From an uncultured Pelagibacteraceae bacterium (GTDB lineage Bacteria > Pseudomonadota > Alphaproteobacteria > Pelagibacterales > Pelagibacteraceae), in the NCBI GenBank assembly GCA_902552345.1, contig CACDGO010000001.1, forward strand, positions 1-64,000: a stretch of 64,000 nt of DNA, read 5' to 3'. The position numbers were made by a program, and so were the translations under genes. The notes under the pieces were generated by a model. The model was given only the letters and a program-made list of their open reading frames with translations. It had not been told where the DNA came from and did not search any database. This document shows, piece after piece, positions 1-64,000 of the stretch; position 1 is the first letter of the stretch, and every line of letters begins with the position of its first letter.

Positions 1-1681
1 GGCAGAGAAATCAAGTGACATAATCAAGTTTTTGTTTAATATGAAAGTTGTTGCTACTATAAACCATAATATAGACAAGGATACGGCAGAATATATTGTT
101 AAAGAATTCGGGCACCAACCAATTATTGAGGATAAATCATTAATTCAAGCAGGAAAAATAAAAGAAAGTCTTACAGGTGATATTAAAAACAGGCCTCCAG
201 TGGTAACAATAATGGGTCATGTTGATCATGGAAAAACATCATTATTAGACTCACTAAGGGATTCTGATGTTGTATCAGGTGAACATGGGGGGATTACTCA
301 ACATATTGGAGCCTACCAAGTAAAAACGGACAACGAAAAATTAATTACATTTATTGATACACCAGGTCATGCAGCTTTTACTGAAATGAGAGCAAGAGGA
401 TCAAAGATTACAGACATTGTTGTTCTAGTAGTAGCAGCTGATGATGGAATTAAACCTCAAACAATAGAAGCTATAAAGCATGCAAAAGCGGCTAAAGTTC
501 CAATTATTGTAGCTATAAACAAATGCGATTTACCAGAGAAGAATATTAGCAAAATTAAAAATGAAATGATGCAATTCGAACTGATCGCAGAAGATTTAAG
601 TGGTGATACACTTTTTGTTGAAGTTTCAGCATTAAAAAAAATTAACTTAGATAAACTTAAAGAAGCCATATTACTTCAGTCAGAAATTTTAGACTTAAAA
701 GCCTCATTCTCGGAAAGTGCAAAAGGTGTTGTTATTGAGTCCAAAATTGATAAAGGAAAAGGACCTGTATCAACAATTTTAATAAGCAATGGGAAATTAA
801 AAAAGGGCGATCACTTTATTTGTGGAGATACTTTAGGAAAAATTAGAGCAATGATAAACCATGAGGGTAAAAATATTGAAGAAGCTCTTCCTTCAATGCC
901 AGTAGAGATTTTAGGTATGAATAGTACAGCTTACGCAGGTGCAGAGTTTATTGTGACTAAAGATGAAGATGAAGCAAAAGAAATGGCAGAATTTAAGAAA
1001 ATCAATAAAGTGAAAAATAACTTTTTGGCTAAAGATAAAACAACTTTATTTGACAAAGTTAAAAACAAAGATGAATTAAACATCATAATAAAATCAGATG
1101 TGCAAGGATCTAGCGAAGCTTTGAAAATGGCTATTAATAAAATCAAGCACAACGAGGTAGAGGCAAAAATTATACTATCTGATATAGGCATGATTAATGA
1201 AACAGACGTTTCTTTAGCAAAAGCTTCAAATGCTCTATTAATTGGATTTAATGTTAAACCTAATCGAGAGGCAAAAAAATTAGCTGATGATCAAAAAATA
1301 CAAATAAAGTTTTTTAATATAATCTATGAAGCTTTAGAATTTGTAGAAAAGTCGTTATCAGGACTTCTTGAACCAGATATTAAAGAAACTATTCTAGGAA
1401 GCGCAGAGATTAAAAAAATCTTTAAAGTTTCAAGCGCAGGAAAGATCGCAGGCTCTAAAGTTATTAGTGGAGAAATAAAAAGTAAATCAAAAGCAAGAAT
1501 TATTAGAGATGGAGTAGTAGTTTTTAATGGTGAAATCCTTACAATCTTTAGAGAAAAAGACCAAGTAAAAGAAGTTGGGACTGGTTTTGAATGCGGTATA
1601 AGTATTAAAGACTTTATAGATTTTAAAGAAAAAGACGTGATCGAGTCTTATATATCAGAGGAAATTAGGAGATCCATTTAG
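1..1681 (+). CDS. infB: Translation initiation factor IF-2 (5' end outside window)
   Basis: IF-2 is the GTPase that places initiator fMet-tRNA on the 30S subunit and promotes subunit joining. The reading frame is open to the left edge (first full codon at base 2), so the N-terminal part is missing; the TTG at 32 is only an internal codon. The GTPase motifs are clear: GHVDHGKTS (G1), DTPGHAAF (G3), NKCD (G4) and SAL (G5). They are followed by the beta-barrel domain II, the IF-2 domain 3 and a C-terminal domain containing GTGFECGI. It is followed after 2 bases by rbfA, the usual proteobacterial order. Identity is certain; only the true start is unseen. Confidence 0.97.
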   Translation, partial: AEKSSDIIKFLFNMKVVATINHNIDKDTAEYIVKEFGHQPIIEDKSLIQAGKIKESLTGDIKNRPPVVTIMGHVDHGKTSLLDSLRDSDVVSGEHGGITQHIGAYQVKTDNEKLITFIDTPGHAAFTEMRARGSKITDIVVLVVAADDGIKPQTIEAIKHAKAAKVPIIVAINKCDLPEKNISKIKNEMMQFELIAEDLSGDTLFVEVSALKKINLDKLKEAILLQSEILDLKASFSESAKGVVIESKIDKGKGPVSTILISNGKLKKGDHFICGDTLGKIRAMINHEGKNIEEALPSMPVEILGMNSTAYAGAEFIVTKDEDEAKEMAEFKKINKVKNNFLAKDKTTLFDKVKNKDELNIIIKSDVQGSSEALKMAINKIKHNEVEAKIILSDIGMINETDVSLAKASNALLIGFNVKPNREAKKLADDQKIQIKFFNIIYEALEFVEKSLSGLLEPDIKETILGSAEIKKIFKVSSAGKIAGSKVISGEIKSKSKARIIRDGVVVFNGEILTIFREKDQVKEVGTGFECGISIKDFIDFKEKDVIESYISEEIRRSI

Positions 1682-1683
1682 AT

Positions 1684-2082
1684 ATGAACAACCAATTTTC
1701 ACAAAAAATATTCAGTCAGAGACAACTTAGAGTTGGTGAATTAGTTAAACAAAATCTAGGCGAACTTTTCTTAAGAAATGAAGCAAAAATTCCATCAATA
1801 AACTCTAAATTAGTTACCGTTACAGAGGTAAGAATGACACCTGATCTTAAAACAGCAAGAGTTTACATTATTCCACTAGGTGGGGTAGACACTAAAGAAA
1901 CAGTAAAAATCTTGACGGAATACTCACATCTTGTTAGAAAGGCGCTGTCTAAAAGGCTAGATATTAAGTTTCTTCCTAAACTCACATTTGTTGAAGATAA
2001 CTCTTTTGAATATGCTGAAAAAATTGAAAAATTAATTAGACAAAATAAAGATAATGATAAAGAAAAAAAAAGATATAATTAA
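1684..2082 (+). CDS. rbfA: Ribosome-binding factor A
   Basis: RbfA is a small KH-like protein that binds the 30S subunit and helps 16S rRNA 5'-end maturation, notably in the cold. At 132 aa it has the family's usual length. Recognisable stretches include the N-terminal QRQLRVGELVKQ helix and the core VTVTEVRMTPDLKTARVYI, followed by VRKALSKRLDIKFLPKLTF. It starts 2 bases after infB and its 3' end overlaps rpsO by 29 bases, so the three are translationally coupled. truB, often found between rbfA and rpsO in alphaproteobacteria, is absent here. Confidence 0.95.
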   Translation: MNNQFSQKIFSQRQLRVGELVKQNLGELFLRNEAKIPSINSKLVTVTEVRMTPDLKTARVYIIPLGGVDTKETVKILTEYSHLVRKALSKRLDIKFLPKLTFVEDNSFEYAEKIEKLIRQNKDNDKEKKRYN

Positions 2083-2314
2083 ATCCTTAGCGTTACATGC
2101 TAAAGATGTAGGTTCCACAGAGATACAAATTGGTCTACTTACGGACAAAATATCTAAATTATCAGAACATTTTAAGAAATTTAAAAAAGATAAACACTCG
2201 ACTTTAGGCTTGACGAAATCTGTTAATAAAAGGAAGAAACTTTTAGCTTACCTTAAAAAACAAAACACCGAGTCATACCAAAAGGTTATTAAACAACTAA
2301 ATTTAAGGAAATAA
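2054..2314 (+). CDS. rpsO: 30S ribosomal protein S15
   Basis: S15 is a primary 16S rRNA binding protein that organises the platform of the 30S subunit. The 86-aa product carries the family hallmarks [16 protein letters not shown], the [11 protein letters not shown] turn and the C-terminal [11 protein letters not shown] helix; length is normal (E. coli 89 aa). The start is the ATG at 2054, inside the end of rbfA. The stop codon shares a base with the pnp start (TAATG), so rpsO and pnp are coupled, as in the classic rpsO-pnp operon. Confidence 0.96.
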
Positions 2315-4386
2315 TGTTTAAAATACACAAGGAGGAATTAGAAGTTAACGGTAAAAAGTTAACTTTGGAGACAGGCAAAATTGCACGTCAAGCAGACGGA
2401 GCTATTATTGCTTCCTTAGGCGAAACAGTAGTTATCGCTACAGCTGTTGGAGCAAAAAAAGTAGCGGAAGGTCAAGACTATTTTCCGTTATCAGTAAATT
2501 ATCAAGAAAAATATTATGCTGCCGGTAAAATTCCCGGTGGATATTTTAAAAGAGAAGCTAGACCAACCGAAGCTGAAACTTTAATATCTAGATTAATAGA
2601 TAGACCCATTAGACCTTTGTTCCCATCAAGCTTTATGAACGAGGTCCAGGTTCTTCCCACAGTTCTATCCTATGATGGTGAAAACCAACCAGATATATTA
2701 TCGATTATCGCATCTTCAGCTGCTCTAGCTATTTCAGGGTTGCCATTTTTGGGACCGATAGCTGCAAGCAGAGTTGGTTATAAAGACGGAAAGTATTTGT
2801 TAAATCCCTCATCAGAGGAATTAAAAGAGTCGGAGTTAGACTTAGTAGTTGCTGGAACTAAAAACGCAGTCCTTATGGTCGAGTCAGAAACATCAGGATT
2901 ATCAGAAAAGGTTATGTTGGATGCAGTAAGATTTGGGCATGAAAAATTTGTACCAACAATTGAAGCAATCGAAAAGTTAGCGAAAAAAGCTGGGAAGCCA
3001 AAGTGGGATGTTGAAGAGGTGGATCACTCTGAGACCAAAAAGAAGATAGCCGGGAAATTTGAAAGTAGTTTAAGAAGTGCATTTAATGAAATAGATAAGA
3101 AAAAAAGATCTACGGCTATTTCTGAAATAGAAAATCAATGTAAAGAAATGTTTGCGGGGGATGAAACTGTGACTGAAAATCAAGCAATGAGTCAGTTAAA
3201 ATCTTTAGAAAAGGATATTGTAAGAACCGCAATTTTAAAAGAAAAGAAAAGAATTGACGGACGAGGTCTAGCTGATGTGAGACAAATAAAATGTGAAGTG
3301 GGTGTTTTGCCAAGAACCCATGGTTCCGCTCTTTTTACTAGAGGAGAAACACAAGCTCTTGTTGTAACTACGCTTGGAATGATGGATGATGAACAAAGAT
3401 TAGAAAGTCTTGAGGGAATGCAAAGATCAAATTTTATGTTGCATTACAATTTTCCCCCATTTTCAGTTGGAGAATGTGGCAGAATAGGCACAGGAAGAAG
3501 AGAAATTGGTCATGGCAAACTTGCTTGGAGAGCAATAAACTCATCTTTGCCAAAAAAAGAAAATTTCCCTTATACTTTAAGAGTAGTTTCAGAAATAACG
3601 GAGTCTAATGGTTCCTCATCAATGGCAACTGTTTGTGGAACTTCCTTATCATTGATGGATGCAGGAGTTCCGATAAAAGAACCTGTTGCTGGAATTGCAA
3701 TGGGATTAATTAAAGAAGGCAATGATTTTTCAGTGTTATCAGATATTTTGGGAGATGAAGACCATTTAGGAGATATGGATTTTAAAGTGGCTGGTACAAA
3801 AAATGGCATAACTTCACTTCAGATGGATATCAAAATTACAGGTATTACATTTGAGATAATGGAAAAAGCATTGGACCAAGCCAAAGCAGGCAGAGAACAT
3901 ATTTTAAATGAGATGAATAAAGCTATAAAAACATCAAGGAAAGAATTTTCAAAGCACACACCAAAAATGGAAACAATTAAAGTAGATAAGAAAGATATAG
4001 CCACAGTAATTGGTAAAGGTGGAGCAACAATTAGAGAAATTGTTGAAACATCTGGAGCAAAAGTTGATGTCAAAGATACAGGAGAAGTAACTGTTGCAGC
4101 TCCAGACGAAGCATCAAGAAACAAAGCTATAGATTTCATCAAAAATTTAATTGCTAAACCAGAAATGGGTAAAATTTATAAAGGTAAAGTTGTAAAGATT
4201 ATGGAATTTGGAGCTTTCGTAAACTTCTTAGGTAAGCAAGACGGCCTTGTCCATATATCTGAGCTAGCTGACAAACGGGTAGCAAAAGTTGGTGATGTTG
4301 TGAAAGAGGGTGATGAAGTTTCAGTAAAAGTCGTTGGATTCGATCGGGGTAAAGTAAAACTTTCTATGAAACAAGCTTCGGCTTAA
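2314..4386 (+). CDS. pnp: Polyribonucleotide nucleotidyltransferase (PNPase)
   Basis: PNPase degrades RNA 3' to 5' using phosphate and can add tails in reverse; it is a core enzyme of the RNA degradosome. The 690-aa protein shows the full architecture: two RNase PH domains (second one with FTRGETQAL and the [14 protein letters not shown] segment), a KH domain near residues 555-615 ([11 protein letters not shown]) and an S1 domain at the end ([22 protein letters not shown]). It overlaps the stop of convergent fabI by 4 bases, leaving no room for a terminator between them. Confidence 0.97.
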
Positions 4387-5168
4387 GTCATATTTTTAGG
4401 ATCTGGCATTCCCACTTTATTATAACCTGCATCTACATAATGAATTTCACCAGTTACTCCAGCGGCTAAATTACTAAGTAAGTATAAAGCAGAATTACCA
4501 ACATCATGAATATCCACATTTCTTTTTAAAAATGAGTGGTCCTCATTCCATTTATACAAAAATTTCGCATCTCCTATTGCCGAGGCAGCTAGAGTTTTAA
4601 TAGGTCCTGCACTAATTGCGTTAACCCTAATTTTTTTCTTCCCTAAATCTCTAGCTAAATATTTTACACTTGCTTCTAAAGCAGATTTACAAACACCCAT
4701 AACATTATAATTTGGAATTGCTTTTGTGGACTCGTATGTAAGAGTTAGCAAACTACCCTCTTCACTCATAATTTTTGAGGCTTCTTTTGAAACTTCAGTA
4801 AATGAAAAACATGATATAAGCATACTTCTAAGAAAATTTTCTCTTGATGTATTTAAATATTCCCCGGATAATTCTAACTTATCTGAGAAAGCAACTGCAT
4901 GAACAACAAAGTCTATTCCTCCCCATTTTGATTTTACGTCTTCAAAAAGTTTAACTATTTCCTCTTTTTTTTCTACATCACAGCTAAAAGTAATATTCGA
5001 ATTTAATTTTTCAGCTAGAGGTATTACTCTTTTTTTTAAAGCATCACCTAAGTAAGTAAAAGCTAGTTCAGCACCAGCTTCTGATAATTTTTGAGATATA
5101 CCCCAAGCTATTGAGCGATCGTTTGCAACACCCATGATCAAACCTTTTTTGCCTTTCATTAAATTCAT
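4383..5168 (-). CDS. fabI: Enoyl-[acyl-carrier-protein] reductase (NADH)
   Basis: FabI performs the last step of each fatty acid elongation cycle, reducing trans-2-enoyl-ACP with NADH. The 261-aa short-chain dehydrogenase has the FabI-type cofactor loop ([12 protein letters not shown]), the active-site region [23 protein letters not shown] with the catalytic Tyr and Lys, and the [12 protein letters not shown] segment. The start codon overlaps the fabB stop by the ATGA pattern, so fabA-fabB-fabI is one translationally coupled operon. M4 (base 5159) is a possible alternative start. FabI is the triclosan-sensitive type of reductase. Confidence 0.95.
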
Positions 5169-6382
5169 GATTTTACCTTTTCGAATACTAAAGTAGCATT
5201 GGTTCCTCCAAAACCAAAACTATTAGACATTATAGTATTTAAACTAATATTTTTTTCAACTTTGGTGACGATTGGATACTTTTTTGCTTCTTCATCCATA
5301 TCACTAATATTTGCTGATGCAGCTATAAAATTATTTTTCATCATAATTAAACTATAGACGGCTTCGTGCACTGAAGTAGCCCCTAGTGAATGTCCGGCGA
5401 GAGATTTAGTGGAACTAATTTTAGGTTTATAGTCATTAAACACTTCTCCCAATGCTTTTAATTCAGTAATGTCCCCCACTGGCGTAGATGTTCCATGAGT
5501 ATTTATATAATCGATCTTATTTTTTGCAGTGATTAGTGCCATTTTCATGCACCGAACTGCACCTTCTCCTGATGGTGCGACCATATCATATCCATCTGAT
5601 GTAGCACCATATCCTGTTAATTCTGCATAAATTTTTGCTCCCCTTGATTTTGCATGCTCGTATTCTTCTAAAACTAAAACTCCACCTCCACCTGAGATAA
5701 CAAAACCATCTCTAGTTTTATCATAAGGTCTAGAAGCTTTTTCAGGAGTATCATTATATTTAGAAGATAAAGCCGTCATGGCATCAAACATCGCAGTCAT
5801 AGCAAAATGAACTTCATCACTGCCACCCGCAAAAATAATTTTTTGTTTTCCTAACTGAATTAATTCCATAGCATTACCAATGCAATGTCCGCTAGTTGCA
5901 CACGCTGAACTAATAGTGTAGTTAACTCCTTTTATTTTAAAAGGGACTGCTAGAGTCGCTGAAGCTGTACTTGACATTGTTCGTGGTACTATAAAAGGTC
6001 CCATTCTCTTCGGACTTTTTTCTCTAGTCTTATCTGCAGCCAATATAACGTTTTCTATTGAGGGACCACCTGACCCCATAATCATTCCAGTCAATGAATT
6101 GCTTACATCTTTTTCTTCAAGTCCAGAATCTTTCACAGCTTCACTCATTGAAACATAATTATAAGCAGACCCCGGACCCATAAATCTTATAAATTTTCTG
6201 TCTACATGGTCTTCTAGTTTTATATTTGGTTTTCCGTGAACATGGCTTTTTAAATTGTATTCCTTATACTCTTCAGAAAATGTAATGCCTGATTTTGAAT
6301 TAAGTAATGATTTGTAAACCTCATCTTGATTATTTCCTAAACAAGAAACTACCCCTATCCCAGTAACAACAACTCTTTTCAT
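5165..6382 (-). CDS. fabB: 3-oxoacyl-[acyl-carrier-protein] synthase I
   Basis: FabB condenses malonyl-ACP with acyl-ACP and is specifically needed to elongate the cis-3-decenoyl-ACP made by FabA, so it commits chains to the unsaturated pathway. The 405-aa protein has the catalytic Cys in [10 protein letters not shown] and the two active-site His motifs [11 protein letters not shown] and [10 protein letters not shown], plus the C-terminal [10 protein letters not shown]. The ATG overlaps the end of fabA by 4 bases. Placement between fabA and fabI supports FabB over FabF. Confidence 0.95.
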
Positions 6383-6882
6383 TGTTTGAATAATCCCACC
6401 TTTAAATTTTCTGCTGTATAAATTATCTTTCCATCTGCACTTAAAATACCATTAGCTAATCCAACTGCAGTTCCCTCTTTTTTTAAAATTCTTTTCATAT
6501 TTATTTCGTAAGTTGCCATTTTAATATTTTTTAACACTTCACCTGTGAATTTTACAGAATTTACTCCTAAAGCTCTACCCTTTCCAGGTTCACCTATCCA
6601 GCCTAAATAAAACCCAACTAATTGCCACATAGCATCTAAACCAAGGCAACCTGGCATAACTGGGTCTTTTTTAAAATGACAATCAAAAAACCATAGATTG
6701 TCTTTAATATCAAGCTCAGCTTTAATAAATCCTTTTTTAAATTCACCTGTATTTTTTTTTATGTCTGTAATTCTATCAAACATTAGCATCGGGGGTAATG
6801 GTAGCTTAGCATTACCTTCACCAAATAATTTTCCCTCTCCACACGAAATTAATTCATCGTAACTGTAACTGTTTTTTTGCAT
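6379..6882 (-). CDS. fabA: 3-hydroxydecanoyl-ACP dehydratase/isomerase
   Basis: FabA dehydrates 3-hydroxydecanoyl-ACP and isomerises the product to cis-3-decenoyl-ACP, the entry to anaerobic-type unsaturated fatty acid synthesis. The 167-aa hot-dog protein has the catalytic His in [19 protein letters not shown] with the paired Asp a few residues on, followed by [11 protein letters not shown]. It is the first gene of fabA-fabB-fabI and faces irr across 90 bases. The same irr/fabA arrangement is seen in many alphaproteobacteria. Confidence 0.96.
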
Positions 6883-6933
6883 GATTTAGATCTGTTTTAC
6901 TTGATTTAGTAAAAGTTTCATATATATTTGTAC

Positions 6934-6948
6934 TTAGAATGATTATAA
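6934..6948. promoter_or_regulatory. Irr-box-like palindrome between fabA and irr
   Basis: TTAGAA-TGA-TTATAA is an imperfect palindrome one base away from the TTAGAA-NNN-TTCTAA pattern I recall for the alphaproteobacterial Irr box. On the minus strand it overlaps a TATAAT (6942-6947) that fits a -10 element for fabA. A very similar element lies in front of katG. Function as an Irr operator is inferred from the match and from the neighbouring irr gene. Confidence 0.5.
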
Positions 6949-6972
6949 AGTAGATTAAAAACTTAATAAAAC

Positions 6973-7380
6973 GTGAAAAAAATAGACATTTTAAAAAAAT
7001 TAAGGTCCTCTAGCTTAAGACCGACTAAACAAAGAGTTGAAATAGCTAAATTTTTATTCGAAAGAGAAAAAACGTTTCATTTTACAGTTGAAAGTTTAAA
7101 TAAACTTTTAATAAAAAAATCAACTTCTAAAATTGCACTAGCTACAATTTATAACACGGTCCATGCCTTCAAAGCTGCTGGACATTTAAACGAAGTTGAA
7201 GTTAGAGGAAATAAAACTTATTTCGATACAAATGTTTCGAACCATCACCACTTTTATGATAGTGAGACTTCAGAATTAATTGATATAGATGCCAATGATG
7301 TAGTCATTCAAAAAATTCCTAAAGCACCAAATGGTAAAAAAATAAAAAATGTGGAGGTATTTATAAATTTGAAAAATTGA
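6973..7380 (+). CDS. irr: Iron response regulator Irr (Fur superfamily)
   Basis: Irr is the haem-sensing member of the Fur family that replaces Fur as the main iron regulator in many alphaproteobacteria. The 135-aa product has the Fur winged helix (LRPTKQRVEIAKFLF, then KIALATIYNTVHAFKAAGHL) and the metal/haem region NVSNHHHFYDSETSELIDI, with the HHH run typical of Irr rather than the HHDH of Fur. The start is GTG at 6973 with no earlier in-frame option that fits the family. Divergence from fabA supports Irr over Fur or PerR. Confidence 0.87.
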   Translation: MKKIDILKKLRSSSLRPTKQRVEIAKFLFEREKTFHFTVESLNKLLIKKSTSKIALATIYNTVHAFKAAGHLNEVEVRGNKTYFDTNVSNHHHFYDSETSELIDIDANDVVIQKIPKAPNGKKIKNVEVFINLKN

Positions 7381-7391
7381 CAGTTTGTCGC

Positions 7392-9599
<2,208 letters not shown>

Positions 9600-9600
9600 C

Positions 9601-10236
9601 ATGGAAATAGTTAAAACACCAAATTTAAAAACGTTAAATCAAAATATAAAAGATGATTTTTACAAGGTTCCAAATCTAAAATTTGATATTGAAAAAATGA
9701 GAGCAGATTTAAATTTAGTTTTAAAAAAGAAAAAATTTAGCACATTAGGTATAAAAAACTTCGGAGCCATTTCATTAAATCAAATCCCAGGAGACAAATC
9801 TTCGATAGAAGGCCATAATGTAAGAGGAACATATTGGACTATACCGGATGAAAATGGGAAAGAAATAGAAAGAGATAAACCAATTGATGAGTCTAAATAT
9901 ACGCAAATTGTTCCTGAGTTTAAGGGAACTTATTTTGAAGAAGTTTATAACTCTTTAAAGAAACACTTTAAGCTTGGAAGAGTGAGAATTTTATTAAAAG
10001 AACCTAGATCTACTCTTAGCTGGCATAGAGATCCTGAGCCAAGACTTCACATTCCGATTATTACAAACAAAGGATGCAGGATGGTAATCGATGAAATTTG
10101 TAGACATATGCCGGCGGACGGATCTGTAACAATTACTAATAATACAAAATATCATAATTTTTTTAATGGAGGAGAACAGGATAGAATTCATCTAGTTGCT
10201 TGTGTTCTTGAAAATCCTTTTAAAAAAAATGGCTGA
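9601..10236 (+). CDS. Aspartyl/asparaginyl beta-hydroxylase-like 2OG-Fe(II) oxygenase
   Basis: The product (211 aa) resembles the double-stranded beta-helix oxygenases that use 2-oxoglutarate and Fe(II), specifically the aspartyl/asparaginyl beta-hydroxylase group. Visible candidates for metal and cosubstrate binding are His142 and Asp144 in SWHRDPEPRLHIPI, His185 in KYHNFFN, and Arg195/His197 in QDRIHLV. The substrate is unknown. It begins 1 base after katG, so the two are co-transcribed; a role in oxidative or iron stress is only an inference from that. Motif assignment is by eye. Confidence 0.7.
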   Translation: MEIVKTPNLKTLNQNIKDDFYKVPNLKFDIEKMRADLNLVLKKKKFSTLGIKNFGAISLNQIPGDKSSIEGHNVRGTYWTIPDENGKEIERDKPIDESKYTQIVPEFKGTYFEEVYNSLKKHFKLGRVRILLKEPRSTLSWHRDPEPRLHIPIITNKGCRMVIDEICRHMPADGSVTITNNTKYHNFFNGGEQDRIHLVACVLENPFKKNG

Positions 10237-10474
10237 ATTTGACAGAGGTATATACCTTACAGTTAAAGATATATATGAGAACAATAAAGGTTCTTTACTT
10301 CGAACCTTAATTTACACAATTGGGCACTTTGCAATAGCAATTACTGTGCTAATGTTAATTGCAGACGTACCGTTTATTATTGCATTAACCGACGCCATTG
10401 TTGAACCTATAGCCAATTCAGTTTGGTACTTTATCTTAGATAAAATTTGGACGGCGAAGTTCAAAAAAAAATAA
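10229..10474 (+). CDS. DUF2061 family membrane protein
   Basis: Small membrane protein of about 81 aa with two hydrophobic segments and the DUF2061 pattern: an R-T pair at the start of the first helix (SLLRTLIYTIGHF), a central acidic residue and the ending NSVWYFILDKIW. Its function is not known. I chose the ATG at 10229 (MAEFDRG), overlapping the previous gene by 8 bases, over the TTG at 10196, which would add 11 unrelated residues. It probably belongs to the katG transcript and ends 2 bases from the convergent SH3 gene. Confidence 0.7.
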   Translation: MAEFDRGIYLTVKDIYENNKGSLLRTLIYTIGHFAIAITVLMLIADVPFIIALTDAIVEPIANSVWYFILDKIWTAKFKKK

Positions 10475-10476
10475 TA

Positions 10477-10926
10477 TTACTCTATTCTTCCCCAAAGGTA
10501 TTTTTTTTTAACCCACCCATTTATATCTTTACTTAATATTTTACACCAATTATCTTTACATTTTTTAATTAGTAAAAGTTTTCCAACTTTTGATACAGCT
10601 GTAGGTTTTGAATATATAGTATTTTTTGAGTAAATATTTGTATCATCGTTTATTACTATTGCAGCTTTCTTTTTTGATAATTGTGATATGTGGATCCAAC
10701 CTGTATTATTTTCATGATCTCTAATTTTTCTAAAATTTTCAGACTTATCTTGAACAAGTACTGGTAAATATTTTTTTTTATAAAATAATTTAATAGGATA
10801 TTCAAAAGATGGTCCATTCCTTAAGTTGACTATATCGTTTCTTAAGGTTAGAAAATACTCATCAGCAAGAATGTTTTGAAATATAAAAAAAAACAGTATT
10901 AAAAAAGTGTAAATTAATTTGAGCAT
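10477..10926 (-). CDS. Secreted bacterial SH3-domain protein
   Basis: A 149-aa protein with a clear N-terminal signal peptide (hydrophobic residues 4-21, ending ILADEY). Two bacterial SH3-like units follow: the first has VNLRNGPSFEYPI and GWIHISQL, the second ends with CKILSKDINGWVKKKYLWG. Such proteins act in the periplasm and often bind cell-wall peptides, but no substrate can be read here. It is the last gene of the minus-strand run ubiE-ubiB-coaBC-dut-moeB and overlaps moeB by 13 bases. Confidence 0.75.
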   Translation of the reverse strand: MLKLIYTFLILFFFIFQNILADEYFLTLRNDIVNLRNGPSFEYPIKLFYKKKYLPVLVQDKSENFRKIRDHENNTGWIHISQLSKKKAAIVINDDTNIYSKNTIYSKPTAVSKVGKLLLIKKCKDNWCKILSKDINGWVKKKYLWGRIE

Positions 10927-11663
10927 TTATTTTTGCAATTTGGATTTGAAGTTAATTTTACTTTTCTAAAATTAGTTTTGATAGAATCAAATATGATTAT
11001 TTGTTCGTCAAAATCTTTGTTTAAATTAAGTATTGATTTTAATACTTCGTTCGCTTGAAGAGAACCTAGAACGCCAGCTACCGGCGAAAAAATTCCCTCT
11101 GACTGGCAGTTATTCTCTGTCTCTGGCTTTTCAGGCATGAAACAACGATAACAAGAGGTCTTATGTTTAAAATTAAATTTATATAAATGGCCATCAAATT
11201 TACTGATCGCTGCCGAGATAAGTATCTTTTTATTTTTCTTACAATAATCATTTATAAGATACCTTGTCTCATAATTATCTGTCCCGTCGCAAACTATATC
11301 ATAATTTCTTATTATAGATTTTATATTTGAAGCGGTTATTTTTTTTTTGTATTTTTTAATATTTATTTTTTTATAAAATTTATTTATTTTATATTTTGCT
11401 CGATCAACTTTAAACTTTCCAATATCATTTGGAGCAAATAGGGTTTGCCTGCTTAAATTACTTAATTCTATTTTATCATAGTCAGCAATACCTAAAGTCC
11501 CGACTCCTGATGATGCAAGATACGTTAAAACCGGACAGCCAAGTCCTCCAACCCCGATAATTAATACCTTCGAGTTAAATATTTTTTTTTGTCCACTGAT
11601 ACCGATTTTCTTTAATACAATTTGTTTCTCAAATCTTTCAAAATCTTGAAAATTTAAATTCAT
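10914..11663 (-). CDS. moeB: MoeB/ThiF/HesA-type adenylyltransferase
   Basis: E1-like enzyme that adenylates the C-terminal glycine of a small sulphur-carrier protein (MoaD or ThiS). The 249-aa protein shows the ATP-binding GVGGLGCPVLTYLASSGVG, the RQTLFAPNDIG segment, the DGTDNYETRYLIND region and four zinc-type cysteines (CYRC and the C-terminal CKNKC). Placement after dut is common in alphaproteobacteria. Whether it serves molybdopterin or thiamine synthesis cannot be decided from the sequence; no partner carrier is in the window. Confidence 0.8.
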   Translation of the reverse strand: MNLNFQDFERFEKQIVLKKIGISGQKKIFNSKVLIIGVGGLGCPVLTYLASSGVGTLGIADYDKIELSNLSRQTLFAPNDIGKFKVDRAKYKINKFYKKINIKKYKKKITASNIKSIIRNYDIVCDGTDNYETRYLINDYCKKNKKILISAAISKFDGHLYKFNFKHKTSCYRCFMPEKPETENNCQSEGIFSPVAGVLGSLQANEVLKSILNLNKDFDEQIIIFDSIKTNFRKVKLTSNPNCKNKCSN

Positions 11664-11666
11664 TTA

Positions 11667-12107
11667 TTACCTAATTCCAGTGGATCCAAAACCACCTACA
11701 TCTCTCTCAGTTTTTTCTAAATCTTTAACCTCCCTAATCTTTGCTTTAATAATAGGACACAGAACCATTTGAGCAATTCGATCTCCTTTTTCTATTACAA
11801 AATTTGAATTACCTAAATTAATAAGTATGATTTTAATTTCACCTCTGTAATCTGAGTCTATAGTTCCTGGCGTATTTAAAACTGAAATCTGGTTTTTTGC
11901 TGCTAAGCCTGATCTTGGTCTAATTTGTATTTCATAATCTTTGGGTATCGATATTGAAATACCTGTTGGAACAATCGAAGTTTTACCTGGTTCTAAATTG
12001 ATTGGTTTTTCTAAATGAGCCGCCAAGTCCATCCCAGATGAACCGCTAGTTTCATATTTAGGTAATTCAATATTCTTTGATAATCTTTTAATTAAAATTT
12101 CTGTCAT
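11667..12107 (-). CDS. dut: dUTP diphosphatase
   Basis: Dut hydrolyses dUTP to dUMP, keeping uracil out of DNA and feeding dTMP synthesis. The product (146 aa from the ATG at 12107) carries the trimeric dUTPase motifs: SGMDLAA, RPRSGLA, NTPGTIDSDYRGE with the catalytic Asp, GDRIAQM and the C-terminal GGFGSTG lid. A TTG at 12113 would add two residues but the ATG fits better. The start lies inside the end of coaBC (about 20 bases of overlap), so the genes are coupled. Confidence 0.95.
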   Translation of the reverse strand: MTEILIKRLSKNIELPKYETSGSSGMDLAAHLEKPINLEPGKTSIVPTGISISIPKDYEIQIRPRSGLAAKNQISVLNTPGTIDSDYRGEIKIILINLGNSNFVIEKGDRIAQMVLCPIIKAKIREVKDLEKTERDVGGFGSTGIR

Positions 12108-13317
12108 TAACAAAAAATTTTTTTAAAACTGTTTCTACTATCTTATTAGCTATAAAGCTTTTTTTATTTTTTTTTAAAGTTTGTACTTTTCCACTATTAT
12201 CAATTATTTGAACACTATTATAATCAGAGTTAAAACCAGTATCTTTTTTAGATACATCATTTGCTATAATTAGATCACAGTTTTTATTTTTTAATTTTAA
12301 AATAGCATTTTTATTCAAATCTTTTGTTTCAGCAGAAAAACCAACTACTAGCTTTGGTCTATACTTATTATTTTTAGATACAAAATCCAAAATATCTCTA
12401 TTTTCTTTCCATTCGATTGATTTCATTTTTCTTTGAGATTTTTTAAGCTTATTTTTATTTTTTCTTATAGGTCTAAAATCGGATACTGCAGCAGCACATA
12501 TCGCTATATCTACTGGTAGTGTGTTTTTAACCTCTTCAAACATTTCATCAGCTGATACAATTTTTTTTATTTTTATTTCTTTCTGAAAAATAAGATTGGT
12601 AGGACCCGTAATTAAAGTTGTTTCTACGCCGAATCTTTTTAAAGCTAAAGCTATTTCGTAACCTTGTTTCCCACTCGAGTCGTTTGAGATATATCTTACA
12701 GGATCCAAATACTCTTTTGTTGGACCAGCAGTTACTAAAGCTTTTAAATTATTTATTTTTACGATATTTTTTTTGTAAAAATAATTTTCTAAATATTTAA
12801 AAATTTGTCTTGGGCTTGACATTTTTCCCTCACCATACTCGCCACAAGCCATTTCACCTTTCTCAGGACCAATGAATAGATACCCGTAATTTTTTAAATT
12901 TTTAACATTATTTTGGGTTGCTTTATGCGTCCACATTCTCACATTCATAGCAGGCACTAGTAATATATTTTTGTTCGATGCTAAAATTACAGTTGTAGCT
13001 AAGTCCTCTGCCTTTCCTATACTTAGTTTTGTCATAAAATTTGCTGTTGTTGGCATCACTATTATTAAGTCAGCCCATCTTGATAAAGATATGTGATCTA
13101 TTTCTGCCTCTGTATCTTTATCAAAAATATTTTCAAATGTTTTAGAGTTAGTAAGAGTAGTTACTGATAATGGAGTTACAAATTCTTTACCACTTTTAGT
13201 TAATATTGTTTTAACTTCATTATTATTTTTTCTCAATAACCTTATTAAATCTAAAGATTTATAAGCAGCAATACCCCCCCCTATAATAATAAGTATTTTC
13301 TTATTTTTTAAAGTCAT
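12088..13317 (-). CDS. coaBC: Phosphopantothenoylcysteine decarboxylase / phosphopantothenate-cysteine ligase
   Basis: Bifunctional coenzyme A synthesis enzyme. The N-terminal CoaC half (about residues 1-180) is an FMN flavoprotein with GGGIAAYKS, the ATNFMTKLSIGKAEDLATT segment, PAMNVRMW and the Cys-containing EMACGEYGEGKM lid. The C-terminal CoaB half (about 190-400) has VTAGPTKEYLDPVRYISN and the VGFSAET and NDVS motifs of the CTP-dependent ligase. The 409-aa length is normal. It sits 6 bases after ubiB and overlaps dut. Confidence 0.96.
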   Translation of the reverse strand: MTLKNKKILIIIGGGIAAYKSLDLIRLLRKNNNEVKTILTKSGKEFVTPLSVTTLTNSKTFENIFDKDTEAEIDHISLSRWADLIIVMPTTANFMTKLSIGKAEDLATTVILASNKNILLVPAMNVRMWTHKATQNNVKNLKNYGYLFIGPEKGEMACGEYGEGKMSSPRQIFKYLENYFYKKNIVKINNLKALVTAGPTKEYLDPVRYISNDSSGKQGYEIALALKRFGVETTLITGPTNLIFQKEIKIKKIVSADEMFEEVKNTLPVDIAICAAAVSDFRPIRKNKNKLKKSQRKMKSIEWKENRDILDFVSKNNKYRPKLVVGFSAETKDLNKNAILKLKNKNCDLIIANDVSKKDTGFNSDYNSVQIIDNSGKVQTLKKNKKSFIANKIVETVLKKFFVNDRNFN

Positions 13318-13323
13318 GATTAA

Positions 13324-14889
13324 TTAAAATACTAATAAAAAGATAATTACAATACCAAAAAAACTAAGAAGTATATTATTTCTAAAGTTTTTAAATTTCA
13401 TTTGCTCAATTTCTAAATTTTTATTAGTTCCAACAGATAAATTAAGTTTTCCCTCTGAAACCAATTTTAGAGCATAATCAGCTCTATCAATAAATTGTGG
13501 TAAATCTGGTATTCTTTTTATTATTTCAGATGACGTATTGATTGCTTTATCAATGGATGATTTTGGACTTTTAATATTTTTTAGCCAATCTTCAAGCACT
13601 GGTCTTGAAACCTCCCAAATATTTGTTTCTGGGTAAAGTTTTCTGGCGACACCTTCAACTACAACCATGGTTTTTTGTAGTAATAATAATGGCGGTTGAG
13701 TTGCCATATTAAATTTTTCAGTAATTTCAAATAATTGAGCGAGTAAGTTCCCGCCAGAAATATCTTTTATGGATTGTCCAAAAATTGGCTCTCCTACGGA
13801 TCTAAGAGCCTGTGCAAACTCCTCTTTTGAGGCATCTTGAGGCACGAGACCAGCTTGAAAATGTACCTCAGCTACTTTTACATAATCTCTTTTTATAAAT
13901 CCATAAAGTATTTCCGCTAAAAATCTTCTATTATTTTTATCAAGCCGTCCCATTATGCCAAAGTCAACAGGAATGATGTTTCCCTTTTTGTCAACGAATA
14001 AATTTCCTTGATGCATATCCCCGTGGAAAAAACCATCTCTAACCGCTTGTGTTAAAAAAGATTGTATTAAATTTTCTGCAAGATTTTTAAGGTCAACCCC
14101 CATTTCTTTTAATTTTTGATGTTCTCTAATTGAAGTTCCGTTAACCTTGTCTAAAGTTAATATTTTTTTAGTTGTGTAGTTCCAATAAATTGTAGGGACA
14201 TTAAAACCAACATCTTTTTTTGTATTTTCAAAAAGTTCATTTGCAGCAGCTGCTTCAAATCTTAAATCCATTTCTATGTTCGTAATTTCTCTTAGAAGGT
14301 GAACCACTTCAACTAATTTAAGCCGTTTAGCTTTAGAAATTGTATTCTCTATAATATAAGCAAACAACATCAAGGCGTCTAATTCTTCATTAAACAGTTT
14401 CTCAATATCAGGTCTTAATATTTTTATAGCAACTTCTTGTTCTCGATTTTCTATTTTAATTTTTGCTAGGTGGACTTGGGCAATTGAAGCAGCAGCAATT
14501 GGCTCACTTAGTTCACTTATATCTTTAAAATAATTTTCTCCAATTTCTTTTTTTATAATCTTTTTGGCATCATGTAATTCAAAAGCTGGAACTTTGTCTT
14601 GTAGTTTTTCTAAATCATTTGCAAGTTCCTCACCAATTATATCTGGTCTAGTTGCAAGAAACTGCCCTAACTTAATAAATGTTGTTCCCATACCTTGTAA
14701 AGCTAAACAGAGCTTTTCTCCAGGAGATTTCTTTTCCTCTATAGATTTTGCAGGCGAACCTAAAGACATGAAGTTGAAGAATAAATTTAAGCCCGATGGA
14801 ATCTTATGAATTTCGTTAATGGTACTAATAGCCCCGGAGGTAGATAATCTTCTTGCTAGGTAGAATAATTTAATAATTCTTTTTAACAT
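13324..14889 (-). CDS. ubiB: Ubiquinone biosynthesis protein UbiB (ABC1 kinase family)
   Basis: UbiB is an atypical protein-kinase-like ATPase needed for ubiquinone synthesis. The 521-aa protein has the family-specific KLGQFLATRPD motif, the Ala-rich loop AAASIAQVH, the catalytic-loop-like FFHGDMHQGNLFV and the VDFGIMG metal motif. A hydrophobic C-terminal segment (about residues 500-520) would anchor it in the membrane, as known for the family. It directly follows ubiE without any gap, and the two functions belong to the same pathway. Confidence 0.95.
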   Translation of the reverse strand: MLKRIIKLFYLARRLSTSGAISTINEIHKIPSGLNLFFNFMSLGSPAKSIEEKKSPGEKLCLALQGMGTTFIKLGQFLATRPDIIGEELANDLEKLQDKVPAFELHDAKKIIKKEIGENYFKDISELSEPIAAASIAQVHLAKIKIENREQEVAIKILRPDIEKLFNEELDALMLFAYIIENTISKAKRLKLVEVVHLLREITNIEMDLRFEAAAANELFENTKKDVGFNVPTIYWNYTTKKILTLDKVNGTSIREHQKLKEMGVDLKNLAENLIQSFLTQAVRDGFFHGDMHQGNLFVDKKGNIIPVDFGIMGRLDKNNRRFLAEILYGFIKRDYVKVAEVHFQAGLVPQDASKEEFAQALRSVGEPIFGQSIKDISGGNLLAQLFEITEKFNMATQPPLLLLQKTMVVVEGVARKLYPETNIWEVSRPVLEDWLKNIKSPKSSIDKAINTSSEIIKRIPDLPQFIDRADYALKLVSEGKLNLSVGTNKNLEIEQMKFKNFRNNILLSFFGIVIIFLLVF

Positions 14890-15594
14890 TTATATTTTCC
14901 AACCTGAATGCACTGCTGATAAACCATTCGAAAGGTTCCGAAATTCTATTTTAGAAAAACCATTTTTGGACATTAATTCAGCAAGTTGTTCTTGATTATA
15001 AAACTTATCAATACTCTCAATCAAATATTTATAAGGTTTTTCTGAACCTACTATGATTTTTCCTAGATAGGGAATTGTTTTTGAGTATTGTTTATAAATA
15101 AAGTTTAGCAACTCATTATCCACCTTCGAAAACTCTAAGCACATAAAACGTCCACCAGGTTTTAAAACTCTTAAAGCTTCTTTAAGAGTTAAATTTATAT
15201 CAGTAACATTTCGTATCCCATAACTTATAGAATAATAATCAAAGGAGTCATCTTTACACGGTATTTTCTCAGCAGGAGCTTCGATCCATCTTATATTTTT
15301 ATAATTTTGGAGTCTGTTTTTACCTTCTTTTAACATTTCTAAATTAGGCTCTATACAAGTAATTTCACCTGAGTTATTTGATCTATTTAAAAAAAGTTTT
15401 GCTATATCACCAGTGCCTGAACCCACGTCTATTAAATTTTTTTTTGGCTGAGGGTTCATCCAATCAATAAATTTTTCTTTCCACAGGCGATGAACACCTA
15501 ACGACATAATATCATTCATTAAGTCGTATTTTTTATGAACTTTTGAAAATACAGAATTGACTAATTTATTTTTATCTTGAATATTAGATTTCAT
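14890..15594 (-). CDS. ubiE: Ubiquinone/menaquinone C-methyltransferase
   Basis: UbiE uses S-adenosylmethionine to methylate the ring of demethylated quinone intermediates. The 234-aa product has the class I SAM motif DVGSGTGDIAKLF, the family segments FSKVHKKYDLMNDIMSLGVHRLWK and YSISYGIRNVTD, and the motif LKPGGRFMCLEFSKV. It is the first gene of the minus-strand run and its ATG lies only 11 bases from the ATG of divergent mutM, so its promoter must overlap mutM coding sequence. Confidence 0.95.
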   Translation of the reverse strand: MKSNIQDKNKLVNSVFSKVHKKYDLMNDIMSLGVHRLWKEKFIDWMNPQPKKNLIDVGSGTGDIAKLFLNRSNNSGEITCIEPNLEMLKEGKNRLQNYKNIRWIEAPAEKIPCKDDSFDYYSISYGIRNVTDINLTLKEALRVLKPGGRFMCLEFSKVDNELLNFIYKQYSKTIPYLGKIIVGSEKPYKYLIESIDKFYNQEQLAELMSKNGFSKIEFRNLSNGLSAVHSGWKI

Positions 15595-15605
15595 AAAAGA
15601 ATTAT

Positions 15606-16475
15606 ATGCCAGAATTACCCGAAGTTGAAGTTGTTAAACAGTCCCTAGAGAGAAAAATATTAAATTTAAGAATTAAAAAAATTAAGATCAATGATGGCAA
15701 ATTGAGATATATAGTCGATAAAAACGAACTTTTTAATTTAGTCGGCAAAAAATTTAAAAAAATAGAAAGGAGATCTAAATACTTAATTTTTCATTTAGAA
15801 AAGCATATTACAATGATAGCTCATCTAGGAATGACAGGTAAATTTTTTTTTATTGATAAAAAAAACAAAAAATTCAAAACAAGCTTCTATTACGATCTAA
15901 ACTTAGAAAAAGACAAAAAACATGATAGGATAATTTTTATTTTTCAAAATGATGAAAAATTAATTTATAATGATATTAGAAAATTTGGTTTTGTAAAATT
16001 TTGTAGGGCGGTTGATTATTATAAGAATCGACACATAAGAGACTTGGGCCCAGAACCTTTATCTAAAGATTGGGATCAAAGATATTTTAAAAGATATATA
16101 TTTGGTCGAAATAGAACCATCAAAAGTATTTTGATGGATCAAAAATTTGTATCTGGATTAGGAAATATTTATGCTAACGAAATTTTATTTTTAAGCAAAA
16201 TCAAACCTACGCGAAAAGTAAAAAAAATTAAAGAGTTTGAGATAAAAAAGGTTATTAATTACACAAAAAAAATTCTTAAAAGCTCAATTAAGTATGGGGG
16301 ATCTTCTATTAAAGATTTTTCTAGTGACAATGGAAAAAAAGGGATCTTTCAGCAATATTTTAAGGCTTATGGTAGAGAGGGAAAAACATGTTCTAATATA
16401 GATTGCAACTCGATTATTAAAAGGACAATAATTTCAAATCGAGCAACTTTTTTTTGTAATAAATGTCAAAAATAA
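15606..16475 (+). CDS. mutM: Formamidopyrimidine-DNA glycosylase
   Basis: MutM (Fpg) removes 8-oxoguanine and ring-opened purines from DNA and cuts the abasic site. The 289-aa protein starts MPELPEVEVVKQ, giving the catalytic N-terminal Pro and Glu after Met removal. It has the helix-two-turns-helix region (LMDQKFVSGLGNIYANE) and a C-terminal zinc finger with two CxxC-like pairs (CSNIDC and CNKC). Its placement next to ubiE and rpsT matches other alphaproteobacteria. The spacer to ubiE is only 11 bases. Confidence 0.95.
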   Translation: MPELPEVEVVKQSLERKILNLRIKKIKINDGKLRYIVDKNELFNLVGKKFKKIERRSKYLIFHLEKHITMIAHLGMTGKFFFIDKKNKKFKTSFYYDLNLEKDKKHDRIIFIFQNDEKLIYNDIRKFGFVKFCRAVDYYKNRHIRDLGPEPLSKDWDQRYFKRYIFGRNRTIKSILMDQKFVSGLGNIYANEILFLSKIKPTRKVKKIKEFEIKKVINYTKKILKSSIKYGGSSIKDFSSDNGKKGIFQQYFKAYGREGKTCSNIDCNSIIKRTIISNRATFFCNKCQK

Positions 16476-16480
16476 TAAAG

Positions 16481-16509
16481 TTGACCGTTATTATAGCTAC
16501 ATATATACA
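16481..16509 (+). promoter_or_regulatory. rpsT promoter
   Basis: TTGACC (16481-16486), a 17-base spacer and TATACA (16504-16509) form a good sigma-70-type promoter ending 9 bases before the rpsT ATG at 16519. The leader would therefore be very short. Confidence 0.6.
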
Positions 16510-16518
16510 ATCTAAAAA

Positions 16519-16773
16519 ATGCCTAATACTAAATCAGCAATAAGAAGAGTAAGACGAGTTAAAAAACAAACTCAAATAAACAGAATACGAAAGAGCAAAT
16601 ACAAAAATGCGATTAAAAAGATGGAAAATCTTATTAAATCGAAAGAAAAAGACAAAGCAAAAAAAAATTTTTCAAAATTTCAATCAATTCTAATGCAGGT
16701 TGCTAAATCTGGAGTAGTAAATAAGAAAACTGTTTCCAGAAAGATTTCGCGAATTTCAAAAAAGCTGAAATAA
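16519..16773 (+). CDS. rpsT: 30S ribosomal protein S20
   Basis: S20 is a small, Lys/Arg-rich primary 16S rRNA binding protein. The 84-aa product begins MPNTKSAIRRVRRVKKQ and ends with the typical helix GVVNKKTVSRKISRISKKLK; both length and ends match the family. It lies between mutM and dnaA, the conserved alphaproteobacterial position, and has its own promoter. Confidence 0.95.
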   Translation: MPNTKSAIRRVRRVKKQTQINRIRKSKYKNAIKKMENLIKSKEKDKAKKNFSKFQSILMQVAKSGVVNKKTVSRKISRISKKLK

Positions 16774-17001
16774 ATTAAATCATCAATCTAAAGTTGATTA
16801 GTACCTTATTAAATTTTCTATATTTAGAAAAAAATAATTTTTAAATCAAAATATTGTTTTCTTTTTTAAGTTGTAAATTTTAAATTTCTATCTGCGCGTT
16901 AACGTTACAACCTAATTATATTTTTTTTTTGCTTTTTTAAAATAAATCTTGCAAATATTTTTAAAAGATCGTTTATAGAAAGTTCATTACGAATTTACTA
17001 C
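16774..17001. other. rpsT-dnaA intergenic region
   Basis: This 228-base, very AT-rich gap holds the dnaA promoter (16949-16977) and a weak 5-bp hairpin (ATCAA/TTGAT) just after rpsT. It also has one GC-richer patch around 16892-16912 containing the overlapping palindromes GTTAAC and AACGTT. I find no TTATCCACA-like DnaA boxes, so there is no support for an origin here. Confidence 0.5.
16949..16977 (+). promoter_or_regulatory. dnaA promoter
   Basis: TTGCAA (16949-16954), 17-base spacer, TTTATA (16972-16977). The expected start gives a leader of about 18 bases before the dnaA ATG at 17002. Confidence 0.45.
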
Positions 17002-18396
17002 ATGGAAAAAAATAATATTAAATCACAAAATCTTTATGTTTCAGAGGAAGAAAAAATATTAAATTGGGAAGAAGTTCAAAACGCTTTTAAAACGACATTT
17101 GGAGGAGAAATTTATAACAGCTGGTTGCAAAAAATTTCTCTTATTAAAGAGTATAATGATTTTCTTGTTTTAGGCGTTCCAACAAGATTTTTTAGAGATT
17201 GGATTGTATCTAGATATTTAGATAAAATATTAGAGCAATTAAGAGGATTTAAGCTAAGCATCAATAGGATAGAATTCAAGATAATCGAGGATAATAAACA
17301 AACTCAAGAACTTTTGAAAATTCCTGATATAAATAAGATAACAGAAATTAAAGACTCAATTTTAAACTACAATAGATTAAATCCTAACTTAAACTTTAAA
17401 AATTTTATCCAAGGTAAAAGTAATGATATTGCCTTATCATACTCTAAGAAAGTGTGTGAGCATATATCCAGATATAATCCATTATATATCTGCGGTGGTG
17501 TGGGGCTAGGTAAAACTCATCTTTTAAATGCTATTGGATTAGAATTACAAAGCGAAAATAATGTCATGTTTATATCTGCTGAAAGATTTATGTATCATTT
17601 TATCAAATCTATAAAAAAGAATGATATGGTAAATTTTAAAGATTTCTTCAGAAAATCATCAATATTTATTATTGATGACATTCAATTTATTAGTGGAAAA
17701 GAGAGCTTACAAGAGGAGTTTTTTCATACTTTTAATAGTTTGATGGACAAAGGTTCTCAGATAATTATCTCTGCAGATAGAGCACCAACTAAATTAGATA
17801 GGGTGCAAGAGAGAATAAAGTCAAGATTAGGTGGTGGTTTAGTAGTAGATATAGAAGCCCCAGATTTAGATTTAAGGATAAAAATAATTAAGATGAAAAT
17901 TGAAGAAATACAAAATCAATTTAAAGAAAATATAAGTTTAAACGACGAGGTAATAAATTTCATAGCCTCCGAAAGTAAAACGAATATCAGAGAATTAATC
18001 GGCGTTCTTAACAGAGTAATAGCATTTAGTCGAGTGCATAATAAATTTTTGACTGTTTCAGACTGTAAAAATATTCTAAAGGACGTTTTTAATCAAATAA
18101 GAGTAATTACTGTTGATAAAATACAAAATGTAGTTTCAAATTTTTTCAATATTTCATTGAGCGATATGCTATCCCAAAGGCGCTCTAGACCTTTAGCTAG
18201 GCCAAGACAGATTGCAATGTATTTATCTAAAAAAATGACAAGTAGATCTTTGCCAGAAATAGGAAGAAGATTTTCTAATAGAGACCATACAACTGTAATT
18301 CATGCCGTTAAAACAATCTCAAGATTATTAGAGCAAGACGATGAAATGAAAAAGAATATAAATCAGATAAAAAGTCTTTTACAAGAACAATCTTGA
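17002..18396 (+). CDS. dnaA: Chromosomal replication initiator DnaA
   Basis: DnaA is the AAA+ initiator that melts the replication origin. The 464-aa protein has the N-terminal helicase-loading domain (WEEVQNAFKTTFGGEIYNSWL), Walker A GGVGLGKTH near residue 163, Walker B FIIDDIQFI, the sensor region RIKSRLGGGL and the C-terminal DNA-binding domain with the signature RPRQIAMYL and HTTVIHAVKTI. dnaN follows after one base. Gene order rpsT-dnaA-dnaN-gyrB lacks recF. Confidence 0.97.
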   Translation: MEKNNIKSQNLYVSEEEKILNWEEVQNAFKTTFGGEIYNSWLQKISLIKEYNDFLVLGVPTRFFRDWIVSRYLDKILEQLRGFKLSINRIEFKIIEDNKQTQELLKIPDINKITEIKDSILNYNRLNPNLNFKNFIQGKSNDIALSYSKKVCEHISRYNPLYICGGVGLGKTHLLNAIGLELQSENNVMFISAERFMYHFIKSIKKNDMVNFKDFFRKSSIFIIDDIQFISGKESLQEEFFHTFNSLMDKGSQIIISADRAPTKLDRVQERIKSRLGGGLVVDIEAPDLDLRIKIIKMKIEEIQNQFKENISLNDEVINFIASESKTNIRELIGVLNRVIAFSRVHNKFLTVSDCKNILKDVFNQIRVITVDKIQNVVSNFFNISLSDMLSQRRSRPLARPRQIAMYLSKKMTSRSLPEIGRRFSNRDHTTVIHAVKTISRLLEQDDEMKKNINQIKSLLQEQS

Positions 18397-18397
18397 A

Positions 18398-19513
18398 ATG
18401 CAATTTGTAGTTAAGCGAGATCATTTATTGAAATCATTAAATTTTGTTCAAGGTGTGGTTGAAAAAAAAAATACCTTACCCATTTTGTCAAATGTTCTAC
18501 TTCAAATTAAAGATAAAAAGTTGTCAATAGTCGCTACAGACTTAGACATAATCTTTTACGATGAAATAGCAGATATAAAAGTTATCACTGAAGGTAGTAC
18601 TACTACATCAGCAGCAATTCTTTATGATATTCTTAGAAAAATTTCATCTAATTCAAATTTGAATTTCAATTTAAAATCGGAAAACAAGCTTAGTTTAAAA
18701 AGTGATAATTCAGATTTTAATCTACTTTGTCTACCAACTGATAATTTTCCAACTTTTGCTGATGATTTCAATGGCCAGGAAATTCCAATTAACAATAAAA
18801 GATTTCTAAAGTTATTGAATAAAACTAGAATTTCAATTTCTAACGATGATACAAGACATTATTTAAACGGAATTTTTTTACATATAACAGAGGCTAATGG
18901 AAAAAACTTTTTAACAGGCGTAGCTACAGACAGTCATAGGCTTTCCTCTAGCAGCTTAGAAATTGAAGATACAAGCGACTTTAGATCAGTTATTTTACCA
19001 AAAAAAACAGTTTTTCAGTTATGCTCACTTTTAGCTGATAATAACGGTGATTTAATTATGCAAATAATTGAAAATAAAATCCAATTTAAAATTGGAAAAA
19101 TAAAATTAGTTTCAAAAGTAATTGATGGAAAATTCCCAGATTATAAAAAAGTTGTACCTACACAAAATGAAAAATCACTTATAGTTTCGTCCAAAGATTT
19201 TGTAAGTTCAATCGAGAGAGTAGCTAGTGTTTCTATAGATAGAAAAGAAGGAGTAAAATTATCAATTAGTAAGGATAATGTGCAAGTTTCTGTAAATAGT
19301 GCTAATTCTGGCGAGGGGAATGAAAAAATTGGTGCCAAATTCAATTCTGAAAATTTAAACATAAGTTTTAATTCTAAATATTTAATCGAAATAGCTTCTG
19401 AAGTAGAAGATAAGAATTTAAAAATGAATTTTAAAGATCCTGTATCACCTGTTTTAATTGAGGATGCAGCAGATAAAAACAGTTACTATGTGATAATGCC
19501 AATGAAAATTTGA
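18398..19513 (+). CDS. dnaN: DNA polymerase III beta sliding clamp
   Basis: DnaN forms the ring that tethers DNA polymerase III to DNA. The 371-aa product consists of three repeated clamp domains; typical pieces are the N-terminal LLKSLNFVQGVVEKKNTLPILSN, the LTGVATDSHRLS segment and the C-terminal DPVSPVLIED followed by YYVIMPMKI. It sits one base after dnaA, so both are translated from one mRNA. Length is normal. Confidence 0.97.
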   Translation: MQFVVKRDHLLKSLNFVQGVVEKKNTLPILSNVLLQIKDKKLSIVATDLDIIFYDEIADIKVITEGSTTTSAAILYDILRKISSNSNLNFNLKSENKLSLKSDNSDFNLLCLPTDNFPTFADDFNGQEIPINNKRFLKLLNKTRISISNDDTRHYLNGIFLHITEANGKNFLTGVATDSHRLSSSSLEIEDTSDFRSVILPKKTVFQLCSLLADNNGDLIMQIIENKIQFKIGKIKLVSKVIDGKFPDYKKVVPTQNEKSLIVSSKDFVSSIERVASVSIDRKEGVKLSISKDNVQVSVNSANSGEGNEKIGAKFNSENLNISFNSKYLIEIASEVEDKNLKMNFKDPVSPVLIEDAADKNSYYVIMPMKI

Positions 19514-19614
19514 AAATTTATCAGATTAGAAATTAATTTTATTTTTGCTTTAAAATCCATTGATATTGAATACTTCTAGTTCAGCTATGATGGGCCTGAT
19601 TTTATATTAGATAA

Positions 19615-21708
<2,094 letters not shown>

Positions 21709-21710
21709 AA

Positions 21711-22994
21711 ATGAATTTTTCTACTCTTTTCCGTACAAAAGAGAACTTAAGCTTAGATAAAAATACATTAACAATATTAAGGTATATAGCCATTATCGGC
21801 CAAATATTGGCAATTAGTATAGTTTTTTATTACTTAAATTTGCCCTTCCCAATCATAGAGAGTTATTTAATAATTTCACTTGGTTTAGCCACAAATTTAT
21901 ATCTTCAATTCGGGATTAAAATTAACCAGCTAAAAGACTTCTATGCAGCCCCTTTTCTCTTAATCGATTTGCTACAATTAAGTGCCCTTCTTTATTTAAC
22001 AGGGGGAATTTTTAATCCTTTTTCTTTTCTATTAGTGATCCCAGCTATCGTTTCCTCAACGTTTCTAAGCATGGGTACCACAATAATTTTAGGTTTAATA
22101 ACATCATTGCTTTTATTAACCATATCATTTTTTCATTTACCTTTGCCAGGTGAGGACATGAATTTATTACATTTTCCAAATTTTTATAAAATTGGAATTA
22201 TTATCTCCGTATTGATTGGCTTAATATTTTTGAGTTATTTCGGTATTCGTTTCTCCGGTGAAAAAAAGAAAACAGAGGAAGCCTTTAAAAAACTTCAAGA
22301 GGTGATTTATAAAGAGTATGAATTAGAGTCCTTAGGGGGGCAAGCAGCAGCAGCAGCACATTCTCTAGGAACACCATTAGCTACAATAAGTGTAGTTGCT
22401 AAAGAATTAAAAAAAGAAATTGGGGATAACAATGAGCTATCAAAAGATATTGATCTATTAATTAGTCAATCTAAAAGGTGCAGTGAAATTTTAAAAAGAA
22501 TTTCAAAAAAACAGATAGAGGAAGATAAATTTTTTAGCTCTACAAAATTAGAAAATTTACTTGAGGAAATCATAAATTCTTTTAAAGAAACTTCCTCCAA
22601 AGAAATTACTTTAGTATCTGATAATGACAAAAATAAAATTGACATCCAAAGGTCAGCAGAGATGATTTACGGTTTGAGAAATTTTATAGGTAATGCAATT
22701 AAATTTTCAAAAACTAAAGTTAATATTTTTTTGATAAGTGATGATAAAGAAATTAAGATCACAATAAATGATGACGGGCCAGGATTTCCTAAAGATATTA
22801 TTGATAAATTAGGAGAACCGTATATTAAATCTAGATCATTAGAGTTAAATTCAAACTCAGGCTTAGGGCTTGGAACTTTCTTAGGAAAAACTTTATTAGA
22901 GAGACAAAATGCTAAACTTTTGTTTAAAGATGATAAAAATTTAGGTGGGGCCTCAGTAGTAATCAGTTGGTCTCCTAAAAATATTTTACTATAA
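21711..22994 (+). CDS. regB: Redox sensor histidine kinase RegB/PrrB
   Basis: RegB senses the redox state of the quinone pool and phosphorylates RegA. The 427-aa protein has about six membrane helices (residues 22-180). Between them is the quinone-binding motif GGIFNPF (98-104). The H-box follows with His217 in AAAAHSLGTPLATI, then the redox-active Cys257 (SKRCSEIL), and a HATPase domain with NDDGPGFP and SGLGLGTF. These three hallmarks identify RegB rather than a generic kinase. Its partner regA lies at 27311, separated by the polyamine operon. Confidence 0.93.
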   Translation: MNFSTLFRTKENLSLDKNTLTILRYIAIIGQILAISIVFYYLNLPFPIIESYLIISLGLATNLYLQFGIKINQLKDFYAAPFLLIDLLQLSALLYLTGGIFNPFSFLLVIPAIVSSTFLSMGTTIILGLITSLLLLTISFFHLPLPGEDMNLLHFPNFYKIGIIISVLIGLIFLSYFGIRFSGEKKKTEEAFKKLQEVIYKEYELESLGGQAAAAAHSLGTPLATISVVAKELKKEIGDNNELSKDIDLLISQSKRCSEILKRISKKQIEEDKFFSSTKLENLLEEIINSFKETSSKEITLVSDNDKNKIDIQRSAEMIYGLRNFIGNAIKFSKTKVNIFLISDDKEIKITINDDGPGFPKDIIDKLGEPYIKSRSLELNSNSGLGLGTFLGKTLLERQNAKLLFKDDKNLGGASVVISWSPKNILL

Positions 22995-23002
22995 AGATAA
23001 AA

Positions 23003-24049
23003 TTATTTTGGTTCTTGTTGTGTCAAACAATGAATTGCTCCAAAGCCCCATATTAATTCAGAACAATCAATTGGAATAATTTTTCTATTATTGAATTCTT
23101 TTTTAAAAATTTTGATTACTACTTTATCGTTAGGATCATTAAAAGTTGGTAATAAAACAAATTTATTAAAAATATAAAAGTTTAAATATGATGCTGGAAC
23201 TCTGACTTTATCTATATAAATAGGTCTAGGCATAGGAATCTTAATAATTTTTATTTGAGAGGGACCAATTTTGATTTTTTTTAAAATTTTAAAGTTTTCA
23301 TCGAGATTTTTGAAATTTTTATCTTTTTTATTATTTTCGTAAGCTAGAAAAACTTTATTTGATTTTACAAATCTAGCAATATCATCAACGTGACCATGGG
23401 TATCGTCTCCTGCAATTCCTTTATTAAGCCAAATAACCTTTTTTGCCCCAAAAAATCTTTTAAAAATGATATTATAATCTTTCATTTTTAAGAAAGAATT
23501 TCTTTGTTGAATTTTACTTAATAAACATTCTTTTGTTGTGAGAAGTAAACCTTTTCCATTAACATCGATAGCTCCACCCTCAAGAACTATCGATTTTTTT
23601 TTAAATTTAGGTTTAATGACATTTCCTTTGTAATGATCTTTAATTCTCAAATTGACACTATTATCTGCTGTATAATTTTTATATTTGGCCCAACCATTAA
23701 ACTCCCAATTTAATAAAATATTTTTGTTTTTTTTATCTTTAATAAATATTGGACCTGTATCTCGCATCCAGACTCTATCTGTTTCACAAATTATAAATTT
23801 TACATTTCGTATTCTTGCATTATTTCTCCTAAGTAATTTTTTAATTATATTCCCAGATTTGTGGTTATTAATTAAAAGATTTACCTCCTGAGATTTGGTA
23901 ATTTTTGAAATTATTTTAGCAAATATCGTAGGAATATTCTTAAACTTACCTGGCCAATCTTCTTTATTACAAGGCCATCCCATTAATGTAGATTGTTGTT
24001 TTTCCCATTCAGCTGGCATTCTGAAAAGAGATTTTGTTACTCTAGGCAT
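23003..24049 (-). CDS. aguA: Agmatine deiminase
   Basis: AguA converts agmatine to N-carbamoylputrescine and ammonia. The 348-aa protein belongs to the guanidino-modifying pentein fold: it has the RMPAEWEKQ start, the WMRDTGPIF substrate motif, the DDTHGHVDDIARF catalytic His region and the nucleophile Cys341 in GAIHCLTQQEP at the very end. Its ATG overlaps the aguB stop by 8 bases, and the two consecutive enzymes of putrescine synthesis from agmatine are thus coupled. No arginine decarboxylase is in the window to supply agmatine. Confidence 0.92.
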   Translation of the reverse strand: MPRVTKSLFRMPAEWEKQQSTLMGWPCNKEDWPGKFKNIPTIFAKIISKITKSQEVNLLINNHKSGNIIKKLLRRNNARIRNVKFIICETDRVWMRDTGPIFIKDKKNKNILLNWEFNGWAKYKNYTADNSVNLRIKDHYKGNVIKPKFKKKSIVLEGGAIDVNGKGLLLTTKECLLSKIQQRNSFLKMKDYNIIFKRFFGAKKVIWLNKGIAGDDTHGHVDDIARFVKSNKVFLAYENNKKDKNFKNLDENFKILKKIKIGPSQIKIIKIPMPRPIYIDKVRVPASYLNFYIFNKFVLLPTFNDPNDKVVIKIFKKEFNNRKIIPIDCSELIWGFGAIHCLTQQEPK

Positions 24050-24917
24050 CTCTTGGATTTTTAAGTAGTCCTTTATAATAGTCTATTCTTCTATCTCTAA
24101 AAAAAGGCCAATGTTGTCTAGAGGTTTCTACTTTTTTGAAATCAATTTCACAAATTAAAATATTTTCTTTTAAACTAGCCCTTTTAACAACTTTACCACT
24201 TGGATCAAATATTACACTATTCCCCCAGAACTCTATCCTTTTATTACCTTGTTTTTCAATTCCAACTCTGTTTATCGCAGCAACATATATACCATTAGCT
24301 ATAGCGTGAGACCTTTGAATTGAAAGCCAGGACTCGAGTTGTGATTTACCAAATTTCCTTTTTTCTTTTGGATGCCACCCAATAGCAGTTGGATAAAAAA
24401 TAATTTCTGCTCCTTTAAGCGCTGTTAATCTTGCTGCCTCAGGAAACCATTGATCCCAGCAAATTAAAGTTCCCAAATTACCTTTTGAGGTTTTAAAAGA
24501 TTTGAAACCTAGATCTCCAGGAGCAAAATAAAACTTTTCGTAAAATTGAGGATCATCAGGGATATGCATTTTTCTATATTTTCCTAAAAGTTTACCCTTT
24601 TCGTTAATTACAATGCTACTATTGTGATAAAGCCCGGAGGTTTTTTTCTCAAATAATGAAATTATTAAAATAATTTTCAGTTCTTTTGCAAGTGCAGAAA
24701 ATAAGTCACTACTAGGGCCGGGAATTTTCTCAGCGAAATTAAAGTTTTTGTGACTTTCAACCTGACAGAAATATTTTGTTAAGAATAACTCTGGTAAACA
24801 AATTATCTTTGCACCTTTTTTTGCTGCAGCATTAATTTTGTTGACAGCATTTTTAATATTTTTTTTTGGATCAGCTGACATTTTCATCTGTACTAACGCA
24901 ATCTTTGTTTTACTCAT
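24042..24917 (-). CDS. aguB: N-carbamoylputrescine amidase
   Basis: AguB hydrolyses N-carbamoylputrescine to putrescine, carbon dioxide and ammonia. The 291-aa nitrilase-fold protein has the catalytic triad in order: Glu in CLPELFLTKYFC, Lys in YRKMHIPDDP and Cys in LICWDQWFPEAARL. The segments KYRKMHIPDDPQFYEKFYF and HWPFFRDRRID are characteristic of this subfamily. It lies between the deoxyhypusine-synthase-like gene (6 bases away) and aguA (overlapping). Confidence 0.93.
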   Translation of the reverse strand: MSKTKIALVQMKMSADPKKNIKNAVNKINAAAKKGAKIICLPELFLTKYFCQVESHKNFNFAEKIPGPSSDLFSALAKELKIILIISLFEKKTSGLYHNSSIVINEKGKLLGKYRKMHIPDDPQFYEKFYFAPGDLGFKSFKTSKGNLGTLICWDQWFPEAARLTALKGAEIIFYPTAIGWHPKEKRKFGKSQLESWLSIQRSHAIANGIYVAAINRVGIEKQGNKRIEFWGNSVIFDPSGKVVKRASLKENILICEIDFKKVETSRQHWPFFRDRRIDYYKGLLKNPRDA

Positions 24918-24923
24918 TATCTA

Positions 24924-25970
24924 TTAATTGAACAAATTTTGAAAATTTCTTTTTTGTCTTGATTGCCAATGTTTGCGATGAAAGGCATCGCTTGCGATTA
25001 AGGGCAATACACTTGTAGCTTCAGCAAATACCATTTGCTCCTTCGTTACATCTACTTTACCCCATGAACTTGCTTCCTTTAAAGTAGAACTACTACAAGC
25101 TCCATCTCTAGTATCTGCCACAGTTATTTGAATAGCATATTTATGCATATCTACCTTTTTTCCTAATAATTCTGCACAAACCACTGTATCCTGAATAAAA
25201 TTTTTGGGTACTCCACCTCCAACCATTAATAATCCTGATTGTTTCGATTTGAGTTTAATTTCAGTTATTTCTCTGAATTCTCTTATAGAGTCTATAGTAA
25301 TGTGACTTTTAGGATTTTGCTCCTGATGCATTACAAGCCCAAATCCTGCTGAACTGTCTGTAAAAGCGGGACAAAATATAGGAACATTATTATCATAAGC
25401 AGCTTCTATCAATGAGTTTTTTTTCTTAGAATTTGTTTTTAAATATTTTCCAAGTTCTTTAATAAATTCCCTTGAGGTATATGGTTTAGGTTTAAGAGAA
25501 TTAGCAATATCGCATATAGTTTTGTCACAAGCTTGAAGTTCCTCTTCATCAATATAAGTGTCATAAATCCGATCAATGTAATTGTTTCTAAGTTCAGTAT
25601 CGTCTTGAAACTGAGATCCCTGATAGTGCTTGAAACCCAGAGCTTCAAAAAAATCCATATCTATAATAGAAGCACCTGTAGCCACAATTGCATCAACCAT
25701 GTTATGTTTTACTAAATCAGTGTATAGATCCATGCATCCGCCCGCTGAAGTCGAACCTGCTAAAGTTAAAAAGATAGAACAATTTTTATCTGCAAGCATC
25801 TCATTATAAATAGCTGCAGCTCTAGCTGTATCTCTAGAAGTGAAAGACATTTTACTCATTCCATCAATAATTTTACGAGCATCAAAAGATTTGATATCGA
25901 TATGTTCAATCGGTGAATTAAGAAGAGATTTTTTGTTGTGCCCTATTTTTGGACTATTTTTTTTATTCAT
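24924..25970 (-). CDS. Deoxyhypusine synthase-like enzyme (likely homospermidine synthase)
   Basis: The 348-aa protein is a member of the deoxyhypusine synthase family, with the NAD-binding LTLAGSTSAGG, the DAIVATGASIIDMDFFE segment, CPAFTDSSAGFG and the active-site Lys305 in EASSWGKV. Bacteria have no eIF5A to modify; bacterial members are known or proposed to make homospermidine or related aminoalkylated polyamines. It overlaps the ornithine decarboxylase gene by one base and precedes aguB, so putrescine is the likely amine acceptor/donor. The exact product is an inference. Confidence 0.85.
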   Translation of the reverse strand: MNKKNSPKIGHNKKSLLNSPIEHIDIKSFDARKIIDGMSKMSFTSRDTARAAAIYNEMLADKNCSIFLTLAGSTSAGGCMDLYTDLVKHNMVDAIVATGASIIDMDFFEALGFKHYQGSQFQDDTELRNNYIDRIYDTYIDEEELQACDKTICDIANSLKPKPYTSREFIKELGKYLKTNSKKKNSLIEAAYDNNVPIFCPAFTDSSAGFGLVMHQEQNPKSHITIDSIREFREITEIKLKSKQSGLLMVGGGVPKNFIQDTVVCAELLGKKVDMHKYAIQITVADTRDGACSSSTLKEASSWGKVDVTKEQMVFAEATSVLPLIASDAFHRKHWQSRQKRNFQNLFN

Positions 25971-27151
25971 TAAGCTACCAAAGAACCAACCTTATCATTT
26001 GTATCATCGTACATAGATAAAATTGGTTTGTCACTTAATTCGTGAATTTCATTTGAGTAAAAACCATTGAAGTTTGTTCTGAAAGTAAGACTGTAAGCAC
26101 CTAGCTGACCTAATTCTATATAGTCACCTTCTTTAATATTATTTGGTAATAAAAAAGGTCCTTTCATGTAATCTAATCCATCACAAGTAGGTCCAAAAAA
26201 ATTAAATGCAGTAAGTTTTTTAGACTGAACTCTTCCGTATGTAATCATCTTTGATGGCAAAACAAAGTTTGGTGCCCCAGCGTCAAATAAAGACCCATAT
26301 GTTCCGTCATTGATATATAGACTATTTTTTTTTCTTAAAATAATTTTAACGATTGTAGATCCACTTTCTGCTACAAGAGCTCTCCCTGGTTCACATATGA
26401 TTTCTGGTAATTTATTTAACTTTAAATTACTAAGCTCTTTTTTAATTTCTTTTATGTAATTAATTAATGGTTCAGGATTAAGATCTGGATATATAGACGG
26501 AAACCCTCCACCAACATTAATTGTATTTGGTAATATTTTAGTTTTTTTAATTATATTTCCAATTTCACGAATTCCTTTTGAGTAAGAAATTTTATGCATG
26601 CATTGAGAGCCAACGTGAAAACTTATTCCAAGTTTTTTTGAATGTTCCTTACATAATCTTACCAATCCTAAAGCTTCAGAGGGAAGTGCTCCAAATTTTC
26701 TAGATAGATCTATTTCAGCATGTTCATTTGAAATTGCAATTCTTACAAATAACTCTAAATCTTTTGCTTGATTAGTAGCTTCTAGAATTTTCCTCAACTC
26801 GTCTTTACTATCAAGAGAGAAACTTTTCACTCCGTAATCAAAGTAAGCTAAAGATATACTCTTTTTACTTTTAATAGTATGCATAAAATGTAACTTTGCA
26901 TCTGATTTAATTTTATTAAGAAGCTTAATTTCATTAAGAGAAGCAACATCAAATTCGTTGATGCCGTTAGCAATGATTTGCTTAATAATTTTCTCATTAG
27001 GATTTGTTTTTACAGCGTAGAGTATTTTTCCAGGAAAATTTTCTTTAAAAAATTTTACAGATTTTTTTATCTCGTTAAGCCGTAAGCAATATACGGGGTA
27101 ATCCGGTTGTAATGAGTTAACTAATTCGTTAACTGTTTTAAATTTTCCCAT
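25970..27151 (-). CDS. PLP-dependent ornithine decarboxylase (alanine racemase fold)
   Basis: Fold type III decarboxylase that makes putrescine from ornithine, possibly also cadaverine from lysine. The 393-aa protein has the PLP Lys48 in YAVKTNP, HVGSQ, the phosphate-binding GGGFPSIYP, EPGRALVAESG, the active-site Cys in CDGLD and GAYSLTF. It is the first gene of the operon with the deoxyhypusine-synthase-like, aguB and aguA genes. A GAGGGA ribosome binding site sits just upstream, and a terminator-like hairpin lies in the leader (27204-27240). Confidence 0.88.
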   Translation of the reverse strand: MGKFKTVNELVNSLQPDYPVYCLRLNEIKKSVKFFKENFPGKILYAVKTNPNEKIIKQIIANGINEFDVASLNEIKLLNKIKSDAKLHFMHTIKSKKSISLAYFDYGVKSFSLDSKDELRKILEATNQAKDLELFVRIAISNEHAEIDLSRKFGALPSEALGLVRLCKEHSKKLGISFHVGSQCMHKISYSKGIREIGNIIKKTKILPNTINVGGGFPSIYPDLNPEPLINYIKEIKKELSNLKLNKLPEIICEPGRALVAESGSTIVKIILRKKNSLYINDGTYGSLFDAGAPNFVLPSKMITYGRVQSKKLTAFNFFGPTCDGLDYMKGPFLLPNNIKEGDYIELGQLGAYSLTFRTNFNGFYSNEIHELSDKPILSMYDDTNDKVGSLVA

Positions 27152-27203
27152 TTCATGTGTCCCTCACGTTAAATTACACAAAGATTTTTTAAAAAATTTA
27201 ATA

Positions 27204-27240
27204 AAAAAAACCTTATTTAATTCGCGTTTAAGGTTTTTTT
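27204..27240. terminator. Terminator-like hairpin in the odc-regA divergent region
   Basis: A perfect 12-bp inverted repeat, AAAAAAACCTTA and TAAGGTTTTTTT, encloses a 13-base loop. It has a T-run on either strand, so it can act as an intrinsic terminator both ways. It lies between divergent genes, 53 bases before the decarboxylase start, where neither gene ends. That position suggests an attenuator in the decarboxylase leader or the end of a short RNA. Confidence 0.55.
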
Positions 27241-27310
27241 GACTTTATGTAAAGAAAAAAAGGACATTTCTCATGTTGAAATTTTGTCAACAGCACCTAT
27301 ATGAGTAGTC

Positions 27311-27883
27311 ATGAGATCACAAAAAAACGTACCAGAGCAGCTAAAATTAGTCGACTTTACTGATAAAACGCTTTTAATTCTTGATGACGACGATCCATTG
27401 AGAGGAAGGTTAGCCAGAGCTATGGAGAAGAAGGGATTTGAGGTAAAAGAGGCCAAAACCGTGGCTGAAGGACTTAATATAGCGAAAACGGCTCCTACAG
27501 CCTTTGCTGTGGTAGACTTAAGGCTTGAAGATGGCAATGGTCTAGACGTTGTTAAAGAGCTTTCAAAGAATAAAAAAGATAGTAGAATAGTAATGTTAAC
27601 GGGTTACGGGAATCTACCTACAGCTGTAGCAGCTGTTAAAGATGGAGCTATCGATTACATAGCTAAACCAGCAGATGCCGACGATGTTGAAGCAGCTTTA
27701 TTAGCTTCGCCCGAGTCAAAAGCAAAACCTCCTGAAAATCCGATGTCAGCTGATAGAGTTAAGTGGGAACATATCCACCGAGTTTTTGAGTTATGCAATA
27801 GAAATGTGTCCGAAACTGCGCGAAGACTTAAAATGCATAGACGAACGTTGCAAAGAATTCTCTCAAAAAGATCTCCGAGATAA
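27311..27883 (+). CDS. regA: Redox response regulator RegA/PrrA
   Basis: RegA is the DNA-binding partner of RegB that adjusts energy metabolism genes to redox state. The 190-aa product has a receiver domain with the acidic pocket LDDDD and the phosphoacceptor Asp69 (VVDLRLEDGNG), a Pro-rich linker, and a Fis-type helix-turn-helix at about 160-185 (NVSETARRLKMHRRTLQRIL), which is nearly invariant in this family. It starts 159 bases from the divergent polyamine operon and ends 2 bases from convergent bioY. Confidence 0.95.
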   Translation: MRSQKNVPEQLKLVDFTDKTLLILDDDDPLRGRLARAMEKKGFEVKEAKTVAEGLNIAKTAPTAFAVVDLRLEDGNGLDVVKELSKNKKDSRIVMLTGYGNLPTAVAAVKDGAIDYIAKPADADDVEAALLASPESKAKPPENPMSADRVKWEHIHRVFELCNRNVSETARRLKMHRRTLQRILSKRSPR

Positions 27884-27885
27884 AT

Positions 27886-28437
27886 TTATATAAATTTTCT
27901 TAATTTTATTAACTTATTGATTGCAAAAGTCGCAATCAATATCTTAAATAGTTCAGCTAATAAAAATGGCTGTGCTCCAAGCTTAAAAATTGGCTTATCC
28001 CAACCTAATAAAAATCCAAGCCAAATCATTCCAAAAACATAAATAAAACTTATTGCAAAACTTAACTTAAAAAATGTTTTGATTAAATTATTATCATAAG
28101 TAAATTTTCCAACTAAATATACCGTAATAATAAATCCGATTAAATAACCCATCGTTGGTCCTGTGAAATATACCAGTCCTAAACCTTTTTCAGGTGTACC
28201 AGAAAAAACTGGTAAACCAATGATTCCCTCAAATAAATATAAAACAGTTGTAGCTACACCCAACTTCCAACCAAAAGTTATTCCAATAAACATAATTACA
28301 AAAGTCTGCATTGTCATTGGAACTGGGTAAAAAGGGATTTTAATTTTAGAGGATATTGCTAAAATAATTGATCCCATCAATGCAAAAAATAAATATTTGA
28401 GTAATTTGATTTGTTTTAAATTTTTTACAACATCCAT
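27886..28437 (-). CDS. bioY: Biotin transporter BioY
   Basis: BioY is the membrane S-component that binds and imports biotin, alone or with an ECF energising module. The 183-aa protein has about six hydrophobic helices and the family motifs IPFYPVPMTMQTFVI, GLPVFSG and GPTMGYLIGF. No ecfA/ecfT partner is adjacent, so it may act alone or with a module elsewhere. Import fits a streamlined organism with a vitamin requirement (inference). Confidence 0.93.
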   Translation of the reverse strand: MDVVKNLKQIKLLKYLFFALMGSIILAISSKIKIPFYPVPMTMQTFVIMFIGITFGWKLGVATTVLYLFEGIIGLPVFSGTPEKGLGLVYFTGPTMGYLIGFIITVYLVGKFTYDNNLIKTFFKLSFAISFIYVFGMIWLGFLLGWDKPIFKLGAQPFLLAELFKILIATFAINKLIKLRKFI

Positions 28438-28468
28438 AAAAGTAATTTAACTTTTTTTGGAGTAAAAT

Positions 28469-29398
28469 CTAGTGTTTTGTTAATTGAACAAAAACATCTT
28501 CTAAATCACCATCTTCAGTTGAAATATCATCTATTTCAATGCCACTATTATTTAAATAATTTACAATTTCTCCAAAATTTAAATAGTTTTTCTCATACGT
28601 TACCACTATAGAATTACTTGATCTAATTTCAAATTGAATATTTTTCATTTTTAAAATTTCATTACCATTTATATTTTTTACTTTAAAATTAATTTTTTTT
28701 GTTTTAATACGATCTAATAATTTTTCAGTGGTATCTAAAGCTACTAAGTCACCTTTATTTATAATTGCTATGCGATCACACATTTCTTGAGCTTCAATTA
28801 AATAGTGAGTAGTTAAAATTATAGTGACACCTTCTTTATTCAGTTTTTTTACATTATCCCAAAGATTATTTCTTAATTCCACATCAACGCCAGCAGTGGG
28901 TTCATCTAAAATTAATATTGGTGGCTGATGAACCATTGCTTTTGCTATCAACAGCCTCCTCTTCATACCGCCAGATAAACTTCTTGAGTAAGCATTAGCC
29001 TTATCTTCAAGAGCCACTAATTTTAATATTAAATTAGTAATCCTATCTTTTTCACGAATTCCATATAGTCCAGCTTGAAGCTCAAGAAGTTTTTTGGGAC
29101 TAAAAAAGGCATCTAAATTTACTTCCTGAGGAACTATTCCAAGAGATGACTTTACCTGACGAGGATTTTTATCTAAATCAAAACCCCATACATTGACCTT
29201 CCCACTTGTTTTAGTAACAGTTCCACCAAGAATACTTAAAAATGTTGTTTTACCAGCTCCATTCGGTCCAAGTAGTCCAAAGACTTCGCCTTGTTTTACG
29301 TTAAAACTTAATTCATTTAATGCTTTATTTTGTTTTTTGGTTTTAGAGTCGGAATATGTCTTTGATAGATTTTCAACAGTTAAAGCAAATTTATTCAT
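28469..29398 (-). CDS. ABC transporter ATP-binding protein (ABC-2 exporter type)
   Basis: The 309-aa ATPase has Walker A GPNGAGKTT, the Q-loop VPQEVNLD, the signature SRSLSGGMKRRLLIAKA, Walker B LILDEPTAG and the switch His in TTHYLIEAQEM. The C-terminal part, including EDGDLEDVFVQLTKH, is typical of the YadG/CcmA-type group that pairs with an ABC-2 permease. No permease gene is next to it: bioY lies on one side, polA (divergent, 42 bases) on the other. Substrate is unknown. Confidence 0.85.
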   Translation of the reverse strand: MNKFALTVENLSKTYSDSKTKKQNKALNELSFNVKQGEVFGLLGPNGAGKTTFLSILGGTVTKTSGKVNVWGFDLDKNPRQVKSSLGIVPQEVNLDAFFSPKKLLELQAGLYGIREKDRITNLILKLVALEDKANAYSRSLSGGMKRRLLIAKAMVHQPPILILDEPTAGVDVELRNNLWDNVKKLNKEGVTIILTTHYLIEAQEMCDRIAIINKGDLVALDTTEKLLDRIKTKKINFKVKNINGNEILKMKNIQFEIRSSNSIVVTYEKNYLNFGEIVNYLNNSGIEIDDISTEDGDLEDVFVQLTKH

Positions 29399-29440
29399 TC
29401 TTTTTTAAAAATAGACTAAAATTCAATGTAATATGTATAT

Positions 29441-32206
29441 ATGAGTTCCATAAAAAAAACAGATCATTTTTATCTAGTAGATGGCTCAGGATATATTTTT
29501 CGAGCTTATTATGCCTTACCTCCGCTTTCGAGAAAAAGTGATGGTCTACCAACTGGTGCAGTAAGTGGTTTTTGTTCAATGCTGTTCAAATTACTTGAAG
29601 ATGCTAGATCAGATGATACAAAAAACAAGCCTACTCATTTCGCAGTAATTTTTGACTCTGCTAGAAAAAATTTTCGAAACGAGATTTACAGTGATTACAA
29701 GGCTAATCGAGCTGAGGCACCAGAAGATTTAGCCCCACAATTTGAGTATATTAGAAAATCGGTTGAAGCATTTAACTTACCATCCATTGAACTTTTAAAT
29801 TATGAAGCAGATGATCTTATAGCCACTTATGCAAAAAAAATTATAGAAGCAGGTGCAAAGGTGACCATAATATCATCCGATAAAGATCTCATGCAATTAG
29901 TTTCTAATAAGGTGAGGTTATTTGATCCAATGAAAAGCAGGGTAATAGGTGAAAAAGAAGTAATTGAAAAATTTGGGGTAAAACCAGTTCAAGTAATTGA
30001 TGTGCAATCTCTTGCTGGAGACAGCTCAGATAATGTGCCTGGGGTCCCTGGAATTGGCATTAAAACGGCAGCAGAACTTATTAATAAATATAAAAATTTA
30101 GAAAATTTATTAAAAAGGGCATCAGAAATTCCTCAGAATAAGAGACGAGAAACATTATTATCTAACAAAGATAAAGCCATGATTAGCAAGCAATTAGTTA
30201 CTTTAAAAAATGATGTCCCGCTTAAGAATGATGCCGCTGATTTCATAATCAAAGATATAAATAAAGATAAATTGTATGATTTTTTAAGAGACATGGAGTT
30301 TAATAGACTGTTAAGCCAAGCAATTAGTTTTTATGGCGAGTCGACAAATAAAGATTTTAACGAAAAAACTGTAGTAAAAAAAAATAATAAGATAAATACT
30401 AAGACCTACAAAACGATTTCAAATGAAAAACAACTTGACGAATTAATAAAAAAACTAGATGAAAAATCAGTTATATCGGTTGATACTGAAACGTCTTCTC
30501 TAAATCCACAAGAAGCTGATCTTGTGGGTGTATCAGTATGTTATGAGACAAACGAGGCATTTTATATTCCATTGGGTCATAAAGAGAAAACGGAACTAAA
30601 AAAGGATTTAGTTTTAAAAAAACTTAAACCAATCTTAGAAGATCCAAGTATAAAAAAAGTCGGCCAAAATATAAAATACGATTTTATTATATTTAAAAAT
30701 AACGGCATCGAATTAAGCCCAGCAGAAGATACGATGTTACTTTCGTATACATTAGATGCTGGAAATAACAGACACAACATGGATACTCTATCTGAATTGC
30801 ATCTTGGCCATAAAACTATTTCATATAAAGATTTAGTAGGAACTGGAAAAAAACAATTAAATTTTGCAGATGTAGATATTAAACCCGCCACTGAATATGC
30901 CGCTGAAGATGCAGACATAACTCTAAGATTATATGAAATTTTATCTGAAAGAATATCTGAAGAAAAGTTAGAAAGAGTTTATGAGGAGTTTGAAAAACCA
31001 ATGATCAAAATCCTTTCAAGGCTTGAGATGAACGGTATAAAAGTTGATGACGCTTATCTTAAAAAACTTTCTAAAAAATTTGAGGAAAGATTGATAACTA
31101 TTGAAAAAGAAATTTACAAAATATCAGGTAAAAAATTCAATATCGGTTCACCAAAACAACTAGGAGAAATTATTTATAATGACCTAAAGATAGCTAAGTT
31201 AAAAAAAACAAAAAAAGGTAGTTTAGCTACGAGTGCTAAAATCTTAGAGGATTTAGCTTCAACAGGACATAAATTTCCTAATTTAGTTTTAGAATGGCGG
31301 CAGGTTTCAAAACTAAAAAGCACTTACACAGATGCTTTGCAAGATCATATAAGTAAAAAAACAAAAAGAGTTCACACTTCTTTCTTACTAGCAGCAACTA
31401 ATACTGGTAGGTTAGCCTCGAGTGATCCAAATTTACAAAATATTCCAATAAAAACTTTAGATGGTAAAGAGATTAGGAAAGCATTTGTAGCAGAGAAAAA
31501 CAATTTACTTATTTCTGCGGATTATAATCAAATAGAAATGAGAATTCTTGCTGATATGGCTGATGTAAAAGAACTAAAGAAAGCTTTTAAAAATAATCAA
31601 GATATCCATTCTTTAACAGCAAGCCAAGTCTTTGATGTTCAAATTACAAAAGTGACAGATGATTTAAGACGAAAAGCAAAAGCCATTAATTTTGGAATTA
31701 TTTATGGAATAACACAATATGGATTAGCAAAACAAATATCGGTGTCAAACGAAGAAGCTTTAAGTTTTATTAATTCATATTTTAAGAAATTTCCTGAGAT
31801 AAAAGATTATATGAACACAACGATAAGAACTTGCAGGAAGCAGGGTTTTGTCACAAATATTTTTGGAAGAAGAATTCATTTAAGAGGAATTAACGATAAA
31901 AATTTTAGCGTACGAGCCTTTCAGGAAAGAGCAGCCATCAATGCTCCAATACAAGGATCGGCTGCAGATATTATTAGATTGGCAATGATAAAAATTGATA
32001 AGGTTCTCGAAGAAAAAAAGAAAGCAAAAATGCTTTTACAAATACACGATGAGCTTATTTTTGAGTGTTTAAAAAAAGATGAGAATGAAGTAAAAAAGTT
32101 TGTAAAAGAGGCAATGACTTCAGTTTCAAGTTCGGATCATCATATGTTTTCTATCCCTTTAGAAGTTAGTATTAACTCTGGAAACAATTGGGGAGAAGCC
32201 CATTAA
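29441..32206 (+). CDS. polA: DNA polymerase I
   Basis: Pol I fills repair gaps and removes RNA primers. The 921-aa protein is full length. It has the 5'-3' exonuclease (YHFYLVDGSGYIFRAYYAL-like start, YEADDLIATYA, GDSSDNVPGVPGIG), a 3'-5' exonuclease with intact motifs DTETSS, GQNIKYDFIIF and YAAEDAD, and the polymerase with DYNQIEMRILA (motif A), RRKAKAINFGIIYG (motif B) and QIHDELIFE (motif C). Proofreading therefore appears functional. It is divergent from the ABC ATPase gene. Confidence 0.97.
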   Translation: MSSIKKTDHFYLVDGSGYIFRAYYALPPLSRKSDGLPTGAVSGFCSMLFKLLEDARSDDTKNKPTHFAVIFDSARKNFRNEIYSDYKANRAEAPEDLAPQFEYIRKSVEAFNLPSIELLNYEADDLIATYAKKIIEAGAKVTIISSDKDLMQLVSNKVRLFDPMKSRVIGEKEVIEKFGVKPVQVIDVQSLAGDSSDNVPGVPGIGIKTAAELINKYKNLENLLKRASEIPQNKRRETLLSNKDKAMISKQLVTLKNDVPLKNDAADFIIKDINKDKLYDFLRDMEFNRLLSQAISFYGESTNKDFNEKTVVKKNNKINTKTYKTISNEKQLDELIKKLDEKSVISVDTETSSLNPQEADLVGVSVCYETNEAFYIPLGHKEKTELKKDLVLKKLKPILEDPSIKKVGQNIKYDFIIFKNNGIELSPAEDTMLLSYTLDAGNNRHNMDTLSELHLGHKTISYKDLVGTGKKQLNFADVDIKPATEYAAEDADITLRLYEILSERISEEKLERVYEEFEKPMIKILSRLEMNGIKVDDAYLKKLSKKFEERLITIEKEIYKISGKKFNIGSPKQLGEIIYNDLKIAKLKKTKKGSLATSAKILEDLASTGHKFPNLVLEWRQVSKLKSTYTDALQDHISKKTKRVHTSFLLAATNTGRLASSDPNLQNIPIKTLDGKEIRKAFVAEKNNLLISADYNQIEMRILADMADVKELKKAFKNNQDIHSLTASQVFDVQITKVTDDLRRKAKAINFGIIYGITQYGLAKQISVSNEEALSFINSYFKKFPEIKDYMNTTIRTCRKQGFVTNIFGRRIHLRGINDKNFSVRAFQERAAINAPIQGSAADIIRLAMIKIDKVLEEKKKAKMLLQIHDELIFECLKKDENEVKKFVKEAMTSVSSSDHHMFSIPLEVSINSGNNWGEAH

Positions 32207-32245
32207 ACGCCTAAATTTTGACATCATAATCAAGAGAATAAAAAT

Positions 32246-32944
32246 ATGACTCAAACAATTGCATTAGTAGATGATGATAGAAATATACTAACAAGTATAA
32301 GCATGGCCTTGGAAAGGGAAGGATTTAAAGTTCAAACTTATATTGACGGAGAGTCTGCTTTAATTGGATTAACTAGAAATCCACCTGACCTAGCAATTCT
32401 AGATATTAAAATGCCAAGGATGGATGGAGAAGAGTTGCTTAAAAAACTTAAAAAAAAAATGTCTATCCCAATAATCTTTTTAACATCAAAAGATGATGAA
32501 GTTGATGAGCTGCTTGGCTTAAAGTTGGGTGCTGACGATTTTGTTAAGAAATCTGGTGGCTTTTCAACAAAAGTTCTAATCGAGAGAATAAGAGTTCAAC
32601 TAAGAAAAAAAACTAACACTGTTGACGACACAAAAAATATAATAAGTCATGGTAAATTAAAATTAGACCCTGCTCAGTTAGAGTGCGAGTGGAATGGAAA
32701 AGCTTTACCAGATAAATTGACCACCACTGAATTTTTAATTGTCAAAGAATTAGCCAAAAGACCAGGAGTGATAAAAGAAAGAGCGCATTTAATGGATATT
32801 GCCTATAAGGAAAATACAGAAATTGAAGATAGAACTATTGATAGTCACGTAAAAAGAATAAGAAAAAAGTTTAAAAAGGTAGATGAAAAGTTTTCTGCAA
32901 TTGAAACTAGATATGGAAGTGGGTATAGATGGAATGTTAGCTAA
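32246..32944 (+). CDS. chvI: Two-component response regulator ChvI
   Basis: OmpR-type regulator (232 aa): receiver domain with LVDDDRN, the phosphoacceptor in LAILDIKMPRMDGEE and Lys in FLTSKDD, followed by a winged-helix output domain (TTTEFLIVKELAKRPGVIKER, then DSHVKRIRKKF and RYGSGYRW). Adjacency to a ChvG-like kinase and to ahcY/tsaE identifies ChvI, which in alphaproteobacteria controls envelope and acid-stress genes. Its last base is the first base of chvG (TAATG). Confidence 0.88.
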   Translation: MTQTIALVDDDRNILTSISMALEREGFKVQTYIDGESALIGLTRNPPDLAILDIKMPRMDGEELLKKLKKKMSIPIIFLTSKDDEVDELLGLKLGADDFVKKSGGFSTKVLIERIRVQLRKKTNTVDDTKNIISHGKLKLDPAQLECEWNGKALPDKLTTTEFLIVKELAKRPGVIKERAHLMDIAYKENTEIEDRTIDSHVKRIRKKFKKVDEKFSAIETRYGSGYRWNVS

Positions 32945-34464
32945 TGAAACAAAAAAAATCAGCTTCTATTCTAAAGAAGTTTTTAATATTTAATCTTACA
33001 GTCTTTTCTGTCTTAGGACTTTTTACAATTATATACCTTGAAGCAATCCAGCCAACGTTAGTACAAGAAAGATCAGACAACCACAAAATAATTATTAATA
33101 ATACTAAAGATAATCTTGAAAGACTTAATGTAGAATACACAAAAGAGGGAATTAGAGATTTCTTACTCTCCACTAGATTTTTATTTCAAAACTTAGATCG
33201 TGTGCAATTTTACGATTTATCTGGAAATCTGATAGGTGATACAAATATTTTAGATTTGGATCAAAGTGTTTTTACAGGATCAGACATAATTTTTGAAGAA
33301 GCTTTAGGAAGTGAAACAATTAGACCAGAGATTGAAGAAAGACTTGAGGAGGAACAAAAAGATGAAATTAAGGATATAATTACAAATAAATATAATGATG
33401 AAATAATGACACTTACTAATGATGAAAAAAATAATTTTTTTGTAAGCACACTTAGTAAAATAAAATTTCAAAGTAATGACATCGGGTACATAGTTGTATC
33501 TGAGCAAGCAAATGATATCACCACTGCTGTTAAAGAGAGAAAAGCATTTATTATAAGAACTATGATCGCTGTTGTGATTGTTATTTTAATTTTTTCTCTA
33601 TTTTTAAATAAATATATTTTAAAACCAATTGGTCTACTGGTTAAATTTAGTGATGGAATAAAAAAAAAATCTAATCAGACAATTGATATAAATAAAGTTT
33701 TTGTAAGAGATGATGAAATTGGGAAATTAACTCAATCTATTGATGAAATGACCAAAGAATTACAACAACGAACCAACAGAGCAGAAACATTTTCAAATGA
33801 TTTAGCTCACGAAATCAGAAATCCATTAGCATCTTTAAAAAGTGCTTCTGAACTTTTAGATAAAACTACTGAAAAAAATGAGGGTGAGAAATTACTTAAA
33901 ATAATAAATCATGATGCTGAACGTATAGAGAGATTAATAACTGATTACACTCAAATGTTAAAAGATGAGGCATCCTTATCTCGTGAAAAAATGGGTAAAA
34001 TTAATTTGGTTGAAATTATAAATGGTGTTGTAGAAGATTTTAATCAAGATCTAATTAACCAAAACAAAAAAATTAAGATAATCATTAAAAATAAAATTAA
34101 AAGTAAAAATGGACAATTTATATTTGGCATTAGCAATCGATTAGAACAGGTGATCGCAAACTTATTAGATAATTCAATTTCTTTCAGTCAAGACAATCAA
34201 AAAATTGAAATTGATCTTGAAGAAACTTCTAGTAATTTATTGATATCAGTGAAAGATGAAGGGCCAGGTTTTGCTGAAACTTCGCCCCAGAAAATCTTCA
34301 AACGATTTTACAGTAATAGACCTACAAGTTTCGGTAAGCACTCTGGTTTAGGTTTAAATATTGTTAAAAACATTATTCAATTGCATAAAGGCACAATCGC
34401 AGCTTCAAATAGGCTTAATACAAAAGGAGCTCAAGTTGAGGTTTTGCTTCCTAAATTGTCCTAA
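32944..34464 (+). CDS. chvG: Sensor histidine kinase ChvG
   Basis: Membrane kinase of 506 aa with one helix near residues 12-32, a periplasmic sensor region of about 170 residues, a second helix at about 202-220, a HAMP linker (KPIGLLVKFSDGIKK), the H-box NDLAHEIRNPLASLKSA and a HATPase domain (NLLDNSISFS, DEGPGFAE, HSGLGLNIV). It overlaps chvI by one base. The hprK and PTS genes that usually follow chvG in alphaproteobacteria are absent; ahcY follows directly. Confidence 0.88.
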   Translation: MKQKKSASILKKFLIFNLTVFSVLGLFTIIYLEAIQPTLVQERSDNHKIIINNTKDNLERLNVEYTKEGIRDFLLSTRFLFQNLDRVQFYDLSGNLIGDTNILDLDQSVFTGSDIIFEEALGSETIRPEIEERLEEEQKDEIKDIITNKYNDEIMTLTNDEKNNFFVSTLSKIKFQSNDIGYIVVSEQANDITTAVKERKAFIIRTMIAVVIVILIFSLFLNKYILKPIGLLVKFSDGIKKKSNQTIDINKVFVRDDEIGKLTQSIDEMTKELQQRTNRAETFSNDLAHEIRNPLASLKSASELLDKTTEKNEGEKLLKIINHDAERIERLITDYTQMLKDEASLSREKMGKINLVEIINGVVEDFNQDLINQNKKIKIIIKNKIKSKNGQFIFGISNRLEQVIANLLDNSISFSQDNQKIEIDLEETSSNLLISVKDEGPGFAETSPQKIFKRFYSNRPTSFGKHSGLGLNIVKNIIQLHKGTIAASNRLNTKGAQVEVLLPKLS

Positions 34465-34473
34465 CATTATTTC

Positions 34474-34502
34474 TTGCTATGGTTTATTTAAGTTGATAAT
34501 AA
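34474..34502 (+). promoter_or_regulatory. ahcY promoter
   Basis: TTGCTA (34474-34479), 17-base spacer and TAATAA (34497-34502), ending 10 bases before the ahcY ATG. The chvG-ahcY gap is only 48 bases, too short for a SAH or SAM riboswitch. Confidence 0.4.
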
Positions 34503-34512
34503 CATTCGAAAT

Positions 34513-35802
34513 ATGGCTGAAGATTTTAAAGTAAAAGATATTTCCCAAGCTGACTTTGGTAGAAAAGAAATTTCTCTGGCTGAGACTGAAATGCCAGGAC
34601 TTATGGCTTTAAGAAAAGAGTATAAAGGTAAAAAACCTTTAAAGGGTGCAAAAATCCTTGGTTGTCTTCATATGACAATCCAAACTGCAGTTTTAATTGA
34701 AACCCTAGTGGAGTTAGGAGCAGAAGTAAGATGGTCATCTTGTAACATATTCTCTACGCAAGATCATGCAGCAGCAGCAATAGCTAAAGCTGGTATTCCC
34801 GTTTTCGCTTGGAAAGGTGAGACAGAGGAGGAATACTGGTGGTGTGTTAAGCAAACTATTGAAGGAAAAAAAGACTGGAAGCCAAATATGATTTTAGATG
34901 ATGGCGGTGACCTTACAGCTTTAATGCATAAAGAATATAAAAATTTATTGAAAGAAGTTAAAGGTGTTTCAGAAGAAACCACGACAGGAGTTTTAGCACT
35001 TAAAAAGATGGAGGCAAGTAAAGAACTTTTAATACCTGCCATAAATGTAAACGACTCTGTGACTAAGTCTAAATTTGATAACCTCTATGGTTGTAGAGAA
35101 AGTTTAGTAGATGGAATAAAAAGAGCAACTGATGTGATGATGTCAGGTAAAGTTGCTATCGTAGCTGGGTTTGGTGATGTCGGTAAAGGAAGTGCTGCTT
35201 CTTTACGTCAAGCAGGTGCTAGAGTTATGGTAACTGAGACAGATCCGATATGCGCATTACAAGCTGCGATGGAAGGTTTTGAAGTTGTTGTTATGGATGA
35301 AGCTATCAAAGATGCTGACATAGTTGTAACTGCTACTGGAAATAAAGATATAGTTACAGCTGATCATATGAGAGATATGAAAGATAGAGCAATACTTTGC
35401 AACATAGGTCACTTTGATAACGAAATTCAAGTTGAGGCATTAAAAAATTACAAATGGGATGAAATAAAACCTCAAGTGCACGAAATAGAATTGCCAAGTA
35501 AAAAAAGGATTATTCTTTTAGCTGAGGGAAGACTAGTCAACTTGGGATGCGCTACAGGACACCCTAGTTTTGTAATGAGCGCATCTTTTACAAATCAAGT
35601 CATTGCTCAAATTGAGTTATGGAATAATTCAGCGAAGTATCAAAAAAAAGTTTATGTGCTTCCAAAACATCTTGATGAAAAAGTTGCTATGCTTCATTTA
35701 GAAAAAGTAGGCGCAAAATTAACTAAAATGTCAAAAGAGCAAGCAGATTATATAAGCGTTAAACCATCAGGACCATTTAAACCAGATACTTACCGCTACT
35801 AA
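34513..35802 (+). CDS. ahcY: Adenosylhomocysteinase
   Basis: AhcY splits S-adenosylhomocysteine into homocysteine and adenosine, relieving inhibition of methyltransferases. The 429-aa NAD-dependent enzyme shows [41 protein letters not shown], the NAD-binding [21 protein letters not shown] and the C-terminal end KPDTYRY that reaches the neighbouring active site. It lies between chvG and tsaE, conserved in alphaproteobacteria. Confidence 0.97.
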
Positions 35803-35813
35803 AACAGTAGCTA

Positions 35814-36263
35814 ATGATTGTTAAATCTTTAGAACATCTAAATTCTTTATCAAAAAAAGTTGCAGATCAACTAGTTAAAAACGATTGTATCTTTTTGATT
35901 GGTGAAATCGGTGTAGGAAAAACTACTTTTACAAGATATTTAATAAACTACTTGCAAGAAAAAAATGGTGAAAAGATAACAGAAGTACTTAGCCCTACTT
36001 TTAATTTACTTTATGAATATGATTTAAGTAATATTAAAATTATGCATTATGATCTTTACAGAATAGCAGATGAAAGCGAATTAAAACATTTAGGTATTTT
36101 TTCAGATAAGCAGGATGCAATTAAAATTATAGAGTGGCCACAAATTATTAATATTCCATTAATTAATAAGTTAGAAATACATTTAAATTACGCTAAAAAT
36201 GAAAACGAGAGAGAAATAAAATTTATGGGCTCAGACAAGTGGAAAATTTTAAATGAATTATAA
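35814..36263 (+). CDS. tsaE: tRNA threonylcarbamoyladenosine biosynthesis ATPase TsaE
   Basis: TsaE is the ATPase that, with TsaB and TsaD, adds the t6A modification next to the anticodon of ANN-reading tRNAs. The 149-aa product has Walker A GEIGVGKTTFTR, the SPTFNLLYEY segment and the HYDLYRI Walker-B-like region, then IIEWPQ. The last bases overlap the start of the amgK-like gene by 11, so tsaE, amgK and murU are coupled. Confidence 0.94.
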   Translation: MIVKSLEHLNSLSKKVADQLVKNDCIFLIGEIGVGKTTFTRYLINYLQEKNGEKITEVLSPTFNLLYEYDLSNIKIMHYDLYRIADESELKHLGIFSDKQDAIKIIEWPQIINIPLINKLEIHLNYAKNENEREIKFMGSDKWKILNEL

Positions 36264-37224
36264 ACTTAAAAAAATTTCAGGAGATGCGTCATTTCGAGAA
36301 TTTTATAGATTACAAAAAGGAAAAAAAACGTCCATTATTGTTCAAGCTAGAAGGGAAAAATTTAAAAATTTAATTACATATTGTGTAGTAAACAAAATTT
36401 TAACAAACAATAAAATTTATGCACCAAAGTTAATCCAAAATTATTATGAGGATAATATAATTGAGATAACAGATTTAGGAAAAAAATCTTTTTATGATTT
36501 AGTAATCAAAAAGAAAAATAAACTAAATAATTACAAAAGTTTAATAAATTTAATCATAAAATTACAAAATATTAAACTAAAGCAAACCTATCGTTTTGGA
36601 AAATTTAAAGTTAATTTTGAGACATACACACTAAAAAATCTTCATAAAGAATCAGATATATTTTTCGATTGGTACTTAAAATACTCCAAATACTCCTCAA
36701 AAAAAATAAAAATTAAAAAAATTAAAAATATATTGAAAAAAGAATTAAATGATATTTATAAAAAAATTTATTTTAGAAATAATGTTTTCGTCCATAGAGA
36801 TTTTCATGCTTCAAACATAATGGTTTATAAAAATAATTTTGGATTGATAGATAGCCAAGATGCGATACTTGGTAATCCTTTATATGATGTCGCTTCTTTA
36901 ATCGACGATGTTAGAATTAAATTATCATCAGATATTCAGGAAAAATTGCTTAATTATTATTATAGAAATTCGAAGCTAAAAAAAGAAAAGTATGAAAATT
37001 TAAAAAATGACTTTGAAATACTATCTGTTCAAAGAAATCTAAAGATTTTAGGAATCTTTGTCAGACTTTATAAAAGAGATAGTAAATCTAATTATCTAAA
37101 ATATTTACCCCACACTTGGAGCTTAATTGAGAAACGACTTAAAAATCCTGTGTTTGAAAATTTAAATTATTTATTTAAAAAATATTTAAAAATCAAAACT
37201 TTAAAAAAAATTAGCAATCTATGA
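36253..37224 (+). CDS. amgK: AmgK-like amino-sugar anomeric kinase (phosphotransferase family)
   Basis: Aminoglycoside-phosphotransferase-fold kinase of 323 aa, with the catalytic loop FVHRDFHASNIMVY and the metal motif GLIDSQDAILGNPLYDVASLIDD. In Pseudomonas and alphaproteobacteria the homologue AmgK phosphorylates N-acetylmuramate and N-acetylglucosamine at C1 in peptidoglycan recycling. Position between tsaE and a MurU-like gene fits that pathway; the assignment rests on fold and neighbours. Very Lys/Ile/Asn-rich, like its neighbours. Confidence 0.78.
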   Translation: MNYKLKKISGDASFREFYRLQKGKKTSIIVQARREKFKNLITYCVVNKILTNNKIYAPKLIQNYYEDNIIEITDLGKKSFYDLVIKKKNKLNNYKSLINLIIKLQNIKLKQTYRFGKFKVNFETYTLKNLHKESDIFFDWYLKYSKYSSKKIKIKKIKNILKKELNDIYKKIYFRNNVFVHRDFHASNIMVYKNNFGLIDSQDAILGNPLYDVASLIDDVRIKLSSDIQEKLLNYYYRNSKLKKEKYENLKNDFEILSVQRNLKILGIFVRLYKRDSKSNYLKYLPHTWSLIEKRLKNPVFENLNYLFKKYLKIKTLKKISNL

Positions 37225-37922
37225 AAATAAAACATGGAATGATATTGGCAGCTGGCTTAGGCAAAAGAATGCAACCTTTAACTTTAAAGACCCCTAAACC
37301 TTTATTAAAAATTGGAAATAAAACTTTATTAGAGAGGTCGATTAATCTTTTAATAAATCATGGAATTGAAGAAATAGTTATTAATATTTACCATCTTGGT
37401 CAACAAATAGAACAATATATTTCAAATTTTTCTTCGAAAGCAAATTTAATTATATCAAACGAAAAAAATTTACTTTTAGACACTGGTGGCGGAGTAAAGG
37501 AGGGCACAAAGCATTTTAAAGATAAACCATTTTTAGTTGTTAATCCTGATACACTCTGGGATGACAAACATTCATATGATTTATTATCTCTAGAGCAATT
37601 TTACTATAAAAATCAAAAACACTGTTTATTACTTGTAAAAAAAAAACTATCATTTGATGCATCTTTTAAAGGAGATTTTAATTTAAAAGAAAATATTGTT
37701 TCAAGAGATGCAGAAAACAATTTTATATTTACCGGAATTCAAATTACTAATAGAAATTTTCTAAATCTAGTTGATAAAAAAGTTTTTTCTATGAATGAGG
37801 TTTGGAAAGAACTTCTTAAAACTAAAGACTTGTTGGGTTTAGAGAGTAATTTACAATTTCACCACCTAAATACTTTTGAAATTTTTAAAAAGATTGAAAA
37901 AATGTACAAAATTAAAGGTTAA
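37221..37922 (+). CDS. murU: MurU-like N-acetylmuramate-1-phosphate uridylyltransferase
   Basis: Sugar nucleotidyltransferase of 233 aa with the diagnostic MILAAGLGKRMQPLTLKTPKPL loop (visible in pieces GLGKRMQPLT and TPKPLL), LDTGGGVK and the metal-binding VVNPDTLWD. It overlaps the amgK-like gene by 4 bases, so the kinase and the uridylyltransferase that follow each other in peptidoglycan recycling to UDP-MurNAc are co-translated. A generic NDP-sugar role cannot be ruled out. Confidence 0.8.
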   Translation: MKIKHGMILAAGLGKRMQPLTLKTPKPLLKIGNKTLLERSINLLINHGIEEIVINIYHLGQQIEQYISNFSSKANLIISNEKNLLLDTGGGVKEGTKHFKDKPFLVVNPDTLWDDKHSYDLLSLEQFYYKNQKHCLLLVKKKLSFDASFKGDFNLKENIVSRDAENNFIFTGIQITNRNFLNLVDKKVFSMNEVWKELLKTKDLLGLESNLQFHHLNTFEIFKKIEKMYKIKG

Positions 37923-37997
37923 TAATGGCCTTCACTAATTAATCAAAATAATTAATATCCAGAAAATGAAATTTTTTTTACACAAGGTTAGTTATTA

Positions 37998-40268
37998 ATG
38001 TTTTTATTAAAAAGGCTGGTCTTAGCAATATTATTTTTTTTTCAAGCCACAAATTCCTTTGCTGGCGTAGTTACCTATGTTCAAGATGAAACTTTTAGAG
38101 ATGGTCCTTATACGTCTGGAAGTGATGGAAATGAAAATAATGATTTGCAAAGTCGTATGATTCAAGGAATTCATTTTAATGATGATGGAACAAAGTTGTT
38201 TACAACTTATGCTCAGAAACCAACGACAGATACTGAAGCAGACACATTTCAATATGTTCACGAATACAATTTATCTACACCTTATGATATTTCCACAAGA
38301 ACTTATGCTGGTAACAATGAAAGGTGTGAATTAGGTACTGGAGGAAATGGTCATAGTGGAAACCAAGCACATGATTTAGAATTTAGTAATGATGGTATGA
38401 AATTATTCACATCAGATAAAACATCAGATATACTTTTTAGATTTGATTTAACGTCTCCATATGATGTTTCCACTTGCTCTTATGTATACGAAACTACCAC
38501 CGTCGATACTGATGCATTACAAAACGGAAGTAATGCGGGAACTAAAGGAACAAACACAAGGCTTCAAGGTTTTGAAATAAGTGAAGACGGCAAAAAATTG
38601 TTTTTATTGTTTCATGATACTAAAACCACAGACTTAAGCAGATTGCATGAATATAACTTGTCTACACCATTTGATCTAAGAACTTTATCCTTAGTTCTAA
38701 CTGCAGGGATTAGTTTACCAACTTCATCTACGCAAACACAAAATCCAAACACAATGCGATTTAATAATATCGGAAACAGAATTTTTGTAGTAAGTCATAA
38801 TGCTAACACATTAACTGTTACTCAAGTTTCATTAAACTCACCATATGACACATCTCAGTATACCATAGATGGCAGTGTTAAATTAACGGATATTGCTGGT
38901 GCTGAAGGGTTAACCCAACCAAGAGGAATTAGTTTTAATAAAAGTGGTTTAAAAATGTACGTGGGTCATGACACAACTGATGCAATTTTTGAATTTGATT
39001 TAGCATGTCCATTTAACATTATCGAAGGAAAATGTCCTCCAATTACAGAAAATAAAGATAGAACTGGTATAGCAGAAGCACAGATAGATCTTGCTAAGAG
39101 AACTATGGAATATGCAACGGATAGTGCTTTAAATCGATTAAGATGGATAAGGAGAAATAAAGAAAAACAAAATCTAACAAACCATAATATTGATTTTAAT
39201 TTTTCAAATCCTGTTATGGCTAAGCTTGCTCAAAAGATAAGCGCCTCTAATACTGAAGATAAACAAAAAAAGAAAAATCAAGATGTATTCTATTGGAGTG
39301 AAGGAAGTATATCTTTAGGTAAAATAGGTGATAGTAGTATTTCGTCATCGAAAAAAATAAATACCGACGCATTAACTTTTGGATTTGATAAATTTATAGA
39401 TGAAAAAAGTTTATCAGGATTTGCTTTAAGATTTGGGAAAAATGACACAGATGTAGGTAGTTTGGGCAGTAATTTAGATACAGAAACCTATAACCTGACT
39501 TTTTATAACACTACATCTAAAGATGATGATACTAAATTTATCGATACCATATTAGGAGTTGGAAGTTTAAATTACGATATTTTAACAGTGTTAGATAATA
39601 AAAATCTAACTGCAGAAAGAGAGGGCTATCAATTGTATGGAACAATAAGAGTAAAAGACGAGATTAAAAAAGACAATCTTGCGTTCATTCCATCTGTTCA
39701 ACTAGACCTTGGTCACTCATTTCTAAATGGTTATGTAGAGTCAGGTGCGGGAGCAATTTCAGTCGACGGTCAAGATGTAAGGACCAATAAGCTGAGAGCA
39801 GCTTTATCTTTAATTGAAGATTTATCCAAAGATGATTATGTTTTTAAAAAACATGGAAAATTTGAATATTCAGCTGATTTAGACCGTTCATCGAATTTTA
39901 AATATACTTATGTATCAGACCCCAATACAAGATTTTCTGAAAAATTAAGTTCAGGCGCTCTTCATAATTTAAGTGGTGAGCTAGGACTTGATATGGTTTT
40001 AAGAAATAACTTTAGTATTTTTCTGATTTATGAACGTGAACAAGCGATTGGTTATGGTCACACTGATCAAATTCATATTGCATTAGGTTACTTACCCGAT
40101 AATAAAGTTAATTATGCTTTAAAAGTCGATGCAAAAGACGATCTAAGATCAATAGTTTTAATTAGTAAAAAAATTGGAGATTATAAACTTAGCTTTGATC
40201 ATTCCCATGATTTCTTTAGTGAGGAAGACAATTATTTAAGTTCGATTAATCTAAGGAAAGATTTCTAA
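37998..40268 (+). CDS. Autotransporter-like protein with beta-propeller passenger
   Basis: Secreted 756-aa protein. A signal peptide (residues 1-22, ending NSFAG) is followed by about five propeller-like repeats of roughly 60 residues over 40-340. The repeats have the form FNDDGTKLF...EYNLSTPYDISTRTY, a type common in marine bacterial and phage proteins. Then come a helical stalk (AQIDLAKRTMEYATDSALNRL) and a C-terminal region of about 320 residues with alternating beta strands ending in Phe (LRKDF), as expected of a type V outer-membrane barrel. The stalk and barrel resemble those of the lectin protein at 42286. It is probably surface-exposed; the ligand is unknown. Confidence 0.72.
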   Translation: MFLLKRLVLAILFFFQATNSFAGVVTYVQDETFRDGPYTSGSDGNENNDLQSRMIQGIHFNDDGTKLFTTYAQKPTTDTEADTFQYVHEYNLSTPYDISTRTYAGNNERCELGTGGNGHSGNQAHDLEFSNDGMKLFTSDKTSDILFRFDLTSPYDVSTCSYVYETTTVDTDALQNGSNAGTKGTNTRLQGFEISEDGKKLFLLFHDTKTTDLSRLHEYNLSTPFDLRTLSLVLTAGISLPTSSTQTQNPNTMRFNNIGNRIFVVSHNANTLTVTQVSLNSPYDTSQYTIDGSVKLTDIAGAEGLTQPRGISFNKSGLKMYVGHDTTDAIFEFDLACPFNIIEGKCPPITENKDRTGIAEAQIDLAKRTMEYATDSALNRLRWIRRNKEKQNLTNHNIDFNFSNPVMAKLAQKISASNTEDKQKKKNQDVFYWSEGSISLGKIGDSSISSSKKINTDALTFGFDKFIDEKSLSGFALRFGKNDTDVGSLGSNLDTETYNLTFYNTTSKDDDTKFIDTILGVGSLNYDILTVLDNKNLTAEREGYQLYGTIRVKDEIKKDNLAFIPSVQLDLGHSFLNGYVESGAGAISVDGQDVRTNKLRAALSLIEDLSKDDYVFKKHGKFEYSADLDRSSNFKYTYVSDPNTRFSEKLSSGALHNLSGELGLDMVLRNNFSIFLIYEREQAIGYGHTDQIHIALGYLPDNKVNYALKVDAKDDLRSIVLISKKIGDYKLSFDHSHDFFSEEDNYLSSINLRKDF

Positions 40269-41134
40269 GGTATAGGTTTTCCAGTTAATGGGTCGTATAT
40301 TCTTCCTGAAGGAATATGTGTGTAAGTTCCATTAGCAAAATTGTATGAACAGGCTCTGTTAGCACAAACTGAACTTACATTACCACTAGGGCTGGCCGGA
40401 GCAACGAAAACAACTTTATATCCTTGTGGTAAATGCGCATATTTACCTGTTCTGTTAGCAGCATTTTGTGATCCGCAATAACTACTCTCACAAACTGAAG
40501 CGCCACTATAACTGGCTGTCATATTTCCATCTCGATCAACTTGTATCCAAGCCCCAAGACCATTTCTAGGTAAACCTGTTGGAGATTTATAAGTATCAAA
40601 TGAACCAACAGGTTGTGAAGATGTTGCAGCAGCAGTTTGAGTCGAGCACTTGTAACTTTCTTCTTTACTCATTTGTTCTGTTCTCTCTAATGACCATTTC
40701 GATTCAACAATTTTCGTATATTTGATATCTTTCTTTTGTGAAACATATTGGACTTGATAAGAACCAGAAATATTAGACGAAGAGATAGCTACAGTTCCTT
40801 TATTACACAAATTAGATCCAACAACTTTTTCGTTCTTGTCGTAAGGATTGGTTAATGTAGATGAATTAAAAAAATTTGAAACTGCAGTAATGTTTGGCTC
40901 GGAATTAGAGCTGCAATTTTGGTTGCTAAACACTCTCGCACTGGGGTTAATTCTACAATTGGCTAATTCATTATTCATGGTCTTTACTATCTGATTAAAA
41001 TTTGATTGTGCTTTTTTATCTTGAGCATTTGAAATGTAACCATTATAGGTAATAACTCCAACTGCAGATAAAATACTAATCAAAGCAACAACAACTAATA
41101 TTTCAATTAAAGCAAATCCATTTTTATTATTCAT
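40265..41134 (-). CDS. Large type IV pilin-like protein
   Basis: 289-aa prepilin-type protein. The leader MNNKNG is followed by the cleavage motif G/FALIE, a hydrophobic helix and the family motif TYNGYISNAQ. It shares the (N)PYDKNE motif with the pilin genes at 61403 and 62653. Unlike those, it has an extra C-terminal part (about 185-289) rich in Gly, Ser, Tyr and paired Cys residues (CESSYC, CANRAC). It overlaps the convergent autotransporter stop by 4 bases and is near the prepilin peptidase. It may be a minor or tip pilin. Confidence 0.75.
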   Translation of the reverse strand: MNNKNGFALIEILVVVALISILSAVGVITYNGYISNAQDKKAQSNFNQIVKTMNNELANCRINPSARVFSNQNCSSNSEPNITAVSNFFNSSTLTNPYDKNEKVVGSNLCNKGTVAISSSNISGSYQVQYVSQKKDIKYTKIVESKWSLERTEQMSKEESYKCSTQTAAATSSQPVGSFDTYKSPTGLPRNGLGAWIQVDRDGNMTASYSGASVCESSYCGSQNAANRTGKYAHLPQGYKVVFVAPASPSGNVSSVCANRACSYNFANGTYTHIPSGRIYDPLTGKPIP

Positions 41135-41160
41135 AATCTGATGAAAATATATTATATAAT

Positions 41161-41182
41161 AATTTAATTAAGTAATTAAATT
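41161..41182. repeat. 22-bp AT-only palindrome abutting the start of the next gene
   Basis: AATTTAATTA, two bases (AG), then TAATTAAATT: perfect 10-bp arms ending at the base before the ATG at 41183. It lies in the 48-base gap between the divergent pilin-like gene and a small membrane protein gene, where it could be an operator or a cruciform/hairpin covering the translation start. Confidence 0.5.
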
Positions 41183-41410
41183 ATGAAAAAAAAAGTAATC
41201 ATTACACTTTCTTTATCTTGGTTGTTAATTGTAGGTTATTTAACATGGTATAACGGCCTAAAAGCCTCAGGTCGTTACAAAGGGTTTAACTGGGAAGAGT
41301 GGCTATGGTTCGGTCTAATACCACTTTTAGCTATATATTTTTTTTATTTTATTTGGAAACCGGAGGCTTTTAAAGACTTAATAAAAGATATAAGGTCACT
41401 ATTTAATTAA
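41183..41410 (+). CDS. Small membrane protein of unknown function
   Basis: I do not recognise this 75-aa protein. It has two hydrophobic segments (about residues 5-22 and 43-62) joined by a polar, Trp-rich loop (KGFNWEEWLWFG) and a basic/acidic tail. It lies between a pilin-like gene and the prepilin peptidase gene, which hints at a link to the pilus, but nothing in the sequence shows a function. The palindrome immediately upstream is unusual. Confidence 0.6.
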   Translation: MKKKVIITLSLSWLLIVGYLTWYNGLKASGRYKGFNWEEWLWFGLIPLLAIYFFYFIWKPEAFKDLIKDIRSLFN

Positions 41411-41526
41411 GATGGAAATTATAATTTATACTCCAAATCTAGAAATAGTTTATCAAGAAGGTTTATTATTTTTAAATTATATTATTGAACAAGTGATAGA
41501 ATTCACTGCACAAATAAAAATTTAAT

Positions 41527-42282
41527 TTGCTTTTAAATAATTTTTTCTTTTTATTTATTATTGGCGCAGTAATTGGTAGTTTTTTAAATGTTTGTATATA
41601 CCGATTGCCGAAAAATTTAGATATCGTATCTAAAAGATCCTTTTGTCCCCAATGCAAAAAAAAAATTAAATGGTTTGATAACATCCCTTTAATTTCATTT
41701 TTAATTTTAAAATTAAAATGTCGTTTTTGTAAAAAAAGTATTTCAAATCAATACTTTATAGTGGAATTAGTATCAGCTTTGTTCTTAAGTGCAGCATTAA
41801 GTTTTACATCAAACTTTTTAGACTTGATACTAATAAGCCTAATTTTTTATATTTTTATTGTGATTTTTGTGATTGATATTAAGTATTATATTATTCCTGA
41901 TAGCTTAAATTTTTCTTTAATCCTAATTGGCATCTTAAAAAATTTTTTACCAGCAACGTCATTAAATCTCAATCAAGATATGTTTCAGTCCTTGATAGGA
42001 GGTGCTGCAGGCTATTTATTAATTTGGATTATAATATTCTTATATAAAAAAATAAAAAATGTTGAGGCCATGGGCTTGGGCGATGCTAAATTATTATCAG
42101 GACTTGGATTCATATTTGGTCTTAAATCTATTTTTATAATTTTATTTACAGCATCAATTTTAGGATTGTTGTATTCAATCCCAAAATTATTAAAAGGAAA
42201 AAGCTCCTTGAAAACTGCTATCCCTTTTGGTCCGTTTTTAATTATTGGTACAGTGATTTATTATTTTTACTTAAGCTTATAA
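41527..42282 (+). CDS. pilD: Type IV prepilin peptidase/N-methyltransferase
   Basis: PilD cleaves the leader from prepilins and methylates the new N-terminus at the cytoplasmic membrane. The 251-aa protein has GSFLNVCIYRLP, the zinc-type pairs CPQC and CRFC, and about seven membrane helices. The two catalytic Asp are in VIDIKYYIIPD and GLGDAKLL. It starts at TTG 41527; no ATG fits. It would process all the pilin-like proteins in this island. Confidence 0.94.
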   Translation: MLLNNFFFLFIIGAVIGSFLNVCIYRLPKNLDIVSKRSFCPQCKKKIKWFDNIPLISFLILKLKCRFCKKSISNQYFIVELVSALFLSAALSFTSNFLDLILISLIFYIFIVIFVIDIKYYIIPDSLNFSLILIGILKNFLPATSLNLNQDMFQSLIGGAAGYLLIWIIIFLYKKIKNVEAMGLGDAKLLSGLGFIFGLKSIFIILFTASILGLLYSIPKLLKGKSSLKTAIPFGPFLIIGTVIYYFYLSL

Positions 42283-42285
42283 ACT

Positions 42286-44400
42286 TTAAAATTCCCTATT
42301 AGCCGAAAAGATTAATTCGTTTTCATGACCAAACCCATCTTTCTCACGCCTTTTCATAATGGTTGTAATATTCCATCCATTTTCGAATATCCAATCAAAG
42401 CCTGCTTCTAATTTTATACTTGAACTAAAATGCTTAGAAATGGTGGTGCTATATTGATTAGATGGCGAAGATATGAAATGTCCTTTTAATACAGAGTCCT
42501 CAGTTAAATCTTCATTATAATCAATCTTTAAATGAGGAAGAATTTTTGAATAATCAAAATCAATATTACTAGCTATTTTAAAGCCAACTGAAGCCGATGA
42601 GCTAAACAAATCTCTATCATCAAAACTCATTTTCTCATTACTTGAGCCTGTCTCACTATAACCATCTATTTCAGAGTAACCAAAATTAATTTGCGAATAA
42701 TTATAAATGTTAAAATTTTTATATTGATTTGATAAATTATACTTTAAAGCACCAAATGCATGTCTTGCCTTATTTAAACCAGTAACCCTAGAATTATTAG
42801 AGATATCTACTACTCTATTTGTATGTTGGTCTGTTTCTCCTATGCCAAAAAAAGTATCAACAAAATTTTGGTTATTTACTTTTAGCGTATGATACATCAT
42901 TAGATTCTTTCCGTTTGACGATGATTTTGTACCGTTTGTGCTTACATCTGTAATAATGTCATCAATTCTAAAAGCTAAACCAAATAATGAATTATTATCA
43001 TAATCAATATCTGCACCAATAACAAAACCACTAGAGTCAATTTGTCTTCCAAGCTGATCAGATCTGAAATTAAGAGAGCCTGTATTGATTGATCCAGACG
43101 CCCACCATACCCAATCTTTATATTGAGGATCAGAATTATTTCCGATCATACTTGTTAAATTTGAAGACATATAATCTTTAATATTTATTTTTTCTACAAA
43201 CTCTTTTGAATAGTGTTCAAGTAATCTTTTACTTATATCTTCATTATTAAATTTATCATTTAGTGCAAATTTTAAATCTTGAATTTTTACACTTTGATTA
43301 TTTCCTAACCTTCTATATTGTTCCATTCTTCTTAAAACTGAATTAGTAGATTGGTTTAAAGAACTTTTAATACTTTCATTATGTGCTTCAACAATTCCCT
43401 TTAATTGTTTATCATCAAATGCATCAAATGTACTTTCGCTTGCCTCGATAGAGTTAATGGTTAGAGTTGTTGTACCAGAAATAGTAGCTGATTCTCCAGG
43501 GAGACCTCCGTATTCTATAATGTAAGCAGTTTGAGTGGTAGTATCAGTCGACCTGCCTGGCAAATCATTCCATCTACCACTAGCAGTATAAAATTGACCG
43601 ACTTCTTCTCCACCTGAGTTGTTAGGCTCGCTACCATTCCAATTACTGTAGGAATACCCAACATCAACTGTACATCCAGCAACTTCACCATCACAAAAAT
43701 AAGTTTTGCCTGCCTCTGGTCCTGTTACCCACTGCCAATGACCTTCATTTGTATCTCCTGTTGTTTGATCATTGGCGTCTGAAGCTCCAATCCAAGAGTC
43801 TGCATTAACTTTTGCTTTTATAAAAGCATTTTCACCAGCACTTGTAATTGTTACTAGGTATCCTGTTAATCCTTTGTACGTTGAAGCAGCAGCTAAAGCT
43901 TTTGCCTGTCTCCATGTTTTAGTAGCAGATACTACCTCATAATAATGTCCTGTACCTGAATAATAGTTTGTTCCCGCAGGAGTTACAGCTACCGTTACTG
44001 TTGGTGAACCTGCAGTTCCATCACCTTTAAAAGCCAAAGTTGCTAAAGCTGTATTTATATTAGCTTGCGTTCCTCTAAAACCTATTTCAGTTAAACTATT
44101 ACCATTACAATCTGACGGTTCAGCAGCATTATCTGCGCTGTAGCCACAATACCCTGAAGCTTGTAATAAACTCGAGGTAGTTGTAATTTTTACATTTCCA
44201 TCTGACGCTACCACCGTAACTAACAATGTTCCTGTGAAACCACTTATACTTGGCGTCGTCCCAGAGTCAGCAAGAGTGACAAAGTCTGAAGTATCAGCCG
44301 TTAAACTTGATGGCATCGTAACGGTTTCTGCCAACAAAAACTTAGGACAAATCAAAAAAGTAGCTAATACAGCTTTTATAAAAGTATCTTTAAAATTCAT
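42286..44400 (-). CDS. Autotransporter-like protein with C-type lectin domain
   Basis: Secreted 704-aa protein. A signal peptide (1-24, ending LLAE) is followed by a Ser/Thr-rich beta region, then a C-type lectin-like domain at about 155-300. That domain has TWRQAKALAA, YLVTITSAGEN, SWIGASD, the EPNN loop typical of the carbohydrate/calcium site, and GRWND. A stalk (NSVLRRMEQYRRLG) and a C-terminal barrel of about 290 residues ending in Phe (SANREF) follow. The stalk and barrel resemble the propeller autotransporter at 37998. It is likely an adhesin for sugars or proteins at the cell surface. Its stop is 4 bases from convergent pilD. Confidence 0.78.
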   Translation of the reverse strand: MNFKDTFIKAVLATFLICPKFLLAETVTMPSSLTADTSDFVTLADSGTTPSISGFTGTLLVTVVASDGNVKITTTSSLLQASGYCGYSADNAAEPSDCNGNSLTEIGFRGTQANINTALATLAFKGDGTAGSPTVTVAVTPAGTNYYSGTGHYYEVVSATKTWRQAKALAAASTYKGLTGYLVTITSAGENAFIKAKVNADSWIGASDANDQTTGDTNEGHWQWVTGPEAGKTYFCDGEVAGCTVDVGYSYSNWNGSEPNNSGGEEVGQFYTASGRWNDLPGRSTDTTTQTAYIIEYGGLPGESATISGTTTLTINSIEASESTFDAFDDKQLKGIVEAHNESIKSSLNQSTNSVLRRMEQYRRLGNNQSVKIQDLKFALNDKFNNEDISKRLLEHYSKEFVEKINIKDYMSSNLTSMIGNNSDPQYKDWVWWASGSINTGSLNFRSDQLGRQIDSSGFVIGADIDYDNNSLFGLAFRIDDIITDVSTNGTKSSSNGKNLMMYHTLKVNNQNFVDTFFGIGETDQHTNRVVDISNNSRVTGLNKARHAFGALKYNLSNQYKNFNIYNYSQINFGYSEIDGYSETGSSNEKMSFDDRDLFSSSASVGFKIASNIDFDYSKILPHLKIDYNEDLTEDSVLKGHFISSPSNQYSTTISKHFSSSIKLEAGFDWIFENGWNITTIMKRREKDGFGHENELIFSANREF

Positions 44401-44421
44401 AAAAAAAAATTTATAGCCATT

Positions 44422-44450
44422 TTTATATATTTATGGAAGAAAACAACCAA
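44422..44450 (-). promoter_or_regulatory. Promoter of the lectin autotransporter gene
   Basis: On the minus strand, TTGGTT (44445-44450), a 17-base spacer and TATAAA (44422-44427) lie 21 bases before the ATG. The surrounding 118-base gap to the PilY1-like gene holds nothing else I can identify. Confidence 0.35.
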
Positions 44451-44518
44451 AAATTTATTAAAGTAAAACCTCAATTATTTGTTATAAACTGCGCTATTTA
44501 GGACTAACTGATATGATT

Positions 44519-47500
44519 TTAATCAATTTCTTTCCAATATTGGTTCTGAACAGCTCCACCTGTACTAGTTGCCTGAGACTTACCAGTTATCAGGTTATCA
44601 GTTGCAGTAAATCCTGAAATATTATCTTTAGCATTACCTGCAATACCTATGTAAAGGTTATCACCTTGTACAACTACTTTCGATAACACTCCAGATCCAA
44701 GTTCGATATTTAATAGTGAGCTACCACAGAGAGTATCATAAGCTGTTAAAATAGCCTTTCCAGTAGTACATGAATTTGCTCCTTTAGAAGGCTCATAGAT
44801 TGGAAAATAAACTCTATCTTTATCTACAGTCGGTTCCGCTGTTAATTTTTGCTTATTAACAAGATTGACATACCAGCCAAGTTTATCGCTTGGTACAGGG
44901 CATTGAGAATTAGTACATTTAGATATATTGCCCACTGGCGATACATTTACAAAATTTGGAAAATCTTTATCTTTAATCCCAAACAATCTATTTTGAATTT
45001 GATCAGAGTCTTCTCTAAGTTTTTGTGTATTTCCAGTTCCAAAGTATAACCACAAATTATTATCATTATTAATTGTGGCACTCGATTTTGTATAAATATA
45101 TCTTCCATTGCTTGAAGTTGTCTCAGCATCAAATAAAGTAGTTGTGCTAATATTTTCTTTAATTGCTAAATAACTTGGGCTACTCGAATTGAAGTCTATT
45201 GAATAATTCTCGGTTAAATTAATTTTTGTAATTTTTCCTTCAAGGTCGTTTGCATAAATTAATGCACCATTGTAAGTTGCTTTGCCAGTACCATCAGCAG
45301 TAATAACATTTAAATCTGCAGGCAATCCATTCACGACGTCATTACCCAATCTTCTAAACGTAACATTACCAGTATCAGGCTTAGGAGGGCCTCCATTACG
45401 GGTATTTGGCCAAGGCTCATCGAATTCTACATAATCTACGCATACTAAGTTCCCAACAGGTTTAAAGGCAATGGTATGTGATACAACTGGAGTAAATTCA
45501 GCATTTATACTTTCATTCTTGTTTGGGTCGTAACAAACATTGTCATTCCATCCAGGAGTTGTCCCAAAATCAGGATCTTTATCAGTATAACTAACTTGTG
45601 CGGATACTGTAAAAAATCTATTTTCTTCATTAGTAGACGGATCTTCTACTAATGTTGCAGTTCGTTTGAATAAAGAACCTGTCCAAGCATATGCAGATTC
45701 TTTTTTATCCTCAATATCTATCACTTTTAATACTCTTCCTTCATTCTCTATATCTACAACAAAAACTGCAGAGCCGATGTCTGGATTTACTGTTCCATTA
45801 TATCCACCACCAAAAACTGCTACCCATTTATCTGTTGGATTATTTTGCCCATCATTTGAACTATCAACTTTGATCCTGATTATTCGGGGTGTAGACCATG
45901 TCTCGCCCAGTTTACGATAATCGAATTCAGGATTAATAGTTCCACTTGAGTAAGAAAAATCATTAATTGAACTATCACTATCCCAATGAGTTATAACTTT
46001 ATTAATAGGATCATTTTTAATTGAAAAAATTTGCCTTGGATCTTCTAAATTTGTTATATCTAAAGCAAAAAATCCGCTACCTCCAGCACCAAAGCCACTC
46101 AATAAAATGGTTCTCCATCTTGGATTATTTATATTGTCATTAGGTGTATCATCAAAAAAGATATCTTTTACTACTGGAGAGCTATCTATACCATAAATTG
46201 GATTAGTCGCGTTTGCCTTTGCAGAGGGAATTCTTGATAAATTTTCCATTATTGCAGGTGGAATAAATCCCCATAGCTCTTCACCATTTGCATTATTATC
46301 TGTTTTGAATAAATGTAAAATTCCATTATTTGCTCCAGCAATGATAACTTCTTCTCGATTGCTACAATTTACACCGCAATCGTTCGATGCTTTAAAGTTT
46401 TCGTAATTATTTTGAACTCTGTAGTACGCATCGGTTTTATCAAAATTTGATACTGCAGAAACAGCTGTCGAAGCTTCAGGAGGACCAACAACAATCAAAT
46501 TAGAATGATAAATATCAGCTAGTTTATGAATGTTATCAGAAGTATCGCCGTCACCATCTTGGTCATAAGTATCCACACCTCTGATAAAGTTTATTAAATT
46601 ATCAATTTCAGTGTCACTTGGCGAGGATTGAGGATATATCAAAGCTCTTATCTCATCTCTGTTGGTTGTAGTAAAATTATTTAAATTGGAATTTGATAAT
46701 CCAGCTGTCCAAATCCTTCTCGAAGAAGTTCTATTGTTCAGTGTCTCTGCCGCATCCCATTGCGTAGCACCGAATGTCCCATTTTCATTGAGCTGATATT
46801 TTTTGACACTTCCTTCCCATTGTTTATTACTTGCGTATTCAAAAGTTGCTTGATAAACAAAATCTCCTTTTTGAACATCTGACATGACCGCAGGAGTAGT
46901 AAAAGTTAATCTGCCCGAGATCGCCTGTTTTATTGCGTCTGTTAAGGTTGCTAAAAGATCAGCTTCATTGTCGGCAAATAAAGGTGCAGTTGTTCCCCCT
47001 GCAACTGCTGTTGAAATATAATTCGATTGACTACCAGTTAATGCGAAACCAACCATAAATGTTTTTACTAATTTACCTTTGTCTTTGGTTCTTAAACTAT
47101 TCAATTCATTAATCACTTTCTGATTATTATTCCATTGTCCATCACTTATAAAAATAATATAATTTTGAGTACATTCTTGGCCGTAGTTTGGAGGAATTGG
47201 AAATTGTTGCCCACTTCTCATTCTCTGACCAGTCCAATACCTATTTGCCTCAGCAAGTGCATACTCTGGCTCAGTTCCACCAATGTGTCTTACTCTTCTT
47301 ACTTGATTAAAAATTTGCCTAGCACCATTCTCGCTAATGGGTACAATCATATTAGTACGATTTCTATTATTGGATCCCCACTGCATTAAACCAAAATTTG
47401 CTCCTGAAGTTAGATCTGTGTTAGAAACAATTTTTCTTATAACGTCTTTTGCTGCGTCGAGACGTTTCTTAGCTCTACCACCACCTATTTGAAATTGTAA

Positions 47501-48424
47501 AGTCCCGGCATTATTGTATTTAAGAAGTCGATTTTTTCTAAAATCTGCAACATAACTATTATCACTAGTATCTAAATGAACTCCGTATGGGTAGCTATAT
47601 CCAGATGCAACTTGACTTAAATATGAAAGACTCGAATTATATTTTCTTAAGCTATGCGTAACTGTTCCAAAAATATTTCCATTACTATCGTAATCTGCAT
47701 CAAAAGATACTCTATCTCTAGGTGAAGAACGCGCGAAACTTAAATTACTTCCAGAGACATTAAACTCTGTAAATCGTCTACCTCCGTATCGTGAATGTGC
47801 ATTTGCAACAACTAACTTATTACCAGCATTGTTCAAAGACATACCAAAACCCCAACTTACTACAGAAGCACCAAAACTTTGATAACCTAAATCACTAAAA
47901 TTATTTCTGTCTAACTTTCCAATTTGTCTGGTGTTATTAGAGTAGAAAATATAATTATCGTTAACAGCAATACCTTGTGGATATAAATTGATAGCAACAT
48001 TTTTGATACAATTTCCCTCAAGATCAAGCACTTTAATTCTTCTATTAAAATAATCTGCTATATAAATTTGATCGTTATAAATAGCGAACTGCCTTGCACC
48101 GTTCCATCTTGTACAATTATTTGGACCACCTACTCCTCCAAAGTCTCTTAGATAATTTCCTGAACTATCAAAAGCTTTCATTCTGCCGTATCCATATTCC
48201 AAGACAAAGATATTTCCTGAGCTGTCGGTCTGAACATCAATTGGCTGGATCAGTCCTGCCTTTACTGGCAATGCTATTCGCATACTTCCAGAATTGTCTA
48301 ACATAATTAGTATGTTTGCAGGAATATCAGAGGTTCCAGTCCCAGGAGGTGGATTCTTAGCGTATAGCTTTATATTAAATAATAAAAAAATTATTATAAA
48401 AATTACTGTTGAGACTCTGACCAT
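44519..48424 (-). CDS. pilY1: PilY1-like pilus tip/assembly protein with NHL propeller inserted in its vWA domain
   Basis: Secreted protein of about 1301 aa. After a signal peptide (1-22, ending KLYA) a von Willebrand A domain begins with the MIDAS motif DNSGS at 43-47. It is interrupted at about 55-315 by NHL-type repeats (e.g. GNIFVLEYGYGRMKAFDSSG, QIYIADYFNRRIKVLD). It then resumes (KKRLDAAKDVIRKIV, GGTEPEYALAEA, IIFISDG). The C-terminal half is the PilY1/PilC propeller, with GANNGILHLF, ELWGFIPPA and a calcium-loop-like DQDGDGDTSDN. PilY1 proteins sit at the pilus tip and promote pilus extension and adhesion. I use the ATG at 48424; a TTG at 48445 would add seven residues. It is the last gene of the leftward pilus operon. 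Confidence 0.88.
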   Translation of the reverse strand: MVRVSTVIFIIIFLLFNIKLYAKNPPPGTGTSDIPANILIMLDNSGSMRIALPVKAGLIQPIDVQTDSSGNIFVLEYGYGRMKAFDSSGNYLRDFGGVGGPNNCTRWNGARQFAIYNDQIYIADYFNRRIKVLDLEGNCIKNVAINLYPQGIAVNDNYIFYSNNTRQIGKLDRNNFSDLGYQSFGASVVSWGFGMSLNNAGNKLVVANAHSRYGGRRFTEFNVSGSNLSFARSSPRDRVSFDADYDSNGNIFGTVTHSLRKYNSSLSYLSQVASGYSYPYGVHLDTSDNSYVADFRKNRLLKYNNAGTLQFQIGGGRAKKRLDAAKDVIRKIVSNTDLTSGANFGLMQWGSNNRNRTNMIVPISENGARQIFNQVRRVRHIGGTEPEYALAEANRYWTGQRMRSGQQFPIPPNYGQECTQNYIIFISDGQWNNNQKVINELNSLRTKDKGKLVKTFMVGFALTGSQSNYISTAVAGGTTAPLFADNEADLLATLTDAIKQAISGRLTFTTPAVMSDVQKGDFVYQATFEYASNKQWEGSVKKYQLNENGTFGATQWDAAETLNNRTSSRRIWTAGLSNSNLNNFTTTNRDEIRALIYPQSSPSDTEIDNLINFIRGVDTYDQDGDGDTSDNIHKLADIYHSNLIVVGPPEASTAVSAVSNFDKTDAYYRVQNNYENFKASNDCGVNCSNREEVIIAGANNGILHLFKTDNNANGEELWGFIPPAIMENLSRIPSAKANATNPIYGIDSSPVVKDIFFDDTPNDNINNPRWRTILLSGFGAGGSGFFALDITNLEDPRQIFSIKNDPINKVITHWDSDSSINDFSYSSGTINPEFDYRKLGETWSTPRIIRIKVDSSNDGQNNPTDKWVAVFGGGYNGTVNPDIGSAVFVVDIENEGRVLKVIDIEDKKESAYAWTGSLFKRTATLVEDPSTNEENRFFTVSAQVSYTDKDPDFGTTPGWNDNVCYDPNKNESINAEFTPVVSHTIAFKPVGNLVCVDYVEFDEPWPNTRNGGPPKPDTGNVTFRRLGNDVVNGLPADLNVITADGTGKATYNGALIYANDLEGKITKINLTENYSIDFNSSSPSYLAIKENISTTTLFDAETTSSNGRYIYTKSSATINNDNNLWLYFGTGNTQKLREDSDQIQNRLFGIKDKDFPNFVNVSPVGNISKCTNSQCPVPSDKLGWYVNLVNKQKLTAEPTVDKDRVYFPIYEPSKGANSCTTGKAILTAYDTLCGSSLLNIELGSGVLSKVVVQGDNLYIGIAGNAKDNISGFTATDNLITGKSQATSTGGAVQNQYWKEID

Positions 48425-48921
48425 TCTGCAACTTTCCCTCTCCAATCATAAAGTTTTTGTAAGTATAATACGTTACTAATCTCAAGCACTTCTGCTGGCC
48501 CCACTTCAGTATCTGCACGTACATACAAAATTAAATTATTTCCTATTTCCCAAGTATGACTTCCAAACCAGTCTTTCTTACTTTTTCCTTTTGGTAAATT
48601 AAACTTGCCGTATTTATTCATTGTAAAATCCATTATTGCAGTGTCATTAACGTATGCTCTCCTTAAAGTTATTAATACCAGCTGATTATCTACAAAAAGA
48701 TATTCAATCATTGTATTTTCAATTGATTTATTATTAGGACAAACTACATTTGAAGGGATTATTATTGATTCTCCATTAAAATCATCTTTTATGGGTAAAG
48801 CAAATTGATTTTCTAAAAACTTATCGGGTTTGTCCCCAAAGTTTACAAAAGTTAGATCACACGCAAAGCTTATTTTTGATCCTAAACAAAATATAAGAAT
48901 TGTAAAAAATAATTTTTTCAT
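48403..48921 (-). CDS. Secreted protein of unknown function in the minor-pilin operon
   Basis: I do not recognise this 172-aa protein. It has a signal peptide (1-20, ending ISFA) and then a Cys at residue 21 and one near 62 (VVCPNN). The mature part is mixed alpha/beta, with the segment GKSKKDWFGSHTWEIGNNLILYV and an acidic/Trp-rich end (YDWRGKVAEWSESQQ). Position between pilX- and pilY1-like genes, overlapping pilY1 by about 22 bases and following pilX directly, suggests a periplasmic helper of the pilus. Function is otherwise unknown. Confidence 0.65.
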   Translation of the reverse strand: MKKLFFTILIFCLGSKISFACDLTFVNFGDKPDKFLENQFALPIKDDFNGESIIIPSNVVCPNNKSIENTMIEYLFVDNQLVLITLRRAYVNDTAIMDFTMNKYGKFNLPKGKSKKDWFGSHTWEIGNNLILYVRADTEVGPAEVLEISNVLYLQKLYDWRGKVAEWSESQQ

Positions 48922-49536
48922 TTAGTTCACCAATGTTATTGTCGATTGCAATACTGTAATCACATTACTATTTGCATTACATGAAGATTTATTTGAATCG
49001 CAACCACATGAATAAATATTATAATATGTTGCTGTAGATGTACCTGTATTTTTATAAGTTGTTCCTTGAGAAATATCACCGCCTGTGGCACCCGAAACGG
49101 TTTGTATGATTGGAGTTTGAGTATTACCATTAGCATCTGGTGTTAGGGTAATAAAATATTCATAACTATAGTCAGATAATTTATTTTCACCCGCAATGAG
49201 CTCACTCAAATCTTTTTTTTCAACGTAATCTTTAACAGCTTTAGGATTTGACAATTCTGGAAAAAAAGCTGTCTTACAAAAGCTTAGTTGGTTATTTGGA
49301 TCACTACCGATAGATAAATTAGTTTGATTGCTTAACCATTTCTTAGCTTCTGTAATACCTGTCTCAGCTGCATAAAATGTTTGTTGTTTGACATTTAGAT
49401 TTCCATTTCGTTTATGATCTCCCGCAGCTATAACCATTAAAGTCGCGCCCATTAAAGACATTGCTACAAGCATTAATAATGCCAAAGCTATTGCAAAACC
49501 TCTTTCGTTTTTTCTTTTTTTATAATTTAACGACAT
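48922..49536 (-). CDS. pilX: PilX-like minor pilin
   Basis: 204-aa protein with the PilX N-terminal signature: basic leader, RGFAIALALLMLVAMSLMG helix, then QQTFYAAETGITEAKKWL, which is the hallmark AAExG segment. The C-terminal half has four Cys (CGCDSNKSSC). In other bacteria PilX forms the initiating tip complex with FimT/FimU, PilV, PilW and PilY1. All of these are present in this operon. It overlaps pilW by 17 bases. Confidence 0.85.
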   Translation of the reverse strand: MSLNYKKRKNERGFAIALALLMLVAMSLMGATLMVIAAGDHKRNGNLNVKQQTFYAAETGITEAKKWLSNQTNLSIGSDPNNQLSFCKTAFFPELSNPKAVKDYVEKKDLSELIAGENKLSDYSYEYFITLTPDANGNTQTPIIQTVSGATGGDISQGTTYKNTGTSTATYYNIYSCGCDSNKSSCNANSNVITVLQSTITLVN

Positions 49537-50254
49537 TTCTTAAATATACACTTATATAAAAAGTTTCTCTTAAATATTTATCTCTTTTAGTAAAATTACC
49601 TGCGGTCCCACCATTTAACATATCAAAAGAAATTGGATTCTTTAATAATTCATTAGGCGATCTAACTGTTATATAGACTTCTGCGGTATGAACTTTTGAT
49701 TGATTATCTGAACCAACAGCAACATTATTAACTCTATTTCCATTTTGATCATTAAAAAATACCTGAAAATCAGTTGCTTTTGAGACAATGGTTATGGGCT
49801 CGCAATTTTTTTGAGTATCAAATCTTTGACAATTCATTCTCATTGGATTGCGAACTGGGTTTTCTATCATTTCTCTTACTAAATAAGTGTCACCTGAACT
49901 ATCTTTTTTTAAGAAGTATTGAACCTCTATCCTATCTCTTGCAGATGTATTATACCAAATTCTGAGTTTATCACCTTTGCTTCCACCAAAATCGTCTATT
50001 TTTTCAATCCATCTATCCCAAGTCTGTCCAGATGTTGCTTCGTAATTCATATTTTTATATCCAGCATTTCTCAAATCTTTTGCTACCATTTGTAATGATG
50101 ATCTTCCTGATTGGCTCATTTTAGCTTTATCAGTAATTTTTTGGTAAGTGTTATTAAAAAATATATACGAATAAGTGATAGCAAGTATTGAGATAGCCCC
50201 AATGACTGTAGCTATTAATGCCTCAATTAAAGAAAACGCTTTTGCTGCTTTCAT
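49520..50254 (-). CDS. pilW: PilW-like minor pilin
   Basis: 244-aa prepilin with leader MKAAKA and cleavage motif A/FSLIEALIA, a long hydrophobic helix, then the PilW-type segment SGRSSLQMVAKDLRNAGYKN. The C-terminal part is beta-rich (TAEVYITVRS). It overlaps pilV by 4 bases on one side and pilX by 17 on the other, so the minor pilins are translated in tight coupling. Residue -1 is Ala instead of the usual Gly. Confidence 0.83.
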   Translation of the reverse strand: MKAAKAFSLIEALIATVIGAISILAITYSYIFFNNTYQKITDKAKMSQSGRSSLQMVAKDLRNAGYKNMNYEATSGQTWDRWIEKIDDFGGSKGDKLRIWYNTSARDRIEVQYFLKKDSSGDTYLVREMIENPVRNPMRMNCQRFDTQKNCEPITIVSKATDFQVFFNDQNGNRVNNVAVGSDNQSKVHTAEVYITVRSPNELLKNPISFDMLNGGTAGNFTKRDKYLRETFYISVYLRNVVKL

Positions 50255-50712
50255 TTTACAACCACTCCAATAAACTTTTCTTTTTTACCTCTATTAGATT
50301 TAAATTTAAATTTTACTGAAGTTCTGTCGGATCCTGAAGTAATCGTAGCTTCTTTTGTGTCTAGCTGATCACAAGGTAGCTTTTTAAACTGATTATTTAT
50401 CTTAAGTTGATTTTCTTGCATAAAATGTTTTGCCCATTTTACTTTTGCTTTTTCAGCAAGTGTGCCTGTTGCATTATAATTTTTTGTACATTGTTGAGAG
50501 TAGTTGTAATTGGATGCATTATTAGAGTCTCCAATAATATCTTCTACTGCGGTTTCAGATAGAAAATTAATTTTATTAGCATCAATAGACCTATCAATAG
50601 AAGTTGTTGCAAAACTAATCATTTGATTAACCCCAATGAAACCAATACCAACTATTACTAGACAAACTAAAGACTCTATTAAACTAATACCCTTTATCTT
50701 GTTTTTATCCAT
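50251..50712 (-). CDS. pilV: PilV-like minor pilin
   Basis: 153-aa prepilin with leader MDKNKIKG and cleavage motif G/ISLIESLVCLVIVGIG, typical of PilV. The rest is a short globular region with Cys pairs (QQC and LPCDQL). It lies between the FimT-like gene (19-base overlap) and pilW (4-base overlap). Assignment rests on N-terminus and order; pilins diverge fast beyond the first helix. Confidence 0.8.
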   Translation of the reverse strand: MDKNKIKGISLIESLVCLVIVGIGFIGVNQMISFATTSIDRSIDANKINFLSETAVEDIIGDSNNASNYNYSQQCTKNYNATGTLAEKAKVKWAKHFMQENQLKINNQFKKLPCDQLDTKEATITSGSDRTSVKFKFKSNRGKKEKFIGVVVK

Positions 50713-51404
50713 CTGGAAGTTGATGAGTTATATTTAAATAAATTTACATTTAATGAACGATCCATTTGTAATACATATCTATTGTCTGCACTTGAAGAAT
50801 TGTTACACTTAGGACCGCTCCCACCACCTCCATAATGATTAGATGTATTTGATTTTGAGCAAATCATTATGAAAGCATCTTGGTTGTTTCCATTATTATC
50901 CATAACCGTAAAATGATTTGTGCCAGGATCAATTATAGCATTTTTTGATAAAAACATCCTCGAATTCATCCAGTGCCAAGTATCTCCACTCCATTGAAAT
51001 TGTCCTGAATTTTCTTTTACCCAATTAGAGTAATCAATTGTTTCCAAACAACATGGACCCATCTTATAATGATTTAAATAACTCTTTCCACCAGTGTTTC
51101 CATCGTTTCTTCTTGTCCAACCAGGTGCAGGAACCTTCATTTGAGTGGCGTATTCTTCTTGTGTCATATGCCATAGTTCCATATTCGTGTAAAAACCGAT
51201 TACAATGATAGGATATTTACCAGAATTTACTTCATCTTTTCTATCTTCAATGTATTGCACAAGTCTATTCACCTCTTTTTTTACCTCTCTTTCAGTTAAC
51301 CATTGATCTACTTTTGGATAACCAAATACTGCTAAAATGGCAAAAATTGCTAAAACAACTAATAATTCTATGATTGAAAATGCTTTATTGCTTTGCATCA
51401 ACAT
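50694..51404 (-). CDS. FimT/FimU (GspH)-like minor pilin
   Basis: 236-aa prepilin with cleavage motif A/FSIIELLVVLAIFAIL and the GspH/FimT-like second helix (EREVKKEVNRLVQYIEDRKDEV). The globular part is long for the family and holds CC (GPCCLE) and a Gly-rich stretch (YGGGGSGPKC). M3 (51398) gives a more standard short leader than M1 (51404). It overlaps pilT by 20 bases and is the first minor pilin of the leftward operon. Confidence 0.78.
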   Translation of the reverse strand: MLMQSNKAFSIIELLVVLAIFAILAVFGYPKVDQWLTEREVKKEVNRLVQYIEDRKDEVNSGKYPIIVIGFYTNMELWHMTQEEYATQMKVPAPGWTRRNDGNTGGKSYLNHYKMGPCCLETIDYSNWVKENSGQFQWSGDTWHWMNSRMFLSKNAIIDPGTNHFTVMDNNGNNQDAFIMICSKSNTSNHYGGGGSGPKCNNSSSADNRYVLQMDRSLNVNLFKYNSSTSRWIKTR

Positions 51405-52395
51405 TACTTATTTTGCCTGATTGCACTAAGTTTTCAATTGATTTTTCCATAGAGATCATTCCATCACGTGTTCCTGTTTGCATAACACTTGGTATTTGAT
51501 GAATTTTTTTCTCACGAATTAAATTTTTAACTGGAGAATTACAAACCATTATTTCAAAAGCTCCAACTCTTCCTTTACCATCAGCTGTTTTAAATAATTT
51601 TTGTGTAATTACCATTCTAAGAGAGTCTGCTAGTTGAGCTTGGATTTGAGCCTGTTGTTCGGACGGGAACACATCTATAATTCTGTTAATTGTATTAGGT
51701 GCGCCACTAGTGTGCAAAGTACCAAAAACTAAATGACCTGTTTCTGCAGCTGTTAGAGCCATGCTTATAGTTTCAATATCTCTTAGCTCTCCAACTAAAA
51801 TAACATCTGGATCTTCTCTTAACGCACTTTTTAAAGCTGTAGAAAAACTCTCCGTCTGTTTACCAACTTCTCTGTGAGAGATAATACTTTTTTTATCTTT
51901 ATGAATAAACTCAACCGGATCTTCAATTGTGATAATATTGGCTTGTCTTGTTTCATTAATTTGATTTATAATTGATGCAAGAGTAGTGGATTTACCTGAG
52001 CCAGTAGGACCTGTAACCAGCACTAAGCCTTTATGCATGTCTACAATACTGTACATTACAGGAGGCAAATTAAGGCTTTCCATATTCAAAATAGTTGTTT
52101 CTACTTTACGTAAGACTACAGCAGGCCCTTGTAGTGTCTGATAAAAATTTGCTCTAAACCTCATATTTTCCAACATAAAACCACTATCTAACTCGTTTTT
52201 TTGCTTGAAATGTTCAACATCGGATTTAGAGCAGTTTTTCTCCAAAAGGTTAGTAATATCCTCATTTTTAACCATTTCTCCCTCTAAAATGATTATTTCT
52301 CCCATTAATCTGTACGAGAAAGGGCAATTAGCTCTTAAGTGAAAATCCGACACTTTTGGGTTGTCTTTTACAACATTTACTATTTTACCGATCAT
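51385..52395 (-). CDS. pilT: Type IV pilus retraction ATPase PilT
   Basis: PilT is the hexameric ATPase that powers pilus retraction, used for twitching and DNA uptake. The 336-aa protein has Walker A TGPTGSGKSTT, the Asp box region IEDPVEFIH, Walker B DPDVILVGELRD, the His box TGHLVFGTLHT and the retraction-specific motif NLIREKKIHQI near the end. Length fits PilT or PilU; PilT is preferred as it is the only copy seen. It is the first gene of the leftward pilus operon, behind promoter 52493-52521. Confidence 0.93.
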   Translation of the reverse strand: MIGKIVNVVKDNPKVSDFHLRANCPFSYRLMGEIIILEGEMVKNEDITNLLEKNCSKSDVEHFKQKNELDSGFMLENMRFRANFYQTLQGPAVVLRKVETTILNMESLNLPPVMYSIVDMHKGLVLVTGPTGSGKSTTLASIINQINETRQANIITIEDPVEFIHKDKKSIISHREVGKQTESFSTALKSALREDPDVILVGELRDIETISMALTAAETGHLVFGTLHTSGAPNTINRIIDVFPSEQQAQIQAQLADSLRMVITQKLFKTADGKGRVGAFEIMVCNSPVKNLIREKKIHQIPSVMQTGTRDGMISMEKSIENLVQSGKISNVDAKQ

Positions 52396-52452
52396 TTAAA
52401 AAACCTTGATTTTCCTAACTTTTTTATGATAGCTAAATAACCTACCAAAAAA

Positions 52453-52490
52453 TTGTGTTAGAATAATTAATTTTAAATATTCTAACACAA
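52453..52490. repeat. Inverted pair of the 13-bp motif on the pilT promoter
   Basis: TTGTGTTAGAATA (52453-52465) and TATTCTAACACAA (52478-52490) form a perfect 13-bp inverted repeat separated by 12 bases. The right arm begins just downstream of the leftward -10 box, so it covers the expected transcript start of the pilT operon. Confidence 0.8.
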
Positions 52491-52492
52491 AA

Positions 52493-52521
52493 TTTATAAA
52501 CTATTTATCTTGGTTTTTCAA
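52493..52521 (-). promoter_or_regulatory. Leftward pilT operon promoter
   Basis: On the minus strand TTGAAA (52516-52521), 17-base spacer, TATAAA (52493-52498). The expected start lies inside the repeat copy at 52478-52490, giving a leader of about 90 bases before pilT. Confidence 0.6.
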
Positions 52522-52595
52522 TATTAAAAAAATGTTGATTTTACTTGTTTTTTGAGTATTTTAAATTTTTCCCAGGTATAATTTAGAATAAATTA

Positions 52596-52774
52596 TATTC
52601 TAACACAAGAATTTTATCTTCTAACACAATTATTTTATATTCTAACACAATTTTATAGTATAAATCATGATTTGTAACACAAAATAAACGCTTATAATAT
52701 AACAATTCTATTAGTACTATACTTATAACACAAAATAATTGACAAATTTGTGTTAGAATTGTATTATAACACAA
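52596..52774. repeat. Operator-like array of TAACACAA motifs
   Basis: Forward 13-mers start at 52596, 52617, 52638, 52670 (degenerate first half), 52721 (degenerate first half) and 52762, with one reverse copy at 52748-52760. Start-to-start distances are 21, 21, 32, 51 and 41 bases, near 2, 2, 3, 5 and 4 helical turns, so a bound protein would sit on one DNA face. A partial inverted copy, TTAGAATA, is at 52583-52590. Confidence 0.8.
52739..52767 (+). promoter_or_regulatory. Rightward pilMN operon promoter
   Basis: TTGACA (52739-52744), 17-base spacer, TATTAT (52762-52767). The reverse motif copy (52748-52760) fills the spacer and the last forward copy (52762-52774) covers the -10 box to the start site, the position expected of repressor operators. 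The leader to the ATG at 52797 would be about 20 bases. Confidence 0.65.
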
Positions 52775-52796
52775 AATTTTATGAGTGATTCGTTTT

Positions 52797-54911
52797 ATGA
52801 GTAACATTATTTCAACTAAAGATGGAAGATTGCACATCTACGTAAGGCAAGATAAATACAAGGGAAAGTTGAAATCAGAAAATTGGGTAGGTAGAACCTT
52901 CTATAAAGGTAAACAGAAAGTTGTATCCTCAGGAACAACTGACTTAGAAGAAGCAAAAAAAATTTTAGAACAATGGTATGACGATTTAATTTCAGGAAAA
53001 TTAGATGTCAACGAAAATTCTGAAAAAGATTTAAATAATAATATTAATTTAGAACAAGCTGTTGAAACTTCAAACACTAACGACGATCAAGTTTCAAATA
53101 TAAAACAAGAAATAACAAAAGAAAATCAATTACAAAACACCACTAGTTCTAAAATTCCAGAAGAAAAGAAGAAAAAATTATTCAATTTTGATTTATCTTC
53201 ATTAAAAAATTTATCATCTTTAAAAGAAAAATTATCTTTTAAAAAAGATAATTCAGAAAATAAGAATAATAAAAAAGATAAAAACAATTTATCAAAATTT
53301 AAAAAATTATTTTCAGAAAAAATTAGTAAAGCGAATGTGGCAGGAGAGGAAATAGCTGGAATAGATATAGGAGAGGACTCTATAAAGATTGCTCAGCTAA
53401 GCAAAAAAGAGAATGATTGGATATTAGAAAAAATTTCTTTGCGATTACTTGATAAAAACAAAACTGCAGATGGCGTAATTAACTCTAAAGACTATGTGTC
53501 TGAAGAATTGAAATTAGGGATGGCAAACGCAAAAGTTTCAACGACTAATGTTGCTATTTCAATACCAGTGACAAGCGCAATTATAAGAGTAGTAACTAGC
53601 CCTTTAATGTCTGACGATGAACTTCAAAAAGCTATAGAAACAGATTCTCTTTGGGAAAATTTAGTACAACTCACAGATGACTTAAACGAATATTCTATAT
53701 TCCATCAAGTAATTAGCAGAAATAACAAAACAAACACTATGGAAATACTTTTCGTAGCTTCAAAACTAAGTGATGTAAATGCTTATTCTTCAATTGTAAA
53801 AAAGGCTGGTTTAAATCCAGTTATATTGGACGTAAAATGCTTCACTTTAAAAAATGCTTTTGATAATTCATTTAAAATTGAAAATAAAGCTAACAATGCC
53901 CTTTTAGAAATAGGATCTGAGGATAATTATTTAATTATCGTTCATGATAATATTCCAATCATTACAGATATATTTTTAAGACCAAACGAGAAGGATCTTC
54001 TAGGCCAGTTCGACGGAAATATTCAAAATACAGACACTGAAAGTGTTGTGAGGAGATATTGCATGCAGCTTAAGCAAGCGTTAAGTGATTATGAAAGTAA
54101 ATACTCATCAAAAATTAATAATATAAAGATTGTAAGCTCTCTAGGAAATATCGAGGAACTAATTCCTTTATTTAAAAAAAACTTATTAAATACTGGCCTT
54201 CAAGTTTTTGATCCCTTAAATGAATTACAAATACCAGCTTACAATCAAGAAAAAACTAATTTAAGAAACAGATCCATCTACACCTCAGTTCTTGGTTTAG
54301 CTTATAGAAAATTAGATGTGTTCGGATATTACAAATTTGTTACTGCAGTTAAGAATATAAACCTTTTACCTAATCGAGAGGCACTGAAACGACAAAGCAA
54401 ATTAAAATTCCTTTCAGGCTTTGCAATGAAAGGGTTAGTAGGTGGAATAGCCGCTTTATACTTATTCTTAATTGGATTTTCTTTTTTTCAAATTAGCTCC
54501 AATAAAGGTAAACTTGCTAATGAAAATAATATTCTACAAGAATTTAATCTTGTTAGTGCTGAACATAAAAAATTATCGAAGACAGTAAGTGATATGCAAA
54601 AGGCTCTTAAGCTAGGTGGCATGGTAAACTCTAATCAAACCGTTTCATACAGAGCATTAGCGCAGATTACAAGAAGCGTTCCTCAAAGAGTTCAATTTAC
54701 AGATCTTAATTATAATGGGAACAATCAGGTAATCATTACCGGCTTAGCCTTCTCTGATCAAGATATCATCAATTTTATAGCAAATTTAAATGGTAAAGAT
54801 TTAATCGATCAAGCCTCTTTAAAAGCGATGAATGTACCTAAAGGTAAAAATGATTTACAATCGGCAAATAATAAAAAAGGATTTACGATTTTATGTAAAT
54901 TAAAAATATGA
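52797..54911 (+). CDS. pilMN: PilM-PilN fusion with N-terminal integrase-type DNA-binding-like domain
   Basis: 704-aa protein in three parts. Residues 1-70 form a small beta-beta-beta-alpha unit (HIYVRQDKY, NWVGRTFYKGKQKVVSSGTT, DLEEAKKILEQWYDDL) that looks like the arm-DNA-binding domain of tyrosine recombinases. A Lys/Asn-rich linker follows (about 75-185). PilM (about 187-510) is the actin-like ring protein (AGIDIGEDSIKIAQL). PilN (about 515-704) has the PilM-binding INLLP at 521-525, a membrane helix at about 544-565 and a ferredoxin-like end. PilM and PilN are normally separate. Start options are GTG 52785 and ATG 52797; I prefer the ATG. It overlaps pilO by 4 bases. Confidence 0.85.
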   Translation: MSNIISTKDGRLHIYVRQDKYKGKLKSENWVGRTFYKGKQKVVSSGTTDLEEAKKILEQWYDDLISGKLDVNENSEKDLNNNINLEQAVETSNTNDDQVSNIKQEITKENQLQNTTSSKIPEEKKKKLFNFDLSSLKNLSSLKEKLSFKKDNSENKNNKKDKNNLSKFKKLFSEKISKANVAGEEIAGIDIGEDSIKIAQLSKKENDWILEKISLRLLDKNKTADGVINSKDYVSEELKLGMANAKVSTTNVAISIPVTSAIIRVVTSPLMSDDELQKAIETDSLWENLVQLTDDLNEYSIFHQVISRNNKTNTMEILFVASKLSDVNAYSSIVKKAGLNPVILDVKCFTLKNAFDNSFKIENKANNALLEIGSEDNYLIIVHDNIPIITDIFLRPNEKDLLGQFDGNIQNTDTESVVRRYCMQLKQALSDYESKYSSKINNIKIVSSLGNIEELIPLFKKNLLNTGLQVFDPLNELQIPAYNQEKTNLRNRSIYTSVLGLAYRKLDVFGYYKFVTAVKNINLLPNREALKRQSKLKFLSGFAMKGLVGGIAALYLFLIGFSFFQISSNKGKLANENNILQEFNLVSAEHKKLSKTVSDMQKALKLGGMVNSNQTVSYRALAQITRSVPQRVQFTDLNYNGNNQVIITGLAFSDQDIINFIANLNGKDLIDQASLKAMNVPKGKNDLQSANNKKGFTILCKLKI

Positions 54912-55546
54912 ACTTAAGTGAATTAAAAAATATAGATCTAAAAAATATCGATGTTAAAGATTTAGTTGAAAAATTAAAAAATAACGAACTTTTAAAAGAT
55001 AAAAAGTTCCTTACTAAATTTGGAATTTATTTCGGTTCAATAATGTTTTTTTTTATTATTTACTACGCTTTTATTAATCCAAAGGTTGAAGCTCAAAAAC
55101 AAAGAATTAATATCATGTTGCAAAACGAACAACAAACTGCTGGTTTTAAACAAGAAATTATAGGATTAAAAGCTACTATAGAAAAACTCCAACCTGAATA
55201 TGATAAGAAAAGTAAATTATTTCATAGTCAAAAAGAAGTTGAAGGTCTTTACCAAAATATAAGTGACTTTGCTTCGATCAATAGTTTAAATATTATAAAC
55301 CTTAATAAAGAGAACCCAGTCCCAGTTTCTCCAGGAAAAAATGCAAAAAAAGTAGCTTATTTTAAAATACCAGTATCGTACGAAATTACTGGAAATTATC
55401 TCGGATATTTAAAATTCAGAAGAGCACTAGCAAAATCAAATAAAGTTATCAATTTTGATAGGGAGCAGATAACAGTTGTTGAGGGTGCTGGAATTAAATC
55501 AGTAGGAACATTATCAATTGTAGGATTACCAGATGAATATAAGTAA
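54908..55546 (+). CDS. pilO: Type IV pilus alignment protein PilO
   Basis: PilO pairs with PilN in the periplasm and links the inner platform to PilP and the secretin. The 212-aa product has a short cytoplasmic part with the repeated LKNIDLKNIDVKDL, a membrane helix at about 42-60, a coiled coil (residues 65-115) and a C-terminal ferredoxin-like domain (FKIPVSYEITGNYLGYLKFRRAL, a classic PilO segment). It overlaps pilMN by 4 bases and pilP by 14. Confidence 0.9.
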   Translation: MNLSELKNIDLKNIDVKDLVEKLKNNELLKDKKFLTKFGIYFGSIMFFFIIYYAFINPKVEAQKQRINIMLQNEQQTAGFKQEIIGLKATIEKLQPEYDKKSKLFHSQKEVEGLYQNISDFASINSLNIINLNKENPVPVSPGKNAKKVAYFKIPVSYEITGNYLGYLKFRRALAKSNKVINFDREQITVVEGAGIKSVGTLSIVGLPDEYK

Positions 55547-55949
55547 AAAAATTTTATTTGTTATATTTTCATTATTGCTTTTCACAAATCCAATCATTGC
55601 TGAAGATAAAAAAGATCTTATTGATGAAGAGCTTCCTGCAATAAATCCGTTTCTTGGTGGTGGATCAGCTGGTGGTTCTAGTGGAGACGGTTTAGGCCGA
55701 GACGGGGTATCTCAATCCAATTCGGTATCTCTCAAGAATATGAAATTAAACGGCGTGGTAATAGGAGAAAGTAAAAGATTCGCAATTTTTAGTTTTCCAG
55801 ATGGAAGAACAGTAAGATATGAGGAAGATACAATAATATCAAATGATTTTATGATTTTAGATATATTTCCAGATCGTATCTTTATTAAGATGAACGAAGT
55901 AGAATACTCGCTTGATTTAAAAAATAACCTAGTAAAGGCTGAAGGATGA
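55533..55949 (+). CDS. pilP: Type IV pilus protein PilP
   Basis: 138-aa periplasmic protein with a signal peptide (1-23, ending IIAED), a flexible Gly/Ser-rich stretch (about 44-58) and a small beta-sandwich (MKLNGVVIGESKRFAIFSF, TVRYEEDTI, ILDIFPDRIFIKM) of the PilP/GspC homology-region type. PilP connects PilN/PilO with the secretin. It lacks the lipobox Cys seen in many PilP proteins. It overlaps the secretin gene by 4 bases. Confidence 0.8.
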   Translation: MNISKKILFVIFSLLLFTNPIIAEDKKDLIDEELPAINPFLGGGSAGGSSGDGLGRDGVSQSNSVSLKNMKLNGVVIGESKRFAIFSFPDGRTVRYEEDTIISNDFMILDIFPDRIFIKMNEVEYSLDLKNNLVKAEG

Positions 55950-57499
55950 CATTAAAATTAGTAAAAATAATATCATTATTTATAATTTTGGCATTAACTT
56001 CTAACTGCGCTTCAACAAAAAAAAAATCAGTGCACGGAGAGGAACCTTTAATAGACCCATCAAAAGTAATTGTTGATGGAACAAAAGAAATGCAAGAGAA
56101 AGTAAAATATGGTCCAAAACCTTATGAAACTGAGTTTGATCCCACAGCTAATAAAAGAAAAACAATTACGACTGAGCAAGTAAGAAACTATGTAACAATC
56201 TCTAATGAATATGAAAATTTAAAACAAACTGTAAGCTTTAATTTTAATGGCGTTGATTTTAGAGATGCAATGGACTCTCTTGCTGATATAGGTGGTATTA
56301 ATATTATAGTAGGCGAGGAAGTAAGCGGTACAGTTACCGCTAAACTTCAGGATGTTGGTTGGGATGTTGCTTTTCAAACTCTATTAGATATGAAAACTTT
56401 AGGAGCTGATATTGATGTAGCAAGAGGTATCATTCGTGTACATACTCCTGAAAAGCTAACTGCTCAAGAAACTTTAAAGTCTGCAAGAGCTGAAGTACTT
56501 AAAAAGAAAATTCAATTAGAAGATACTGTTGAACCAATTTTAGCTGATATATTTAGATTATATTACATTAGTCCATCAGAGGCTAAAACAACTTTAGAAA
56601 ATCTTTTTAAATCACAAGGTCCTGAAGGTACAAGTACCCTTAGCACAATACAAATCACAGAGGAGAGCATGACAAGATCTATAATTGTTAGAGGACGAAA
56701 ACCTGACTTAGATGTCATTGACGCAGTTTTAAAAGAAATTGATATTAAAACACAACAAGTCTTGATTGAGGCGTTTATTGTGACTGCTACTTCAGATTTC
56801 CAAAAAGCTTTAGGTACAAGAATTGGAGCAATGACTGAAAAAGGAGTTTCTGGAGAAAAAGGATCAGAAATTATTTCAGGTACCATCGGTGGAGCAGCTA
56901 CAGTTGGCTCAGGAATTTCATTAGGATCCGCTGCTGGTACTGTTACAAATAATTCTATTACTGCAGCAACTAGTGGTATAGGAATTATTAAAACATTAGG
57001 TACCGCTGCTCTAAAACTTGAAATTGAAGCTTTACAATCTCTTGGAAAAACTAAAATTATTTCAAGTCCAAGTGTTTTTACACTTAACAACCAAGAAGCT
57101 AAGATAACTCAGGGAACACAAATAGCTTATACTGTTACAGCTGATGGTACGACATCTACAGAATTTAAAGATGCTGCTTTATCTTTAACAGCAACTCCAA
57201 GCATAATAGGTGATGGAAATGTTCTACTAGATATTTTAGTTAATAATGACACTCCGGTCGAAGTACCAGGATCTGACGAGCCAGGGATCACTAAGAGAGA
57301 AATAGATACAAAGCTATTAGTAAGTGACGGTGATATAGTAGTTATTGGAGGTATTAAGGTTAATACTGATACAAGCACAAATTCAAAAACACCAGGATTA
57401 GGAAACGTTCCAGTAGTTGGAAACTTGTTTAAAGGAAGAAACAGCCAAAATAAGTTAGAAGAAATGTTAATATTCCTAGCTCCACGTGTTATAAATTAA
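55946..57499 (+). CDS. pilQ: Type IV pilus secretin (PilQ/MshL type)
   Basis: Outer-membrane channel through which the pilus exits. The 517-aa protein has a lipoprotein-like signal (LTSNCAST, though Asn at -1 is unusual). An N0/STN domain follows at about 95-165 (FNGVDFRDAMDSLADIGGINIIV), then an N1 domain (FRLYYISPSEAKTTLENLF) and the secretin core (QVLIEAFIVTA, the Gly-rich gate, PVEVPGSDEPGITKREIDTKLLV, GLGNVPVVGNLF, EEMLIFLAPRVI). It is shorter than PilQ with AMIN domains, closer to MshL. Confidence 0.92.
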   Translation: MTLKLVKIISLFIILALTSNCASTKKKSVHGEEPLIDPSKVIVDGTKEMQEKVKYGPKPYETEFDPTANKRKTITTEQVRNYVTISNEYENLKQTVSFNFNGVDFRDAMDSLADIGGINIIVGEEVSGTVTAKLQDVGWDVAFQTLLDMKTLGADIDVARGIIRVHTPEKLTAQETLKSARAEVLKKKIQLEDTVEPILADIFRLYYISPSEAKTTLENLFKSQGPEGTSTLSTIQITEESMTRSIIVRGRKPDLDVIDAVLKEIDIKTQQVLIEAFIVTATSDFQKALGTRIGAMTEKGVSGEKGSEIISGTIGGAATVGSGISLGSAAGTVTNNSITAATSGIGIIKTLGTAALKLEIEALQSLGKTKIISSPSVFTLNNQEAKITQGTQIAYTVTADGTTSTEFKDAALSLTATPSIIGDGNVLLDILVNNDTPVEVPGSDEPGITKREIDTKLLVSDGDIVVIGGIKVNTDTSTNSKTPGLGNVPVVGNLFKGRNSQNKLEEMLIFLAPRVIN

Positions 57500-57501
57500 A
57501 C

Positions 57502-59220
57502 ATGATTAGATTAGATACTACAAGTGAACAAAGTATTCTTAATATGCTTAGAGAGCATAATGCTCTTAATGGTCAGCAAATAAAACAAATTGAAAGTTTG
57601 AGCAAAGAGTCGGGAAAGTCTCAAATCGAAACTGCTTTTGAATTGAATATCACAAATGATACAAAAGTAGCTGAACTTTTATCGGAAAGTTTTTCAATTC
57701 CATTAATCAAACTTGATGATGTCAAAGTAGACAATAATTTAAAAAAATTTACTGAAATAAGATTCTTAAAAGAAAATTTGATTATACCTTTTGCAGTTGA
57801 ATCTAAAACAATTAAAGTTGCTATAGCTGATGCATCAAAGTTTGGTTTGATTAAAAATATCGAAAGTTTAACAAAATTAGAGCCAGAACTTTATGCTGCA
57901 TCTATAAAACAAATTTCAGATTTTATAGCAAGACTTGAGCAAGGCGCACCTGTCAAAGCTAAAAATCAAAAAATAGAACAAGTTAAAAAGAAACAAGCTA
58001 ATGTCCCTCTAGAAGTTGAGTCTGAAGTAATAGCTTTTGTTGATAAAATTCTAAATGAAGCCATTAGATTAGAAACTAGTGATATTCATATAGAACCTTT
58101 TAAAGATAGTGCGCATGTAAGATTTAGAATTGATGGTGTTTTAAGAGTTATGGAACAGTTTAGTGGTTTTTTAAATAAAGATCCTTTAAATTACAACTCA
58201 GTAGTTACTAGAATAAAAATTCTTAGCAAATTAGATATTGCTGAGAGAAGAATTCCTCAAGATGGAGGTTCCACTTTTAAATACGGAGATAAAGAAATGG
58301 ATCTTCGTATATCAATAATGCCAACTAAAAATAATGAGAGAATTGTAATGCGTCTTTTAAATAAAGAAGCAGGTGACAAATCTTTAGACAAACTGGGATT
58401 TGCAGATCAAGATTTAAAAGTTTTAAACGAGGCTATCCATTCTCCTCAAGGAATGGTGCTTGTTACCGGACCAACCGGAAGTGGAAAAACTACTACACTT
58501 TACAGTATTTTAAAAACAATTAACAAACCCTCAATGAATATTCTTACTGCAGAAGATCCAGTGGAATATGAACTTGAAGGTGTTGGCCAAGTACAGGTAA
58601 GAGATGATATTGGGTATTCTTTTGAAACAGCGCTGAGATCATTTTTACGTCAAGACCCTGAAGTTATTTTGGTTGGAGAGATAAGAGATAAAGCTACGGT
58701 TGATATTGCTCTAAAGGCAGCACTAACAGGTCACTTAGTTTTTAGTACGCTTCACACTAATGATGCTCCAAGCACAATAACAAGATTACAGAATATGGGA
58801 ACTCCGGATTATTTAATTTCTGCCGCCTGCACACTAGTTATGGCTCAAAGACTTGCTAGAAAAACTTGCCAAGAATGCAGAGTTCCTGATGAAAGATTAA
58901 ATCCAAAAGTACTTTCTCAAATAGGGTTTACTGTTGAAGAGGCCTCAAGAGTAAGACCAGTTTATGGTAAAGGATGCAAAGCTTGTGCGAGCGGAGACTC
59001 TGGAGCTGGAAATGGTTATAAAGGCAGAATGGGTATCTATGAGATTTTAAAAGTTTCAAAAAATATTAAAGACGCCATACTTAGAAAAGCAACTACACTA
59101 GAATTAAAAGAAGTAGCTAAGAAGGACAACTTTAGAACTATGCAGGACATGGGTAGAGAATTAATTTTGACTGGAGATTTATCTTTTAGCGAATATCAAA
59201 GAGTACTAAGCTTGGAATAG
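57502..59220 (+). CDS. pilB: Type IV pilus extension ATPase PilB
   Basis: PilB powers pilus polymerisation. The 572-aa protein has a GspE N-terminal domain (about 1-150), an N2 domain with EVIAFVDKILNEAIRLETSDIHIEPF, Walker A GPTGSGKTTTLYSIL, Asp box TAEDPVEYELEG, Walker B QDPEVILVGEIRD, His box GHLVFSTLHTNDA and a C-terminal metal-binding module with CQEC and CKAC. It starts 2 bases after pilQ and is followed by pilC after one base. Confidence 0.95.
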   Translation: MIRLDTTSEQSILNMLREHNALNGQQIKQIESLSKESGKSQIETAFELNITNDTKVAELLSESFSIPLIKLDDVKVDNNLKKFTEIRFLKENLIIPFAVESKTIKVAIADASKFGLIKNIESLTKLEPELYAASIKQISDFIARLEQGAPVKAKNQKIEQVKKKQANVPLEVESEVIAFVDKILNEAIRLETSDIHIEPFKDSAHVRFRIDGVLRVMEQFSGFLNKDPLNYNSVVTRIKILSKLDIAERRIPQDGGSTFKYGDKEMDLRISIMPTKNNERIVMRLLNKEAGDKSLDKLGFADQDLKVLNEAIHSPQGMVLVTGPTGSGKTTTLYSILKTINKPSMNILTAEDPVEYELEGVGQVQVRDDIGYSFETALRSFLRQDPEVILVGEIRDKATVDIALKAALTGHLVFSTLHTNDAPSTITRLQNMGTPDYLISAACTLVMAQRLARKTCQECRVPDERLNPKVLSQIGFTVEEASRVRPVYGKGCKACASGDSGAGNGYKGRMGIYEILKVSKNIKDAILRKATTLELKEVAKKDNFRTMQDMGRELILTGDLSFSEYQRVLSLE

Positions 59221-59221
59221 T

Positions 59222-60454
59222 ATGCTCAATTTTCAATATAAAGGAATTTCACAAGGAAAATATGTTGAGGGTGAAATAGAGGCCTTAAACAATTCTGAGG
59301 CCGCATACAAATTAAAAGAGCAAAAAGTTATTATAACTAAGCTCATCGAAGCAAAAAAGAAGAAAGTAGAAAAGGAAAAGAAAAAATCAGCTGGCTTCAG
59401 TTTTGGCAAAGGGGTCAAGGCTAGAGATATATTAATATTTGCTAAACAATTTTCAACAATGTTACGTTCTGGTTTGCCTGTTTTAAACGCATTAAATTTG
59501 CTCATTGATCAAACCTCTTCACCTAACATGAAAGCAATAATTGAAAAAATTAAAAAGGACTTAGAAGCTGGTAATGCTTTATCTAAATGTTTTGAAAATC
59601 ACCCAAAAACTTTTGATACAGTTACTGTAAACTTAATCAAAGCGGGTGAAGCAAGTGGAAAACTTGATGTATTCTTAGAGAGAATTGTAATGTCTCTTGA
59701 AAAAAGAGAAAAGATTAAATCCCAAATTAAGAGTGCTTTGTTTTATCCAGGAGTTCTTTTAACTGTTGCAGTAACAGTTACAATTTTTATGTTAATTAAA
59801 GTAGTTCCCATTTTTACAGAAATGTATGAAGGGATGGGTGTAGAGATACCAGGTGCAACAGCAGTAATTATGAGTGCAAGTGCTTTTTTGAGTGGCTCAG
59901 GTGGATTTTTAAGTTTAATATTTTTTATAGCTTTTGTAATTGGTTTTAATATCGCTGTAAAAAAAAATTATGGATTTAGAAAAGCTTGGCACAATTTTAT
60001 TTTTAAAATCCCTTTATTTGGTGATCTGATAAAAAAATCTTTATTAGCTAGAATTTCATTAGTTATGGGAAACTTAAATCAGGCTGGCGTTGATATACTT
60101 GAGAGTTTAGATATTGCAAAATCTGTGAGCACTAACACTGTAGTGACTGAATCATTGGAAAATATAAAAAAAGGAGTTTTCTCTGGAGAAACTCTTACTG
60201 CTTTATTCGCAAAAGAAAAGATTTTCCCTCCAACTTTTAGTCAATTAATTTCAGTTGGTGAGCAAACAGGTAGTTTGGACTCAATGTTTGCTTCAGTTGC
60301 AAAATATTATGAAGAGGAGTTTGATACTGCTGTAAGTAATTTATCTAGTCTAATTGAGCCCATAATGATCGCTTTTATGGGCCTTTTAATCGGTGGGTTA
60401 ATGCTTGCTTTATACTCTCCAATATTCAATGTAGGCGCAATAATGGGTCAATAA
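59222..60454 (+). CDS. pilC: Type IV pilus inner-membrane platform protein PilC
   Basis: PilC (GspF family) couples the ATPases to pilin in the inner membrane. The 410-aa protein has two homologous halves, each with FAKQFSTMLRSGLPVLNALNLL-like and LGRISLVMGNLNQAGVDILESL-like segments (seen as LARISLVMG here), EAGNALSKCF, ASGKLDVFLERI and the end SLIEPIMIAFMGLLIGGLMLALYSPIF, with three to four membrane helices. It is the last machinery gene before the pilins. Confidence 0.95.
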   Translation: MLNFQYKGISQGKYVEGEIEALNNSEAAYKLKEQKVIITKLIEAKKKKVEKEKKKSAGFSFGKGVKARDILIFAKQFSTMLRSGLPVLNALNLLIDQTSSPNMKAIIEKIKKDLEAGNALSKCFENHPKTFDTVTVNLIKAGEASGKLDVFLERIVMSLEKREKIKSQIKSALFYPGVLLTVAVTVTIFMLIKVVPIFTEMYEGMGVEIPGATAVIMSASAFLSGSGGFLSLIFFIAFVIGFNIAVKKNYGFRKAWHNFIFKIPLFGDLIKKSLLARISLVMGNLNQAGVDILESLDIAKSVSTNTVVTESLENIKKGVFSGETLTALFAKEKIFPPTFSQLISVGEQTGSLDSMFASVAKYYEEEFDTAVSNLSSLIEPIMIAFMGLLIGGLMLALYSPIFNVGAIMGQ

Positions 60455-60481
60455 TTGTCAAAACTAATGAGCATTAAAGAG

Positions 60482-60511
60482 TTGACAGTTTCTTTAATTA
60501 TTTAATATAAT
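60482..60511 (+). promoter_or_regulatory. Major pilin promoter
   Basis: Consensus TTGACA (60482-60487) and TATAAT (60506-60511) with an 18-base spacer. The -10 box ends only 6 bases before the pilin ATG at 60518, so the transcript would begin at or very near the start codon. There is no Shine-Dalgarno-like sequence in the gap. Confidence 0.7.
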
Positions 60512-60517
60512 CCAAAT

Positions 60518-60979
60518 ATGAACAAAGGTTTCACTTTAATCGAACTATTAGTTGTTGTTGCAATTATCGGTATTCTAGCCGCGGTTGGAGTAACAGCATA
60601 TTCAGGTTACACTCAGTCAGCGAATTTAAATGCTACTAAATCAATGGCATCTAATGCAGTAAAAATAATTTCAGCAGAGTCAAAACAGTGTGAATTAGAC
60701 AAAAATAATCACGTACCATTTGGAATTGCTAATAAAACATGTGCCAATCTTACTGTTGCGGATATAGTAGCTGAGCTTAATAAAACTAACAGAAATCCTC
60801 ATGGCACAGGTCCTTTTGTTTCAACGGCTCCAACACAAGGACAAATTCAAATTTCAAAAACTTCAGTAAACGCATGTGCAGCAAAGAAAAGTGACTCAGA
60901 GTGTCCAGCAGCAAACGTAAAAACTAGTGATGCTGAAAATATAACAACCACTATTGATACCACTGGTTTCTCACTTTAA
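60518..60979 (+). CDS. pilA: Type IV pilin (probable major pilin)
   Basis: 153-aa prepilin with the short leader MNKG, cleavage motif G/FTLIELLVVV, the conserved Glu at +5, and the helix ending GVTAYSGYTQSA. The globular part has four Cys, allowing disulphide loops (Cys near 55-70 and CAAKKSDSEC). It lies 63 bases after pilC and has its own near-consensus promoter, the strongest in the island, which makes it the best candidate for the major subunit. The ATG is fixed by the leader. Confidence 0.88.
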   Translation: MNKGFTLIELLVVVAIIGILAAVGVTAYSGYTQSANLNATKSMASNAVKIISAESKQCELDKNNHVPFGIANKTCANLTVADIVAELNKTNRNPHGTGPFVSTAPTQGQIQISKTSVNACAAKKSDSECPAANVKTSDAENITTTIDTTGFSL

Positions 60980-61373
60980 TTCTAATAAAGCATTCACTTT
61001 AATCGAACTTTTAGTAGTAGTTGCACTAATTGGTATTTTATCTGCAGTGGGTATCGTTTCCTACAGTGGCTACACAACAGGAGCTAAACAAAAAAATGCT
61101 GAGCTATCTTTGAATACTATTAATTTAGGTCTTCAAGAGTATAAATCTAGTTTTGGATCTTATTACACGGGCGCCTCTACTTGTAATACTGGCTCCAGCG
61201 CAAATATAGTTTCAAATGTAATGGATGGTCAAGATAGTTTAACAGAACAAGATTTTCAATTTTGTATAAGTGTTAGTGGATCAAATTATACCATAAAAGC
61301 AAAAAATCCAGATACTGGATGCGAGATTTCTCTTAATCAAACTTTAAAAGCAACAAGAAATAATAATTGTTAA
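60954..61373 (+). CDS. Type IV pilin-like protein with non-ATG start
   Basis: 139-aa prepilin-like protein with A/FTLIELLVVVALIGIL, SYSGYTTGA and three Cys-containing loops (STCNTG, QFCIS, GCEI). It overlaps the previous pilin by 26 bases in another frame. There is no ATG or GTG before the cleavage site; the only in-frame start is TTG at 60954, giving the leader MIPLVSHFNSNKA. Translation may depend on coupling to the upstream pilin. The shape resembles PilE/PilA-like minor subunits. Confidence 0.8.
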   Translation: MIPLVSHFNSNKAFTLIELLVVVALIGILSAVGIVSYSGYTTGAKQKNAELSLNTINLGLQEYKSSFGSYYTGASTCNTGSSANIVSNVMDGQDSLTEQDFQFCISVSGSNYTIKAKNPDTGCEISLNQTLKATRNNNC

Positions 61374-61402
61374 TTTAAGAAAATTTTTAGTAAAATCATT
61401 AA

Positions 61403-61957
61403 ATGAAATGGGACAGAGGCTTCACTTTAATTGAGCTTTTAGTAGTGGTTGCGATTATTGGTATTTTAGCTGCAGTAGGAGTTACTGCTTACAATGGCTA
61501 TACAAAATCAGCAAGATTAAATGCTGCCAAATCAAATTTAAAAACAATTTCTAGATGGCTTCAAGCAACGTCTACAAAAGTTTGCCAAGCTAATGAAGGA
61601 GCTTATGCTAATGGAATGTTTCTGGAAGCTGGAAGCGACCCAACTTTTGTTAAATGTACAGATGATGGAACCGGTCTAGCGTACGCTGCTAGTCAATATT
61701 TCTTCAAAAATCCAATTTTTAAAAATCCCTATACAAAAGAAAATGCAATTCCCACTAAGGCAGTTTCTTCATCTTTCCATATTACTCGTGGTGGATTGGA
61801 GAGTTTAAGTTCAAACTACGTCCAAAAAGGAGAAATAATGTTTTTTAACTTAGGTGGTGAAGATATGTCGGTTGTTTTTTCAAATATTGGTGATGGTAAA
61901 ATAAATGGTTCAGATGTAAAAGATTGGGTGATTATCGCTGCACCGTCAAATTATTAA
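61403..61957 (+). CDS. Type IV pilin-like protein
   Basis: 184-aa prepilin with leader MKWDRG and G/FTLIELLVVV, followed by TAYNGYTKSARLNAAKSNLK. Over the first 40 mature residues it is nearly identical to the probable major pilin at 60518, although the DNA differs at many synonymous sites. The globular part has two Cys and a FKNPYTKENA motif shared with other pilins here. A 29-base gap separates it from the previous pilin. Confidence 0.87.
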   Translation: MKWDRGFTLIELLVVVAIIGILAAVGVTAYNGYTKSARLNAAKSNLKTISRWLQATSTKVCQANEGAYANGMFLEAGSDPTFVKCTDDGTGLAYAASQYFFKNPIFKNPYTKENAIPTKAVSSSFHITRGGLESLSSNYVQKGEIMFFNLGGEDMSVVFSNIGDGKINGSDVKDWVIIAAPSNY

Positions 61958-61960
61958 ATT

Positions 61961-62656
61961 ATGAAAAAATTCTTAATTTTTATATTCTCTTTAAGCATTA
62001 TCTCTGTAATCTTTGTAGTTTTTTTTAGTGATACTTTAATTAAAAAAACTTTTGAAAGTATTTTATCTAGTAATTTAAATAGAGAAGTTAAGATAGGTGA
62101 TTTTGATGTAGGTTATTTAAGTGGAGAAGTTAATTTAAAAAAAATTGAGATTAAAAACAAAGATTTTCCAGGTAAACTTCTAGTGGTTGAACAAGCTTTT
62201 GCTAAGCTTGATGCTTTATCCTTTTATGAGGATATAATAGTAATTGATAATATTGTTTTAGATGGCATAAGCGTCAATTATTTCTTTGATATAACTAATA
62301 GAGCAAGAAGTAACTTTACTTCATTAAAAAGAACTCTTGAAAGTAAAACCAGATCACCTAGAAAACCAGATGATAAAAAGTTCTTGGTAAAACAACTAGA
62401 TATTAAAGATATAAATGTTTCGGCATCTTCCGCTGAACTTAATTTAAACCAAACCGTAAAATTAAGTGATTTAAAATTTGAAAATCTAGGGAATTCAAAA
62501 GAAAGTAAAAATTATAAAACAATAGCAAGAGAAACACTTGATAAAGCATATAATGAAATAAAAGATAAATTAGCCTCCGGAGCTATTGATCAAGATGTTA
62601 TAAAAGATAAAATTAAAGACAAATTACAAAATAAATTTAAAAAGCTCTTAAAATGA
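61961..62656 (+). CDS. AsmA-like membrane-anchored protein within the pilin operon
   Basis: 231-aa protein with an N-terminal membrane helix (about 4-24) and a region of beta strands resembling the N-terminal repeat of AsmA/DUF748-type proteins (NREVKIGDFDVGYLSGEVNLKKIEI, KLLVVEQAFAKLD, IIVIDNIVLDGI). A Lys/Asp-rich helical tail follows (DKIKDKLQNKFKKLL). The family is involved in envelope lipid transport or assembly. It is short for the family. It lies 3 bases after one pilin and overlaps the next by 4, so it is part of the pilin operon; its role there is unknown. Confidence 0.6.
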   Translation: MKKFLIFIFSLSIISVIFVVFFSDTLIKKTFESILSSNLNREVKIGDFDVGYLSGEVNLKKIEIKNKDFPGKLLVVEQAFAKLDALSFYEDIIVIDNIVLDGISVNYFFDITNRARSNFTSLKRTLESKTRSPRKPDDKKFLVKQLDIKDINVSASSAELNLNQTVKLSDLKFENLGNSKESKNYKTIARETLDKAYNEIKDKLASGAIDQDVIKDKIKDKLQNKFKKLLK

Positions 62657-63153
62657 AAAAAGGGTTTACCTTAATCGAATTACTAGTTACCCTAGCCATT
62701 GTAGGCACTTTAATTGGTGTAGGAATATTTATTTATAATGGGTATGTAAAGTCAGCAAAGGCATCTGCTACAATTACGCAATTTAAAATGGTGGAAAATC
62801 ATATCAAAAATACTTTAGCGCTTTGTTTTACTAAAGGTGGAGGGAGTGTAAAATTAAATGATAGTAGATCCATTGATTGTGATGCAGCCAATAATAAGTC
62901 GAATGTAATATCTATGCTTGATAGTTTTAAAAATTACTATTTGGATCAATCGATTAAAAATCCATATGATAATTCTCATGATGCCATAGTTAGAACAGGT
63001 TCTGGCGGTGATAAAGTCGATGGTCGATTGCGTTTGGATGAGACGGAGTGTCCAGGCGGGTATTCAAAAGGTACCATGATCTCTTTGAGGGCGAAAACAC
63101 ATAAAGAATTAAAACTTTCACTAATTGAGCCAGCAGGGTGGTGTCAGAAATAG
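62653..63153 (+). CDS. Type IV pilin-like protein
   Basis: 166-aa prepilin with leader MKKG, G/FTLIELLVTLAIVG and FIYNGYVKSAKASATITQFK. It contains four Cys, an NPYDNSHDA motif like that of the large pilin at 40265, and a C-terminal EPAGWCQK. The helix is less similar to the probable major pilin than that of the protein at 61403, so it is more likely a minor subunit. Its ATG overlaps the AsmA-like gene's stop. Confidence 0.85.
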   Translation: MKKGFTLIELLVTLAIVGTLIGVGIFIYNGYVKSAKASATITQFKMVENHIKNTLALCFTKGGGSVKLNDSRSIDCDAANNKSNVISMLDSFKNYYLDQSIKNPYDNSHDAIVRTGSGGDKVDGRLRLDETECPGGYSKGTMISLRAKTHKELKLSLIEPAGWCQK

Positions 63154-63160
63154 CGATAAC

Positions 63161-63189
63161 TTGAATAAATTTCTTGAAAATTCTATAAT
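63161..63189 (+). promoter_or_regulatory. Promoter of the right-edge propeller gene
   Basis: TTGAAT (63161-63166), exactly 17 bases, then TATAAT (63184-63189). The leader to the ATG at 63262 would be about 66 bases. The 108-base gap after the last pilin holds nothing else I can identify. Confidence 0.6.
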
Positions 63190-63261
63190 AAATTGTAAAC
63201 AAAGGTGCAGTGACAGCATATGTTAAAAGCAATGTTCACTAAAATAAACCTAAATTAATAA

Positions 63262-64000
63262 ATGATTAAGTTTTTATTAAATTTCATTCTAATTTTTTTT
63301 TATTTTTTAAACGTTCACGCTCAAAACGTTTATCCTGAATATGCTGATAAACTTACATTTCTTCGAGCTGATCAAGGCGTTAATTATCCAGATATTTCTG
63401 ATATAGCATTCAATGCTGATGGAACAAGAATTTTTGTTGGTCATCACCTAACACATAATACTACGCACATATTTCAGTATGATCTGGGAACTGCCTGGGA
63501 TATATCTACATTAGATATATCAAGTTTAGTCACAGCAAATCTTAAAGAAGATAATCATGCTGAAGTGAATCCTGTAAATAATACTAAATTAACTATAGAT
63601 TTTAATGATGATGGAACAAAAATATTTATTCTAGGAAGTTTTGCTGCAACGACGCATATTTATAATTTGACTACTGCTTACGATATCTCAAGTATCGGAG
63701 AAGCAACATATGTTGCTGACGATGGAATTGATTGGAGAAATTATTTAGTTCCTGGGGAAGCCGCAACACATCAAAATGATATAGAATTAAGCCACGATGG
63801 GACTAGAATGTTTTTACTTGATGGAGATGCAACTCCTAAAGTTGTTGAGTATCAATTAAGCACTCCTTTTGACCAAAGCACCGCATCATATAACGGTAAG
63901 TTAGATATTACAGATGCACTTACTTACCGAGCAATGACAGTTGAATTTGATGATGATGGAACAAGAATGTACGTCGGAGAAGCGAGTAACACATCACAAT
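63262..64000 (+). CDS. Secreted beta-propeller protein (3' end outside window)
   Basis: Open frame running off the right edge; 246 codons are visible. A signal peptide (1-20, ending NVHAQN) is followed by four propeller-like repeats: FNADGTRIFVGH, FNDDGTKIFILG, LSHDGTRMFLLD and FDDDGTRMYVGE. Each is followed by a YDLGTAWDIST-like strand. The repeat type is the same as in the autotransporter at 37998, so this is probably a paralogue that may also end in an outer-membrane barrel outside the window. It has its own promoter and follows the pilin cluster. Confidence 0.75.
   Translation, partial: MIKFLLNFILIFFYFLNVHAQNVYPEYADKLTFLRADQGVNYPDISDIAFNADGTRIFVGHHLTHNTTHIFQYDLGTAWDISTLDISSLVTANLKEDNHAEVNPVNNTKLTIDFNDDGTKIFILGSFAATTHIYNLTTAYDISSIGEATYVADDGIDWRNYLVPGEAATHQNDIELSHDGTRMFLLDGDATPKVVEYQLSTPFDQSTASYNGKLDITDALTYRAMTVEFDDDGTRMYVGEASNTSQ

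Follow-up and report, generated by a model that had tools for sequence, protein, structure and literature searches.

A SAR11 pilus assembly protein carries an integrase-like arm domain and may bind a phased array of sites over its own promoter

In the PilS/PilR two-component system, the state of the pilus feeds back on the pilin genes. ToxR and CadC, membrane-bound one-component regulators, carry winged-helix domains and do not belong to an envelope machine, and AP2-domain transcription factors, which are eukaryotic, act in gene control with no link to a pilus machine. The closest described case of control is that of the prophage KplE1 integrase, which represses its own gene, the attachment region overlapping its promoter (PMC2951348). 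We describe a pilus locus of SAR11 bacteria at which PilM, a membrane-anchored assembly protein of the pilus, probably uses a captured integrase arm domain to bind, and probably to repress, the promoter of its own gene.

The stretch of DNA analysed, hereafter the window, is 64,000 nucleotides long and comes from an uncultured Pelagibacteraceae bacterium. Between positions 52453 and 52774 (322 bp) it carries nine exact copies of the 8-mer TAACACAA, seven forward and two reverse, and our recount agrees with the array as originally predicted. The forward copies are spaced by 118, 21, 21, 32, 51 and 41 bp; the last five distances had been reported before and hold, with the 118-bp interval preceding them. 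Taken alone, the seven forward sites of the window are helically phased (p = 0.005 against random positions). Over the whole window TAACACAA occurs 12 times against 3.87 expected, a count of at least 12 being reached in 0 of 100 shuffles, and the remaining three exact copies each stand single, at 14047, 19872 and 31710. The bare 8-mer numbers 51 copies in the 997,704-bp assembly, against 56 for a reversed control pattern, and the 13-mer TATTCTAACACAA has four exact copies there, every one of them within the array, which holds three more at one mismatch; the unusual features are the clustering and the longer site, not the frequency of the bare 8-mer. A whole-genome scan for the motif had been put forward as a check of the original prediction; in this assembly the exact 13-mer is confined to the array, and no cluster of TAACACAA was found besides 52453–52774. 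Elsewhere in the window, a lone CTCCAACACAA (PWM score 15.0) lies at 60828–60838, in a pilin-like gene of the rightward cluster.

Sites collected from relatives whose PilM carries the N-terminal domain described below extend leftward, with C/T, T and C at positions -3 to -1, which lay outside the search word used to collect them. The full 11-mer site is [CT]TCTAACACAA, and it is present at six of the nine positions in the window array, the copies at 52672, 52723 and 52764 being without a C directly before TAACACAA. All six full sites read TTCTAACACAA (PWM 16.8): one on the reverse strand at 52453–52463, downstream of the leftward start site; one on the forward strand at 52480–52490, covering the presumed leftward start site; three on the forward strand at 52598–52608, 52619–52629 and 52640–52650; and one on the reverse strand at 52748–52758, within the pilM -35/-10 spacer. 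The weaker sites are all on the forward strand: TTGTAACACAA at 52672–52682 (PWM 11.5), and TTATAACACAA both at 52723–52733, upstream of the pilM -35, and at 52764–52774, covering the pilM -10 and start site (PWM 11.2 each).

The pilM promoter itself, TTGACA-17-TATTAT (52739–52767, forward strand), matches the consensus at 11 of 12 positions, and the rightward overlap claimed for it is confirmed, one copy filling the -35/-10 spacer and another covering the -10 and start. On the reverse strand, the letters and spacing of the presumed leftward promoter, TTGAAA-17-TATAAA (52493–52521), were checked, and its letters are similar in most rows of the class A alignment; a consensus promoter scan did not pick it up, and the same scan gave 5 promoter-like sites against 5.1 in shuffles, that is, no excess. 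Of the 12 rows in the class A alignment, 10 have an intact TTGACA and one has TTGACT, L049 not being alignable. The window and 10 further aligned class A rows have a site inside the -35/-10 spacer and another across the -10, and at the sequence level arm-type-like sites stand over the gene's own promoter. The end of the last site precedes the pilM ATG by a median of 23 bp (55 loci); two of the distances, 230 and 374 bp, belong to loci at which no ATG could be located upstream. Under the sites of most class B loci, and of L010, we found no convincing promoter. Promoter overlap, as read from the DNA, is established for class A only; as the class B promoter is unclear, repression would apply to class B only by extension.

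The pilM gene (52797–54911, forward strand) encodes a PilM-PilN fusion of 704 aa, with Pfam PilM_2 (PF11104) at residues 188–386 (3.8e-23) and PilN (PF05137) at residues 621–701 (4.5e-09). Both domains score above the cut-off and pilus ATPase genes adjoin, which places the protein in a type IV pilus. A PilT-like ATPase gene (51385–52395, reverse strand; T2SSE 1e-48) leads the leftward operon, whose genes encode this ATPase, pilin-like proteins, a PilX-like protein and a PilY1-like protein. The remainder of the rightward operon comprises the ORFs of 54908–60454 on the forward strand, among them a gene for a PilB-like ATPase (57502–59220, forward strand; T2SSE and MshEN); the names PilO, PilP, PilQ and PilC for further products are our own reading, assigned by gene order and sequence. 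Relatives of this PilM come from records of Pelagibacteraceae or Pelagibacterales (SAR11), the nearest being AG-895-E15, identical (100%) over PilM. The pilus genes are patchy: in the relatives search, one genome alone (G033) of 36 others in the genus has this PilM.

About 70 N-terminal residues of the protein are absent from ordinary PilM. Residues 1–70 (52797–53006, forward strand) form, by predicted fold, an arm-type DNA-binding-like domain also seen in SAR11 tyrosine recombinases, and in the window PilM no recombinase catalytic domain was found, Pfam giving PilM_2 and PilN only. Residues 71–160 are 78% polar, charged or proline. The most hydrophobic 19-mer of the protein, residues 546–564 (54432–54488, forward strand), is a likely membrane anchor, a membrane-spanning segment as judged by hydropathy only. 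This layout suggests a DNA-binding head, a loose linker and a PilN part that would hold the protein at the membrane. Class B PilM proteins (e.g. L022, L026 and L127) have an acidic low-complexity stretch of ~55–150 residues ahead of the DNA-binding domain, partly duplicated in L127.

Across SAR11 genomes, the array comes and goes with this domain. Counting PWM hits of at least 10 within 800 bp upstream of pilM, we found 5–9 sites at 54 of 54 domain-bearing loci and 0 sites at 43 of 43 domain-less loci, all with at least 1400 bp of upstream DNA; because the loci are related, this contrast represents few evolutionary changes and not 97. A single TAACACAA lies ~1 kb upstream at 2 of the 43 domain-less loci. 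Ten loci with short upstream DNA had been set aside before this count, nine domain-bearing and one domain-less; eight of the nine have 2–8 exact copies of TAACACAA, and just 19 bp of upstream DNA were available for the ninth, while in the domain-less one (L097) the gene is cut by the contig, and the tree groups it with a domain-bearing locus. PilM matches had been found in 122 of 397 genomes of the order, some of them remote (22–25% identity) or fragments, and upstream DNA was compared at 111 places: 63 domain-bearing, 44 domain-less and 4 with a domain match alone. Left out were five remote PilMs (22–24% identity) and G077, contig-edge pieces (G381:C29, G357, G394, G376 and G279), and domain-bearing G145, G175 and G223, which lie near contig starts; these last three and G279 do have close pairs of TAACACAA.

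One genome (G348) makes the same comparison internally, having two loci, one domain-bearing with the array and one domain-less without it. At the level of genomes, in tables compared by hand, a close TAACACAA pair occurs in 67 of 68 with a domain-bearing PilM against 5 of 329 others, and in the sole exception among the 68 (G342) the contig ends before the array. Among the pairs listed, those off the locus (G053, G292, G209, G356, G155 and G108) have no CT before TAACACAA; one further off-locus pair that was counted (G233) falls outside the pairs listed.

The neighbour upstream of pilM matters less than the domain. All 54 domain-bearing loci have the array, with a divergent pilT at 7, a SpoIIE-like gene at 29 and neither at 18, and the 43 domain-less loci all have a divergent pilT and none has the array. 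Because all three neighbour classes of domain-bearing loci keep it, the array tracks the domain rather than the neighbouring gene, and an array tied to the divergent arrangement is rejected. The original prediction had assigned the array to both divergent pilus operons; it goes instead with the pilM promoter, since 47 of the 54 loci keep it without a divergent pilT. The same two operons without the motif, which had been named as counter-evidence, are indeed found, at 43 loci, yet it is precisely there that PilM has no DNA-binding domain. Of all 63 domain-bearing loci, 29 (L053, L056, L022 and others) have the SpoIIE-like phosphatase gene ahead of pilM and in the same orientation.

In a tree of 74 partial PilM sequences, including 30 of the 63 domain-bearing ones, with two loci from another family that have neither domain nor array as the outgroup, the domain-less clade (support 0.608) is nested in domain-bearing lineages with support of 0.948 and 0.967. 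This nesting makes a joint loss of domain and array probable; the simplest history would be that both were gained once and both lost once. In the class A alignment, calculated without L049 and with the window and its near-identical L040, the sites are 91% identical to the window and the DNA between them 60%. Adjacent same-strand spacings fit a period of 10.6 bp (R = 0.81, n = 231, 47 distinct layouts), with 21, 32, 52, 85, 117, 127 and 150 bp recurring; this fit was reached in 0 of 5000 trials of a null in which distances were free, a value that overstates the case because the layouts are related. The class B sites fall into two groups ~127–150 bp apart, some of them far upstream of the start, and those of L010 lie upstream of its best start-proximal region.

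The PilM domain is homologous to the N-terminus of SAR11 tyrosine recombinases, with 46–62% identity. Two of 397 order genomes (G108 and G243; Phage_integrase matches of 9.7e-08 and 1.3e-07) encode full-length recombinases with the domain, and 397 genomes drawn from the family yielded a third (G774). Each of the three integrase genes adjoins tRNA-Leu(CAA), with a piece of the tRNA on the opposite side. The intergenic stretches of the G108 and G243 integrases, which were chosen after their sites had been noticed, contain six sites with PWM scores of at least 10 against a shuffle mean of 0.08. The commonest integrase-side site is CTCTTACACAA, one letter off the array word, and G108 has two further copies of it farther left. 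The G774 integrase, examined afterwards as a test, has CTCTTACACAA on the left only, its right-hand sites being degenerate; because the left-hand stretches of all three elements are near-identical, the support from integrase sites, though real, is not threefold. At L171, the scan of the stretch covered sites and tRNA pieces. Small mobile elements at tRNA-Leu(CAA) (L117, L118 and L170) carry a tyrosine recombinase beside a serine recombinase and small genes; across three SAR11 genomes these neighbours are near-identical, while the tyrosine recombinases share 67–69% identity.

The predicted model of the domain (mean pLDDT 80) has strands at residues 12–21, 24–36 and 39–44 and a helix at 50–66 (beta-beta-beta-alpha), giving a three-stranded sheet packed on a helix, as in arm-type domains. 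Among the structural matches listed, the best three are arm-type domains of P4-like integrases (PDB 3rmp, 3ju0 and 3jtz), with VIA-align Z of 5.9, 5.7 and 5.5 and rmsd of 2.2–2.4 over 58–61 residues; all Z values are below 8, and unrelated entries at 5.3 and 5.1 count as tied with the arm-type matches. The best Foldseek E was 0.4. Pfam arm-type families gave no match to two PilM domains up to E 10, and a profile search of PDB sequences with the domain returned nothing relevant. Phage records searched for the domain and the integrase gave no match, viral contigs searched with the integrase held no relative, and a class-wide search with the domain profile gave no hit at E 1e-5 among 288 further genomes. 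A full-length integrase model was discarded at pLDDT 35.8.

Five viral contigs encode a small protein of 116–145 aa with the same domain and no integrase part (loci include L163 4887–5324, L165 1828–2178, L166 4977–5327 and L167 988–1416). On our own reading, it appears to end in a C-terminal membrane helix, and such a protein could compete for the array sites or tie DNA to the membrane.

We propose, and on the whole consider probable, that the N-terminal domain of PilM is a tyrosine-recombinase arm-type DNA-binding domain captured by a pilus assembly protein, and that a single domain would read a single [CT]TCTAACACAA site. The 5–9 sites at whole helical turns would then place several PilM subunits on one face of the DNA. 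Direct binding of PilM to the array is, in our judgement, very likely, and residues 1–75 are predicted to bind it in a CTAACACAA-dependent manner. Of the dedicated pilus regulator first envisaged, the phased, dedicated operator is supported, with no other cluster found in the assembly; the separate outside binder probably does not hold, the N-terminal domain of PilM being indicated in its place. Because the sites occupy the pilM spacer, the -10 and start site and the presumed leftward start, bound PilM should exclude RNA polymerase, which would amount to negative autoregulation of pilM; that it represses rather than activates seems fairly probable. As PilN has a membrane-spanning segment, binding would occur at the inner membrane, the place of PilM in the pilus platform. 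PilM sits in a ring-like platform, so that many heads could meet many sites, which is the boldest part of the proposal. That binding reflects how far the machine is assembled is something we raise tentatively. In its fullest form, which is conceivable but would not be our expectation, the platform would regulate its own gene: PilM subunits collected there would offer many copies of the arm domain, to which the phased array would be fitted, only assembled platforms would hold that array tightly, promoter occupancy would report the number of pilus machines, and pilM would be drawn to the membrane at which its product works.

Several other explanations deserve weight. Chance repetition in AT-rich DNA would fit the commonness of the bare 8-mer, whose 51 genomic copies are no more than the control gives, but it is vanishingly improbable given the clustering, the conservation, 12 copies where 3.87 are expected, and the match with presence and absence of the domain (54 of 54 against 0 of 43), which refutes it. 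A DNA-uptake word is disfavoured too, the 8-mer not exceeding its control in number. A genome-wide regulon is unsupported, with no other cluster in the window's own genome and with off-locus pairs that, among those listed, have no CT prefix. The array might instead be a functionless attachment-site relic of the mobile element that delivered the domain, and the domain is indeed found in SAR11 tRNA-Leu integrases flanked by similar sites. We consider this very improbable: identity to the window is 91% at the sites and 60% in the DNA separating them, the helical register is maintained across 47 layouts, and a relic would not disappear jointly with the domain in the domain-less clade.

The remaining alternatives concern what binds the array and to what effect. 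A separate regulator encoded elsewhere, acting in trans, would produce an identical array, and the PilM domain would then have another role, such as holding other DNA. Such a regulator would, however, have to appear and vanish with the PilM domain at every locus compared, even within G348, and the similar sites beside integrases with the same domain would be left unexplained; it seems improbable to us. Alternatively, PilM may bind the array but activate the operon, or merely tether the locus to the membrane at the platform. The two-group layout of class B and the upstream sites of L010 suit looping or activation equally well, and PilM has a membrane segment, whereas the class A arrangement, in which both the spacer and the -10 are occupied, normally blocks polymerase, and the known parallel (PMC2951348) is repression. 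We regard activation or tethering as unlikely, though by no means far-fetched.

If autoregulation by PilM is correct, an envelope machine has a structural component that itself occupies the promoter of its own gene, with no separate sensor or regulator, and this in one of the ocean's most abundant bacterial groups, with small genomes and few regulators. It would offer a direct route to testing how cells count pilus machines, and a clear case of a mobile-element DNA-binding domain entering cell machinery together with its sites. The domain and array pair is a ready-made test of binding specificity. Binding of both CTCTTACACAA and CTCTAACACAA by the PilM domain and by the N-terminus of the tRNA-Leu integrase alike would lend support to a shared ancestry of protein and site.

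Our literature search, which covered listings and the opening lines of abstracts, brought up no account of a DNA-binding domain in PilM or of SAR11 pilus gene control. The arm domain, autoregulation at arm sites and PilM are each of known kinds; we know of no case in which they are combined, with a pilus assembly protein bearing the arm domain and an array present or absent along with it. Like IntS of prophage KplE1 (PMC2951348), PilM would be an arm-type domain protein whose sites overlap the promoter of its own gene. Unlike IntS, it lacks a recombinase domain, belongs to the pilus assembly machinery and includes a membrane-spanning PilN part, and its sites form an array of 5–9, not an attachment site. 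The best structural matches to its predicted domain fold, at modest scores tied with unrelated entries, are the arm domains of P4-like integrases (3rmp, 3ju0 and 3jtz), with which it is only 15–19% identical, whereas theirs, by the entry titles, serve attP recombination. A related sheet-and-helix fold is also seen in AP2 domains, PDB 6sy0 standing at rank 6 of the structural matches. As in ToxR and CadC, a cytoplasmic N-terminal DNA-binding part and a membrane segment are joined in one chain, but the PilM domain is predicted to be a sheet with one helix and not a winged helix. Finally, where PilS/PilR relies on a two-component system, SAR11 appears to have the assembly protein hold the DNA directly.
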